A DNA stretch of 35,153 nucleotides from Candidatus Binatota bacterium (GTDB lineage Bacteria; Desulfobacterota; Binatia; Bin18). Each line of letters opens with the position of its first letter. Within the stretch, counting starts at the first letter, position 1. The stretch is taken from the NCBI GenBank assembly GCA_011523265.1, contig WTHD01000395.1, positions 1 through 35,153 of the forward strand. Reading direction: 5' to 3'. Below, one piece after another: positions 1 through 35,153 of the stretch. The notes under the pieces were generated by a model, which saw only the letters and a program-made list of their open reading frames with translations, had not been told where the DNA came from and searched no databases. The translations under genes were made by a program, and so were the position numbers.

Positions 1-2036
1 GCTTCACCCGGCCCCCTTCTTCTCCCTCTTTCCCCGCTGATGTCGGTCTCCGTGAGGGGACGAGTGGTGAAGGGATAGGGGCGAGCGGGAAAAAGCGCGG
101 CAAGAAGCGGAAGGTTATCCGCAGCGCCGAGTCGCTCGATGTCCAAGAGCGAGAAGCACACGTCGCGCGAGGGGCCAAAAAGAAGCGGCTCCTGCCGGGT
201 AAAGAGCAGCGGCAGACCGAAATTACGGTTCCCAAGGCCAGCAAGCGGGTTGTGCGGATATCCGAAGTGATTACCGTCGGAGATCTCGCTCACAGTCTGG
301 GGGTCAAGGTTGGAGAAGTCATCAAAAAGCTGATGAGCCTTGGGGTCATGGCGACCATCAATCAGGTGCTCGATCATGATACGGCCTCGCTCGTGGCCGC
401 GGACTTCGAATATACGGTCGAGAATGTGGCTTTTGATGCGGAGTCTGTCCTGGAAGACGAGCACGAAGCCTCAGAAGATGATGGCGCGCTTGAGCCGCGA
501 CCGCCGGTGGTGACCATCATGGGGCATGTCGACCATGGGAAAACGTCACTGCTGGATAAGATTCGACAGACGAATGTCACCGACCACGAACAGGGCGGCA
601 TTACCCAACACATCGGGGCCTATAATGTGCCGGTCGAAGGCCGCAGCGTGACGTTTCTTGACACCCCAGGCCACGAGGCATTTACGTCTATGCGCGCGCG
701 TGGCGCCAAGGCAACGGATATTGTGACGCTGGTGGTGGCTGCGGACGATGGGGTCATGCCCCAGACCGTTGAGGCCATTAATCACGCCCAGGCAGCCGAG
801 GTGCCCATCATCGTGGCGGTGAACAAAATAGACAAGCCAGGAGCAGACCCCGAACGGGTCAAGCGCGAGCTGATGTCCCAGGGCCTGGTCGCAGAGGATT
901 TGGGCGGGGATATTATTTTTGCTCCGGTGTCCGCTCTCACCGGAGAGGGGATTGCGCATCTCTTGGAGATGCTGACTCTCCAGGCTGACATCATGGAACT
1001 GCGCGCCAATCCGAACAAATTTGCTCGTGGGGTCATTGTGGAAGCCCAGCTCGACCGGGGTCGTGGGGCGGTCGCCACGGTACTGATACAAGAGGGACAA
1101 TTGAAAGTCGGCGATCCCTTTGTGTGCGGTACGGAACATGGCCGGGTCAGGGCCATGATTGATAGTCGGGGCCAGAAGGTAAAAATTGCCCTTCCGTCCA
1201 TGCCGGTCGAGATTCTTGGCCTGACCGGAGTACCTGAAGCCGGGGATATGTTTGTCTCCCTGGGTGATGAAGCCAAGGCGCGTCAGATCGCAGACTACCG
1301 GACAGAGAAGCGGCGTGAGACGGAATTGACGAAGAGTAGTCGGACCTCGCTCGAAGACTTTTACCAACAGGCCCAAGCCGGAGAAGTGCAGGAGCTTCGG
1401 GTGATTATTAAAGCCGATGTCCAGGGCTCGGCCGAAGCCGTACGGGATGCGCTGACCCGGTTGTCTACCGACGAGGTGAAGCTGACCGTGCTCCACGCCT
1501 CTGTTGGTGGTATCTCCGAATCCGACGTCCTGCTCGCCTCAGCCTCGAAGGGCATTATTATCGGCTTTAATATCCGCCCCGAGATCAAGGCGGCTCAGTT
1601 GGCGGACCGGGAGGGTATTGAGCTGCGATTGTACGGCATTATTTATGATGTCATTGCCGATGTCCGGGCGGCCATGGAGGGCATGCTCGCCCCGACCTAT
1701 AAAGAAAACCCGCTCGGTCGAGCGGAAGTCCGGGAGGTCTTTTCGGTTTCAAAGATCGGTATGGTTGCCGGCTGCATGGTGGTCGAAGGTGGAGTCACGC
1801 GCGGGGCTCAGGTTCGGGTTGTCCGTGATCACGTGGTGGTCCACACCGGACGTCTCTCGACGCTGCGTCGATTCAAGGACGACGTCCGCGAAGTCTCGGC
1901 CGGAACGGAATGCGGGGCCAGCGTCGAGAATTTTCAGGATGTCAAAGTCGGCGATGTCTTGGAGGTGTATGAGCTCGAAGAAGTCGCACGGCGCCTCGAA
2001 CCACGCCCTCAGGAAGTGGAACAGCACGCGTCATAG
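1..2036 (+). CDS. infB: Translation initiation factor IF-2 (5' end off window)
   Basis: IF-2 is the GTPase that places initiator fMet-tRNA on the 30S subunit and promotes subunit joining. The frame is open from base 3, so the gene starts upstream of the window; a GTG at 252 is only an internal codon. Residues encoded before it form the basic linker typical of IF-2 (Lys/Arg-rich, ending [16 protein letters not shown]), followed by the IF2-N subdomain. G-domain motifs are clear: GHVDHGKT (G1), [10 protein letters not shown] (G2), DTPGHE (G3), NKID (G4) and SAL (G5). Domains II, III and the C-terminal fMet-tRNA-binding domain follow to the TAG stop. It heads a same-strand block with ylxP, rbfA, truB, rpsO and pnp, the classical nusA-infB operon order, so nusA is expected just upstream. 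Identification is certain; only the N-terminus is missing. Confidence 0.97.
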
Positions 2037-2123
2037 CCGGGACAGGGGAAAGCGGCGGGGTGGGGTGCCCAGGCAGGGTGGTCTGCTGCCCGGTCGTTTC
2101 CGTGCCCTATCAGGAGGTGGCCG

Positions 2124-2411
2124 ATGGTTGTGGGCGTGCTTCGACTGATCCTCTACTGTCATGCGAGTCATTCCCTCAAGGAGAAACGTGGCGTTGTTCG
2201 GAAGATCAAGAGCCGCGTCCGGAACGAGTTCAACGTTTCTATCGCAGAGTACGCCGAGCAAGACCAGTGGCAAACAATGGCTCTGGCGGTCTGCCAAGTC
2301 GGCTCTGATCACGCCTATGTTGAGGGCGCCTTACAGGCGGTGACGAATTTTATTGAACGGCTGCACGTCGCTGAGCTGGGTGAAACTCAGGTCGAGATTC
2401 TCCATTACTAG
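2124..2411 (+). CDS. ylxP: DUF503/YlxP family protein
   Basis: Protein of 95 aa matching the small DUF503 (YlxP-like) family by its start MVVGVLRLILYCHASHSLKEKR, here split as MVVGVLRLIL then SLKEKRGVVRKIKSRVRN, and by VAELG-type C-terminal residues. Full length for the family. The ATG at 2124 is preceded by a good ribosome-binding site (CAGGAGG, about 6 nt upstream). Genes of this family sit between infB and rbfA in many bacteria, as here, which suggests a role in ribosome assembly or translation; the biochemical function is not established. The 87-bp gap after infB contains a short GC-rich stretch (GCGGCGGGGTGGGGTG) resembling the GC-rich repeat family found elsewhere in the window. Confidence 0.88.
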   Translation: MVVGVLRLILYCHASHSLKEKRGVVRKIKSRVRNEFNVSIAEYAEQDQWQTMALAVCQVGSDHAYVEGALQAVTNFIERLHVAELGETQVEILHY

Positions 2412-2420
2412 AAGATTGAT

Positions 2421-2768
2421 ATGCCTGTCCGTCGTCCTGAACGGGTGAGCGGTCTGCTCCTCCACGCGATTGCCGATATTGTCTTACGGGAAGTGAAAGA
2501 CCCCAGAGTCAGCGGGGTAACCGTGACTGCCGCGACCCTGAGCCCCGACCTCCGCCTGGCGCGCATCTTCGTGCGGACCCTCCAGGACGAAACCCGTGCG
2601 GAGGCCCTGGCCGGTCTCCGGAGTGCGGCTGGCTATATCCGCCGTCAGGTGGCAGCCCGTTTGCAACTCCGCTACACCCCCACGCTGGAATTTCTCTATG
2701 ACACGACCCTGGATGAGGTCAACCACCTGGAAAATCTTTTTCATCAAATAAAACAGGAAGACCGCTAG
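2421..2768 (+). CDS. rbfA: Ribosome-binding factor A
   Basis: RbfA is a KH-fold protein that binds immature 30S subunits and helps late 16S rRNA maturation. The 115-aa product has the family features: N-terminal RRPERVSGLLLHAIADIVLRE, the KDPRVSG motif followed by VTVTAATLSPDLRLARIFV, and the C-terminal RYTPTLEFLYDTTLDE segment. Its length is typical. It starts 10 nt after the ylxP stop. Its TAG stop shares one base with the GTG start of truB (TAGTG at 2766-2770), indicating translational coupling in one operon. Confidence 0.95.
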   Translation: MPVRRPERVSGLLLHAIADIVLREVKDPRVSGVTVTAATLSPDLRLARIFVRTLQDETRAEALAGLRSAAGYIRRQVAARLQLRYTPTLEFLYDTTLDEVNHLENLFHQIKQEDR

Positions 2769-3652
2769 TGGCCGGACCTGATGGTCTCCTCCTCATCGAC
2801 AAGCCACCAGGGCCGACGTCTGCGGAGGTTGTCCGTATTCTCAAAAAGGCGCTGCAGGTCAAAAAAATCGGTCATCTCGGGACGCTTGACCCCTTTGCCA
2901 GTGGCCTGCTGCCCATCTGTCTGGGGGCCGGAACCAAACTCTCGCAGTTCCTCATGGCCGAACAGAAGTCCTATGCCGGAACGCTGCAACTCGGCGTCGA
3001 GACCGATACGCTCGACTGCACCGGGACGGTCACCCGCACGGCGTCTGTTCCAGCCTGCACCCCGACGCAGCTGAGAAAGATCGAGCAGCGGTTTATGGGC
3101 GATTACTGGCAGACTCCGCCGATGTATTCCGCGCTCAAGCGAAAAGGGGTCCCGCTGTACAAACTGGCCCGGCAAGGCATTGAGGTGGAGCGCGAGCCCC
3201 GTCGGGTGCATGTGTCCCACCTCGCTCTGACGCTCGGAGAGCCGCACGCCATTCATTTTTCTGTCTCGTGCTCAAAGGGGGCCTATATCCGGGTCCTGGC
3301 CGCCGATATAGGAGTGGCTCTGAACAGTCTTGCCCATTTGACGAGTCTCCGTCGGACGGCTTTTGGTGCGTTCACCCTCGACCAGGCCATCCCGCTCTCT
3401 CAGGTCCAGAGTCTCCAGCCGGGACAGCCGTTGCCCCTGCTCTCATCAGCCCAGGCGACCCAGTCCTACCGGACTTTTGTGGTATCAGCCCCGGAGGCGG
3501 CGCTCATCCGGCACGGACAGCAGGCTTTTTTACGGACACTGCCCGCAGCCCAGGCCACAGGCGAGACGGCCCGGATTCTGAGCGCGGAGCGTGAATTGAT
3601 TGCCATTGTTACCGCCGAGCAGGAGACCTGGAAGCTGGCCCGGGTATTCTAA
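2768..3652 (+). CDS. truB: tRNA pseudouridine(55) synthase
   Basis: TruB converts U55 of the T-loop of most tRNAs to pseudouridine. The 294-aa protein begins with [17 protein letters not shown] and has the catalytic-Asp motif [12 protein letters not shown] near residue 40, then [15 protein letters not shown] and the [15 protein letters not shown] segment, all family hallmarks. A C-terminal PUA-like region (about 220-294) is present, with low similarity as usual. Start is GTG at 2768, overlapping the rbfA stop by one base. It lies between rbfA and rpsO as in most proteobacteria. Confidence 0.96.
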
Positions 3653-3653
3653 C

Positions 3654-3681
3654 TTTACACTAGGAAAACAGCGTGTTAAAA
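3654..3681 (+). promoter_or_regulatory. Candidate promoter upstream of rpsO
   Basis: TTTACA (3654-3659), 16 nt, then TTAAAA (3676-3681) lie in the AT-rich 73-bp gap between truB and rpsO, a local drop from the GC-rich surroundings. In many bacteria rpsO-pnp has its own promoter within the infB operon, which fits. Sequence-only prediction. Confidence 0.4.
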
Positions 3682-3725
3682 ACGAAAAGAATAATCAAGG
3701 AGTAAGGAAGAAAGAAGGAAGACTT

Positions 3726-3992
3726 ATGCAGGAGGCTGAACAGAAAAGCGAAACCATCAGTCAGTTTCGGGTGCACGACAAGGATACGGGATCACCCGAA
3801 GTCCAAATTGCCATTCTGACCAAGCGGATCGTCCACCTCACCGAGCATTTCAAAACCCATAAAAAAGACCACCTCTCTCGGCGCGGCCTGCTCAAAATGG
3901 TGGGTCGTCGCCGCCGTTTGCTCGACTACCTGCGGAGTAAGGATATACAGCGCTATCGCAGTATGCTCCAACGCCTCGGCTTGCGACGCTAG
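3726..3992 (+). CDS. rpsO: 30S ribosomal protein S15
   Basis: S15 binds 16S rRNA helices 20-22 and nucleates the 30S platform. The 88-aa product has the diagnostic core [36 protein letters not shown], and [11 protein letters not shown], ending in LQRLGLRR. The frame is open further upstream (to 3600), but the ATG at 3726 gives the normal S15 length and has a purine-rich ribosome-binding site (GAAGGA, about 7 nt upstream). It is followed after 90 nt by pnp, the conserved pair in which S15 and PNPase mRNAs are processed together. Confidence 0.97.
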
Positions 3993-4039
3993 GTCAAGGT
4001 TCCCATTTTTGTTGTCCGTTATTGTGGAGAGAGTAATCG

Positions 4040-4064
4040 CTGCGTCGTCAGGACCCTGGCGCAG
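4040..4064 (+). promoter_or_regulatory. Hairpin in rpsO-pnp spacer
   Basis: CTGCG at 4040-4044 pairs with CGCAG at 4060-4064, with an inner CAGG/CCTG pairing. The hairpin ends 18 nt before the pnp start codon. In E. coli a stem-loop in the same spacer is the RNase III site through which PNPase autoregulates its mRNA. This one is shorter and may serve a similar role; that is inference from position. Confidence 0.35.
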
Positions 4065-4082
4065 AAAACGTTGAAGGAAGAC

Positions 4083-6176
4083 ATGTATAAAAAGATCGAA
4101 ATGGAATACTACGGCCGCCCGCTGTCCATTGAAACCGGGCGTCTTGCTAAACAGACGAGTGGCGCAGCCCTCGTCCAATACGGGGAAACCGTTGTCCTAG
4201 TGACCGCGGTGGCGTCAGATGCACCGCGTGAGGGGATCGACTTTTTCCCTTTGACCGTTGACTACCAAGAGCGAACCTATGCCGCGGGAAAAATTCCCGG
4301 TGGATTTTTTAAGCGGGAAGGGCGTCCGGCAGAGCGAGAGGTCCTCACCTCACGGATTGTAGACCGGGCGATTCGGCCGCTCTTCCCCAAGGGCTTTGCC
4401 TGTGAGACCCAGCTTGTTGCGTCGGTCCTGTCGGTCGATCGAGAAAACGATGCCGACACCCTGGCCCTCATTGGCGCCTCTGCGGCCTTGCACGTCTCCG
4501 ATATCCCTTTTGGGGGGCCAATCGCCGGCGTACGGATTGGACGCTTACACGGAGAGTTGGTGGTCAATCCGTTGCAGAGCCAATTCCAGGACAGCGATAT
4601 TAACCTGTTTGTTGCTGCTGGCCGGGATGCCATTGTCATGGTTGAGGGCGGCGCGCGCATAGTCTCTGAAGAAGACATGCTTGAGGCACTGTTCCTTGCT
4701 CAGGAAGCCGCGGCTCCGGTTCTCGACGTGCAGGACGAACTTGTTCGGGTCGCCGGAAAGCCAAAACGACAGTTCGCGGAGCCCGCGACTGATACCGAGC
4801 TGGCTGATCGTGTTCGGGCCGCAGCGACCCAAAAGCTCAGTGCGGCTCTGACGATTGCGGCTAAACTGGAGCGTGGGGCTGCCATCAAGTCCGCCAAGAA
4901 GGAAGCGACTGAGGCGCTCGGGGAAGAGTTCGCCGAGCGAGGCGGGGAGGTTGCAGAAGCCCTGGAAAAGCTGACTGGCGAAATCATGCGCACGGCGATT
5001 GTTGACAAGAGCCAGCGCGTAGATGGGCGCGGATTGACCGACGTTCGTCCTATTTCGTGCGAGGTCGGCATGCTGCCCCGAACGCATGGCTCGGCCCTTT
5101 TCACACGGGGCGAAACACAGGCCCTGGCGGTTGCGACGCTGGGTACATCCGCAGACGAGCAACGGGTGGATGCTTTGATCGGTGAGCAGTACAGGAAATT
5201 CATGCTGCATTACAACTTCCCGCCTTTCAGTGTGGGGGAAGCACGTCCGATGCGGAATCCCGGACGGCGAGAGATTGGGCACGGCGCCCTTGCTGAACGG
5301 GCACTGCTGGCCGTTCTCCCGGCGGGAAATGAATTCCCCTATACTATCCGGGTCGTGTCGGAAATTCTGGAATCCAACGGCTCTTCCTCCATGGCCACCG
5401 TGTGTAGCGGCGCGCTGTCGCTGATGGACGCTGGCGTCCCCATTGTGGCCCCGGTCGCTGGCATTGCGATGGGGCTGATCAAAGAAGGAGAAGAGGTTCG
5501 GATTCTCAGCGATATTCTCGGTGACGAGGATCATCTGGGCGATATGGACTTCAAGGTTGCGGGCACGGCCGACGGGATTACCGCCCTCCAAATGGATATC
5601 AAAATTGCCGGTGTCACGCGTGAGATTATGCGCCAGGCCCTCTACCAGGCCCGTGACGGGCGTTTGCACATTCTTGGGAAGATGGCCGAGTCGCTCGAAA
5701 CGCCGCGCGAGCAGGTCGCCGAACATGCCCCGCGGATACTGACCCTGAAAATCAAGCCGGATAAAATTCGGGACCTGATTGGTCCAGGCGGCAAAATGAT
5801 CCGCTCCATTGTCGAAGAGACCGGAGTCAAAATTGACGTCGAAGACGACGGCACGGTGTCTATTGCCTCCTCCGACGGGGACTCCATGGACCGGGCGATC
5901 AGCAAAGTCGAGGCGGTCACCGCGGATGCGGAGATCGGCAAGCTCTACACCGGAACGGTCAAGAAGGTGGTCGATTTTGGGGCTTTTGTCGAAATCCTGC
6001 CTGGGAAAGAAGGGCTGGTCCACATCTCCCAGCTTGCGCCTGAGCGGGTGCGGCAGGTGACCGATATTGTTGACGAAGGGGACGAGATTACCGTTAAAGT
6101 CCTTGAGATCGATCGGCAGGGAAAAATTCGTCTCAGTCGGCGTGAAGCCCTGGCAGAGCAGGACGCGGCACGTTAG
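4083..6176 (+). CDS. pnp: Polyribonucleotide nucleotidyltransferase (PNPase)
   Basis: PNPase degrades RNA 3'-5' by phosphorolysis, as part of the RNA degradosome in many bacteria. The 697-aa product has all domains: RNase PH-like 1 ([13 protein letters not shown] near residue 75), an alpha-helical linker (about 210-300), RNase PH-like 2 with [12 protein letters not shown] and the catalytic-region [20 protein letters not shown], a KH domain ([16 protein letters not shown], about 560-615) and an S1 domain ([20 protein letters not shown] to the end). An in-frame TTG at 4071 is possible, but ATG 4083 is preferred: it has AAGGAA 5 nt upstream and gives the usual start [19 protein letters not shown]. 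The length is normal. It follows rpsO as expected. Confidence 0.97.
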
Positions 6177-6192
6177 TGGTGCAGAGCACCAC
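6176..6192 (+). promoter_or_regulatory. Perfect hairpin at the pnp stop codon
   Basis: GTGGTGC (6176-6182), a 3-nt AGA loop, and GCACCAC (6186-6192) form a perfect 7-bp stem that begins on the last base of the pnp stop codon and lies 18 nt before dut. No T-run follows, so it is not a typical intrinsic terminator. It could be an mRNA-stabilising or processing structure. Confidence 0.45.
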
Positions 6193-6209
6193 CGAGGGGG
6201 CCCCATCGG

Positions 6210-6689
6210 GTGAGCGCACAGATTGTCGTTCCCATTACGCGCGTACGCCAGGATGAACTGGGCGAGCCAGCGATCCCGCTCCCTCGGTATATGACCCCCG
6301 GCTCTGCCGGGATGGATATTGCCGCCGCTCTTACGGACACCGTCGTCCTTGCCCCTCTCCAACGGTCCGTGATTCCAACCGGATTCGCCCTCGCCCTGCC
6401 GCAGGATTACGAAGCCCAGGTTCGTCCCCGGAGCGGACTCGCCCTGCGCCAGGGGCTGACCATCCTGAATGCTCCCGGAACGATAGACGCCGACTATCGG
6501 GAAGAGGTCAAGGTCTTGCTCATTAACCTGGGCGACAAACCGGTCGAGGTTAAACGGGGCGACCGCATCGCCCAGCTCATTATCGCTCCGGTGGCCCGGG
6601 CCCGTTGGACAGAAGTCGATGCGCTCGGCTCCACGCAGCGTCACGGCGGGTTTGGTCATACCGGCACGGCAGCCCGCACGGACAGTTGA
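6210..6689 (+). CDS. dut: dUTP diphosphatase (dUTPase)
   Basis: Dut hydrolyses dUTP to dUMP, keeping uracil out of DNA and feeding dTMP synthesis. The 159-aa trimeric-type dUTPase shows the conserved motifs in order: [10 protein letters not shown] (1), [13 protein letters not shown] (2), [14 protein letters not shown] with the catalytic Asp (3), GDRIAQLII (4), and a C-terminal RHGGFGHTG (5; usually RGxGGFGSTG). Start is GTG at 6210, with GAGGGGG about 9 nt upstream. An N-terminal extension of roughly 20 residues precedes the standard start of the fold. The TGA stop overlaps the -35 element of the following tRNA promoter. Confidence 0.94.
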
Positions 6690-6713
6690 CTCTCGGCTGA
6701 GGTGTGGTAGGCT
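6686..6713 (+). promoter_or_regulatory. Promoter of tRNA-Gly(GCC)
   Basis: TTGACT (6686-6691), 16 nt, then TAGGCT (6708-6713), 24 nt before the mature tRNA 5' end. It resembles strong stable-RNA promoters. A dyad GGCTGAG (6696-6702) / CTCAGCC (6712-6718) overlaps it and could also be a weak dut terminator. Confidence 0.6.
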
Positions 6714-6737
6714 CAGCCCCTGAATATTGCGCTCAAC

Positions 6738-6811
6738 GCGGGTGTAGCTCAGCTGGCTAGAGCGTGTGCTTGCCAAGCACAAGGTCGCCGGTTCGACCCC
6801 GGTCACCCGCT
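6738..6811 (+). tRNA. tRNA-Gly(GCC)
   Basis: A 74-nt cloverleaf: acceptor GCGGGTG pairs with CACCCGC, anticodon stem TGTGC/GCACA encloses the loop TTGCCAA with anticodon GCC at 6772-6774, and the T-arm is GCCGG-TTCGACC-CCGGT. The discriminator base is T; CCA is not encoded. It lies between dut and polA on the same strand. Confidence 0.96.
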
Positions 6812-6837
6812 TTCTTCTCTCCTGCCGCAGTTGCGTT

Positions 6838-9534
6838 GTGACACCAGTATCCACTCCCGTTTTCCTCGTTGATGGACAGTCGTACATCTACCGTGCCTTT
6901 TACGCGGTACGGGATCTGACCAACGCTCAGGGATTTCCAACCAACGCCATCTTCGGTTTTGTGAATATGCTCCAGCGCATTCATGCGGAGCACGCCCCTA
7001 GCCATCTCGGCATGGTTTTTGACTCCCCAGGAAAGAATTTTCGCCACGACATCTACCCGCAGTATAAGGCCAACCGGACCACAATGCCGGATGAGCTGCG
7101 GGTGCAGATCCCCCGCATAAAAGAGGTTGTCCAAGCCTATAATATTCCTATTCTTGAACTTGCCGGTTACGAGGCTGATGACATTATCGCCACCCTGGCG
7201 ACGCGCTGGGGGCGAGACGGCGCGGAGGTGGTCATTGTCTCCGGGGATAAGGATCTGATGCAGCTCGTCTCGGAGCGAGTCAGCATGCTCGATACCATGC
7301 GGGACCGGCGCATCGGCCCTGCCGAAGTGCAGGCAAAATTCGGCGTCGAGCCGGGACGCGTTGTCGAGGTGCAGGCTTTGATGGGCGACGCCACCGACAA
7401 TATCCCTGGAATCCCCGGCGTTGGTGAGAAGACCGCGATCAAGCTGATCACGCAGTGGCAGAATTTGGAGAGCGTACTGCAGCACGCCGCCGAAATCAAA
7501 GGCAAGCTTGGCCAGCGTATCCGGGAGCACGCCGAATTGGCGCGCCTGTCAAAAACGCTGGCGACCCTCAGACAGGATGTACCCTTGCCCCCGGCGCTTG
7601 AAGACCTGGCGCTGTCAGCGCCAGACCACGAGCGTTTACACGAGCTGTTCACCGAGTTTGAGTTCCGTCGCTTCCTGGCCGATTTGGACACCGACTGGGA
7701 GTTTTCCCTGGCCGATGAACGCGCCGCGCCGACGGAACCCCCCGGTGTCTATGAGTCTGTGCGCACCGCGCAACAGCTCGACTCGCTCGTCGCCCGTATT
7801 CAGGCAGCCACAACCTATTGCCTCGATACGGAAACGACGGCGCTCAACCCGCTCGATGCGGAACTGGTGGGCGTTTCGCTGGCGATCGAAGAGCGGCAGG
7901 CCTGGTATATTCCGGTTGGACACCGCTCGGACGATGCCGCCCCCCACGTACCGCTCGACAAGACGCTCGCCGCACTCCGCACGCTTTTTGCCGACCCCTC
8001 GTTGACCCTCATCGGTCAGAACCTGAAATATGACCTGATGGTCTTGGCCAACTACGGCCTGCACTCGCACAACCGCCTGGCTGACACCATGCTGGCCTCG
8101 TATCTCCTCAACCCGACGCAGCGCCACAACCTGAATGACCTGGCGCAAGAACATCTGGGCTACACCATGGTCTCGTATGAGGACGTGACCGATGGCGCCA
8201 AAAAGAATTTTGCCGATGTGTCGGTCGAGGACGCCACGCGCTACGCCGGGGAGGACGCGGATATGACCCTCCGGCTGGCTCACCGTTTGTTTCCCCAGGT
8301 CACACAAGAAGGCATGGACAGCCTGTTCGCCGATATTGAAACCCCGCTCGTGCAAGTGCTGGCCCACATGGAACGGACCGGGATGCGGGTGGACACCGCC
8401 GTGCTGGCGCGCCTGTCTGAGGAATTCGGGCAACAGCGGGACCGGCTCGAAGCGGAAATCCACGCCATGGCCGGAGAGCCGTTTAATATCGCCTCCCCCA
8501 AGCAGCTCCAGTCCATCCTGTTCGAGAAGCTTGGACTGCCGCGCGGCAAAAAGACCAAGACGGGATCGTCCACCGATTCATCCGTACTTGAACGTCTGGC
8601 CGAAGAATATCCCCTGCCGGAGAAGATCCTGGCCTACCGGAGCTTCGCCAAACTCCAGAGCACCTATGTTGACTCCTTGCCCAAGCTCATCCGGGCGGAC
8701 ACCGGTCGCGTACATACCTCGTTTAATCAGACTGTGACGGCGACGGGCCGACTGTCTTCCAGCAATCCGAATTTGCAGAATATTCCCATCCGGAGTGAAG
8801 AGGGCCGGCGCATCCGCACGGCCTTTGTGCCGGAACCCGGCTGGCGCCTCCTCTCCGCCGACTACTCCCAGATTGAGCTGCGCCTCCTCGCCCACCTGAG
8901 CCAGGACCCCGTCCTGGTCGAATCCTTTCACAAAGGTCAGGACGTCCACGCCCGCACCGCGGCGGAGATTTTTGAGACCTCCATAGATGCGGTTTCGAGC
9001 GACCAGCGGCGTGAGGCCAAAACGATTAATTTCGGTCTGATCTACGGCATGGGAGCGCGGCGACTGGCGCGGACTTTACGCATTCCCTTCAAGACCGCCC
9101 AAGCCTATATCGACCAGTATTTCAGCCGCTACGGCGGCATTAAGACCTATATGGACGGCACGCTGGCCGGCGCCCAAGAGCGCGGCTATGTCTCGACGCT
9201 GTTCGGTCGCCGGCGCTATGTCCCGGACCTGGGGAGCAAAAGTCCGCAACTGGCCAGCGCAGCGGAACGGATCGCCATCAACACACCCATCCAGGGCACG
9301 GCGGCCGATCTGATCAAGGTCGCCATGGTCACCATTGCCCGCCAGCTCGACCAGCAGGGGCTCCAGACGCGCATGCTCCTCCAGGTGCACGACGAGTTGT
9401 TATTCGAGGTGCCGGACTCCGAGCTTGAGCGGATACAGGCCCTGGTCCGCGAGAGCATGGAGGGGGTGATGGCGCTCAACGTTCCGCTCCGTGTTGATGT
9501 CGGCGTGGGCGGCAATTGGGCCGAGGCCCATTAG
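6838..9534 (+). CDS. polA: DNA polymerase I
   Basis: Pol I fills gaps and removes RNA primers during replication and repair. The 898-aa protein has the 5'-3' exonuclease domain (1-300; FLVDGQSYIYRAFYA, GYEADDIIATLA, GDKDLMQLV), a 3'-5' proofreading domain with intact catalytic residues (DTET at 330-333, IGQNLKYDLM, YAGEDADMT), and the polymerase domain (SADYSQIELR with Asp675, the O-helix RREAKTINFGLIYGMG, QVHDELLFEV with Asp852). Proofreading therefore looks functional, unlike in Taq-type enzymes. The frame is open back into the tRNA gene, so the start is set by homology: GTG at 6838 begins MTPVSTPVFLVDGQ. There is no clear ribosome-binding site before it. Confidence 0.95.
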   Translation: MTPVSTPVFLVDGQSYIYRAFYAVRDLTNAQGFPTNAIFGFVNMLQRIHAEHAPSHLGMVFDSPGKNFRHDIYPQYKANRTTMPDELRVQIPRIKEVVQAYNIPILELAGYEADDIIATLATRWGRDGAEVVIVSGDKDLMQLVSERVSMLDTMRDRRIGPAEVQAKFGVEPGRVVEVQALMGDATDNIPGIPGVGEKTAIKLITQWQNLESVLQHAAEIKGKLGQRIREHAELARLSKTLATLRQDVPLPPALEDLALSAPDHERLHELFTEFEFRRFLADLDTDWEFSLADERAAPTEPPGVYESVRTAQQLDSLVARIQAATTYCLDTETTALNPLDAELVGVSLAIEERQAWYIPVGHRSDDAAPHVPLDKTLAALRTLFADPSLTLIGQNLKYDLMVLANYGLHSHNRLADTMLASYLLNPTQRHNLNDLAQEHLGYTMVSYEDVTDGAKKNFADVSVEDATRYAGEDADMTLRLAHRLFPQVTQEGMDSLFADIETPLVQVLAHMERTGMRVDTAVLARLSEEFGQQRDRLEAEIHAMAGEPFNIASPKQLQSILFEKLGLPRGKKTKTGSSTDSSVLERLAEEYPLPEKILAYRSFAKLQSTYVDSLPKLIRADTGRVHTSFNQTVTATGRLSSSNPNLQNIPIRSEEGRRIRTAFVPEPGWRLLSADYSQIELRLLAHLSQDPVLVESFHKGQDVHARTAAEIFETSIDAVSSDQRREAKTINFGLIYGMGARRLARTLRIPFKTAQAYIDQYFSRYGGIKTYMDGTLAGAQERGYVSTLFGRRRYVPDLGSKSPQLASAAERIAINTPIQGTAADLIKVAMVTIARQLDQQGLQTRMLLQVHDELLFEVPDSELERIQALVRESMEGVMALNVPLRVDVGVGGNWAEAH

Positions 9535-9711
9535 GCGGCGGTGGTCCTCGTGCTGTTTGCTCGCTGACATCGGGTTCCGTCCCTTTTGAGGTGGAATATC
9601 CCGGTCACGTGGCAGGATAGGAGAACGGCAAAACCCCGTCAAATAGATGCTGGCTCGTGGGGCGATACTGCTGCTGTGCGTTTTTTATACAGGTGATATG
9701 CTGGAGAAAAT

Positions 9712-9751
9712 ATGGCTTGTTTGGCCTATTTCAAAAGGCTAACATAGCCAT
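9712..9751 (+). promoter_or_regulatory. Palindromic operator and promoter of the vapB-type/vapC operon
   Basis: Two 16-nt arms, ATGGCTTGTTTGGCCT (9712-9727) and AGGCTAACATAGCCAT (9736-9751), match 12 of 16 as an inverted repeat around an 8-nt spacer. The dyad ends 19 nt before the antitoxin ATG. A plausible promoter lies inside it: TTGTTT (9717-9722), 17 nt, TAACAT (9740-9745). This is the expected arrangement for autorepression by the antitoxin-toxin complex; binding itself is inferred. Confidence 0.6.
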
Positions 9752-9770
9752 TTTAATAGGAGGGGTGTGA

Positions 9771-10097
9771 ATGATTCGCGCCACGATCTCAGAGGTCAAA
9801 AATGGCTTAAGCGCATATCTGCGTCGCGTCAAATCGGGAGAATCCGTCTTGGTGATGGAACGCCGAACGCCCGTTGCCCGCATTGTTCCAATCGGTCATG
9901 ACGCCGGGAGCGTACAGGAGATGGATGCGGTGGATAGAGACGCCAAGCTCACACGGTTAGTGCAGGCGGGTATTGTAACGCGCCGTGGTGCTGGCAGCCC
10001 ACGAGAGATCCTGCAACAGCCCATAGGCCAGGGCGGTGGACTACTGGAAGCCGTGCTTGAGGAGCGCTCGGAAGAACGCCACGAGGGAGGCCGGTGA
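9771..10097 (+). CDS. Phd/YefM-type antitoxin paired with VapC
   Basis: The 108-aa product starts MIRATISEVKNGLSAYLRRVKSGESVLVMERRTPVARIVP, split here as MIRATISEVKNGLSAYLRRV and KSGESVLVMERRTPVARIVP: the N-terminal DNA-binding fold of the prevent-host-death (Phd/YefM) family. The C-terminal half (ITRRGAGSPREIL-like, then an acidic tail) should wrap the toxin. ATG at 9771 follows a strong AGGAGGGG ribosome-binding site. The stop TGA overlaps the toxin GTG start (GTGA at 10094-10097), typical coupling in type II toxin-antitoxin pairs. It probably represses its own promoter via the palindrome at 9712-9751. The family call is firm; the exact VapB subtype is not. Confidence 0.9.
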   Translation: MIRATISEVKNGLSAYLRRVKSGESVLVMERRTPVARIVPIGHDAGSVQEMDAVDRDAKLTRLVQAGIVTRRGAGSPREILQQPIGQGGGLLEAVLEERSEERHEGGR

Positions 10098-10519
10098 ATT
10101 TTTGGGACACCTCCGCGCTTGTCGCCCTGAGTGTGGAGGAACCACGCCGGCAGACGGTGCTCCGTGTGCTCGAAGCGGACGAGCATATCGTCGTGTGGTG
10201 GGGCTCCACCATCGAGTATGTCGCGGCAATCTCGCGGCGGGAGCGTGACGGCAGCCTGACGACAGACGAGGTGGCGGCCCACCTCAGTCGCCTCAATGCT
10301 CTATCGCAGGTGTGGTACGAGGTGCAACCCAGCCGGCGGATCAAGACCGTGGCGCAACGGCTGTTGCGCGTGCATCCGCTCAGGGCTGCGGACAGTTTGC
10401 AACTCGCCTCCGCGCTTGTCGCTTCAGAGGACGATCCGACGAGTCTTGGGTTTGTCTGCTTTGACGCGCGGCTCAATCAGGCGGCATCGCGTGAGGGGTT
10501 TACCATTCTCACGCCGTAG
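10094..10519 (+). CDS. vapC: PIN-domain toxin, VapC family
   Basis: VapC toxins are Mg-dependent endoribonucleases that cleave tRNA or rRNA. The 141-aa product has the four acidic PIN positions: Asp5 in NFWDTSALVAL, Glu near 40 in STIEYVAA, Asp in LRAADSLQLASAL (about 97) and Asp in FVCFDARLNQAA (about 122). The catalytic set therefore looks intact and the gene full length. GTG start overlaps the antitoxin stop by 4 nt. It is the first of three toxin-antitoxin-type loci in the window. Confidence 0.92.
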   Translation: MNFWDTSALVALSVEEPRRQTVLRVLEADEHIVVWWGSTIEYVAAISRRERDGSLTTDEVAAHLSRLNALSQVWYEVQPSRRIKTVAQRLLRVHPLRAADSLQLASALVASEDDPTSLGFVCFDARLNQAASREGFTILTP

Positions 10520-10620
10520 TCTTTGGCAGGATGTGCGGTGTGGAGGCTCATTGCGGAACAGGTAACATGGTTGTGACGACCCCGAAGTCAGGCTGAGCCC
10601 CTGTTGCTCGCCATTCACAT

Positions 10621-10638
10621 ATGTCAATTCCTTGACAT
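10621..10638. repeat. 18-bp perfect inverted repeat
   Basis: ATGTCAATTCCTTGACAT: 7-bp arms around TTCC, in the 262-bp gap between vapC and the enoyl-CoA hydratase gene. It could be a regulator-binding site for the downstream gene, 144 bp away. No regulator gene is adjacent, so the role is open. Confidence 0.5.
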
Positions 10639-10656
10639 CGCCGTTCGCCAGATAAT

Positions 10657-10696
10657 CCCCTCTCGGGAGGGGTGCCGCGTAGCGGCGGGGTGGGTT
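10657..10696 (+). repeat. GC-rich double-hairpin repeat, family 2, copy 1
   Basis: CCCCTC-TCGG-GAGGGG forms a 6-bp stem with a TCGG loop. It is followed by GCCGC-GTA-GCGGC and the tail GGGGTGGGTT. Related copies lie at 22204-22242 (same strand), 22257-22280 (inverted) and 31387-31418. The rest of the 10520-10781 gap shows no gene. Confidence 0.7.
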
Positions 10697-10781
10697 CCGC
10701 CGGCTCTGCCCTGACTGTACAAATCCGCCCGGCTTTGAAAAACTGTAACCCATATCGGCACAACAAGAAGGAGGAAGCAGC

Positions 10782-11591
10782 ATGGCGTACCGGGAAAATT
10801 ATGAACATCTCATCATCGAGAAGAACGATGGGATCGCACTCCTGACGATTAATCGGCCCGAATCCCTCAACTCGACAAATTTCCGCCTGCACTACGAACT
10901 GAGCAAGGTCTGGCTCGATATCGCGGACGACCCCGCCGTGCGCGTGGCGGTGATTACGGGAGCCGGTCGGGCCTTCTCGGCCGGGGGCGATTTTGACGTG
11001 GTTGAGAAATCCATGGGTAATCTTGATGTGGTCTCCGAGACGATGAAAGAAGCGCGGGACATCGTCCACAATATGATCAACTGCGATAAACCCATTATCT
11101 CGGCGATCAACGGCGTGGCGGTCGGGGCTGGGCTGGCGGTCGCGCTGCTGGCCGACATCAGCATTGCCTCGGAGAAGGCGCGTTTGACCGACGGTCATAC
11201 CCGGCTGGGGGTGGCCGCCGGAGACCACGCCGCGGTCATCTGGCCCCTGCTGGTCGGCATGGCCAAGGCCAAATACTATTTGCTGACGTGCGATATGCTG
11301 GACGCCAAAGAAGCCGAGCGCATAGGCCTGGTCAGCATGGTCGTCCCGCCGGATGAGCTCATGCCCAAGGCGATGGAAGTGGCGAATAAACTGGCGACGG
11401 GCGCCCAGCAGGCCATTCGTTGGACCAAGCAGTCGCTCAACCAGTGGCTACGGGCGGCCGCGCATACCTCGTTCGATTATTCGCTCGCCCTGGAGATGCT
11501 GGGCTTCTTTGGCAAAGACGTGGGCGAGGGGCTCAGCTCCGTGATGGAACGCCGCGCCCCGGTTTTTCCCTCCGCGCACGAAAAAGAGTAA
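10782..11591 (+). CDS. Enoyl-CoA hydratase/isomerase family protein
   Basis: The 269-aa crotonase-fold protein has the oxyanion-hole segments GRAFSAGGDF (about 65-75) and NGVAVGAGLAVALLADISIA (about 108-127), plus the C-terminal helices. A strong AAGGAGG site precedes ATG 10782. By alignment to rat mitochondrial crotonase the two catalytic glutamates are replaced: Glu144 by Ala (GAGLAVALLAD) and Glu164 by His in TDGHTRLGVAAGDHA. It belongs to a subgroup carrying a D-x-H-type motif there, so simple hydratase activity should not be assumed; an isomerase, hydrolase or other acyl-CoA lyase is possible. bolA follows 50 nt later. The substrate cannot be told from the sequence. Confidence 0.88.
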   Translation: MAYRENYEHLIIEKNDGIALLTINRPESLNSTNFRLHYELSKVWLDIADDPAVRVAVITGAGRAFSAGGDFDVVEKSMGNLDVVSETMKEARDIVHNMINCDKPIISAINGVAVGAGLAVALLADISIASEKARLTDGHTRLGVAAGDHAAVIWPLLVGMAKAKYYLLTCDMLDAKEAERIGLVSMVVPPDELMPKAMEVANKLATGAQQAIRWTKQSLNQWLRAAAHTSFDYSLALEMLGFFGKDVGEGLSSVMERRAPVFPSAHEKE

Positions 11592-11633
11592 ACATGTCCG
11601 GCATCTGATATCTATTGGAGGACACATTTACTC
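11586..11633. repeat. 48-bp palindromic element, copy A
   Basis: GAGTAAACATGTCC at 11586-11599 and GGACACATTTACTC at 11620-11633 form inverted arms (12 of 14 matching; 15 of 17 when extended outward to 11583 and 11636). It starts at the stop codon of the preceding gene. Copies B (15572-15619) and C (21834-21877) share the same ends and length class. Copy A is in the opposite orientation to C. Confidence 0.75.
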
Positions 11634-11641
11634 TTTGACCA

Positions 11642-11911
11642 ATGACCACTCCGGAACACATCGAGTCTACGCTCCGGCAGGCCCTGTCCGCAACCGAGGT
11701 GCGGGTCATAGACGAGAGTGCCCTGCACGCCGGCCATGCCGGGGCCACGGGCGGCGGTGGGCATTACCGGGTCACGGTGGTGTCTCCGCTGTTTACCGGC
11801 AAGAACTCCGTTCAGCGCCACCGCCTGGTCTACGCCGCGTTGGCGGACGACATGCAGCAGACGATCCACGCGCTGGCGCTGACCACCCTCGCACCACACG
11901 AACACAAGTAG
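11642..11911 (+). CDS. bolA: BolA family protein
   Basis: BolA proteins partner monothiol glutaredoxins to bind or transfer [2Fe-2S] clusters and affect morphology and stress responses. The 89-aa product has the family core: HAGHAGATGGGGHYRVTVVS, FTGKNSVQRHRLVYAAL, and the C-terminal IHALALTTLAPHE. Full length. ATG at 11642 is 22 nt after a GGAGG that lies inside the palindromic element (11586-11633), so its ribosome-binding site is poor or displaced by the insertion. A 9-bp minisatellite starts 2 nt after its stop codon. Confidence 0.92.
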   Translation: MTTPEHIESTLRQALSATEVRVIDESALHAGHAGATGGGGHYRVTVVSPLFTGKNSVQRHRLVYAALADDMQQTIHALALTTLAPHEHK

Positions 11912-11913
11912 AA

Positions 11914-11985
11914 GTCTGTTGAGTCGATTGGGTCTGTTGAGTCTGTTGGGTCTGTTGAGTCTGTTGGGTCTGTTGAGTTTATGGG
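11914..11985 (+). repeat. 9-bp minisatellite array 1
   Basis: Eight exact-length 9-bp units (GTCTGTTGA / GTCTGTTGG alternating, two degenerate) begin 2 nt after the bolA stop. In reverse complement the unit is YCAACAGAC, the same family as the arrays at 32750-32812 and 34119-34190. Confidence 0.9.
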
Positions 11986-12037
11986 GTCTAAGCCGGAGCA
12001 AATCATGATGCTGTGTAGCGCGTCTCTCTCCCCCTTG

Positions 12038-12089
12038 AGGAGTGCGGGCTTCCAGCCCGCATGGCGGCCAGGATGGTCGCCCTCCCAGG
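12038..12089 (+). repeat. Double-hairpin repeat, copy 1 (forward)
   Basis: Core of two adjacent hairpins: GCGGGCT-TCC-AGCCCGC, then GCGGCCA-GGA-TGGTCGC, bounded by AGGAGT and CTCCCAGG. Similarity with copy 2 extends a further ~40 bp outward (to about 11998; about 37 of 42 bases match), making these two a longer unit of about 92 bp. It ends 19 bp from the stop of the epimerase gene. Confidence 0.92.
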
Positions 12090-12107
12090 AGGAACGCCGC
12101 CCAAGTC

Positions 12108-13115
12108 TCAGATCCGGTAATACTCGCGGTACCACTTCACGAAGCGGGGAATGCCTTCCTCAATGGTCGTGGTGGGACGGAAGCCCACATCGTGCACGAG
12201 ATCCTCAACATCGGCCCAGGTGGCCGGTATGTCGCCGGCCTGCAGCGGCAGCAGGCGTTTTTCAGCTTTTTTCCCCAGGGTGCGTTCCAGCACTTCGATA
12301 AAGCGGAGTAACTCCACCGGCTGGGGATGGCCGATATTATACACGCGGTAGGGTGCGGTACTCGTGCCGGGGTCCGGGTTCCTGCCTGACCACTGGGGGT
12401 TGGGTTGGGCGATGCGGTCATGCGCGCGCACCACCCCCCCGACAACATCGTTGATATAGGTAAAGGCGCGCTGCATCCTGCCGTAATTGAACACCTCAAT
12501 CGGCTCGCCGGACAGGATGGCCCTGGTGAAGATGAACAGGGCCATATCCGGCCGGCCCCACGGGCCATAGACGGTGAAAAAGCGCAGGCCCGTCGTCGGC
12601 AGGTGATAGGCATGGCTGTAGGTATGGGCCAGCAGTTCGTTGGCCTTTTTCGAGACCGCATACAGGGAGACCGGGTGGTCAACATTGTCATGCACCGAAA
12701 AGGGCAGCTTTGTATTGGCACCGTACACCGAGCTGCTCGAAGCGTACGTCAGATGCTGTACCTCGGTCTGCCGGCAGCCTTCGAGGATATGCATGAACCC
12801 CACGAGATTACTGTCGATATAGGCGTGCGGATTGGTCAGGGAGTGGCGCACCCCGGCCTGGGCCGCGAGATGGATCACTCGCTCCGGCGTATGACGGACG
12901 AATACGTCCTCCATGCCCTGTCGGTCAGCCAGGTCGAGCCGCGCGAATGCAAACCGCTCATAAGCGGTGAGCTGGGCGAGGCGGGCTTCTTTCAGACGGA
13001 CATCATAATAGGAGTTCAGGTTGTCGAGTCCGACGACGGTATCGCCGCGTTCGAGTAAATACCGGCTGACATGAAAGCCGATAAAGCCGCCGGCACCCGT
13101 CACCAGGACCGTCAT
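12108..13115 (-). CDS. UDP-glucuronate 4-epimerase-like SDR protein
   Basis: The 335-aa extended SDR protein starts MTVLVTGAGGFIGFHVSRYL (Rossmann GxxGxxG) and has the YASSSSVYGAN segment, the catalytic YAVSK, RFFTVYGPWGRPDMALF and a C-terminal RLLPLQAGDIPATWADVEDL. This combination is typical of UDP-glucuronate 4-epimerases, which make UDP-galacturonate for capsule, LPS or exopolysaccharide. The frame is open upstream to 13286; ATG 13115 is chosen because it begins the fold, has GAGAGG upstream, and overlaps the pgsA stop by 4 nt (ATGA). It is therefore translationally coupled to pgsA. No glycosyltransferase cluster is adjacent. Substrate specificity is inferred from family resemblance. Confidence 0.88.
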   Translation of the reverse strand: MTVLVTGAGGFIGFHVSRYLLERGDTVVGLDNLNSYYDVRLKEARLAQLTAYERFAFARLDLADRQGMEDVFVRHTPERVIHLAAQAGVRHSLTNPHAYIDSNLVGFMHILEGCRQTEVQHLTYASSSSVYGANTKLPFSVHDNVDHPVSLYAVSKKANELLAHTYSHAYHLPTTGLRFFTVYGPWGRPDMALFIFTRAILSGEPIEVFNYGRMQRAFTYINDVVGGVVRAHDRIAQPNPQWSGRNPDPGTSTAPYRVYNIGHPQPVELLRFIEVLERTLGKKAEKRLLPLQAGDIPATWADVEDLVHDVGFRPTTTIEEGIPRFVKWYREYYRI

Positions 13116-13759
13116 GCCGACCTCTCTGGTTGTTGCTGGGCAGGCGGGGTTGAAGCGGGTATGGAGGAGGGCTGGGCCGGGGTTGCCGTCCTGTCGTCCG
13201 CAGCCCGATGTTTGCCCAGCAGCAGGCGCGCCACCGTGACATGATAGTCGAGGCCGGACCACACGCCGACGACCAGGGCGATCCACAAAAAATACATCCC
13301 CAGGAGATGAAAATCGACGAAGCCGTATTGATAGTGAATAATCAGACCGTGCAGGGCAAACATCTGGAAGAGGGTCTTATATTTGCCAAGCTGGTCGGCG
13401 GAAACGACCAGTCCCTGTCCGGCGGCGACACTCCGCAGCCCGGTCACCGCGATTTCCCGCCCGAGGATCACCACCACCATCCAGGCCGGAGGGCCCGGTA
13501 CACGGTCGCTGGCCACCAGCATGACCAGGGCGGCCATGACCAGCAGTTTATCGGCCAGCGGATCGAGGAAGGTGCCGAGAATGGTTGTCTGCCCGTGCTT
13601 TCGAGCAAGATAGCCGTCGAAATAATCGGTCAGACAGGCAATAAAGAAAATACCCGCCGCCATCAGGCTTGAGACCGGGTCCGTATCCGTCAGGCAATAA
13701 ACAAGAAAGGGAACCAGCGCGATACGCAGGAAGCTCAAAAGATTAGGGAGATCTAACAT
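13112..13759 (-). CDS. pgsA: CDP-diacylglycerol-glycerol-3-phosphate 3-phosphatidyltransferase
   Basis: PgsA makes phosphatidylglycerol-phosphate, the committed step to phosphatidylglycerol and cardiolipin, in the inner membrane. The 215-aa protein carries the full CDP-alcohol phosphotransferase motif D-x2-DG-x2-AR-x8-G-x3-D-x3-D as DYFDGYLAR...GTFLDPLADK (residues about 44-70). The N-terminal NLLSFLRIALVPFL is typical of PgsA, and several hydrophobic helices follow. The last ~35 residues (Pro/Gln/Ala-rich, after LLLGKHRAADDR) are a non-conserved tail. Its stop overlaps the epimerase start by 4 nt. The 5' side of the gene faces the double-hairpin repeat copy 2. Confidence 0.94.
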   Translation of the reverse strand: MLDLPNLLSFLRIALVPFLVYCLTDTDPVSSLMAAGIFFIACLTDYFDGYLARKHGQTTILGTFLDPLADKLLVMAALVMLVASDRVPGPPAWMVVVILGREIAVTGLRSVAAGQGLVVSADQLGKYKTLFQMFALHGLIIHYQYGFVDFHLLGMYFLWIALVVGVWSGLDYHVTVARLLLGKHRAADDRTATPAQPSSIPASTPPAQQQPERSA

Positions 13760-14106
13760 GCCGAGTTCCGGGCGTTCACAGCCCCGGTGCGAGCAAGACT
13801 ACCGCCTAGGATAAAAGATTTCCTGGGGCAGGGTCAAACCCTGTCAAGCCGGGGTCGGGGCGCAGTCTGCATGGTCACTAGAGCGTTTCACGATACGTTG
13901 TAGTCATGCCAGTACGCGCTCGTCGGGAAGGACACTGCCTGCACCAAACGGCCTGGGAGGGCGGCCATCCTGGCCGCCATGCGGGCTGGAAGCCCGCACT
14001 CCTCAAGGAGAAGAGAGACGCGCTCCACCGCATCCTGATTTGCGCTAGCGGGGAAGGGCGACGCAAAGCTTTGGCCGATGCCGCCAATAACCCAGCCTGG
14101 ACGACC
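13760..14106. other. 347-bp gene-free interval between purF and pgsA
   Basis: Apart from repeat copy 2 with its extension (13952-14043) I see no gene, terminator or clear promoter. It separates the purine operon from pgsA on the same strand, so any pgsA promoter should be here. Confidence 0.6.
13952..14003 (-). repeat. Double-hairpin repeat, copy 2 (reverse)
   Basis: Reverse-complement copy: GCGGCCA-TCC-TGGCCGC then GCGGGCT-GGA-AGCCCGC. Similarity to copy 1 continues to about 14043. With copy 1 it forms an inverted pair around the pgsA-epimerase unit. Confidence 0.92.
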
Positions 14107-15549
14107 CTACGCCCGTTCGCCGAACAGCGAGAGCTGGCTGCCTTTGGGACGGCTCCCCAGAGCCAGCGGGTAGCGCCCGGTAAAACAGGCATCGCAGAAG
14201 CCGTTCCCGTTGACCTGGAGGCCGGCGTACATGCCTTCCTCGCTCAGATAGGCCAGACTATCGGCGGTGACGTAGCGGCTGATCTCTTCGACCGAATGGG
14301 AAGAGGCGATCAATTCCCGTCTGGTCGGCGTATCCACCCCGTAAAAGCAGGGGGCGATGGTCGGCGGGGCGCTGATACGCAAATGGACTTCCCGGGCACC
14401 GGTCGCGCGAAGCATCTTGACAATTTTCCGACAGGTCGTCCCGCGCACAATGGAGTCGTCCACCACGACGACCCGTTTGCCGCACAGAATGTCGGCCTGG
14501 GCGTTGAGTTTGACCTTGACCCCAAAATGGCGGATGGACGACTGGGGTTCAATGAAGGTCCGGCCCACATAGTGGTTACGGATCAGGCCCATTTCAAACG
14601 GCAGTCCGGATTCTTCGGCATAGCCCAAGGCCGCGGGCACCCCGGAGTCTGGAACGGGAATGACGACATCCGCCTCGACCGGAGCCTCGCGCGCCAACTG
14701 TCGGCCAAACGATTTCCGCGCCTGGTAGACATTCTGCCCGAACATGGTGCTGTCCGGCCGCGCAAAATAAACATGCTCGAAAATACAGCGGGCCGATGGC
14801 GCCCGCGGAAACGGGCTATAGCAGGTCATGCCGTGGGCATCAAACAGAATAACCTCACCGGCCTGGACTTCCCGCTCATACTGCGCCCCAATCAGGTCCA
14901 GCGCACAGGTCTCGGACGTGACCACATAGCCCGTCTGGCCCGCGTGTTTGACGCGCCCCAGCACCAGCGGCCGAAACCCGTAGGGGTCGCGCGCCGCAAC
15001 CATATGATCCTCGCTCAAGAAGACCAGGGAGTAGGCCCCCCGTACCTGGGACAAGGCATCGATAATGCGGTCAACCGGCTGCCCGGCCTGCGAGGCGGCA
15101 ATGAGATGCAGGATGACTTCGGTATCGACCGTAGACTGAAAAATCGAGCCGCCCGATTCGAGCCGGGCGCGCAGTTCTTCGGCATTGACCAGGTTGCCGT
15201 TATGCGCAATCGCCACCGAGCCCAGCGTATACTTGGCCAGCAGGGGCTGGGTGTTCTTGAGCATGGTTGAGCCGGCGGTGGAATAGCGGTTGTGGCCGAT
15301 GGCGCTGGCTCCTTCCAGGCGGCGAATCCGCTTTTCGTCAAAAATATCGGCCACCAGCCCCATGCCTTTATGCGTCAGCAGGGTCTGGCCGTTTGAAGAG
15401 GTAATGCCGGCAGACTCCTGTCCCCGATGTTGTAGGGAATACAAGGCCAGATAGGCCAGGTTGGCCGCTTCCGGATGACCATAGACGCCCACGACTCCGC
15501 ACTCTTCGTGGAAACGATCGAACACCGCACCGGCTGTGTCGTGTACCAC
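14107..15549 (-). CDS. purF: Amidophosphoribosyltransferase
   Basis: PurF makes 5-phosphoribosylamine from PRPP and glutamine, the first step of purine synthesis. The 480-aa protein has a 16-residue propeptide before the N-terminal-nucleophile Cys17 ([10 protein letters not shown]), the glutaminase segments [14 protein letters not shown] and [10 protein letters not shown], and the PRPP-binding motif [13 protein letters not shown]. Cysteines in [23 protein letters not shown] and [11 protein letters not shown] match the four [4Fe-4S] ligands of the B. subtilis-type enzyme, so this is the cluster-containing form. Start is GTG 15549, with GGGGAGGG just upstream. It is the last gene of the pur operon, separated from purL by the palindromic element copy B. 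Confidence 0.97.
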
Positions 15550-15571
15550 GTTATCCCTCCCCGCTCAGAAT

Positions 15572-15619
15572 GAGTGAACGTGCCCCTCAACAGACCGATA
15601 GATGATGGCACGTTTACTC
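15572..15619. repeat. 48-bp palindromic element, copy B
   Basis: Arms AATGAGTGAACGTGCC (15569-15584) and GGCACGTTTACTCATT (15607-15622) match 15 of 16 as an inverted repeat. The element fills most of the purL-purF gap, and its right arm contains the purL stop codon and last codons. It has the same ends and length as copy A. Confidence 0.8.
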
Positions 15620-17833
15620 ATTTGTCAACTGTTGGGCCAGCGCCGTCTGCCACTGCTGGCGTAGGGCGGCGGTTGCAATTTTCATATAGCCGACGATTTC
15701 GAGGTCCGTCCCGCCAACTTCACCCAGGACGCTAAACGGTAACGCGCTCGTGTGGAGCAGCGCTTTGAGCCGCTCCCAGTCGGGCGGTCGGACCGAAACG
15801 ACCGCCCGTGATTGGCTCTCTCCAAAAAGTAAGGCATCCGGGCGCAGGTCGCCTGTCAGGGTCACACGCGCTCCAAGCGTCGGCTGGGGATGGCTGATAC
15901 ACGCTTCTGCCAGTGCCACGGCTAATCCGCCTTCCGCCACATCATGGGCCGAGGAAAAGAGCCCGGCCTGGGCGGCCTGGAGGCACACCTGCTGGAGGAG
16001 CTTTTCCCGTTCCAGGTCAAGCCGCGGGGGCCGGCCACACTCCTGGCCATGGATCGTGGCCAGATATTCGCTCGCGCCGAGTTCTTCGTGCGTTTCGCCC
16101 AACAGGACGATAAGATCGCCCGGGTGCTTAAACCACTGGGTGACATGTTGCGTGACCGTGTCCATAATCCCGACCATGGCCACGGTCGGAGTCGGAGGAA
16201 TGGCCTGCCCATCGGTTTCATTATAGAAGCTAACGTTGCCGCTGACTACCGCGACCTCCAGGGCTTCGCAGGCCGCCCGCATACCGTCAATGGCCTGCAC
16301 AAACTGCCACATCACCTCCGGCTTCTCCGGGTTGCCGAAATTGAGGCAGTCGGACAGGGCCACCGGCCTGGCCCCGCTGACGGCAAGGTTGCGGGCGCTC
16401 TCGGCGACCGCAATCGCCGCTCCCCGCTCAGGGTCGAGTGCGCAGTAGCGGCTATTACAATCGACACTGATGCCCAGCCCCTTGTCCGACGCCTTCAGCC
16501 GAATGACGGCCGCATCCGAGCCGGGCTGGACCACCGTATTCCCGCCAACCAGAAAATCGTACTGCCGGTAGACCCACTCCTTGCTGGCGAGATTCGGCGC
16601 GGTGAGCAGGGAGGTCAGAACGGCGGCATAGTCGGTGGGCAGCGGCAGGGCGCTGAGGTCGAGCTGTTGTTTCGACGTCAGGTCGGCCGGTCTGGACGCC
16701 GGGCGTTCGTAGGCCGGGGCCTGTGAGGTCAGGGCCGAGACCGGAATGCGGACGACCTCCTCTCCCCGCCACGTCGTGCGGAACAGGCCGTCAGCCGTGA
16801 CCTCCCCAATGACGACCGCCTGGAGGTCCCAGGTGGCAAACACGTCCTTGACGGCCTCTTCACAGCCCTCCTTGGCGACGATCAGCATCCGCTCCTGGGA
16901 CTCGGACAGCAGCAGTTCATAGGGGGTAATACCGGCTTCGCGGGTCGGGACGGTGTCCAGGTCCAGGACGATGCCGGCCTTGCCCCGGTCGGCCATTTCA
17001 ACCGATGAGCTGGTCAGGCCGGCGGCCCCCATGTCCTGAATCCCGATAATCAGGTCCTGCCGCATGAGGCTGAGGCAGGCTTCAATCAGGATATTCTCGG
17101 TGAACGGGTCGCCCACCTGGACGGCCGGGCGGAGCTCTTCGGACTTGTCATCGAATTCCCGCGAGGCCAGCAGGCTCGCGCCGTGAATGCCGTCCCGACC
17201 GGTACGGGAGCCCACATAGATCACCGGATTCCCCACACCCGCAGCAGTCGCCCGAAAAATCCGATCGGTCGGGGCAATGCCCAAGGTAAAGGCGTTGACC
17301 AGGATATTGCCGTTATAGCCGGGGTTGAAATACACCTCGCCGCCGACGGTCGGTACGCCCACACTATTCCCGTAGCCGCCGATACCCCCCACCACTCCCC
17401 TGAGCAGATGGGGGGTACGCGGATGCTCAATCGCCCCGAAGCGGAGCGAGTTCAGCGAGGCAACCGGACGGGCGCCCATGGTAAAGACATCGCGCAAGAT
17501 ACCGCCTACCCCAGTGGCGGCACCGTGATAGGGCTCAATAAAAGACGGATGGTTATGGCTTTCGATCTTAAAGACCGCGGCCAGCCCGTCACCGATATCG
17601 ACGATACCGGCATTCTCACCCGGCCCCTGCAGGATGGCCGGTCCGGTTGTGGGCAGCCGCCGCAAAAAGCGCCGCGAACTTTTATAGCTACAGTGCTCCG
17701 ACCACATCACGGAGAACACGCCCAACTCTTCGAACGTCGGGGTGCGCCCCAGGGTCCGGACGATGCGGTCGTACTCGTCGGTTGACAGGCCGTGGTCGTG
17801 AGCGAGTTGCAGATCAACCGGTATGGATGCCAT
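15614..17833 (-). CDS. purL: Phosphoribosylformylglycinamidine synthase, PurL subunit
   Basis: PurL is the synthetase subunit of FGAM synthase (FGAR + ATP + Gln-derived ammonia to FGAM). The 739-aa length is that of the small PurL form that works with PurS and PurQ. Visible motifs include [11 protein letters not shown] near residue 45, [23 protein letters not shown] near 90-115 (given here as two known pieces, ESHNHPS and GAATGVGG), [10 protein letters not shown] and [12 protein letters not shown]. It starts 2 nt after the purQ stop. Its last codons lie inside palindromic element B, which may have supplied the C-terminal end (QQLTNE). Confidence 0.96.
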
Positions 17834-17835
17834 GG

Positions 17836-18516
17836 CTACGCAAAGACGGAGCGAAAGAGTTTGCGCCCGTCCTCACCCCCCAGCAGGGCTTCGACCGCAT
17901 GTTCGGGGTGGGGCATGAGGCCGACCACGTTGCCGCCGGTGTTGGTCACCCCGGCGATATTCTGCACGGCTCCATTCGGGTTGGCCGACTCCAGGGCCTC
18001 GCCGGCCTGGTTGACATAGCGGAAGGCGATCTGCTCGTTATCCTGGAGGGCCTTGAGGGTCGCCTCGTCCGCCACATAGCAGCCCTCGCCGTGCTTGATC
18101 GGCAGGGACAGGCACTCGCCCGCCGAACACCGGGCCGTAAAACGGGTCCGGGTCGTCTCCACCCGGACGGAAACCCACTCGCAGATAAACGACAGCGAAC
18201 GGTTGCGGACCAGCGCCCCCGGCAGGAGCCCGCTCTCGCACAGAATCTGAAACCCGTTGCACATGCCCAGCACCGGCCCGCCGGCTCGGGCAAAGGCCAT
18301 CACGCTGGACATGACCGGCGAGAAGCGGGCGACCGCCCCGCAGCGGAGATAGTCTCCATAGGAAAACCCGCCCGGCAGCACAATCGCCTCGACACCGTGT
18401 AAATCCTGGTCCTTATGCCACAACGAGACCGCCTCCTGTCCGAGCACGCGCTCCAGACAGTAGACGGAGTCCCGGTCGTCGTTCGAGCCGGGGAAGGTGA
18501 CGACACCCCACTTCAC
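17836..18516 (-). CDS. purQ: Phosphoribosylformylglycinamidine synthase, PurQ glutaminase
   Basis: PurQ is the class I glutaminase that delivers ammonia to PurL. The 226-aa protein has the catalytic Cys in [12 protein letters not shown] (about residue 86), the start [15 protein letters not shown] and the catalytic His/Glu in [10 protein letters not shown] (about 204-206). Full length. It sits 6 nt after purS and 2 nt before purL. Confidence 0.97.
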
Positions 18517-18522
18517 TCGTTG

Positions 18523-18768
18523 TTACTCCTCGACAATCTCAAAGCGAAAGTCTTCAATAATGAGGTTGGCCAATAAGCGTTGGCACATCTCTTCGACGCG
18601 CCGCTCGGCCTGCGGTTTCGACAGGCCCGTCAGCCGGACCTCCAGATATTTGCCCATGCGGACCTCGCCGACTTCCGGGTAGTCGAGGGCGTGCAGGGAA
18701 TGCGCAATGGCTTTCCCCTGGGGGTCGAGAATGGCTTTTTTCGGCGTGACGTAGACTTTGGCCAGCAT
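18523..18768 (-). CDS. purS: Phosphoribosylformylglycinamidine synthase, PurS subunit
   Basis: PurS is the small dimeric subunit bridging PurL and PurQ. The 81-aa product has the family pattern: AKVYVTPKKAILDPQGKAI, HALDYPEVGEVRMGKYLEV, then a helix with CQRLLANLIIEDFRFEI. Typical length. It lies between purB and purQ (8- and 6-nt spacers) and identifies the three-component FGAM synthase. Confidence 0.95.
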   Translation of the reverse strand: MLAKVYVTPKKAILDPQGKAIAHSLHALDYPEVGEVRMGKYLEVRLTGLSKPQAERRVEEMCQRLLANLIIEDFRFEIVEE

Positions 18769-18776
18769 ACTCCGCC

Positions 18777-20078
18777 TTATTCCGTGCGTGCAAACACGCG
18801 CTCGAATATACGCTCCGTATGCCGCAGCGCGTGGCGAGCGTCAAAGAGTTGATCGATCTCAGCCGGCTCCAGCAGCCGGGTAATATCCGGGTCCTGGCGC
18901 ACCTCGGCGGCAAAAGAGGCCTGGTGCTCCCAGACCTTCATGGCGTTGCGCTGAACCCAGCCATAGGCCTCTTCGCGGGAGATGCCCTTGCGGACCAGGG
19001 CCAGGAGCAGATGTTCGGAATAAATCGCTTCTCCGAGCACGGCCATATTGGCCTGCATCCGCTCGGGATGCACCACTATCCGGTCCGCCAGAGCGGTCAG
19101 CCGGACCAGCATAAAGTCGAGCAGCGTGGTCGCGTCCGGGCCGATCACCCGTTCGACCGAGGAGTGGCTGATATCCCGCTCATGCCACAGGGGCACGTTC
19201 TCCAGGGCCGACAGCGCATAGCCGCGCAGCAGGCGAGCCAGACCGCTCACGTTTTCCAACTGCCACGGATTACGCTTATGCGGCATGGCCGACGAGCCCT
19301 TCTGGCCGGGAGTAAACGGCTCCTGAACCTCGAAGACCTCGGTGCGTTGCAGATGGCGCAACTCGGTCGCGATCCGGTCGAGCGAGCTGCCGATCACCGC
19401 CAGGGTCGAGAAAAAGGAGGCGTGCCGGTCGCGCGGGACCACCTGGGTGGCAATGGTTTCCGGCACCAGCCCCAGGCGCGCGCACACCGCGGCTTCGACC
19501 GCGGGATCAATATTGGCGTAGGTGCCGACCGCGCCCGAGATTTTACCGACCGCGATCTCGCGGCGGGCGTGCTCCAAACGGGCCTTACTGCGCTCCATCT
19601 CGGCGAACCAGTGGGCAACTTTGAGACCAAAGGTAATCGGCTCGGCATGCACGCCGTGGCTGCGACCGATCATGACCGTGTCTTGATGTTCCTGGGCACG
19701 CCGCCGCAGCACGTCGAGCAGCGCGTCCAGGTCGGCCAGCAGCTCATCCGTTGCCTTGCACAGCTGCACGGCAAAGCCGGTATCAATCACGTCCGACGAG
19801 GTCAGACCGAGGTGCAGATAGCGTCCTTCCGGGCCGACACTCTCGGCCACGGCGGTGACAAAGGCCACCACATCGTGCTTGACCTCGGCTTCGATTTCCT
19901 GCATGCGGCCAATATCAAGCCGGGCGCGTTGTCTCAGCTGCGGGATCACGTCCGCCGGGATGTCCCCGCGCTCGGCCAGGGCCTCGCACGCCAGCAGTTC
20001 GACTTCCAGCCAAGCGGAAAATTTGTTCTCCTCCGACCAGATTTTACGCAGGGCCGGGCGGGTATAACGTTCAATCAT
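18777..20078 (-). CDS. purB: Adenylosuccinate lyase
   Basis: PurB catalyses two beta-eliminations in purine synthesis: SAICAR to AICAR, and adenylosuccinate to AMP. The 433-aa protein has the fumarase/aspartase superfamily signature GSSAMPHKRNP, GLTSSDVIDT near residue 90 and MIGRSHGVHAEP with the catalytic His near 140. It is the first gene of purB-purS-purQ-purL-purF (-), all spaced 2-8 nt except purL-purF. purC, purD, purM and others are not in the window. Confidence 0.97.
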   Translation of the reverse strand: MIERYTRPALRKIWSEENKFSAWLEVELLACEALAERGDIPADVIPQLRQRARLDIGRMQEIEAEVKHDVVAFVTAVAESVGPEGRYLHLGLTSSDVIDTGFAVQLCKATDELLADLDALLDVLRRRAQEHQDTVMIGRSHGVHAEPITFGLKVAHWFAEMERSKARLEHARREIAVGKISGAVGTYANIDPAVEAAVCARLGLVPETIATQVVPRDRHASFFSTLAVIGSSLDRIATELRHLQRTEVFEVQEPFTPGQKGSSAMPHKRNPWQLENVSGLARLLRGYALSALENVPLWHERDISHSSVERVIGPDATTLLDFMLVRLTALADRIVVHPERMQANMAVLGEAIYSEHLLLALVRKGISREEAYGWVQRNAMKVWEHQASFAAEVRQDPDITRLLEPAEIDQLFDARHALRHTERIFERVFARTE

Positions 20079-20385
20079 GAGCGCAGTGCTATCAGAACTT
20101 CGGCAGCGGCCAAAGAGGGGGCGGTTGAACTGTACGAATATGCTGCCGTTTCGACGCAGGTTTCCGCTTGTCGGCTAAAAAACTGAGAGGCGGCGGGGCT
20201 AGAAAGTCTGGTTGTCCGGTTGTGATGCCCATTCCCCGCGTTGCCTGGGAGAGCGGCCATCTTGGCCGCTTGCGGGCTGGAAGCCCGCACTCCTAGAGCC
20301 CCACCCCGCCGAGGACCCACGAAACAATACGCATCACACATCTACTGTGGGGAGAGGGAGATTTCTCCTGATGGGGATTTCTTTT
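20079..20385. other. 307-bp gene-free interval upstream of purB
   Basis: It holds double-hairpin repeat copy 3 and a GC-rich piece (CCCCACCCCGCCG, about 20300) resembling family 2. The purB operon promoter must be in the first ~160 bp, but I cannot assign convincing -35/-10 boxes. Confidence 0.5.
20244..20294 (-). repeat. Double-hairpin repeat, copy 3 (reverse)
   Basis: GCGGCCA-TCT-TGGCCGC and GCGGGCT-GGA-AGCCCGC bounded by CCTGGGAG and ACTCCT. It lies upstream of the purB operon. Confidence 0.92.
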
Positions 20386-20574
20386 TCATTTCGTGCGCTC
20401 CAGGAGGCGCTCGATCCCTGCACCCATCTTCTCCAGGGCTTGCGCTTGCTGATCAAGCTGCCGATCCCGTCGCTGTCCAGCCTCCCGCATCATCCAGAGG
20501 CCCCCGCCAATGATGAGCAGTTGGAGATAGTAGGCAGTAATAGACAGCCATTCAAACGTAGTCATCAGCTTCAT
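20386..20574 (-). CDS. Small membrane/coiled-coil protein, family member P1
   Basis: A 62-aa ORF of no family I can name. One hydrophobic segment (WLSITAYYLQLLIIGGGLWM, about residues 9-28) is followed by a charged helix RRDRQLDQQAQALEKMG and the end IERLLERTK. Gene-like because two other ORFs in the window share its layout and key residues (GL-x2-M, R-x-R-x2-D, and a C-terminal G-x2-[IL]-x2-L[IL][ER]R). ATG 20574 or ATG 20565 could be the start; the latter has a better-placed GGGAATG. It stands alone, upstream of and antisense to tRNA-Cys. A role as a membrane-anchored coiled-coil partner is only inference. Confidence 0.6.
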   Translation of the reverse strand: MKLMTTFEWLSITAYYLQLLIIGGGLWMMREAGQRRDRQLDQQAQALEKMGAGIERLLERTK

Positions 20575-20653
20575 TCCCTATACCTGTTATCTGGCGACAC
20601 ATGTACCATATTGGTGACATCTGCATCCAGTCCTTCAGTACATTAAAAGGGTG

Positions 20654-20682
20654 TTGCAACCACATGAGGGGCGGGGTAGATT
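20654..20682 (+). promoter_or_regulatory. Promoter of tRNA-Cys
   Basis: TTGCAA (20654-20659), exactly 17 nt, then TAGATT (20677-20682), 31 nt before the mature tRNA 5' end. Confidence 0.6.
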
Positions 20683-20713
20683 AGCACACCCTGCTCCAAA
20701 GCAGCACCGACGC

Positions 20714-20786
20714 GGCGGCGTACCCAAGTGGCTAAGGGAGAGGTCTGCAAAACCTCCATTCACCGGTTCGAATCCGGTCGCCGCCT
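20714..20786 (+). tRNA. tRNA-Cys(GCA)
   Basis: A 73-nt cloverleaf: acceptor GGCGGCG/CGCCGCC, anticodon stem GAGGT/ACCTC around CTGCAAA with anticodon GCA at 20747-20749, T-arm ACCGG-TTCGAAT-CCGGT, discriminator T, no encoded CCA. Its 3' end is 2 nt from the lpxA stop codon on the opposite strand. Confidence 0.96.
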
Positions 20787-20788
20787 TG

Positions 20789-21604
20789 TCATTCTTCTTC
20801 AGATTGGCCCCTGTGCTGTGACCCGGAATAGCGCCGTGGTCCAAAACACACCCCCCTCTCCGAGTTCTGGATAAAATCGAGCAAGGTCCGGACATCCTGA
20901 GACGGATCGGTCTCCAACAGGCGTTCGACCTGGTGACGCATATTGCCCCGCTGGCGGAACAGGCTCGCAAACGCCCGCCGCAGGGCGGCGATCCGCTCCC
21001 GACTGAAGCCGGCCCGCCGCAGGCCGACGACGTTTAAGCCGCGCACGGTATGGGTGCCGTCCATAATACAAAAGGGCGGGACATCCCGACTGGTCCGGGA
21101 CAGCCCCCGCAGCAGGGCCAGGGTCCCGATCCTGACAAACTGGTGCACCACACAGTTGCCCGACACAAAAGCCCGGTCCGCGACTTCGACATACCCGGCC
21201 AGGAGCGCTCCGCCGGCAATGATGGTCTGATTGCCCAACCGGCAGTTATGCGCAACATGGGCGTGCTGCATGAGATAATTATCGTTACCGATAATGGTTG
21301 CGCTCTCGGGCTGGGTCCCACGGTGAATTTGACTGTGCTCCCGGATGATATTGCGGTGACCGATCCTGAGAAAACTTTTTGCGCCCGAGTACGATACATC
21401 CTGCGGAACGTGGCCGATGACCGCGCCCATATGGATTTCATTGTCTGCGCCGATTTCGGTCCAGCCGGTCAGGACGGCGTGGGCCAGAATCCGCGTTCCG
21501 CGGCCGACCCGGACGGCGCCGTCGATCACGACATAGGGACCAATGTCAACGCCGGGGTCAATGTCGGCCTGCGGGGAAATAATGGCTGTTGGATGAATCG
21601 CCAT
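20789..21604 (-). CDS. lpxA: Acyl-ACP-UDP-N-acetylglucosamine O-acyltransferase
   Basis: LpxA performs the first step of lipid A synthesis. The 271-aa left-handed beta-helix protein shows hexapeptide repeats from residue 1 to about 190 (IGPYVVIDGAVRVGRGT and similar), the catalytic-His segment LMQHAHVAHNCRLG, VVHQFVRIG, DVPPFCIMDG and the GFSRERIAALRRAF helix of the C-terminal domain. ATG 21604 begins the usual MAIHPTAI; an in-frame GTG at 21613 would add three residues. About 15 C-terminal residues after the conserved end are extra. It follows yacG and is not clustered with lpxD, fabZ or lpxB here, unlike many Gram-negatives. Confidence 0.95.
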   Translation of the reverse strand: MAIHPTAIISPQADIDPGVDIGPYVVIDGAVRVGRGTRILAHAVLTGWTEIGADNEIHMGAVIGHVPQDVSYSGAKSFLRIGHRNIIREHSQIHRGTQPESATIIGNDNYLMQHAHVAHNCRLGNQTIIAGGALLAGYVEVADRAFVSGNCVVHQFVRIGTLALLRGLSRTSRDVPPFCIMDGTHTVRGLNVVGLRRAGFSRERIAALRRAFASLFRQRGNMRHQVERLLETDPSQDVRTLLDFIQNSERGVCFGPRRYSGSQHRGQSEEE

Positions 21605-21622
21605 GCCTGACACGCAAAGGTC

Positions 21623-21814
21623 TCAAACCTTGTGCGGCTCGGTCGCGTCGTTCTCTGCAGATGTCGGGTCGGCCGGCTCACCAGGAATGTGATAGGTCTC
21701 ACTCGCCCACGCTCCACGGTCCAGCGTCCGGCAGCGCTCCGAACAAAAAGGACGGTAGACGTTGTCCTGCCAGGTCGTTTCCTTACGGCACCCCGGGCAT
21801 CTGACTGTCCGCAT
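21623..21814 (-). CDS. yacG: DNA gyrase inhibitor YacG-type zinc protein
   Basis: The 63-aa protein has the YacG four-cysteine zinc site: CPGC near the N-terminus and FCSERCRTLDRGAW. The E. coli protein inhibits DNA gyrase by binding GyrB; that role is assumed from the family. ATG 21814 is followed by lpxA after 18 nt. Full length, with a variable acidic tail. Confidence 0.9.
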   Translation of the reverse strand: MRTVRCPGCRKETTWQDNVYRPFCSERCRTLDRGAWASETYHIPGEPADPTSAENDATEPHKV

Positions 21815-21833
21815 AACAGCTCACCTGAGAAAA

Positions 21834-21877
21834 CGAGGAAATGCGTCCTCCAACGCGGAGGGTGGCATGTTTACGCA
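21834..21877. repeat. Palindromic element, copy C
   Basis: Begins near GAGGAAATGCGTCC and ends in GGCATGTTTACGC. Outer arms AATGCGT (21840-21846) / ACGCATT (21873-21879) enclose CCTCC-AACGC-GGAGG. Aligned with the reverse complement of copy A, the first 17 and last 13 positions agree closely, so it is a shortened member of the same family. It lies between tRNA-Gly(CCC) and yacG, where its hairpin could act as a terminator. Confidence 0.65.
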
Positions 21878-21889
21878 TTGAGACGGAAA

Positions 21890-21961
<72 letters not shown>

Positions 21962-22022
21962 TCAAAATTATTGTCTGATCCTCCACCCAACAAAGCCGGG
22001 AGAGCAATCTGGAAAAAGAAAA

Positions 22023-22139
22023 CCCCGGCCTCGTCCTACTCTCCCACAGCATGCCGCTGCAGTACCATCGGCGCTGGAGGGCTTAACGGCCGTGTTCGGT
22101 ATGGGAACGGGTGTGGCCCCTCCGCCATTAAGACCGGGG
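22023..22139 (-). rRNA. rrf: 5S ribosomal RNA (solitary)
   Basis: About 117 nt. The minus strand reads CCCGGTCTTAATGGCGGAGG at the 5' end, then the universal CCCGTTCCCATACCGAACAC region, GTTAAGCCCTCCAGCGCCGA, GATGGTACTGC and GTGGGAGAGTAGG. The ends pair (CCCCGG... with ...CCGGGG) as helix I. No 23S or 16S sequence lies upstream; the region beyond 22200 holds repeats and a toxin-antitoxin pair. A T-rich run (TTTTCTTTTTCC, complement of 22011-22022) follows the 3' end. Boundaries are accurate to a few bases. Confidence 0.95.
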
Positions 22140-22155
22140 AAATTTTCTAGCCATC

Positions 22156-22184
22156 CTCATACCGGCCTCACCCCGGAGTGTCAA
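22156..22184 (-). promoter_or_regulatory. Promoter of the solitary 5S rRNA gene
   Basis: On the minus strand a perfect TTGACA (complement of 22179-22184), exactly 17 nt, then TATGAG (complement of 22156-22161), 17 bp from the mature 5S 5' end. It is the best consensus promoter I see in the window and explains how 5S is expressed without an rrn operon. Confidence 0.7.
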
Positions 22185-22203
22185 GCCTCCCGCCCGCTTT
22201 CAT

Positions 22204-22242
22204 CCCCTCTCGGGAAGGGTGGCCCGAAGGGCCGGGGTGGGT
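22204..22242 (+). repeat. GC-rich hairpin repeat, family 2, copy 2
   Basis: CCCCTCTCGGGAAGGGTGG then GGCCC-GAA-GGGCC and the tail GGGGTGGGTA. It matches the layout of 10657-10696. Confidence 0.65.
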
Positions 22243-22256
22243 ACCCCCACGAGCAG

Positions 22257-22280
22257 ACCCACCCCGCCGCTGCGCGGCAC
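22257..22280 (-). repeat. GC-rich hairpin repeat, family 2, inverted half copy
   Basis: The reverse complement reads TGCCGCGCAGCGGCGGGG then TGGGT, one mismatch from the second half of the copy at 10657-10696. It is inverted relative to the copy at 22204, making an inverted pair. Confidence 0.65.
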
Positions 22281-22289
22281 ATACCGTAG

Positions 22290-22311
22290 GGGCAGGCCCC
22301 TGTGCCTGCCC
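22290..22311. repeat. Isolated 7-bp hairpin
   Basis: GGGCAGG (22290-22296), 8-nt loop, CCTGCCC (22305-22311). It adjoins the family 2 pair, about 100 bp upstream of yefM. Confidence 0.5.
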
Positions 22312-22408
22312 AGTTCCCTTGAAGAGGTCCGTGTCGGCGTCGGTTGACGACCCTGGTATCCGTCGTTACCGTGAGGCAGGGTTCCGGTACAGACAGAGAG
22401 AGGGCAGA

Positions 22409-22660
22409 ATGGACAGTATCAGTTATACTGCGGCTCGGAACAGTCTGGCGAAAACCATGGAACGCGTCTGTAACGATCACGCACCCGTGGCTATTACCCG
22501 GAAGGGGGAAGGAGCGGTCGTGATGATTTCCATGGAGGATTACCAGGCTCTGGAAGAAACGGCCTACCTCCTCAGAAGTCCAAAGAATATGAGGCGCTTG
22601 GTTGAAGCCATGGCCGAGTTGGAGGAAGGCAAAGGCAAAGAGAGGGAGCTCATTGAGTGA
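22409..22660 (+). CDS. yefM: Antitoxin, Phd/YefM family
   Basis: The 83-aa product has the YefM fold: SYTAARNSLAKTMERVCNDH, APVAITRKGEGAVVMISMED, YQALEETAYLL, then an acidic toxin-binding tail (LEEGKGKERELIE). The frame is open further upstream through repeat sequence, but ATG 22409 gives the family length and has GAGAGAGGG before it. The TGA stop overlaps the yoeB GTG by 4 nt. It likely neutralises YoeB and represses the operon; no clear operator stands out. Confidence 0.93.
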   Translation: MDSISYTAARNSLAKTMERVCNDHAPVAITRKGEGAVVMISMEDYQALEETAYLLRSPKNMRRLVEAMAELEEGKGKERELIE

Positions 22661-22911
22661 AGCTGATCTTTGCAGAGAAAGCCTGGGAAGACTACTTGTA
22701 CTGGCAAAAAACAGACAAGAAAATGGTCAACCGCATACATGCTCTGATAAAAGATATTCAGCGCGACGCCTTCAAGGGCATAGGAAAACCGGAACCACTG
22801 AAGCACGCGCTCTCCGGTTATTGGTCGAGGCGCATAAACGATGAGCATCGCATCGTTTACAAAATCGTAGATGGTGCGATGCTCATAGCCCAGTTACGCT
22901 ACCATTACTGA
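22657..22911 (+). CDS. yoeB: Toxin, Txe/YoeB family mRNA interferase
   Basis: YoeB is a RelE-fold ribosome-dependent mRNA endonuclease. The 84-aa product has the family signature GIGKPEPLKHALSGYWSRRI, then NDEHRIVYKI, and ends LRYHY, which includes the catalytic C-terminal His-Tyr; the Glu in KPEPLK and Arg in WSRRI are also present. It looks complete and active. GTG 22657 overlaps the antitoxin stop. Confidence 0.95.
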   Translation: MKLIFAEKAWEDYLYWQKTDKKMVNRIHALIKDIQRDAFKGIGKPEPLKHALSGYWSRRINDEHRIVYKIVDGAMLIAQLRYHY

Positions 22912-22994
22912 CGCCTATACCACTCTCTCTGAGTCATCAGTGTCCGCTCGCTTGACGCAGTACGAGCGGCCTCTTAAGACCAGCAGCTTTACTC

Positions 22995-23591
22995 ATGAAA
23001 GAAGAAATCACCCATATTTTTCAGGCGAGTATTGAGGCCAAAGCAGACTTCCTGCGGGCGCAGAACAAGGAACTGATCGCCGCCATTAACACGGTTGTCC
23101 GAACGCTGCGCGCGGGCGGCAAGATTCTCCTGTTCGGGAATGGCGGCAGCGCGGCCGACGCCCAGCACCTGGCCGCCGAGTTCGTGAATCGCTACCTGAT
23201 CGATCGCCCCCCGCTGCCGGCGATTGCACTCACAACCGACTCCTCGGCCTTGACCTCGATTGCCAACGACTACGGTCCCGCCGATATTTTTGTCAAGCAA
23301 ATACAGGCGCTTGGCAAAGATAATGATGTCGCCATCGCGCTCTCGACAAGCGGCAACTCGGCAAACGTGCTGCGCGGCCTGGAGTGCTGCCGCACCATCG
23401 GTATGCCGACCATCGGGCTGACGGGCGGGAGTGGAGGAGCGATGGCCGCCTTGGTCGATCACTGCCTGTGCGTCTCGGCCACAACCGTCACACCCCGGAT
23501 TCAGGAAACGCATATTCTCATCGGCCACGTGATCTGCGAGATGGTTGACCGCTGCCTCTACGGGGCCGGGCGCCCGGAGAGTGAACCGTGA
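22995..23591 (+). CDS. gmhA: Sedoheptulose-7-phosphate isomerase
   Basis: GmhA converts sedoheptulose 7-phosphate to D-glycero-D-manno-heptose 7-phosphate, the first step to the ADP-heptose of the LPS inner core. The 198-aa SIS-domain protein has FGNGGSAADAQHLAAEF (about 49-65), LTTDSSALTSIANDYG, ALSTSGNSANVLRGL and IQETHILIGHVICEMVD. ATG 22995 gives normal length. With lpxA it supports a heptose-containing LPS. No hldE or waa genes adjoin it; the next conserved same-strand gene is the deoxyhypusine-synthase-like one 6.4 kb away. Confidence 0.95.
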   Translation: MKEEITHIFQASIEAKADFLRAQNKELIAAINTVVRTLRAGGKILLFGNGGSAADAQHLAAEFVNRYLIDRPPLPAIALTTDSSALTSIANDYGPADIFVKQIQALGKDNDVAIALSTSGNSANVLRGLECCRTIGMPTIGLTGGSGGAMAALVDHCLCVSATTVTPRIQETHILIGHVICEMVDRCLYGAGRPESEP

Positions 23592-23619
23592 AAAACCGCG
23601 CGTTCGGGGGCGGCACTCC

Positions 23620-23670
23620 AGGAGTGCGGGCTTCCAGCCCGCAAGCGGCCAAGATGGCCGCGCTCCCAGG
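23620..23670 (+). repeat. Double-hairpin repeat, copy 4 (forward)
   Basis: GCGGGCT-TCC-AGCCCGC and GCGGCCA-AGA-TGGCCGC bounded by AGGAGT and CTCCCAGG, 28 bp after the gmhA stop. With copy 5 (29137-29187) it brackets the protease gene in inverted orientation. Confidence 0.93.
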
Positions 23671-23794
23671 CAGCGGGAGGGCGAGCGACCCGAGGTGGGG
23701 GTCGCCGGACCGGTCCCGGGCGGCTCACGCCACAATCTGCATCACCTCTCCCAGGACGGTGTGATACGAGAGAGGGAGTTCTGGGGGGAGGATC

Positions 23795-26700
23795 GTGATG
23801 AGGAGAGGTCGCACTCTCTTGTTGCTGACCGCGGTGGGCCTGGTGGTCGCCATGCTGGTGTCGAAACCGCAGCCCCAAGACCACCCGCAGACCCGCCCGG
23901 AATCCGCCGAGCGGATGGTGATCGATGCGGCAATGGCGCAGATCCGCGCCCACAGCCGAGGGACGGTCCGGGAGCCGCTCGTAGAGGCCGCGCCGAGAGG
24001 GTCTGAAACGCCGGCCGGGGGAGACACCCCCTTCCCGGACGCCCCCGTCCAGCCGCCTGACGGCTATTCGTTTGTCGTCTCGCACGGCGATATGTCCAAG
24101 GCCCGGACGGAGCGCGAGGACGAAGCCGAATATGAGCGTGCGGACCACGACTGGCTGGGGACTCCAGAGGCATTCGACAGGCTGGTCAGCCAGGCGGCCG
24201 CGGCGGGGCGCGACTGGTCCTTCGGGTGGCTGCGCCTTGCCCCCGGCGCGAGCCTGGACGATCTCAGACAAGCGCTCAACGGGCTGAATGTAGAGGTCCT
24301 TGGCTCGGCGGGGGATCTGGTTCGCGCCCGGCTGCCGGGCGACCCGGCCCGCCTCCAAGCGGTCTCGGATTTGCCGTCTGTCGATGGGCTGGGCGCGGTA
24401 CCCACGGAACGGAAGATCGCCGAGGGGCTGGCCAACGAAGCTCTGACCCAGCCGGGTGATGAAGAACTGCCGGTGTTCATCACCCTGATGACGGATGATC
24501 CCGGCGGCCAATGGCGGCGCGCTCTGGAAGGTCTCGGTGCTGTGGTTGGCCGTTTCGATCCGGACATCCGGGTCTACACGGCCAACGTCAGCTACGACAC
24601 TCTCGCCACCCTCGCCGAGGCGGATTTTGTGCTGGCCGTTGAACCGATCGGCCTTGTGGAAGCCGCCCACGACACCGCCGTCCCCGCTATGGGGGCCGAT
24701 GCGCTCCGACTCTACCAGCCCTCCTCCCGGCTCTTCTCCGGCATCGGCGGGGCGGCCGTCCCCATCGGCGTGATGGATACGGGGCTCAACATCAACCATG
24801 TGGACATTGCCTCGAACCGGGAGAGCATTTGCGGCGCCAACTTCGTCTATCTCGACCCCCGGATCGACGCTCTGGACCTGTGGGTGGACGCTGACGGGCA
24901 CGGCACCCATGTCACCGGCACCATCGCCGGGAACGGCTCTGCCGACCCGCGTTTCGCCGGCATGGCGCCCTTGGTGTCGCATATCCGTTTCGCCAAGGTG
25001 CTCTCCCATGAAGGCATCGGTTTCGGAGACAGCGTCATACGTGGGATGGACTTCCTGGCTCGGCCTACCGGCTGCCCGGAGGCGGGCTGGAGCGCCGCTC
25101 GGGTCAAACCCCTGATCGTCAACATGAGCCTGGGGGGGAGTGCCTTGATATTCGAAGGGAGAGGCGTCAACCAGCGCAAGCTCGATTCCATCGTTTGGGG
25201 CCACCGCCAGCTTTACGTCGTCGCTCAATCGAACGAAAATATTCACGGCTTCTCAAATTTCGCTGCGGCCAAGAACTCCCTGGCCGTGGGTGCGGTGCTG
25301 GACGGCGGCGAACTCGCTTTTTTCAGCAGCCACGGCCCGACCGCGGACGGACGACTGGCCCCCCAGGTTGTTGCGACGGGTTTCGATCTCCACTCGGCAC
25401 GGGGCGGGGGGAGCAGGGGGGCCTACGTCAGCTCCAGCGGCACGAGCATGGCGTCGCCCTCGGTAGCCGGCGTGGCGGCTCTGCTCATGGACGCGGCCCC
25501 GGCGCACCGGGAACAGCCCGCCTTGACACGGGCGCGGTTGATGGCGAGCGCCATCAAGCCGGACCCGTGGTTGGAGGACCCGATACGGTTCCCCGCTGAC
25601 AACTCCAACGGACCGGGAGTGCTGCAAGACCGGTACGGGCTGGGCAAGGCATCGGCCCGCACCAGCGTGCTCAACCGGGACCGGGGAGACGGCTGGACGA
25701 GCGGCGGTGCGATATCCGAACTGCAAGACGGCGAATACGCCTATCACGACATCGTCGTGCCGGCGGGCGCCAGCCGCCTGGACTTGGTCATGACCTGGGA
25801 CGAGCCGCCCACGGACACCATCGCCAGCGCCGTGCTGAACGATCTGGACCTGTGGCTGGACCGGGACGGCGACTGCGGAGCGGGGGCCTGCGGGGAGTAC
25901 TCGTCGATTTCCCGCACGGACAATGTGGAGTGGGTCATCGTGAGGAACCCACCGGCTGGAACCTACCGGGCGAAGGTCGTGTCACAACGCGTCTATACCG
26001 CCGCGCCCCGCGCCGCGTTGGCCTGGACCGTCATACGCGGCGCATCCACGCCGAAGCTCAACATCGACGCGGACAAGGCCGTCCTCCACAGCGGAGACGA
26101 ACTGACACTGACGCTGACGGCGGACGCCTACGTCGCTGCCGGGACGCGGCTGGCTGCGGACTGCCGCGATGCCAACGGCTCTCCCAACTGTCACCTAGCG
26201 ATCCGGGATGCGCAGGCGACTCGCGAGGATGGCCTTGTGTCCGGTGAGGAGTGGAGCGATCTCGGTTCGGCCATCGCGCTGGGCGAAATCGCCGCCGGCG
26301 AGTCTCAGGAAGTCACGCTCAGGGTTGCAAACCGGGGCGAGGGTGCGGCACGCCTCTACTTCACTGCAAGCGCCTGGAACGCGCGGGCCGCTTCGATATC
26401 GGTCCTGGTCCGAACGCACGACGCAGACCAGTCCGAGGCTCCCGAAGCCGAACCGCCCGCGAACGCCGCATTCGCGGCCGCCGCCACGCTGGAAGGCGAA
26501 GAGGGTTCCCGGATGTTGGATCTGCTGCTCGCGCTGCCGGAGGTGGGGGAACCGGTGCTAGATCCCTACCATGGACGCCCGAGTGGTTCTGCCTGGTACA
26601 TCTGGACGGCCCCGGCCGATCGTTTAGCTCGGTTTGGTGCCAGCCGGGATTCGGATTTCCGGGACGCGAGCGAAGTCAATATCACTGTTTTCCAAGGTGA

Positions 26701-28231
26701 TCGGATCACCGCCCTCAAGCGGGTGGCATCAGGCCCCTGGGGTGCCGAGTTCTTCGCTGAGGCCGGGCAAACCTATCGAGTCCGGGTGAGTCACAACGGA
26801 AGAAGCGTTCCTCTGATCCTCCGCTGGTCCCAGGGACCGCGGCCCGCCAACGACGCCTTCACTGCCGGCGTTGCCCTTGCCGGCGCCGAGGGCGGTGTCG
26901 AAGGGAACAACGAGGGCGCCACCCTGGAACCGGGCGAATTGTTCGGGCAGCTGGCGGCCACCATCTGGTATCGCTGGACGGCGCCCGGCGATGGCGCATG
27001 GGAGTTTGCGTCGAGCAACGAGAACCTGCACGTGCTCGCGTTCGTCGGCGACAGCCTCTCCGAACTGCGGCTGGTTTCGGGCTTGCCTCGCGCTTCGGCC
27101 ACGTTTCCGGCAGGCAGCGGCCAGGAATACCGCATCGCAGTCGCCGCATCCAACGCCTATGCCGCCGGAGGAGCCTTTGAGTTGACTTGGCATACGACCG
27201 AGCGCGGAGCGGCCAACGACGATCTCCAGGGAGCCGAAGAAATCGCGAGTACGCTCTCGTCGTCGCATCTTGTCAAAGCCGATGCCCAAGCGACCGTGGA
27301 GCCCAACGAGCCCATCGAAAGCGGTATCAGAACGGGGTGGTGGGTGTGGACGGCACCGCAGGACGGCCGCTACACGTGGCGGCTCACGGATACGTATTTC
27401 ACCGAGTTGCTGGTGTCGGTGTTCACCGGCGACACCCTCGGAGCATTACGCTTGGTTGCCACGACCGGGCCGGACACCACCGCGACCGAGTTCACTTTTG
27501 CCGCCGTCCGGGGCCGACGCTACTGGATTTCGGTGGGCTTTCAGAACGGCGACCTCGGAGCATTCTGGTTTGGGCCGGCTACCGCAACTTTGGTGTGGGG
27601 ACCGACGCCGTCGAACGACGCGCTGACGGGTGCGGTCTCCCTCACGGGTGCCAGCGGCTCGGTGACGGGATCAAGCGTGTTTGCGACTGCGGAACGCGGC
27701 GAGCGCGGCGGCGCCCTGGGCCACTCGTCTCTGTGGTGGACTTTTGCGGCGCCCGCTGCCGGTTGGTATCGTTTCTGGATTGACGAACCCGACGCGCCCT
27801 GGACAGTGGCCGTCTACAGAGACGCCGGCGACGGGTTCGGCTCGCTGGAGTTGATCGGGACGAGTCAGTTCGCAGGCATCGCGTCCGACGCCGGCGCAGT
27901 CGTATTCCAGGCGGAGGCGGGGGTGCGCTACACGATCCGGCTCGGGCTCACGGGCGACGCCACGGGCGACGAATTCACCCTGCTCTGGGGCGAGGCCGAA
28001 CCCCCGGTGTGGCTCAGATACGCCGGGCGTTTGGAGGACGGCGCCCCGGACGCAAACGGCAACCCGGTCGAACTCTCCGATCCGGGAGACCTGGCGTTCA
28101 ACACTACTGGACTGGAACGGCGCTTTATGTGGGCACGGCGCTCGGGCTGCGGGTTTTCGAACGGAACCCCGAAACCGGCGATCTGGCGCTCGTACAGTCC
28201 CTGGAGGGGAATGTGTCGGATAGCGCGCTGA
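23795..28231 (+). CDS. Large secreted subtilisin-like (S8) serine protease with repeat domains; 3' end frameshifted
   Basis: A 1,478-aa protein. N-terminus MMRRGRTLLLLTAVGLVVAM is a signal peptide or membrane anchor. A propeptide-like region (about 90-300) precedes the S8 catalytic domain with an intact triad: Asp328 (IGVMDTGLNINH), His369 (DADGHGTHVTG) and Ser551 (SSSGTSMASPSVAG). A beta-rich domain follows (about 615-760), then four diverged repeats of about 125 aa starting near residues 886, 1016, 1138 and 1270. They begin PxNDAFT-like, have a central WYRWTAP and a Y-x-I-x-V strand near the end, resembling PPC-type C-terminal domains. Near 28100 the frame leaves coding: the last ~40 residues (RRFMWARRSGCG on) are out-of-frame sequence, and the true continuation is in the frame of 28009-29097. 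It is flanked by inverted repeat copies 4 and 5. Confidence 0.85.
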   Translation: MMRRGRTLLLLTAVGLVVAMLVSKPQPQDHPQTRPESAERMVIDAAMAQIRAHSRGTVREPLVEAAPRGSETPAGGDTPFPDAPVQPPDGYSFVVSHGDMSKARTEREDEAEYERADHDWLGTPEAFDRLVSQAAAAGRDWSFGWLRLAPGASLDDLRQALNGLNVEVLGSAGDLVRARLPGDPARLQAVSDLPSVDGLGAVPTERKIAEGLANEALTQPGDEELPVFITLMTDDPGGQWRRALEGLGAVVGRFDPDIRVYTANVSYDTLATLAEADFVLAVEPIGLVEAAHDTAVPAMGADALRLYQPSSRLFSGIGGAAVPIGVMDTGLNINHVDIASNRESICGANFVYLDPRIDALDLWVDADGHGTHVTGTIAGNGSADPRFAGMAPLVSHIRFAKVLSHEGIGFGDSVIRGMDFLARPTGCPEAGWSAARVKPLIVNMSLGGSALIFEGRGVNQRKLDSIVWGHRQLYVVAQSNENIHGFSNFAAAKNSLAVGAVLDGGELAFFSSHGPTADGRLAPQVVATGFDLHSARGGGSRGAYVSSSGTSMASPSVAGVAALLMDAAPAHREQPALTRARLMASAIKPDPWLEDPIRFPADNSNGPGVLQDRYGLGKASARTSVLNRDRGDGWTSGGAISELQDGEYAYHDIVVPAGASRLDLVMTWDEPPTDTIASAVLNDLDLWLDRDGDCGAGACGEYSSISRTDNVEWVIVRNPPAGTYRAKVVSQRVYTAAPRAALAWTVIRGASTPKLNIDADKAVLHSGDELTLTLTADAYVAAGTRLAADCRDANGSPNCHLAIRDAQATREDGLVSGEEWSDLGSAIALGEIAAGESQEVTLRVANRGEGAARLYFTASAWNARAASISVLVRTHDADQSEAPEAEPPANAAFAAAATLEGEEGSRMLDLLLALPEVGEPVLDPYHGRPSGSAWYIWTAPADRLARFGASRDSDFRDASEVNITVFQGDRITALKRVASGPWGAEFFAEAGQTYRVRVSHNGRSVPLILRWSQGPRPANDAFTAGVALAGAEGGVEGNNEGATLEPGELFGQLAATIWYRWTAPGDGAWEFASSNENLHVLAFVGDSLSELRLVSGLPRASATFPAGSGQEYRIAVAASNAYAAGGAFELTWHTTERGAANDDLQGAEEIASTLSSSHLVKADAQATVEPNEPIESGIRTGWWVWTAPQDGRYTWRLTDTYFTELLVSVFTGDTLGALRLVATTGPDTTATEFTFAAVRGRRYWISVGFQNGDLGAFWFGPATATLVWGPTPSNDALTGAVSLTGASGSVTGSSVFATAERGERGGALGHSSLWWTFAAPAAGWYRFWIDEPDAPWTVAVYRDAGDGFGSLELIGTSQFAGIASDAGAVVFQAEAGVRYTIRLGLTGDATGDEFTLLWGEAEPPVWLRYAGRLEDGAPDANGNPVELSDPGDLAFNTTGLERRFMWARRSGCGFSNGTPKPAIWRSYSPWRGMCRIAR

Positions 28232-29097
28232 TCTGGGACCCACACAGGGAAGAGCTGTACGCGCACGACTGTGGAACCTGGCGCAGATTCTCGCCCGTGG
28301 ATGGAACCCACCGGACGCTCAGGGATGCGGGGACACTCACGATAATCGGTTCCGCCCAGAGCGCTACTCTTTGCGGCGATGTGCTCATGGACCCCGGGGG
28401 ATCGTTCCTCTATGTCTTTGGGCGCCGGGAGGGAGAATCACAAGTCCTCGTCTTCGATTTCCCAATCTTATTCAACACCACGGGGGGCAGTCTCGGGACG
28501 GTGCAGACCGTGGAAATCGATGCTGCCATAATGAGCGCATTGATCTCCAACAGCGGCAGTCACGTGTATGTGCTGACGGGGAATGCGCTGCTCGTCTTTA
28601 AGCGCAATCCGGGAACCGGCGAACTCGCGCAGGTTGGGACTGCCGGAGACTTGTGGGGAGCCGAAGCCATGGCGATCAGCGACGATGACCGCCACCTGTT
28701 TGTCTTCGACGAATTTGGAAACTGGACGACCCTCTTCCAACTGGACGACCCCTCGAACCCGCAATTCCTCGACACCCTGCCGCCATTTGGGAACGCGCCG
28801 CAACCGGAGTTGACCGGGTGTCAAGTCGCCGCCGCGCGAAACGGGTTGCCGGCGGTGGATGCCTTTTGCACCAGTTCCGCCTTCAGCGTGCGATGGCGGT
28901 TGGAAACCGGCGAGCTCGAAGCGACCGACTATGTCGCGAACTGGCAGCAGGATCGTTTTAACAACCATCTGCCCGACTTCGGCTTCGTGCGCGGCATGGC
29001 GGCAAGCCCCGACGGCACGCATGCCTATTTGACGACCGATGATGCAGGGATCGTGGTCTTCGAGCGGGTCGGTAACGAGATGGTCGAGCCCGAGTGA
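28009..29097 (+). CDS. Beta-propeller C-terminal part of the protease, separated by a -1 frameshift
   Basis: From about 28105 this frame encodes blade-like repeats: TGTALYVGTALGLRVFERNP, ETGDLALVQSLEG, HVYVLTGNALLVFKRNPGTG, AYLTTDDAGIVVFERVG. These resemble lactonase/YVTN-type propellers. The frame lies one base back from the protease frame, and the first ~30 codons from GTG 28009 (Arg-rich) look like non-coding overlap with the protease. No ribosome-binding site or signal peptide supports an independent start. I read it as the C-terminal domain of one ~1,760-aa secreted protein, broken by a one-base deletion or sequence error near 28100-28115. It ends at TGA 29097, just before repeat copy 5. 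Confidence 0.7.
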   Translation: MAQIRRAFGGRRPGRKRQPGRTLRSGRPGVQHYWTGTALYVGTALGLRVFERNPETGDLALVQSLEGNVSDSALIWDPHREELYAHDCGTWRRFSPVDGTHRTLRDAGTLTIIGSAQSATLCGDVLMDPGGSFLYVFGRREGESQVLVFDFPILFNTTGGSLGTVQTVEIDAAIMSALISNSGSHVYVLTGNALLVFKRNPGTGELAQVGTAGDLWGAEAMAISDDDRHLFVFDEFGNWTTLFQLDDPSNPQFLDTLPPFGNAPQPELTGCQVAAARNGLPAVDAFCTSSAFSVRWRLETGELEATDYVANWQQDRFNNHLPDFGFVRGMAASPDGTHAYLTTDDAGIVVFERVGNEMVEPE

Positions 29098-29136
29098 AGG
29101 GGGCAGGGATGAGGAGGAGCGCTGGCCACGCTGGTT

Positions 29137-29187
29137 CCTGGGAGCGCGGCCAGCTTGGCCGCGTGCGGGCTGGAAGCCCGCACTCCT
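29137..29187 (-). repeat. Double-hairpin repeat, copy 5 (reverse)
   Basis: GCGGCCA-GCT-TGGCCGC and GCGGGCT-GGA-AGCCCGC bounded by CCTGGGAG and ACTCCT. It lies 39 bp after the protease stop. Confidence 0.93.
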
Positions 29188-29230
29188 GGCCCCCTGTCGC
29201 AGACCGGCACGGCGCAGGACCGGGGTGGGT

Positions 29231-29251
29231 TGAGACGTAATGAAATTCCCC
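29231..29251 (+). repeat. Duplicate of the deoxyhypusine-synthase-like gene start region
   Basis: These 21 bp match 29997-30017 at 20 of 21 positions, including the ATGAAATTCCCC start. The copy is followed by unrelated sequence, so it is a fragment. The two copies bracket P2 and higA. Confidence 0.65.
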
Positions 29252-29342
29252 TCATCAGGATCGGGACCCATGACCAAGACAGGACGATAGCCGCGCTGAC
29301 AATCGGCTTGACACAGGATTGGGCATGGGAGAAAACGACCCT

Positions 29343-29630
29343 ATGAGTGAGTTTAAGGCAGCGACGATTGCTTTCCAGAATGCAACGGTTGCTTTCCAGA
29401 ACGCCTCTCTATGGGCAACCTATGCCCAGGCCGGGGTCGCGGGCCTGGTGGAGTTGGTGCAATGCGTCTTGATTGCCTACGGCTTGAAGATGGTGCAGCG
29501 GAGCAATGCCGATCGGCAACGCCAAACGGACCTTGCCGAGAAACGGCATGAGGAAAGCATGCTGGCCTTTACACCAGCAAGGGGAAGCCTTGCGGACGCT
29601 GATCGAACGGACCGCACCACGGTAAGCTAG
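29343..29630 (+). pseudogene. Small membrane/coiled-coil protein, family member P2, frameshifted
   Basis: From ATG 29343 (GGAG 11 nt upstream; TTG 29319 and ATG 29325 are alternatives) the ORF encodes a short internal repeat (TIAFQNATVAFQNA), a hydrophobic segment (AGVAGLVELVQCVLIAYGL) and a charged helix with R-x-R-x2-D. After the T-run at 29568-29570 the frame reads TPARGSLADADRTDR, unlike its relatives. Dropping one T gives LALHQQGEALRTLIERTAPR with a TAA at 29623-29625, matching the ends of P1 (IERLLERTK) and P3 (QQGEVLAELLRRSA). So P2 carries a +1 insertion or a sequencing error relative to an intact 93-aa member. Function unknown. The higA-like gene follows at once. Confidence 0.6.
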
Positions 29631-29631
29631 C

Positions 29632-29934
29632 GTGCCGATGAAGAATCCGCCACACCCCGGCAAGGTTGTCCGGGTGTCCTGTCTGGAACCGCTCGGATTG
29701 AATGTCACCGAAGGCGCGAAGGTGCTAGGCGTCAGCCGCCAAGCCCTCTCGAACCTGGTGAATTGCCGCGCCCGCATGTCTACCGACATGGCGGTTCGGC
29801 TCGCGAAAGCTTTCGGCTCGACAACGGAGACGTGGATACGCTTGCAGGCGGCCTACGATGTGGCGCAGGCGCAAGCGCGTGAGGATGAAATCGAGGTCGC
29901 GCGCTACGAGCCACGACCAGCGGCGGGACAATAG
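29632..29934 (+). CDS. higA: HigA-type addiction module antitoxin (no toxin partner seen)
   Basis: The 100-aa XRE helix-turn-helix protein of the HigA/VapI family: MPMKNPPHPG start, LGLNVTEGAKVLGVSRQALS as the HTH, MSTDMAVRLAKAFGSTTETW and IRLQAAYDVAQAQ. GTG 29632 gives the common MPMKNPPHPG N-terminus; ATG 29638 is possible. HigA is normally preceded by its RelE-like toxin HigB. Here the preceding ORF is P2, which is not HigB-like, and no HigB follows. It is an orphan antitoxin, or P2 has replaced the partner; the second is speculation. A Cys in NLVNCRARMS replaces the usual Gly of the recognition helix region. Confidence 0.88.
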   Translation: MPMKNPPHPGKVVRVSCLEPLGLNVTEGAKVLGVSRQALSNLVNCRARMSTDMAVRLAKAFGSTTETWIRLQAAYDVAQAQAREDEIEVARYEPRPAAGQ

Positions 29935-30005
29935 GAAAAACACGGAGCGCTGGCTATCAGACCCGGCTGCACGCCGGGTGACGGGCCGCCGGCAAGTGAG
30001 ACGCA

Positions 30006-30971
30006 ATGAAATTCCCCCCCATCGACCCGAGGCAGGCCGCCACCTATCCGCTCAGTCAGCGCAGCAGCAAAGTTGCCGCGCAGGGCTTGGGCACGCCGTG
30101 GCGGGTGGGTGGCAGCCTGAGAGAGTTTCTGCACTCTCTGCCCCGTATTCTGGCCGCTCCCGACCTGGCAGAGGTCGCCAGCCGTATCGCGAGCGCGGTC
30201 CGGTCCGGGCGGCCGGTTGTCCTGGGCATGGGTGCCCACCCGCTCAAAGTCGGCCTGTCCCCGCTGATTATCGATCTTCTGGAGCGCGGCATTATTGCCG
30301 CGATTGCGCTGAACGGGGCCGGTATTATCCACGACTTTGAACTGGCCTATCAGGGGGCGACGTCCGAAGACGTCGCCGCCAGTCTGGATACGGGCCGGTT
30401 CGGCATGGCGCAGGAAACCGGGGAATTTCTGAACGCCGCCATGCAAACCGGGGTGATGCAGCAGGGGGTCGGTATCGGCCGGGCCGTGGGAGACCGTATC
30501 CTCGCGGAACAGTTGCCCCACGCCTCGCTGAGCGTGCTGGCCGCGTGTGCCCGGCTGGAGGTGCCCGCCTGCGTGCATGTCGCGATCGGGACCGATATCA
30601 TCCATATGCACCCCAGCGTGGACGGCCGGGCCATCGGGGAGGGCAGCCTGCGCGACTTTCACCTGCTGACCTCGGTGGTCGCCCAACTGGAGGGCGGGGT
30701 GTTTCTCAACCTGGGCTCCGCGGTGATCATTCCCGAGGTATTCCTGAAAGCGCTCTCGCTGGCGCGGAATCTCGGCCATCCGGTGCGGACACTGACCACG
30801 GTTGATCTCGATTTCATCCGGCACTATCGACCGACCGTCAACGTGGTCCACCGCCCCACCCAACAGGGCGGGCGCGGCTTTCAGCTCACCGGCCACCACG
30901 AAATCCTCTTCCCGCTGCTGTGCGCCGCGGTTTTGGAAGAACTGGAAACAGATGTGCCCGGAAGCGAATGA
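30006..30971 (+). CDS. Deoxyhypusine synthase-like protein
   Basis: A 321-aa protein with a Rossmann-like pattern: VVLGMGAHPLKVGLSPLIID, LNGAGIIHDFELAYQGATSE, HVAIGTDIIHMHP, LNLGSAVIIPEVFLKAL and LTGHHEILFPLL. The segments around NGAGIIHDFE and GSAV resemble bacterial proteins related to deoxyhypusine synthase, but I see no eIF5A-type partner, and the active-site Lys region of true DHS is not evident. A DHS-like or homospermidine-synthase-like NAD enzyme is possible; the substrate is unknown. ATG 30006 has only a weak ribosome-binding site. It may once have been next to gmhA, before the protease/P2/higA block. P3 follows 57 nt later. Confidence 0.6.
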   Translation: MKFPPIDPRQAATYPLSQRSSKVAAQGLGTPWRVGGSLREFLHSLPRILAAPDLAEVASRIASAVRSGRPVVLGMGAHPLKVGLSPLIIDLLERGIIAAIALNGAGIIHDFELAYQGATSEDVAASLDTGRFGMAQETGEFLNAAMQTGVMQQGVGIGRAVGDRILAEQLPHASLSVLAACARLEVPACVHVAIGTDIIHMHPSVDGRAIGEGSLRDFHLLTSVVAQLEGGVFLNLGSAVIIPEVFLKALSLARNLGHPVRTLTTVDLDFIRHYRPTVNVVHRPTQQGGRGFQLTGHHEILFPLLCAAVLEELETDVPGSE

Positions 30972-31028
30972 GCCTGAAGTGAAGAGTTGGGGGCCGGGTG
31001 AGCACATTGTGTCCGGAAGGAGGACGGT

Positions 31029-31271
31029 ATGGAACACGAAATCATCGCGATGTGGGTGCAGACGCTCAGTAGCGTTGTGGGCTTAGGGTGTATCGTGTGG
31101 GGCTTGTTCGCGATGAAGGCGGCCGGCCACCGGCGCGACCGAGAAATTGACGAGCTGGGGAAGGGACTCCAGCAGCAGGGCCGGGCGCTGGAACGCCAGG
31201 GTGCGGCCATGACCCAAGCGTTCACCCAGCAAGGCGAAGTCTTAGCCGAGCTGTTACGGCGCAGCGCCTAG
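31029..31271 (+). CDS. Small membrane/coiled-coil protein, family member P3
   Basis: An 80-aa protein with a strong ribosome-binding site (GGAAGGAGG, about 6 nt before ATG 31029). A hydrophobic segment (VQTLSSVVGLGCIVWGLFAM, about residues 10-29) is followed by HRRDREIDELGKGLQQQG and a long polar, Gln-rich helix ending GEVLAELLRRSA. P1 and P3 share GL-x2-M-x2-AG-x-RRDR-x2-D and a following L-x3-G-x2-[IL]ER. The Gln-rich part is longer than in P1. Single-helix inner-membrane topology with a cytoplasmic coiled coil is inferred from the basic residues after the helix. No known family recognised. It probably follows the DHS-like gene in one transcript. Confidence 0.72.
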   Translation: MEHEIIAMWVQTLSSVVGLGCIVWGLFAMKAAGHRRDREIDELGKGLQQQGRALERQGAAMTQAFTQQGEVLAELLRRSA

Positions 31272-31386
31272 CCCCTCCCAGTCCCCTAGCCGGGCGGCGC
31301 TCCGCCGGCAGAGGGCAAGAGCGATGTGAAACTGAACCATTTTTGCTTTTGCTGACGGTACTGTTCCCGTCGGTGCTTGAGGTTAT

Positions 31387-31418
31387 CTCGGAGGGGTGGC
31401 CGAAGGCCGGGGCGGGTA
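31387..31418 (+). repeat. GC-rich hairpin repeat, family 2, copy 3
   Basis: CTCGGAGGGGTGGCC-GAA-GGCCGGGGCGGGTA without the first arm: a truncated copy in the 235-bp gap before the oxidoreductase gene. Confidence 0.55.
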
Positions 31419-31506
31419 AGGCCGCCGCACCCCAAAACGCCCGGCTGATGCGCGTCCGGCGGAAGTCGTATACAATCGTGGTGTCTTCGGCCCGAATGGA
31501 TACGCC

Positions 31507-32745
31507 ATGAAGTTCATGCTGTTTTTACTGCCCTCAATCCCGGCCACGCTGGAGGAGCGCAAGGCCCTGCGGCCGATTGCCGCGCATTCGGACCGCTGGC
31601 AGGCCATGTTTCAGGAAGTTGTCGAACTCGCCCAGTTTGCCGAAGAGTTGGGCTTTGACGCGGTCGCCTTCCCGGAACACCACCTGCATAGCGAAGGCTT
31701 CGAGATGGGCGCTCCGCCCGAGTTTCTTCTGTACGTGGCCATGCAGACCAAGCGGATACAGGTCGGCCCCATCGGCTATGTGCTGCCCGGCTGGGACCCG
31801 CTGCGCCTGGCGGTGACAACGGCCTGGCTGGACCAGTTGACCCAGGGCCGCTCTTTTGTCGGCTTTGCCCGCGGCTACCAGCAGCGCTGGCTGAACCAGA
31901 TGGCGCAGAAGGTACATATTTCCGCCACGACCAGCGACCAGTCCAGCCTGGATGAGACCAATCGGCGCGCCTTTGAAGAGGTCTACCATATTCTCAAGCT
32001 GGCCTGGTCGGACGAGCCGTTTCGCTTTCAGGGCGAATTTTACGAATATCCCTACCCGTACGAGAGCGGTACGCCCTGGCCGCCCGCGCCGTGGACCCGG
32101 GAATACGGCACGCCGGGAGAACTGGACAGCCAGGGCAACGTCCACCGTATCTCCGTCGTACCCAAGTCCTACCAAAAACCCCATCCCCCGCTGTTTCAGG
32201 CGTTTTCGATCAGCGAGTCCACCATCCGCTGGTGCGCCCGAGAGGGGGTCATTCCCATGATCCTCCTGTCGCGCCACGAACAGGTCCGCCAACTGGCCCA
32301 AATCTATGCCGAAGAGGCCGGTCGGGCCGGACGCTGGCTGCCGCTGGGATCAAATATCGGCGTCCTGCGCCAGATATATTTTGCCGACACCGTTCCGCAG
32401 GCTGTCCGTCTGGCGGAAGAGGGTCTGGTCGGGGTAGGATATAAACGCTTCTGGGGGCATTTTGGTTTTTGGGAAGCGTTTCGCTTTTCCGAGGATGAAC
32501 TCGAATATCCGAGCGGGGAGCAACGTCTGCCCCTAGAGGAGTGGACGGTTGAGCGTATGATACGGGCGAATTATTTGTATGCCGGGCCGGTGGACGACGT
32601 GGTGCGCGGCATAGACGCCCTGGCCGACGCGGCAAACCCGGAATGGTTTGCCTGGCTGTTTGACCAGGGCCTCCTCCCCCGGGCCGAGCTGAGAAAACAA
32701 CTCGAACTCTTCGGCACCCATATTCTGCCCCGCTACCGCTCATGA
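31507..32745 (+). CDS. LLM-class (luciferase-like) flavin-dependent oxidoreductase
   Basis: The 412-aa TIM-barrel protein of the bacterial luciferase-like superfamily: MKFMLFLLPSIPAT start, AQFAEELGFDAVAFPEHHLH (about 40-60), VGPIGYVLPGWDPLRLA, LTQGRSFVGFARGYQQRW. Such enzymes use reduced FMN or F420 to oxidise small organic substrates. The His-rich FPEHHLH motif and the RGYQQRW segment fit an FMN-binding monooxygenase. The substrate is unknown. ATG 31507 has a weak ribosome-binding site. The gene sits just upstream of gspF but is unrelated to secretion; the 9-bp minisatellite begins 4 nt after its stop. Confidence 0.9.
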   Translation: MKFMLFLLPSIPATLEERKALRPIAAHSDRWQAMFQEVVELAQFAEELGFDAVAFPEHHLHSEGFEMGAPPEFLLYVAMQTKRIQVGPIGYVLPGWDPLRLAVTTAWLDQLTQGRSFVGFARGYQQRWLNQMAQKVHISATTSDQSSLDETNRRAFEEVYHILKLAWSDEPFRFQGEFYEYPYPYESGTPWPPAPWTREYGTPGELDSQGNVHRISVVPKSYQKPHPPLFQAFSISESTIRWCAREGVIPMILLSRHEQVRQLAQIYAEEAGRAGRWLPLGSNIGVLRQIYFADTVPQAVRLAEEGLVGVGYKRFWGHFGFWEAFRFSEDELEYPSGEQRLPLEEWTVERMIRANYLYAGPVDDVVRGIDALADAANPEWFAWLFDQGLLPRAELRKQLELFGTHILPRYRS

Positions 32746-32749
32746 CCCA

Positions 32750-32812
32750 GACCCAACGGACCCAACGGACCCAACAGACTCCATAGACTCAACAAACTCA
32801 ACAGACTCAAAA
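32750..32812 (+). repeat. 9-bp minisatellite array 2
   Basis: Seven 9-bp units (GACCCAACG, GACCCAACA, GACTCCATA, GACTCAACA and variants) fill the 69-bp gap between the oxidoreductase and gspF. The array stops 2 nt before the gspF ATG, so the gspF leader has no ribosome-binding site apart from an A-run. Confidence 0.9.
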
Positions 32813-32814
32813 AA

Positions 32815-34050
32815 ATGCCGCAGTTCCAATACCAGGCAACCACCCCGCAAGGGCAGCTGATTGAAGGCGTCAGAGAAGCCGAAGAGGAGCGTGCGGTCGT
32901 GGCCTGGCTCCACACCCAGGGCTATATCCCCCTCAACGTCGCGCTCCCGCACGGCCGGGAAGCAAAAACCGCGCGCAACTGGCAGCTCTCCCTGCCGGAT
33001 TTTCCCTGGCGTGGCCGCGTCACGCAGCGCGACGTGCTGCTCCTGACCCGTGAGCTGGCCACCATGCTTGCGGCCGGGCTGCCCCTGGACCGGGCGCTGT
33101 CCGCCCTGGTCGGGCTGGCGTCAAAACCGGCCCTGAGCCGTGTGGCGGACGACGTGCTGAAGACCGTCCAGCAGGGTAAATCGCTGGCCGATGCCCTAGC
33201 CCAGTACCCCACCATCTTCCCTCCCTTATATCTCAACATGGTTCGGGCCGGAGAAGTCGGCGGCTTTCTGGAGACGGCGTTGCAACGCCTGACGGAATAT
33301 CTTGAGCGTGCCCAGGAGGTCCAGGAGGAAGTGAAGTCGGCGCTGACCTATCCGGTCCTGCTCGTCCTGTTTGGTGCCGGGGCGATAGTCTTCATGTTCA
33401 TCTTCATCCTGCCGCGCTTTGCCGGCTTGTTTGCCGACAGCGGCCAGGCCCTCCCGGCGTCAACCCGGTTCATGCTGGCGACCAGTGAGGTGTTGCGTTC
33501 CTACTGGTGGGGCTTCCTCCTGGCCGGGGCCGGCGGCGTGTTTGGCTGGCAGCGCTATGTGGCCACCCCCCAGGGCCGCCTGGCCTGGGACGGCTTCCGC
33601 CTCCGCCTCCCCCTGCTCGGCTCCTTGCTCCAAAAGCGCGAGGTGGGCCGTTTTTCCCGTACCTTAAGCACCTTGCTGAGCAGCGGGGTGCCGCTGCTCC
33701 AGGGGCTGGAGGTGGTGGAGGCCGTTGTCGAGAACAGCGTCATCCGTCAGGCCGTCAAGGAAGTCCGCGCCGGCGTCCGGGAAGGGCAGGGGCTGGCCGC
33801 CCCGCTCGGCCGCACCGGCGCCTTTCCGTCGCTGGCGCTGCAAATGATCGGGGTGGGCGAGGAAACCGGCCGACTGGACGATATGCTGAAGCAGGTGGCC
33901 GATTACTTTGAACGCGAGACGCAGCGGCAGATCAAGCGGATGACCTCGCTGGTCGAACCCATCCTGTTGCTGACGATGGGACTGATCATCGGTTTTGTGG
34001 TCATTGCCATGCTGGTCGGGATCTTCAGCATCAACGATATGCCCCTCTGA
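32815..34050 (+). CDS. gspF: Type II secretion system inner-membrane protein GspF
   Basis: GspF is the polytopic inner-membrane platform protein of the type II secretion system (PilC homologue). The 411-aa protein starts MPQFQYQATTPQGQLIEGV, has two T2SSF domains (about 70-195 and 275-400; RELATMLAAGLPLDRALSAL, FSRTLSTLLSSGVPLLQGLE) and hydrophobic segments at about 176-197, 228-246 and 381-405. MIGVGEETGRLDDML is typical. The minisatellite directly precedes the ATG with no Shine-Dalgarno sequence, so translation initiation may be unusual. gspE is not upstream in the window. Confidence 0.95.
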   Translation: MPQFQYQATTPQGQLIEGVREAEEERAVVAWLHTQGYIPLNVALPHGREAKTARNWQLSLPDFPWRGRVTQRDVLLLTRELATMLAAGLPLDRALSALVGLASKPALSRVADDVLKTVQQGKSLADALAQYPTIFPPLYLNMVRAGEVGGFLETALQRLTEYLERAQEVQEEVKSALTYPVLLVLFGAGAIVFMFIFILPRFAGLFADSGQALPASTRFMLATSEVLRSYWWGFLLAGAGGVFGWQRYVATPQGRLAWDGFRLRLPLLGSLLQKREVGRFSRTLSTLLSSGVPLLQGLEVVEAVVENSVIRQAVKEVRAGVREGQGLAAPLGRTGAFPSLALQMIGVGEETGRLDDMLKQVADYFERETQRQIKRMTSLVEPILLLTMGLIIGFVVIAMLVGIFSINDMPL

Positions 34051-34097
34051 CGGGTAGAAAGAACAGGCAGAAGGAACGCTCAGAAAGGAAGTGGCGT

Positions 34098-34595
34098 ATG
34101 CGGCATAATCCCCCTCAACCGACCCAACCGACCCAACCGACCCAACCGACCCAACCGACCCAACCGACCCAACCGACTCAACAGACTCAACCGTTCGGTC
34201 AGGCCGGTTTTACGCTCATCGAGCTTCTGGTCGTGATGGTCATCATCGGTCTGCTGGTTGCCCTGGTCGGGCCGAACGTCATGGGCCGCGCCGAGAAAGC
34301 CAAGCCCCAGGCCGCCCGGATGCAGATCGAGAATCTGGCCAGTGCGCTGGAGATGTTCAAACTGGACGTCGGCAGGTATCCGACCGAAGAGGAAGGCTTG
34401 TCCGTGCTCCGCCAGGCGCCGTCCGGCGTGGACCGCTGGGACGGCCCCTATCTCAGAAAGCAGGTGCCCAAGGACCCGTGGGACCGTGACTATGTCTATC
34501 GCCTTGCAGGAAAAGAATTTGAGGTGCTCTCCTACGGCGCGGATGGCGCGACCGGCGGTGCCGATGTGGACGCCGATATTCTCAGTTCCGAATAA
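34098..34595 (+). CDS. gspG: Type II secretion major pseudopilin GspG with PTQ-repeat leader
   Basis: GspG is the main subunit of the type II secretion pseudopilus. The 165-aa product has the prepilin peptidase site G-FTLIELLVVMVIIGLL with Glu at +5, then VMGRAEKAKPQAARMQIENL, LDVGRYPTEEEGL, DGPYLRKQVPKDPWDRDYVY and a DADI calcium-site tail. Oddly, the leader before the cleavage site is 37 residues and consists largely of seven PTQ repeats plus QTQ, translated from a 9-bp minisatellite (34119-34190). There is no in-frame ATG, GTG or TTG between the array and the cleavage site, and ATG 34098 has a good AAAGGAAG, so the array is very probably translated. Usual leaders are about 5-25 residues. 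Confidence 0.94.
   Translation: MRHNPPQPTQPTQPTQPTQPTQPTQPTQQTQPFGQAGFTLIELLVVMVIIGLLVALVGPNVMGRAEKAKPQAARMQIENLASALEMFKLDVGRYPTEEEGLSVLRQAPSGVDRWDGPYLRKQVPKDPWDRDYVYRLAGKEFEVLSYGADGATGGADVDADILSSE
34119..34190 (+). repeat. 9-bp minisatellite array 3, inside gspG
   Basis: Six units CCGACCCAA, one CCGACTCAA and one CAGACTCAA, all in frame (Pro-Thr-Gln). It belongs to the same unit family as the arrays at 11914-11985 and 32750-32812. Confidence 0.95.
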
Positions 34596-34635
34596 GCGGT
34601 GTGACTGGAAGACGGAGATGCGAAAAAGAACCCAT

Positions 34636-34686
34636 AGGAGTGCGGGCTTCCAGCCCGCAGGCGGCCAAGATGGCCGCTCTCCCAGG
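34636..34686 (+). repeat. Double-hairpin repeat, copy 6 (forward)
   Basis: GCGGGCT-TCC-AGCCCGC and GCGGCCA-AGA-TGGCCGC bounded by AGGAGT and CTCCCAGG, between gspG and gspL and therefore inside an operon. Confidence 0.93.
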
Positions 34687-34712
34687 CAGGATGGCCACTC
34701 TAGGAGGCTTGG

Positions 34713-35153
34713 GTGAATCTCCCGCCAGGCATACAGCGCCTCGCCACGGTTGACTATTGTGACGGCCTCGGCATCGCCGTTGGGTCGCACGCCGTCAGCT
34801 TTGTGCACAGTACCAAGCGCCTCTTTCAGGTGGGGCTGAAAACGACGCGGACCGTGCCCCTGCCGGAAACCGCCGCGGACCATCTGCCGGCTATCCGTTG
34901 GGCCTTGGACGACTTTCTGGCCGACATCGAAACCCTGCCCGACCAGACCGTCCTGTGTCTGCCCCGGAAAGAGGCGAGCGTGAGCCGGCTGGTCGTGCCG
35001 GAAGCCGCGCGCGGCTCGCTGGAACAGGTCGTCCGCTATGAAGTCGAACGCCTGCTGCCCTTCCGTGAGGAAGAGATCTACTACGATTACGTGACGACGG
35101 AAGAGGGCGGGGAAGAGCGGCGGCTTGGAGTCGTTATTTTTTGTTTTCCCCGC
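34713..35153 (+). CDS. gspL: GspL/PilM-like type II secretion ATPase-fold protein (3' end off window)
   Basis: The first 147 codons run off the window in frame. GTG 34713 follows AGGAGG by 5 nt. Features include IQRLATVDYCDGLGIAVGS at the start, an alternating core, TVLCLPRKEASVSRLVVPEA, and LEQVVRYEVERLLPFREEEI then YYDYV, the PilM/GspL hallmark of a membrane-bound actin-like fold protein. In T2SS, GspL links the GspE ATPase to the inner-membrane platform. It follows gspG directly, so gspH-K are missing at this position. PilM rather than GspL proper is possible, since the C-terminus is not seen. Confidence 0.8.
   Translation, partial: MNLPPGIQRLATVDYCDGLGIAVGSHAVSFVHSTKRLFQVGLKTTRTVPLPETAADHLPAIRWALDDFLADIETLPDQTVLCLPRKEASVSRLVVPEAARGSLEQVVRYEVERLLPFREEEIYYDYVTTEEGGEERRLGVVIFCFPR

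Follow-up and report, generated by a model that had tools for sequence, protein, structure and literature searches.

A dispersed 9-bp minisatellite in the prepilin leader of GspG, a probable insertion-tolerant segment, in a Candidatus Binatota genus

Can a signal-type leader consist mostly of minisatellite DNA, and does such a leader do anything for the cell that carries it? This question is raised by a type II secretion gene, gspG, on contig WTHD01000395.1 of a Candidatus Binatota bacterium, a stretch of 35,153 nucleotides that was analysed as a whole and is called the window here. The gene (34098..34595, forward strand) encodes the major pseudopilin of the type II secretion system (T2SS), with 165 residues. 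Its product matched the GspG profile TIGR01710 with 154 bits (cut-off 88.85) and the T2SSG domain PF08334 with 126 bits. The prepilin motif G|FTLIE and the following hydrophobic stretch were matched by N_methyl (PF07963) and TIGR02532 with 31 bits each, and from these matches the prepilin peptidase is predicted to cut between Gly37 and Phe38 (34206..34211, forward strand). In a contig scan leaving out very near genomes, the best named GspG matches were only ~60% identical. Directly upstream lies gspF (32815..34050, forward strand), encoding an inner-membrane T2SS protein (PF00482, 219 bits; TIGR02120, 409 bits, slightly below the cut-off of 424), and a weak PilM-like match marks the gene that runs from 34713 onward. 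A Shine-Dalgarno-like AAGGA (34085..34089, forward strand) is located 8 nt before the gspG ATG, and the block AGAAAGGAAGTG..ATGC is kept in all five congeners that carry the gene, the window genome included. The start of gspF differs in appearance: it follows straight after a 9-bp array (32748-32815), and no clear Shine-Dalgarno sequence precedes its ATG. A dispersed repeat of 54 nt with two palindromic halves (TGCGGGCTTCCAGCCCGCA and GCGGCCAAGATGGCCGC) is also present in the window in five copies (12038-12091, 20247-20300, 23620-23673, 29140-29193 and 34636-34689), the last of them just after gspG.

The GspG translation reads MRHNPPQ-(PTQ)7-QTQ-PFGQAG|FTLIELL. The leader comprises 37 codons (34098..34208, forward strand) and ends with Gly37 in a -QAG|FTLIE- motif that is invariant in the relatives. 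It carries one Arg and one His at its start and no acidic residue. Residues 8-31 (24 residues) are (PTQ)7QTQ, in agreement with the initial annotation, and are encoded by the minisatellite (CAACCGACC)8.7 at 34116..34193 (forward strand; Tandem Repeats Finder: period 9, 8.7 copies, 95% match, score 135). The array and the GspG profile matches together uphold the description of a prepilin leader built of a minisatellite. Two details needed correction. The array had been placed immediately before the cleavage motif; six non-repeat residues (PFGQAG) intervene. The leader region had been ended at 34210, and by codons it ends at 34208. Three perfect units, searched for with at most three mismatches, gave six matches in the window and none in 100 dinucleotide shuffles, which together with the Tandem Repeats Finder score rules out a chance repeat as the source of the array.

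Clear gspG orthologues were found in four congeners of the window genome. Each species was represented by a single genome, mostly as a draft assembly, although G001 and G006 are single contigs. Including the window, the leaders are 13, 20, 36, 37 and 37 residues long: MQRKKNRVPGQAG in G006 (13 residues, no array), MRQTQQTQPTQPTPMSGQAG in G001 (20), MRHNPPQSPLKRGRCVLTQTQPTQPTQPTQPTRQAG in G002 (36) and MRHNPPQSPLKACDAYGGVSRGDRPVAPTSRLSNQAG in G004 (37). The initial annotation held that leader length could vary between cells and proposed a comparison with related genomes; between species it does vary, and a constant leader is refuted. Mature GspG has 128 residues and gspF 1236 bp in 5/5 species. 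Alignment of the gspF-gspG junctions revealed the conserved Shine-Dalgarno/ATG block and a second conserved block, CAGG(C/T)(C/T)GGTTTTACGCTCAT, which encodes QAG|FTLI. Between these blocks the sequence is unalignable among the five congeners, and none of the leaders has a stop in the gspG frame.

Relatives have not kept the 9-bp array as a constant part of gspG. It is missing in G006, and in G004 it is replaced by a different repeat, a palindrome (GTAGGGGCGACCGGCCGGTCGCCCCTAC) that occurs at 16 places in that genome. Where the array is present, the species have different unit numbers (8, 4 and 3-4). Copy number thus differs between relatives at orthologous places, both in the gspG leader and upstream of gspF. 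All three leader arrays of the genus are of the CCG-type unit, and none has a stop-containing unit. Selection against stop-containing units was not significant (0/17 in gspG leaders compared to 64/529 elsewhere); stop-free units of one type may reflect a function that was retained or a common origin. The CCCCCTCAATCCCCCTT segment of the leaders gave at most one match per genome, which does not support a further dispersed family. Because G006 is the most distant by gspF identity, the simplest history would be one insertion after the G006 split, followed by copy-number change to 8, 4 and 3-4 units and by replacement in G004. No gspG was found in two further species of the genus (G003 and G005; 96% and 90% complete), though the minisatellite is present in both.

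The minisatellite is dispersed and nearly genus-specific, and it is not peculiar to gspG. The unit CAACMGACY was found in tandem in 7/7 genus genomes and in 1/9 other genomes of the family, and the reversed control pattern had zero matches. In the window's genome (G000), arrays lie on more than ten contigs and hence at many unlinked places; these counts rest on pattern searches and retrieved stretches. The window itself holds three arrays of the family according to Tandem Repeats Finder: the leader array, a related 9-bp array directly before gspF (32748..32810, forward strand) and a third at 11913..11989 on the reverse strand. The array before gspF occupies the same place in G001, G002, G004 and G006 with other, strongly different lengths. 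Many arrays of the family are paired back to back in inverted orientation, often where genes end, and could form RNA hairpins. Copies are also found in frame inside other proteins, outside recognisable domains and in several reading frames (PTQ, DST, KDP). These include a LolA-like protein, where the copy follows the signal peptide (G000 and G001), a PP2C tail, the linker of an S49 (SppA-like) peptidase and two proteins named by eye from sequence with no model, one with the copy in a DnaX-like linker and one large and nuclease/helicase-like.

Repeats in GspG leaders are not confined to this genus. In a survey of the class, TIGR01710 was found in 132/148 genomes, and 109 leader records, including a few duplicates, were read, the start codons being picked by a simple rule. 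Leaders had a median of 13 residues with a tail up to 40. In another family of the class, f2, gspF usually ends in an overlap with the gspG ATG, and most array-free leaders have 7-16 residues (e.g. MIYHSRKYLNDARG). Five f2 members carry 7-bp arrays, often as inverted pairs and in frame, between the gspF-overlapping ATG and the cleavage site: AGGCAAC/GCCTACT in G016 (the second half also in G124), ATTTTAG/AATCCAA in G140 and G123, and TCGGGTT/AACTCGA in G128. A weaker, 6-bp repeat was seen at this place in G133. The start ahead of these six arrays is otherwise conserved. Two of the three heptamer unit types, the two that were searched for, were found elsewhere in f2 genomes. In 5/6 array-bearing f2 leaders, a stop interrupts one or both of the other frames but not that of gspG, which argues that these arrays are translated. 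Overall, tandem arrays were present in 11/101 leader windows compared to 2/101 for the 3' part of gspF and 1/101 for mature gspG, statistics that ignore shared ancestry. Two records of the survey were unusual: one array-bearing f2 leader (L266) has Ala, not Gly, before the cleavage point, and in G013 the cleavage motif is preceded by 54 open codons of the gspG frame, which include heptamer repeats but no ATG, GTG or TTG. The latter would point to a rare start codon or to an assembly frameshift.

The leaders of two further pseudopilins were compared in the same genus. The GspH leader has 22 residues in 6/6 species where it was found. The GspI leader is 16 residues long in G000 and G005 and 33-34 in G001, G002 and G004. 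This lengthening is due to an insert of 54 bp that keeps the frame, has inverted ends (AGGGAACGTATCC/GGATACGTTCCCT) and lies just before the cleavage site; G001, G002 and G004 have it, whereas G000, G005 and G006 do not. The insert was seen only in gspI of these three species and not elsewhere in their genomes, and a dispersed element of this kind is therefore not supported.

We consider it probable that the cleaved leader tolerates insertions, and that dispersed repeats land in it, persist provided that the reading frame is not broken and later change in copy number. Prepilin leaders remain cytoplasmic, and cleavage after Gly-1 removes them. Because the prepilin peptidase removes the leader, its sequence and length should be weakly constrained. 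A minisatellite may thus have settled in the cytoplasmic GspG leader, between the conserved start and the conserved -QAG|FTLIE- motif, where an insert would survive as long as it leaves the frame open and spares the start and the Gly-1 motif. The array would then gain or lose 9-bp units by slippage or unequal recombination, and leader length would come to differ by species with the length of the mature pseudopilin unchanged. We infer that slippage changes the copy number of the leader array; the GspG leader is predicted to be cleaved as usual, and the effect of the array on the cell is presumably near neutral. The repeated presence of other repeat families in the same place of gspG points to a tolerated landing zone and not to a purpose-built length regulator. 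Most likely, a cleaved, mostly hydrophilic stretch tolerates insertion, and the array in the window is such a tolerated insertion without demonstrated benefit.

Other readings of the array were weighed against this one. A role at the mRNA level, in which the CA-rich, unstructured array just downstream of the start codon helps ribosomes to initiate on gspG, is quite unlikely. In the window, the span from -30 to +90 is indeed less structured than its shuffles (z = +2.5), but the same span is not conserved in this respect (z ~0 in G002, -0.3 in G006 and -2.05 in G004). Low mRNA structure is strong in the window only and is rejected as a property common to the relatives as a group. Moreover, the array starts 18 nt after the ATG, and the span from -20 to +40 is not unusual (z = 1.1).

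The initial annotation had proposed a leader that is tunable for prepilin peptidase or membrane insertion. Such a leader would be an evolved contingency device: unit gain and loss would be selected, unit number would fluctuate between cells, and leader length would set the efficiency of GspG processing by prepilin peptidase, or alter membrane insertion, so that secretion output differs between cells. If true, this would provide graded heterogeneity of type II secretion with a gene that is never broken. As had been noted, gain or loss of a 9-bp unit preserves the reading frame, the period being a multiple of 3; unit number varies by species, and the leader-array units are nearly identical, which suggests a recent expansion. 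However, the minisatellite is spread genome-wide in the genus and into unrelated proteins, G006 has no array, G004 has a different repeat, and the f2 leaders have frame-breaking 7-bp units. Since these units do not keep the frame, frame-keeping per unit is not the reason why leaders hold arrays; the total alone must fit. We found no evidence for selected length tuning, and nothing favours it over drift. Both selection on leader length for secretion output and a control of processing efficiency by unit number therefore appear highly improbable.

It is exceedingly improbable that gspG starts at a non-standard codon downstream of the array, with the array itself an intergenic or 5' untranslated repeat; this was the condition under which the initial annotation would have been abandoned. 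Although the distant relative G013 has no in-frame ATG, GTG or TTG before the motif, the Shine-Dalgarno/ATG block ahead of the array is conserved in 5/5 genus species and gives an ordinary 13-residue leader in G006, every genus leader is open in frame, and in the window 34098 is the sole in-frame ATG, GTG or TTG from the upstream stop to the cleavage site, with no start codon between array and cleavage site, which rules out a downstream or alternative start there.

These bacteria offer a natural experiment on prepilin leader variability: GspG leaders range from ~7 to 40 residues among related species, and some consist of unrelated repeat DNA, while mature GspG has a constant length in the window's genus. 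The requirements for a prepilin leader thereby become directly testable with natural variants. Dispersed repeats that settle repeatedly in one gene segment also matter for gene calling, since such genomes readily lead to wrongly annotated starts and leaders. Literature searches on prepilin leaders and repeats in them gave no report of repeats invading prepilin leaders, which is not proof of absence.

The GspG described here resembles known GspG proteins with a class III (type IV prepilin) signal peptide in its T2SSG domain, N-methylation motif, Gly-1 before Phe+1, Glu+5 and position after gspF. Type IV pilin leaders are given as 6-26 residues in a review, and as about 15-30 for type IVb (PMC4471445). 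The window leader differs from these in its 37 residues, its composition of repeat units and its only one Arg. Coding tandem repeats serve phase variation, and the leader array is alike in being a tandem repeat within a coding sequence whose copy number differs between species; in contrast, no on/off switching is expected at the gspG leader because 9 bp keep the frame. Short units in many dispersed arrays within a narrow lineage are likewise found in cyanobacterial STRR. The same features are shared by BrickBuilt of P. gingivalis (PMC4596501) and the TAACTGA repeats of Beggiatoaceae (PMC4679880). BrickBuilt was reported to be always intergenic (PMC4596501), whereas the 9-bp arrays also form in-frame parts of proteins, among them a signal-type leader. 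MITE-like ends were not identified on the 9-bp minisatellite. Rickettsia palindromic elements insert in frame in genes and are alike in being dispersed repeats that are tolerated in frame within unrelated proteins. While those elements (named in PMC2635572) are a fixed palindrome, the repeat in the GspG leader is a tandem 9-bp unit of variable copy number, and its peptide is expected to be cleaved away.
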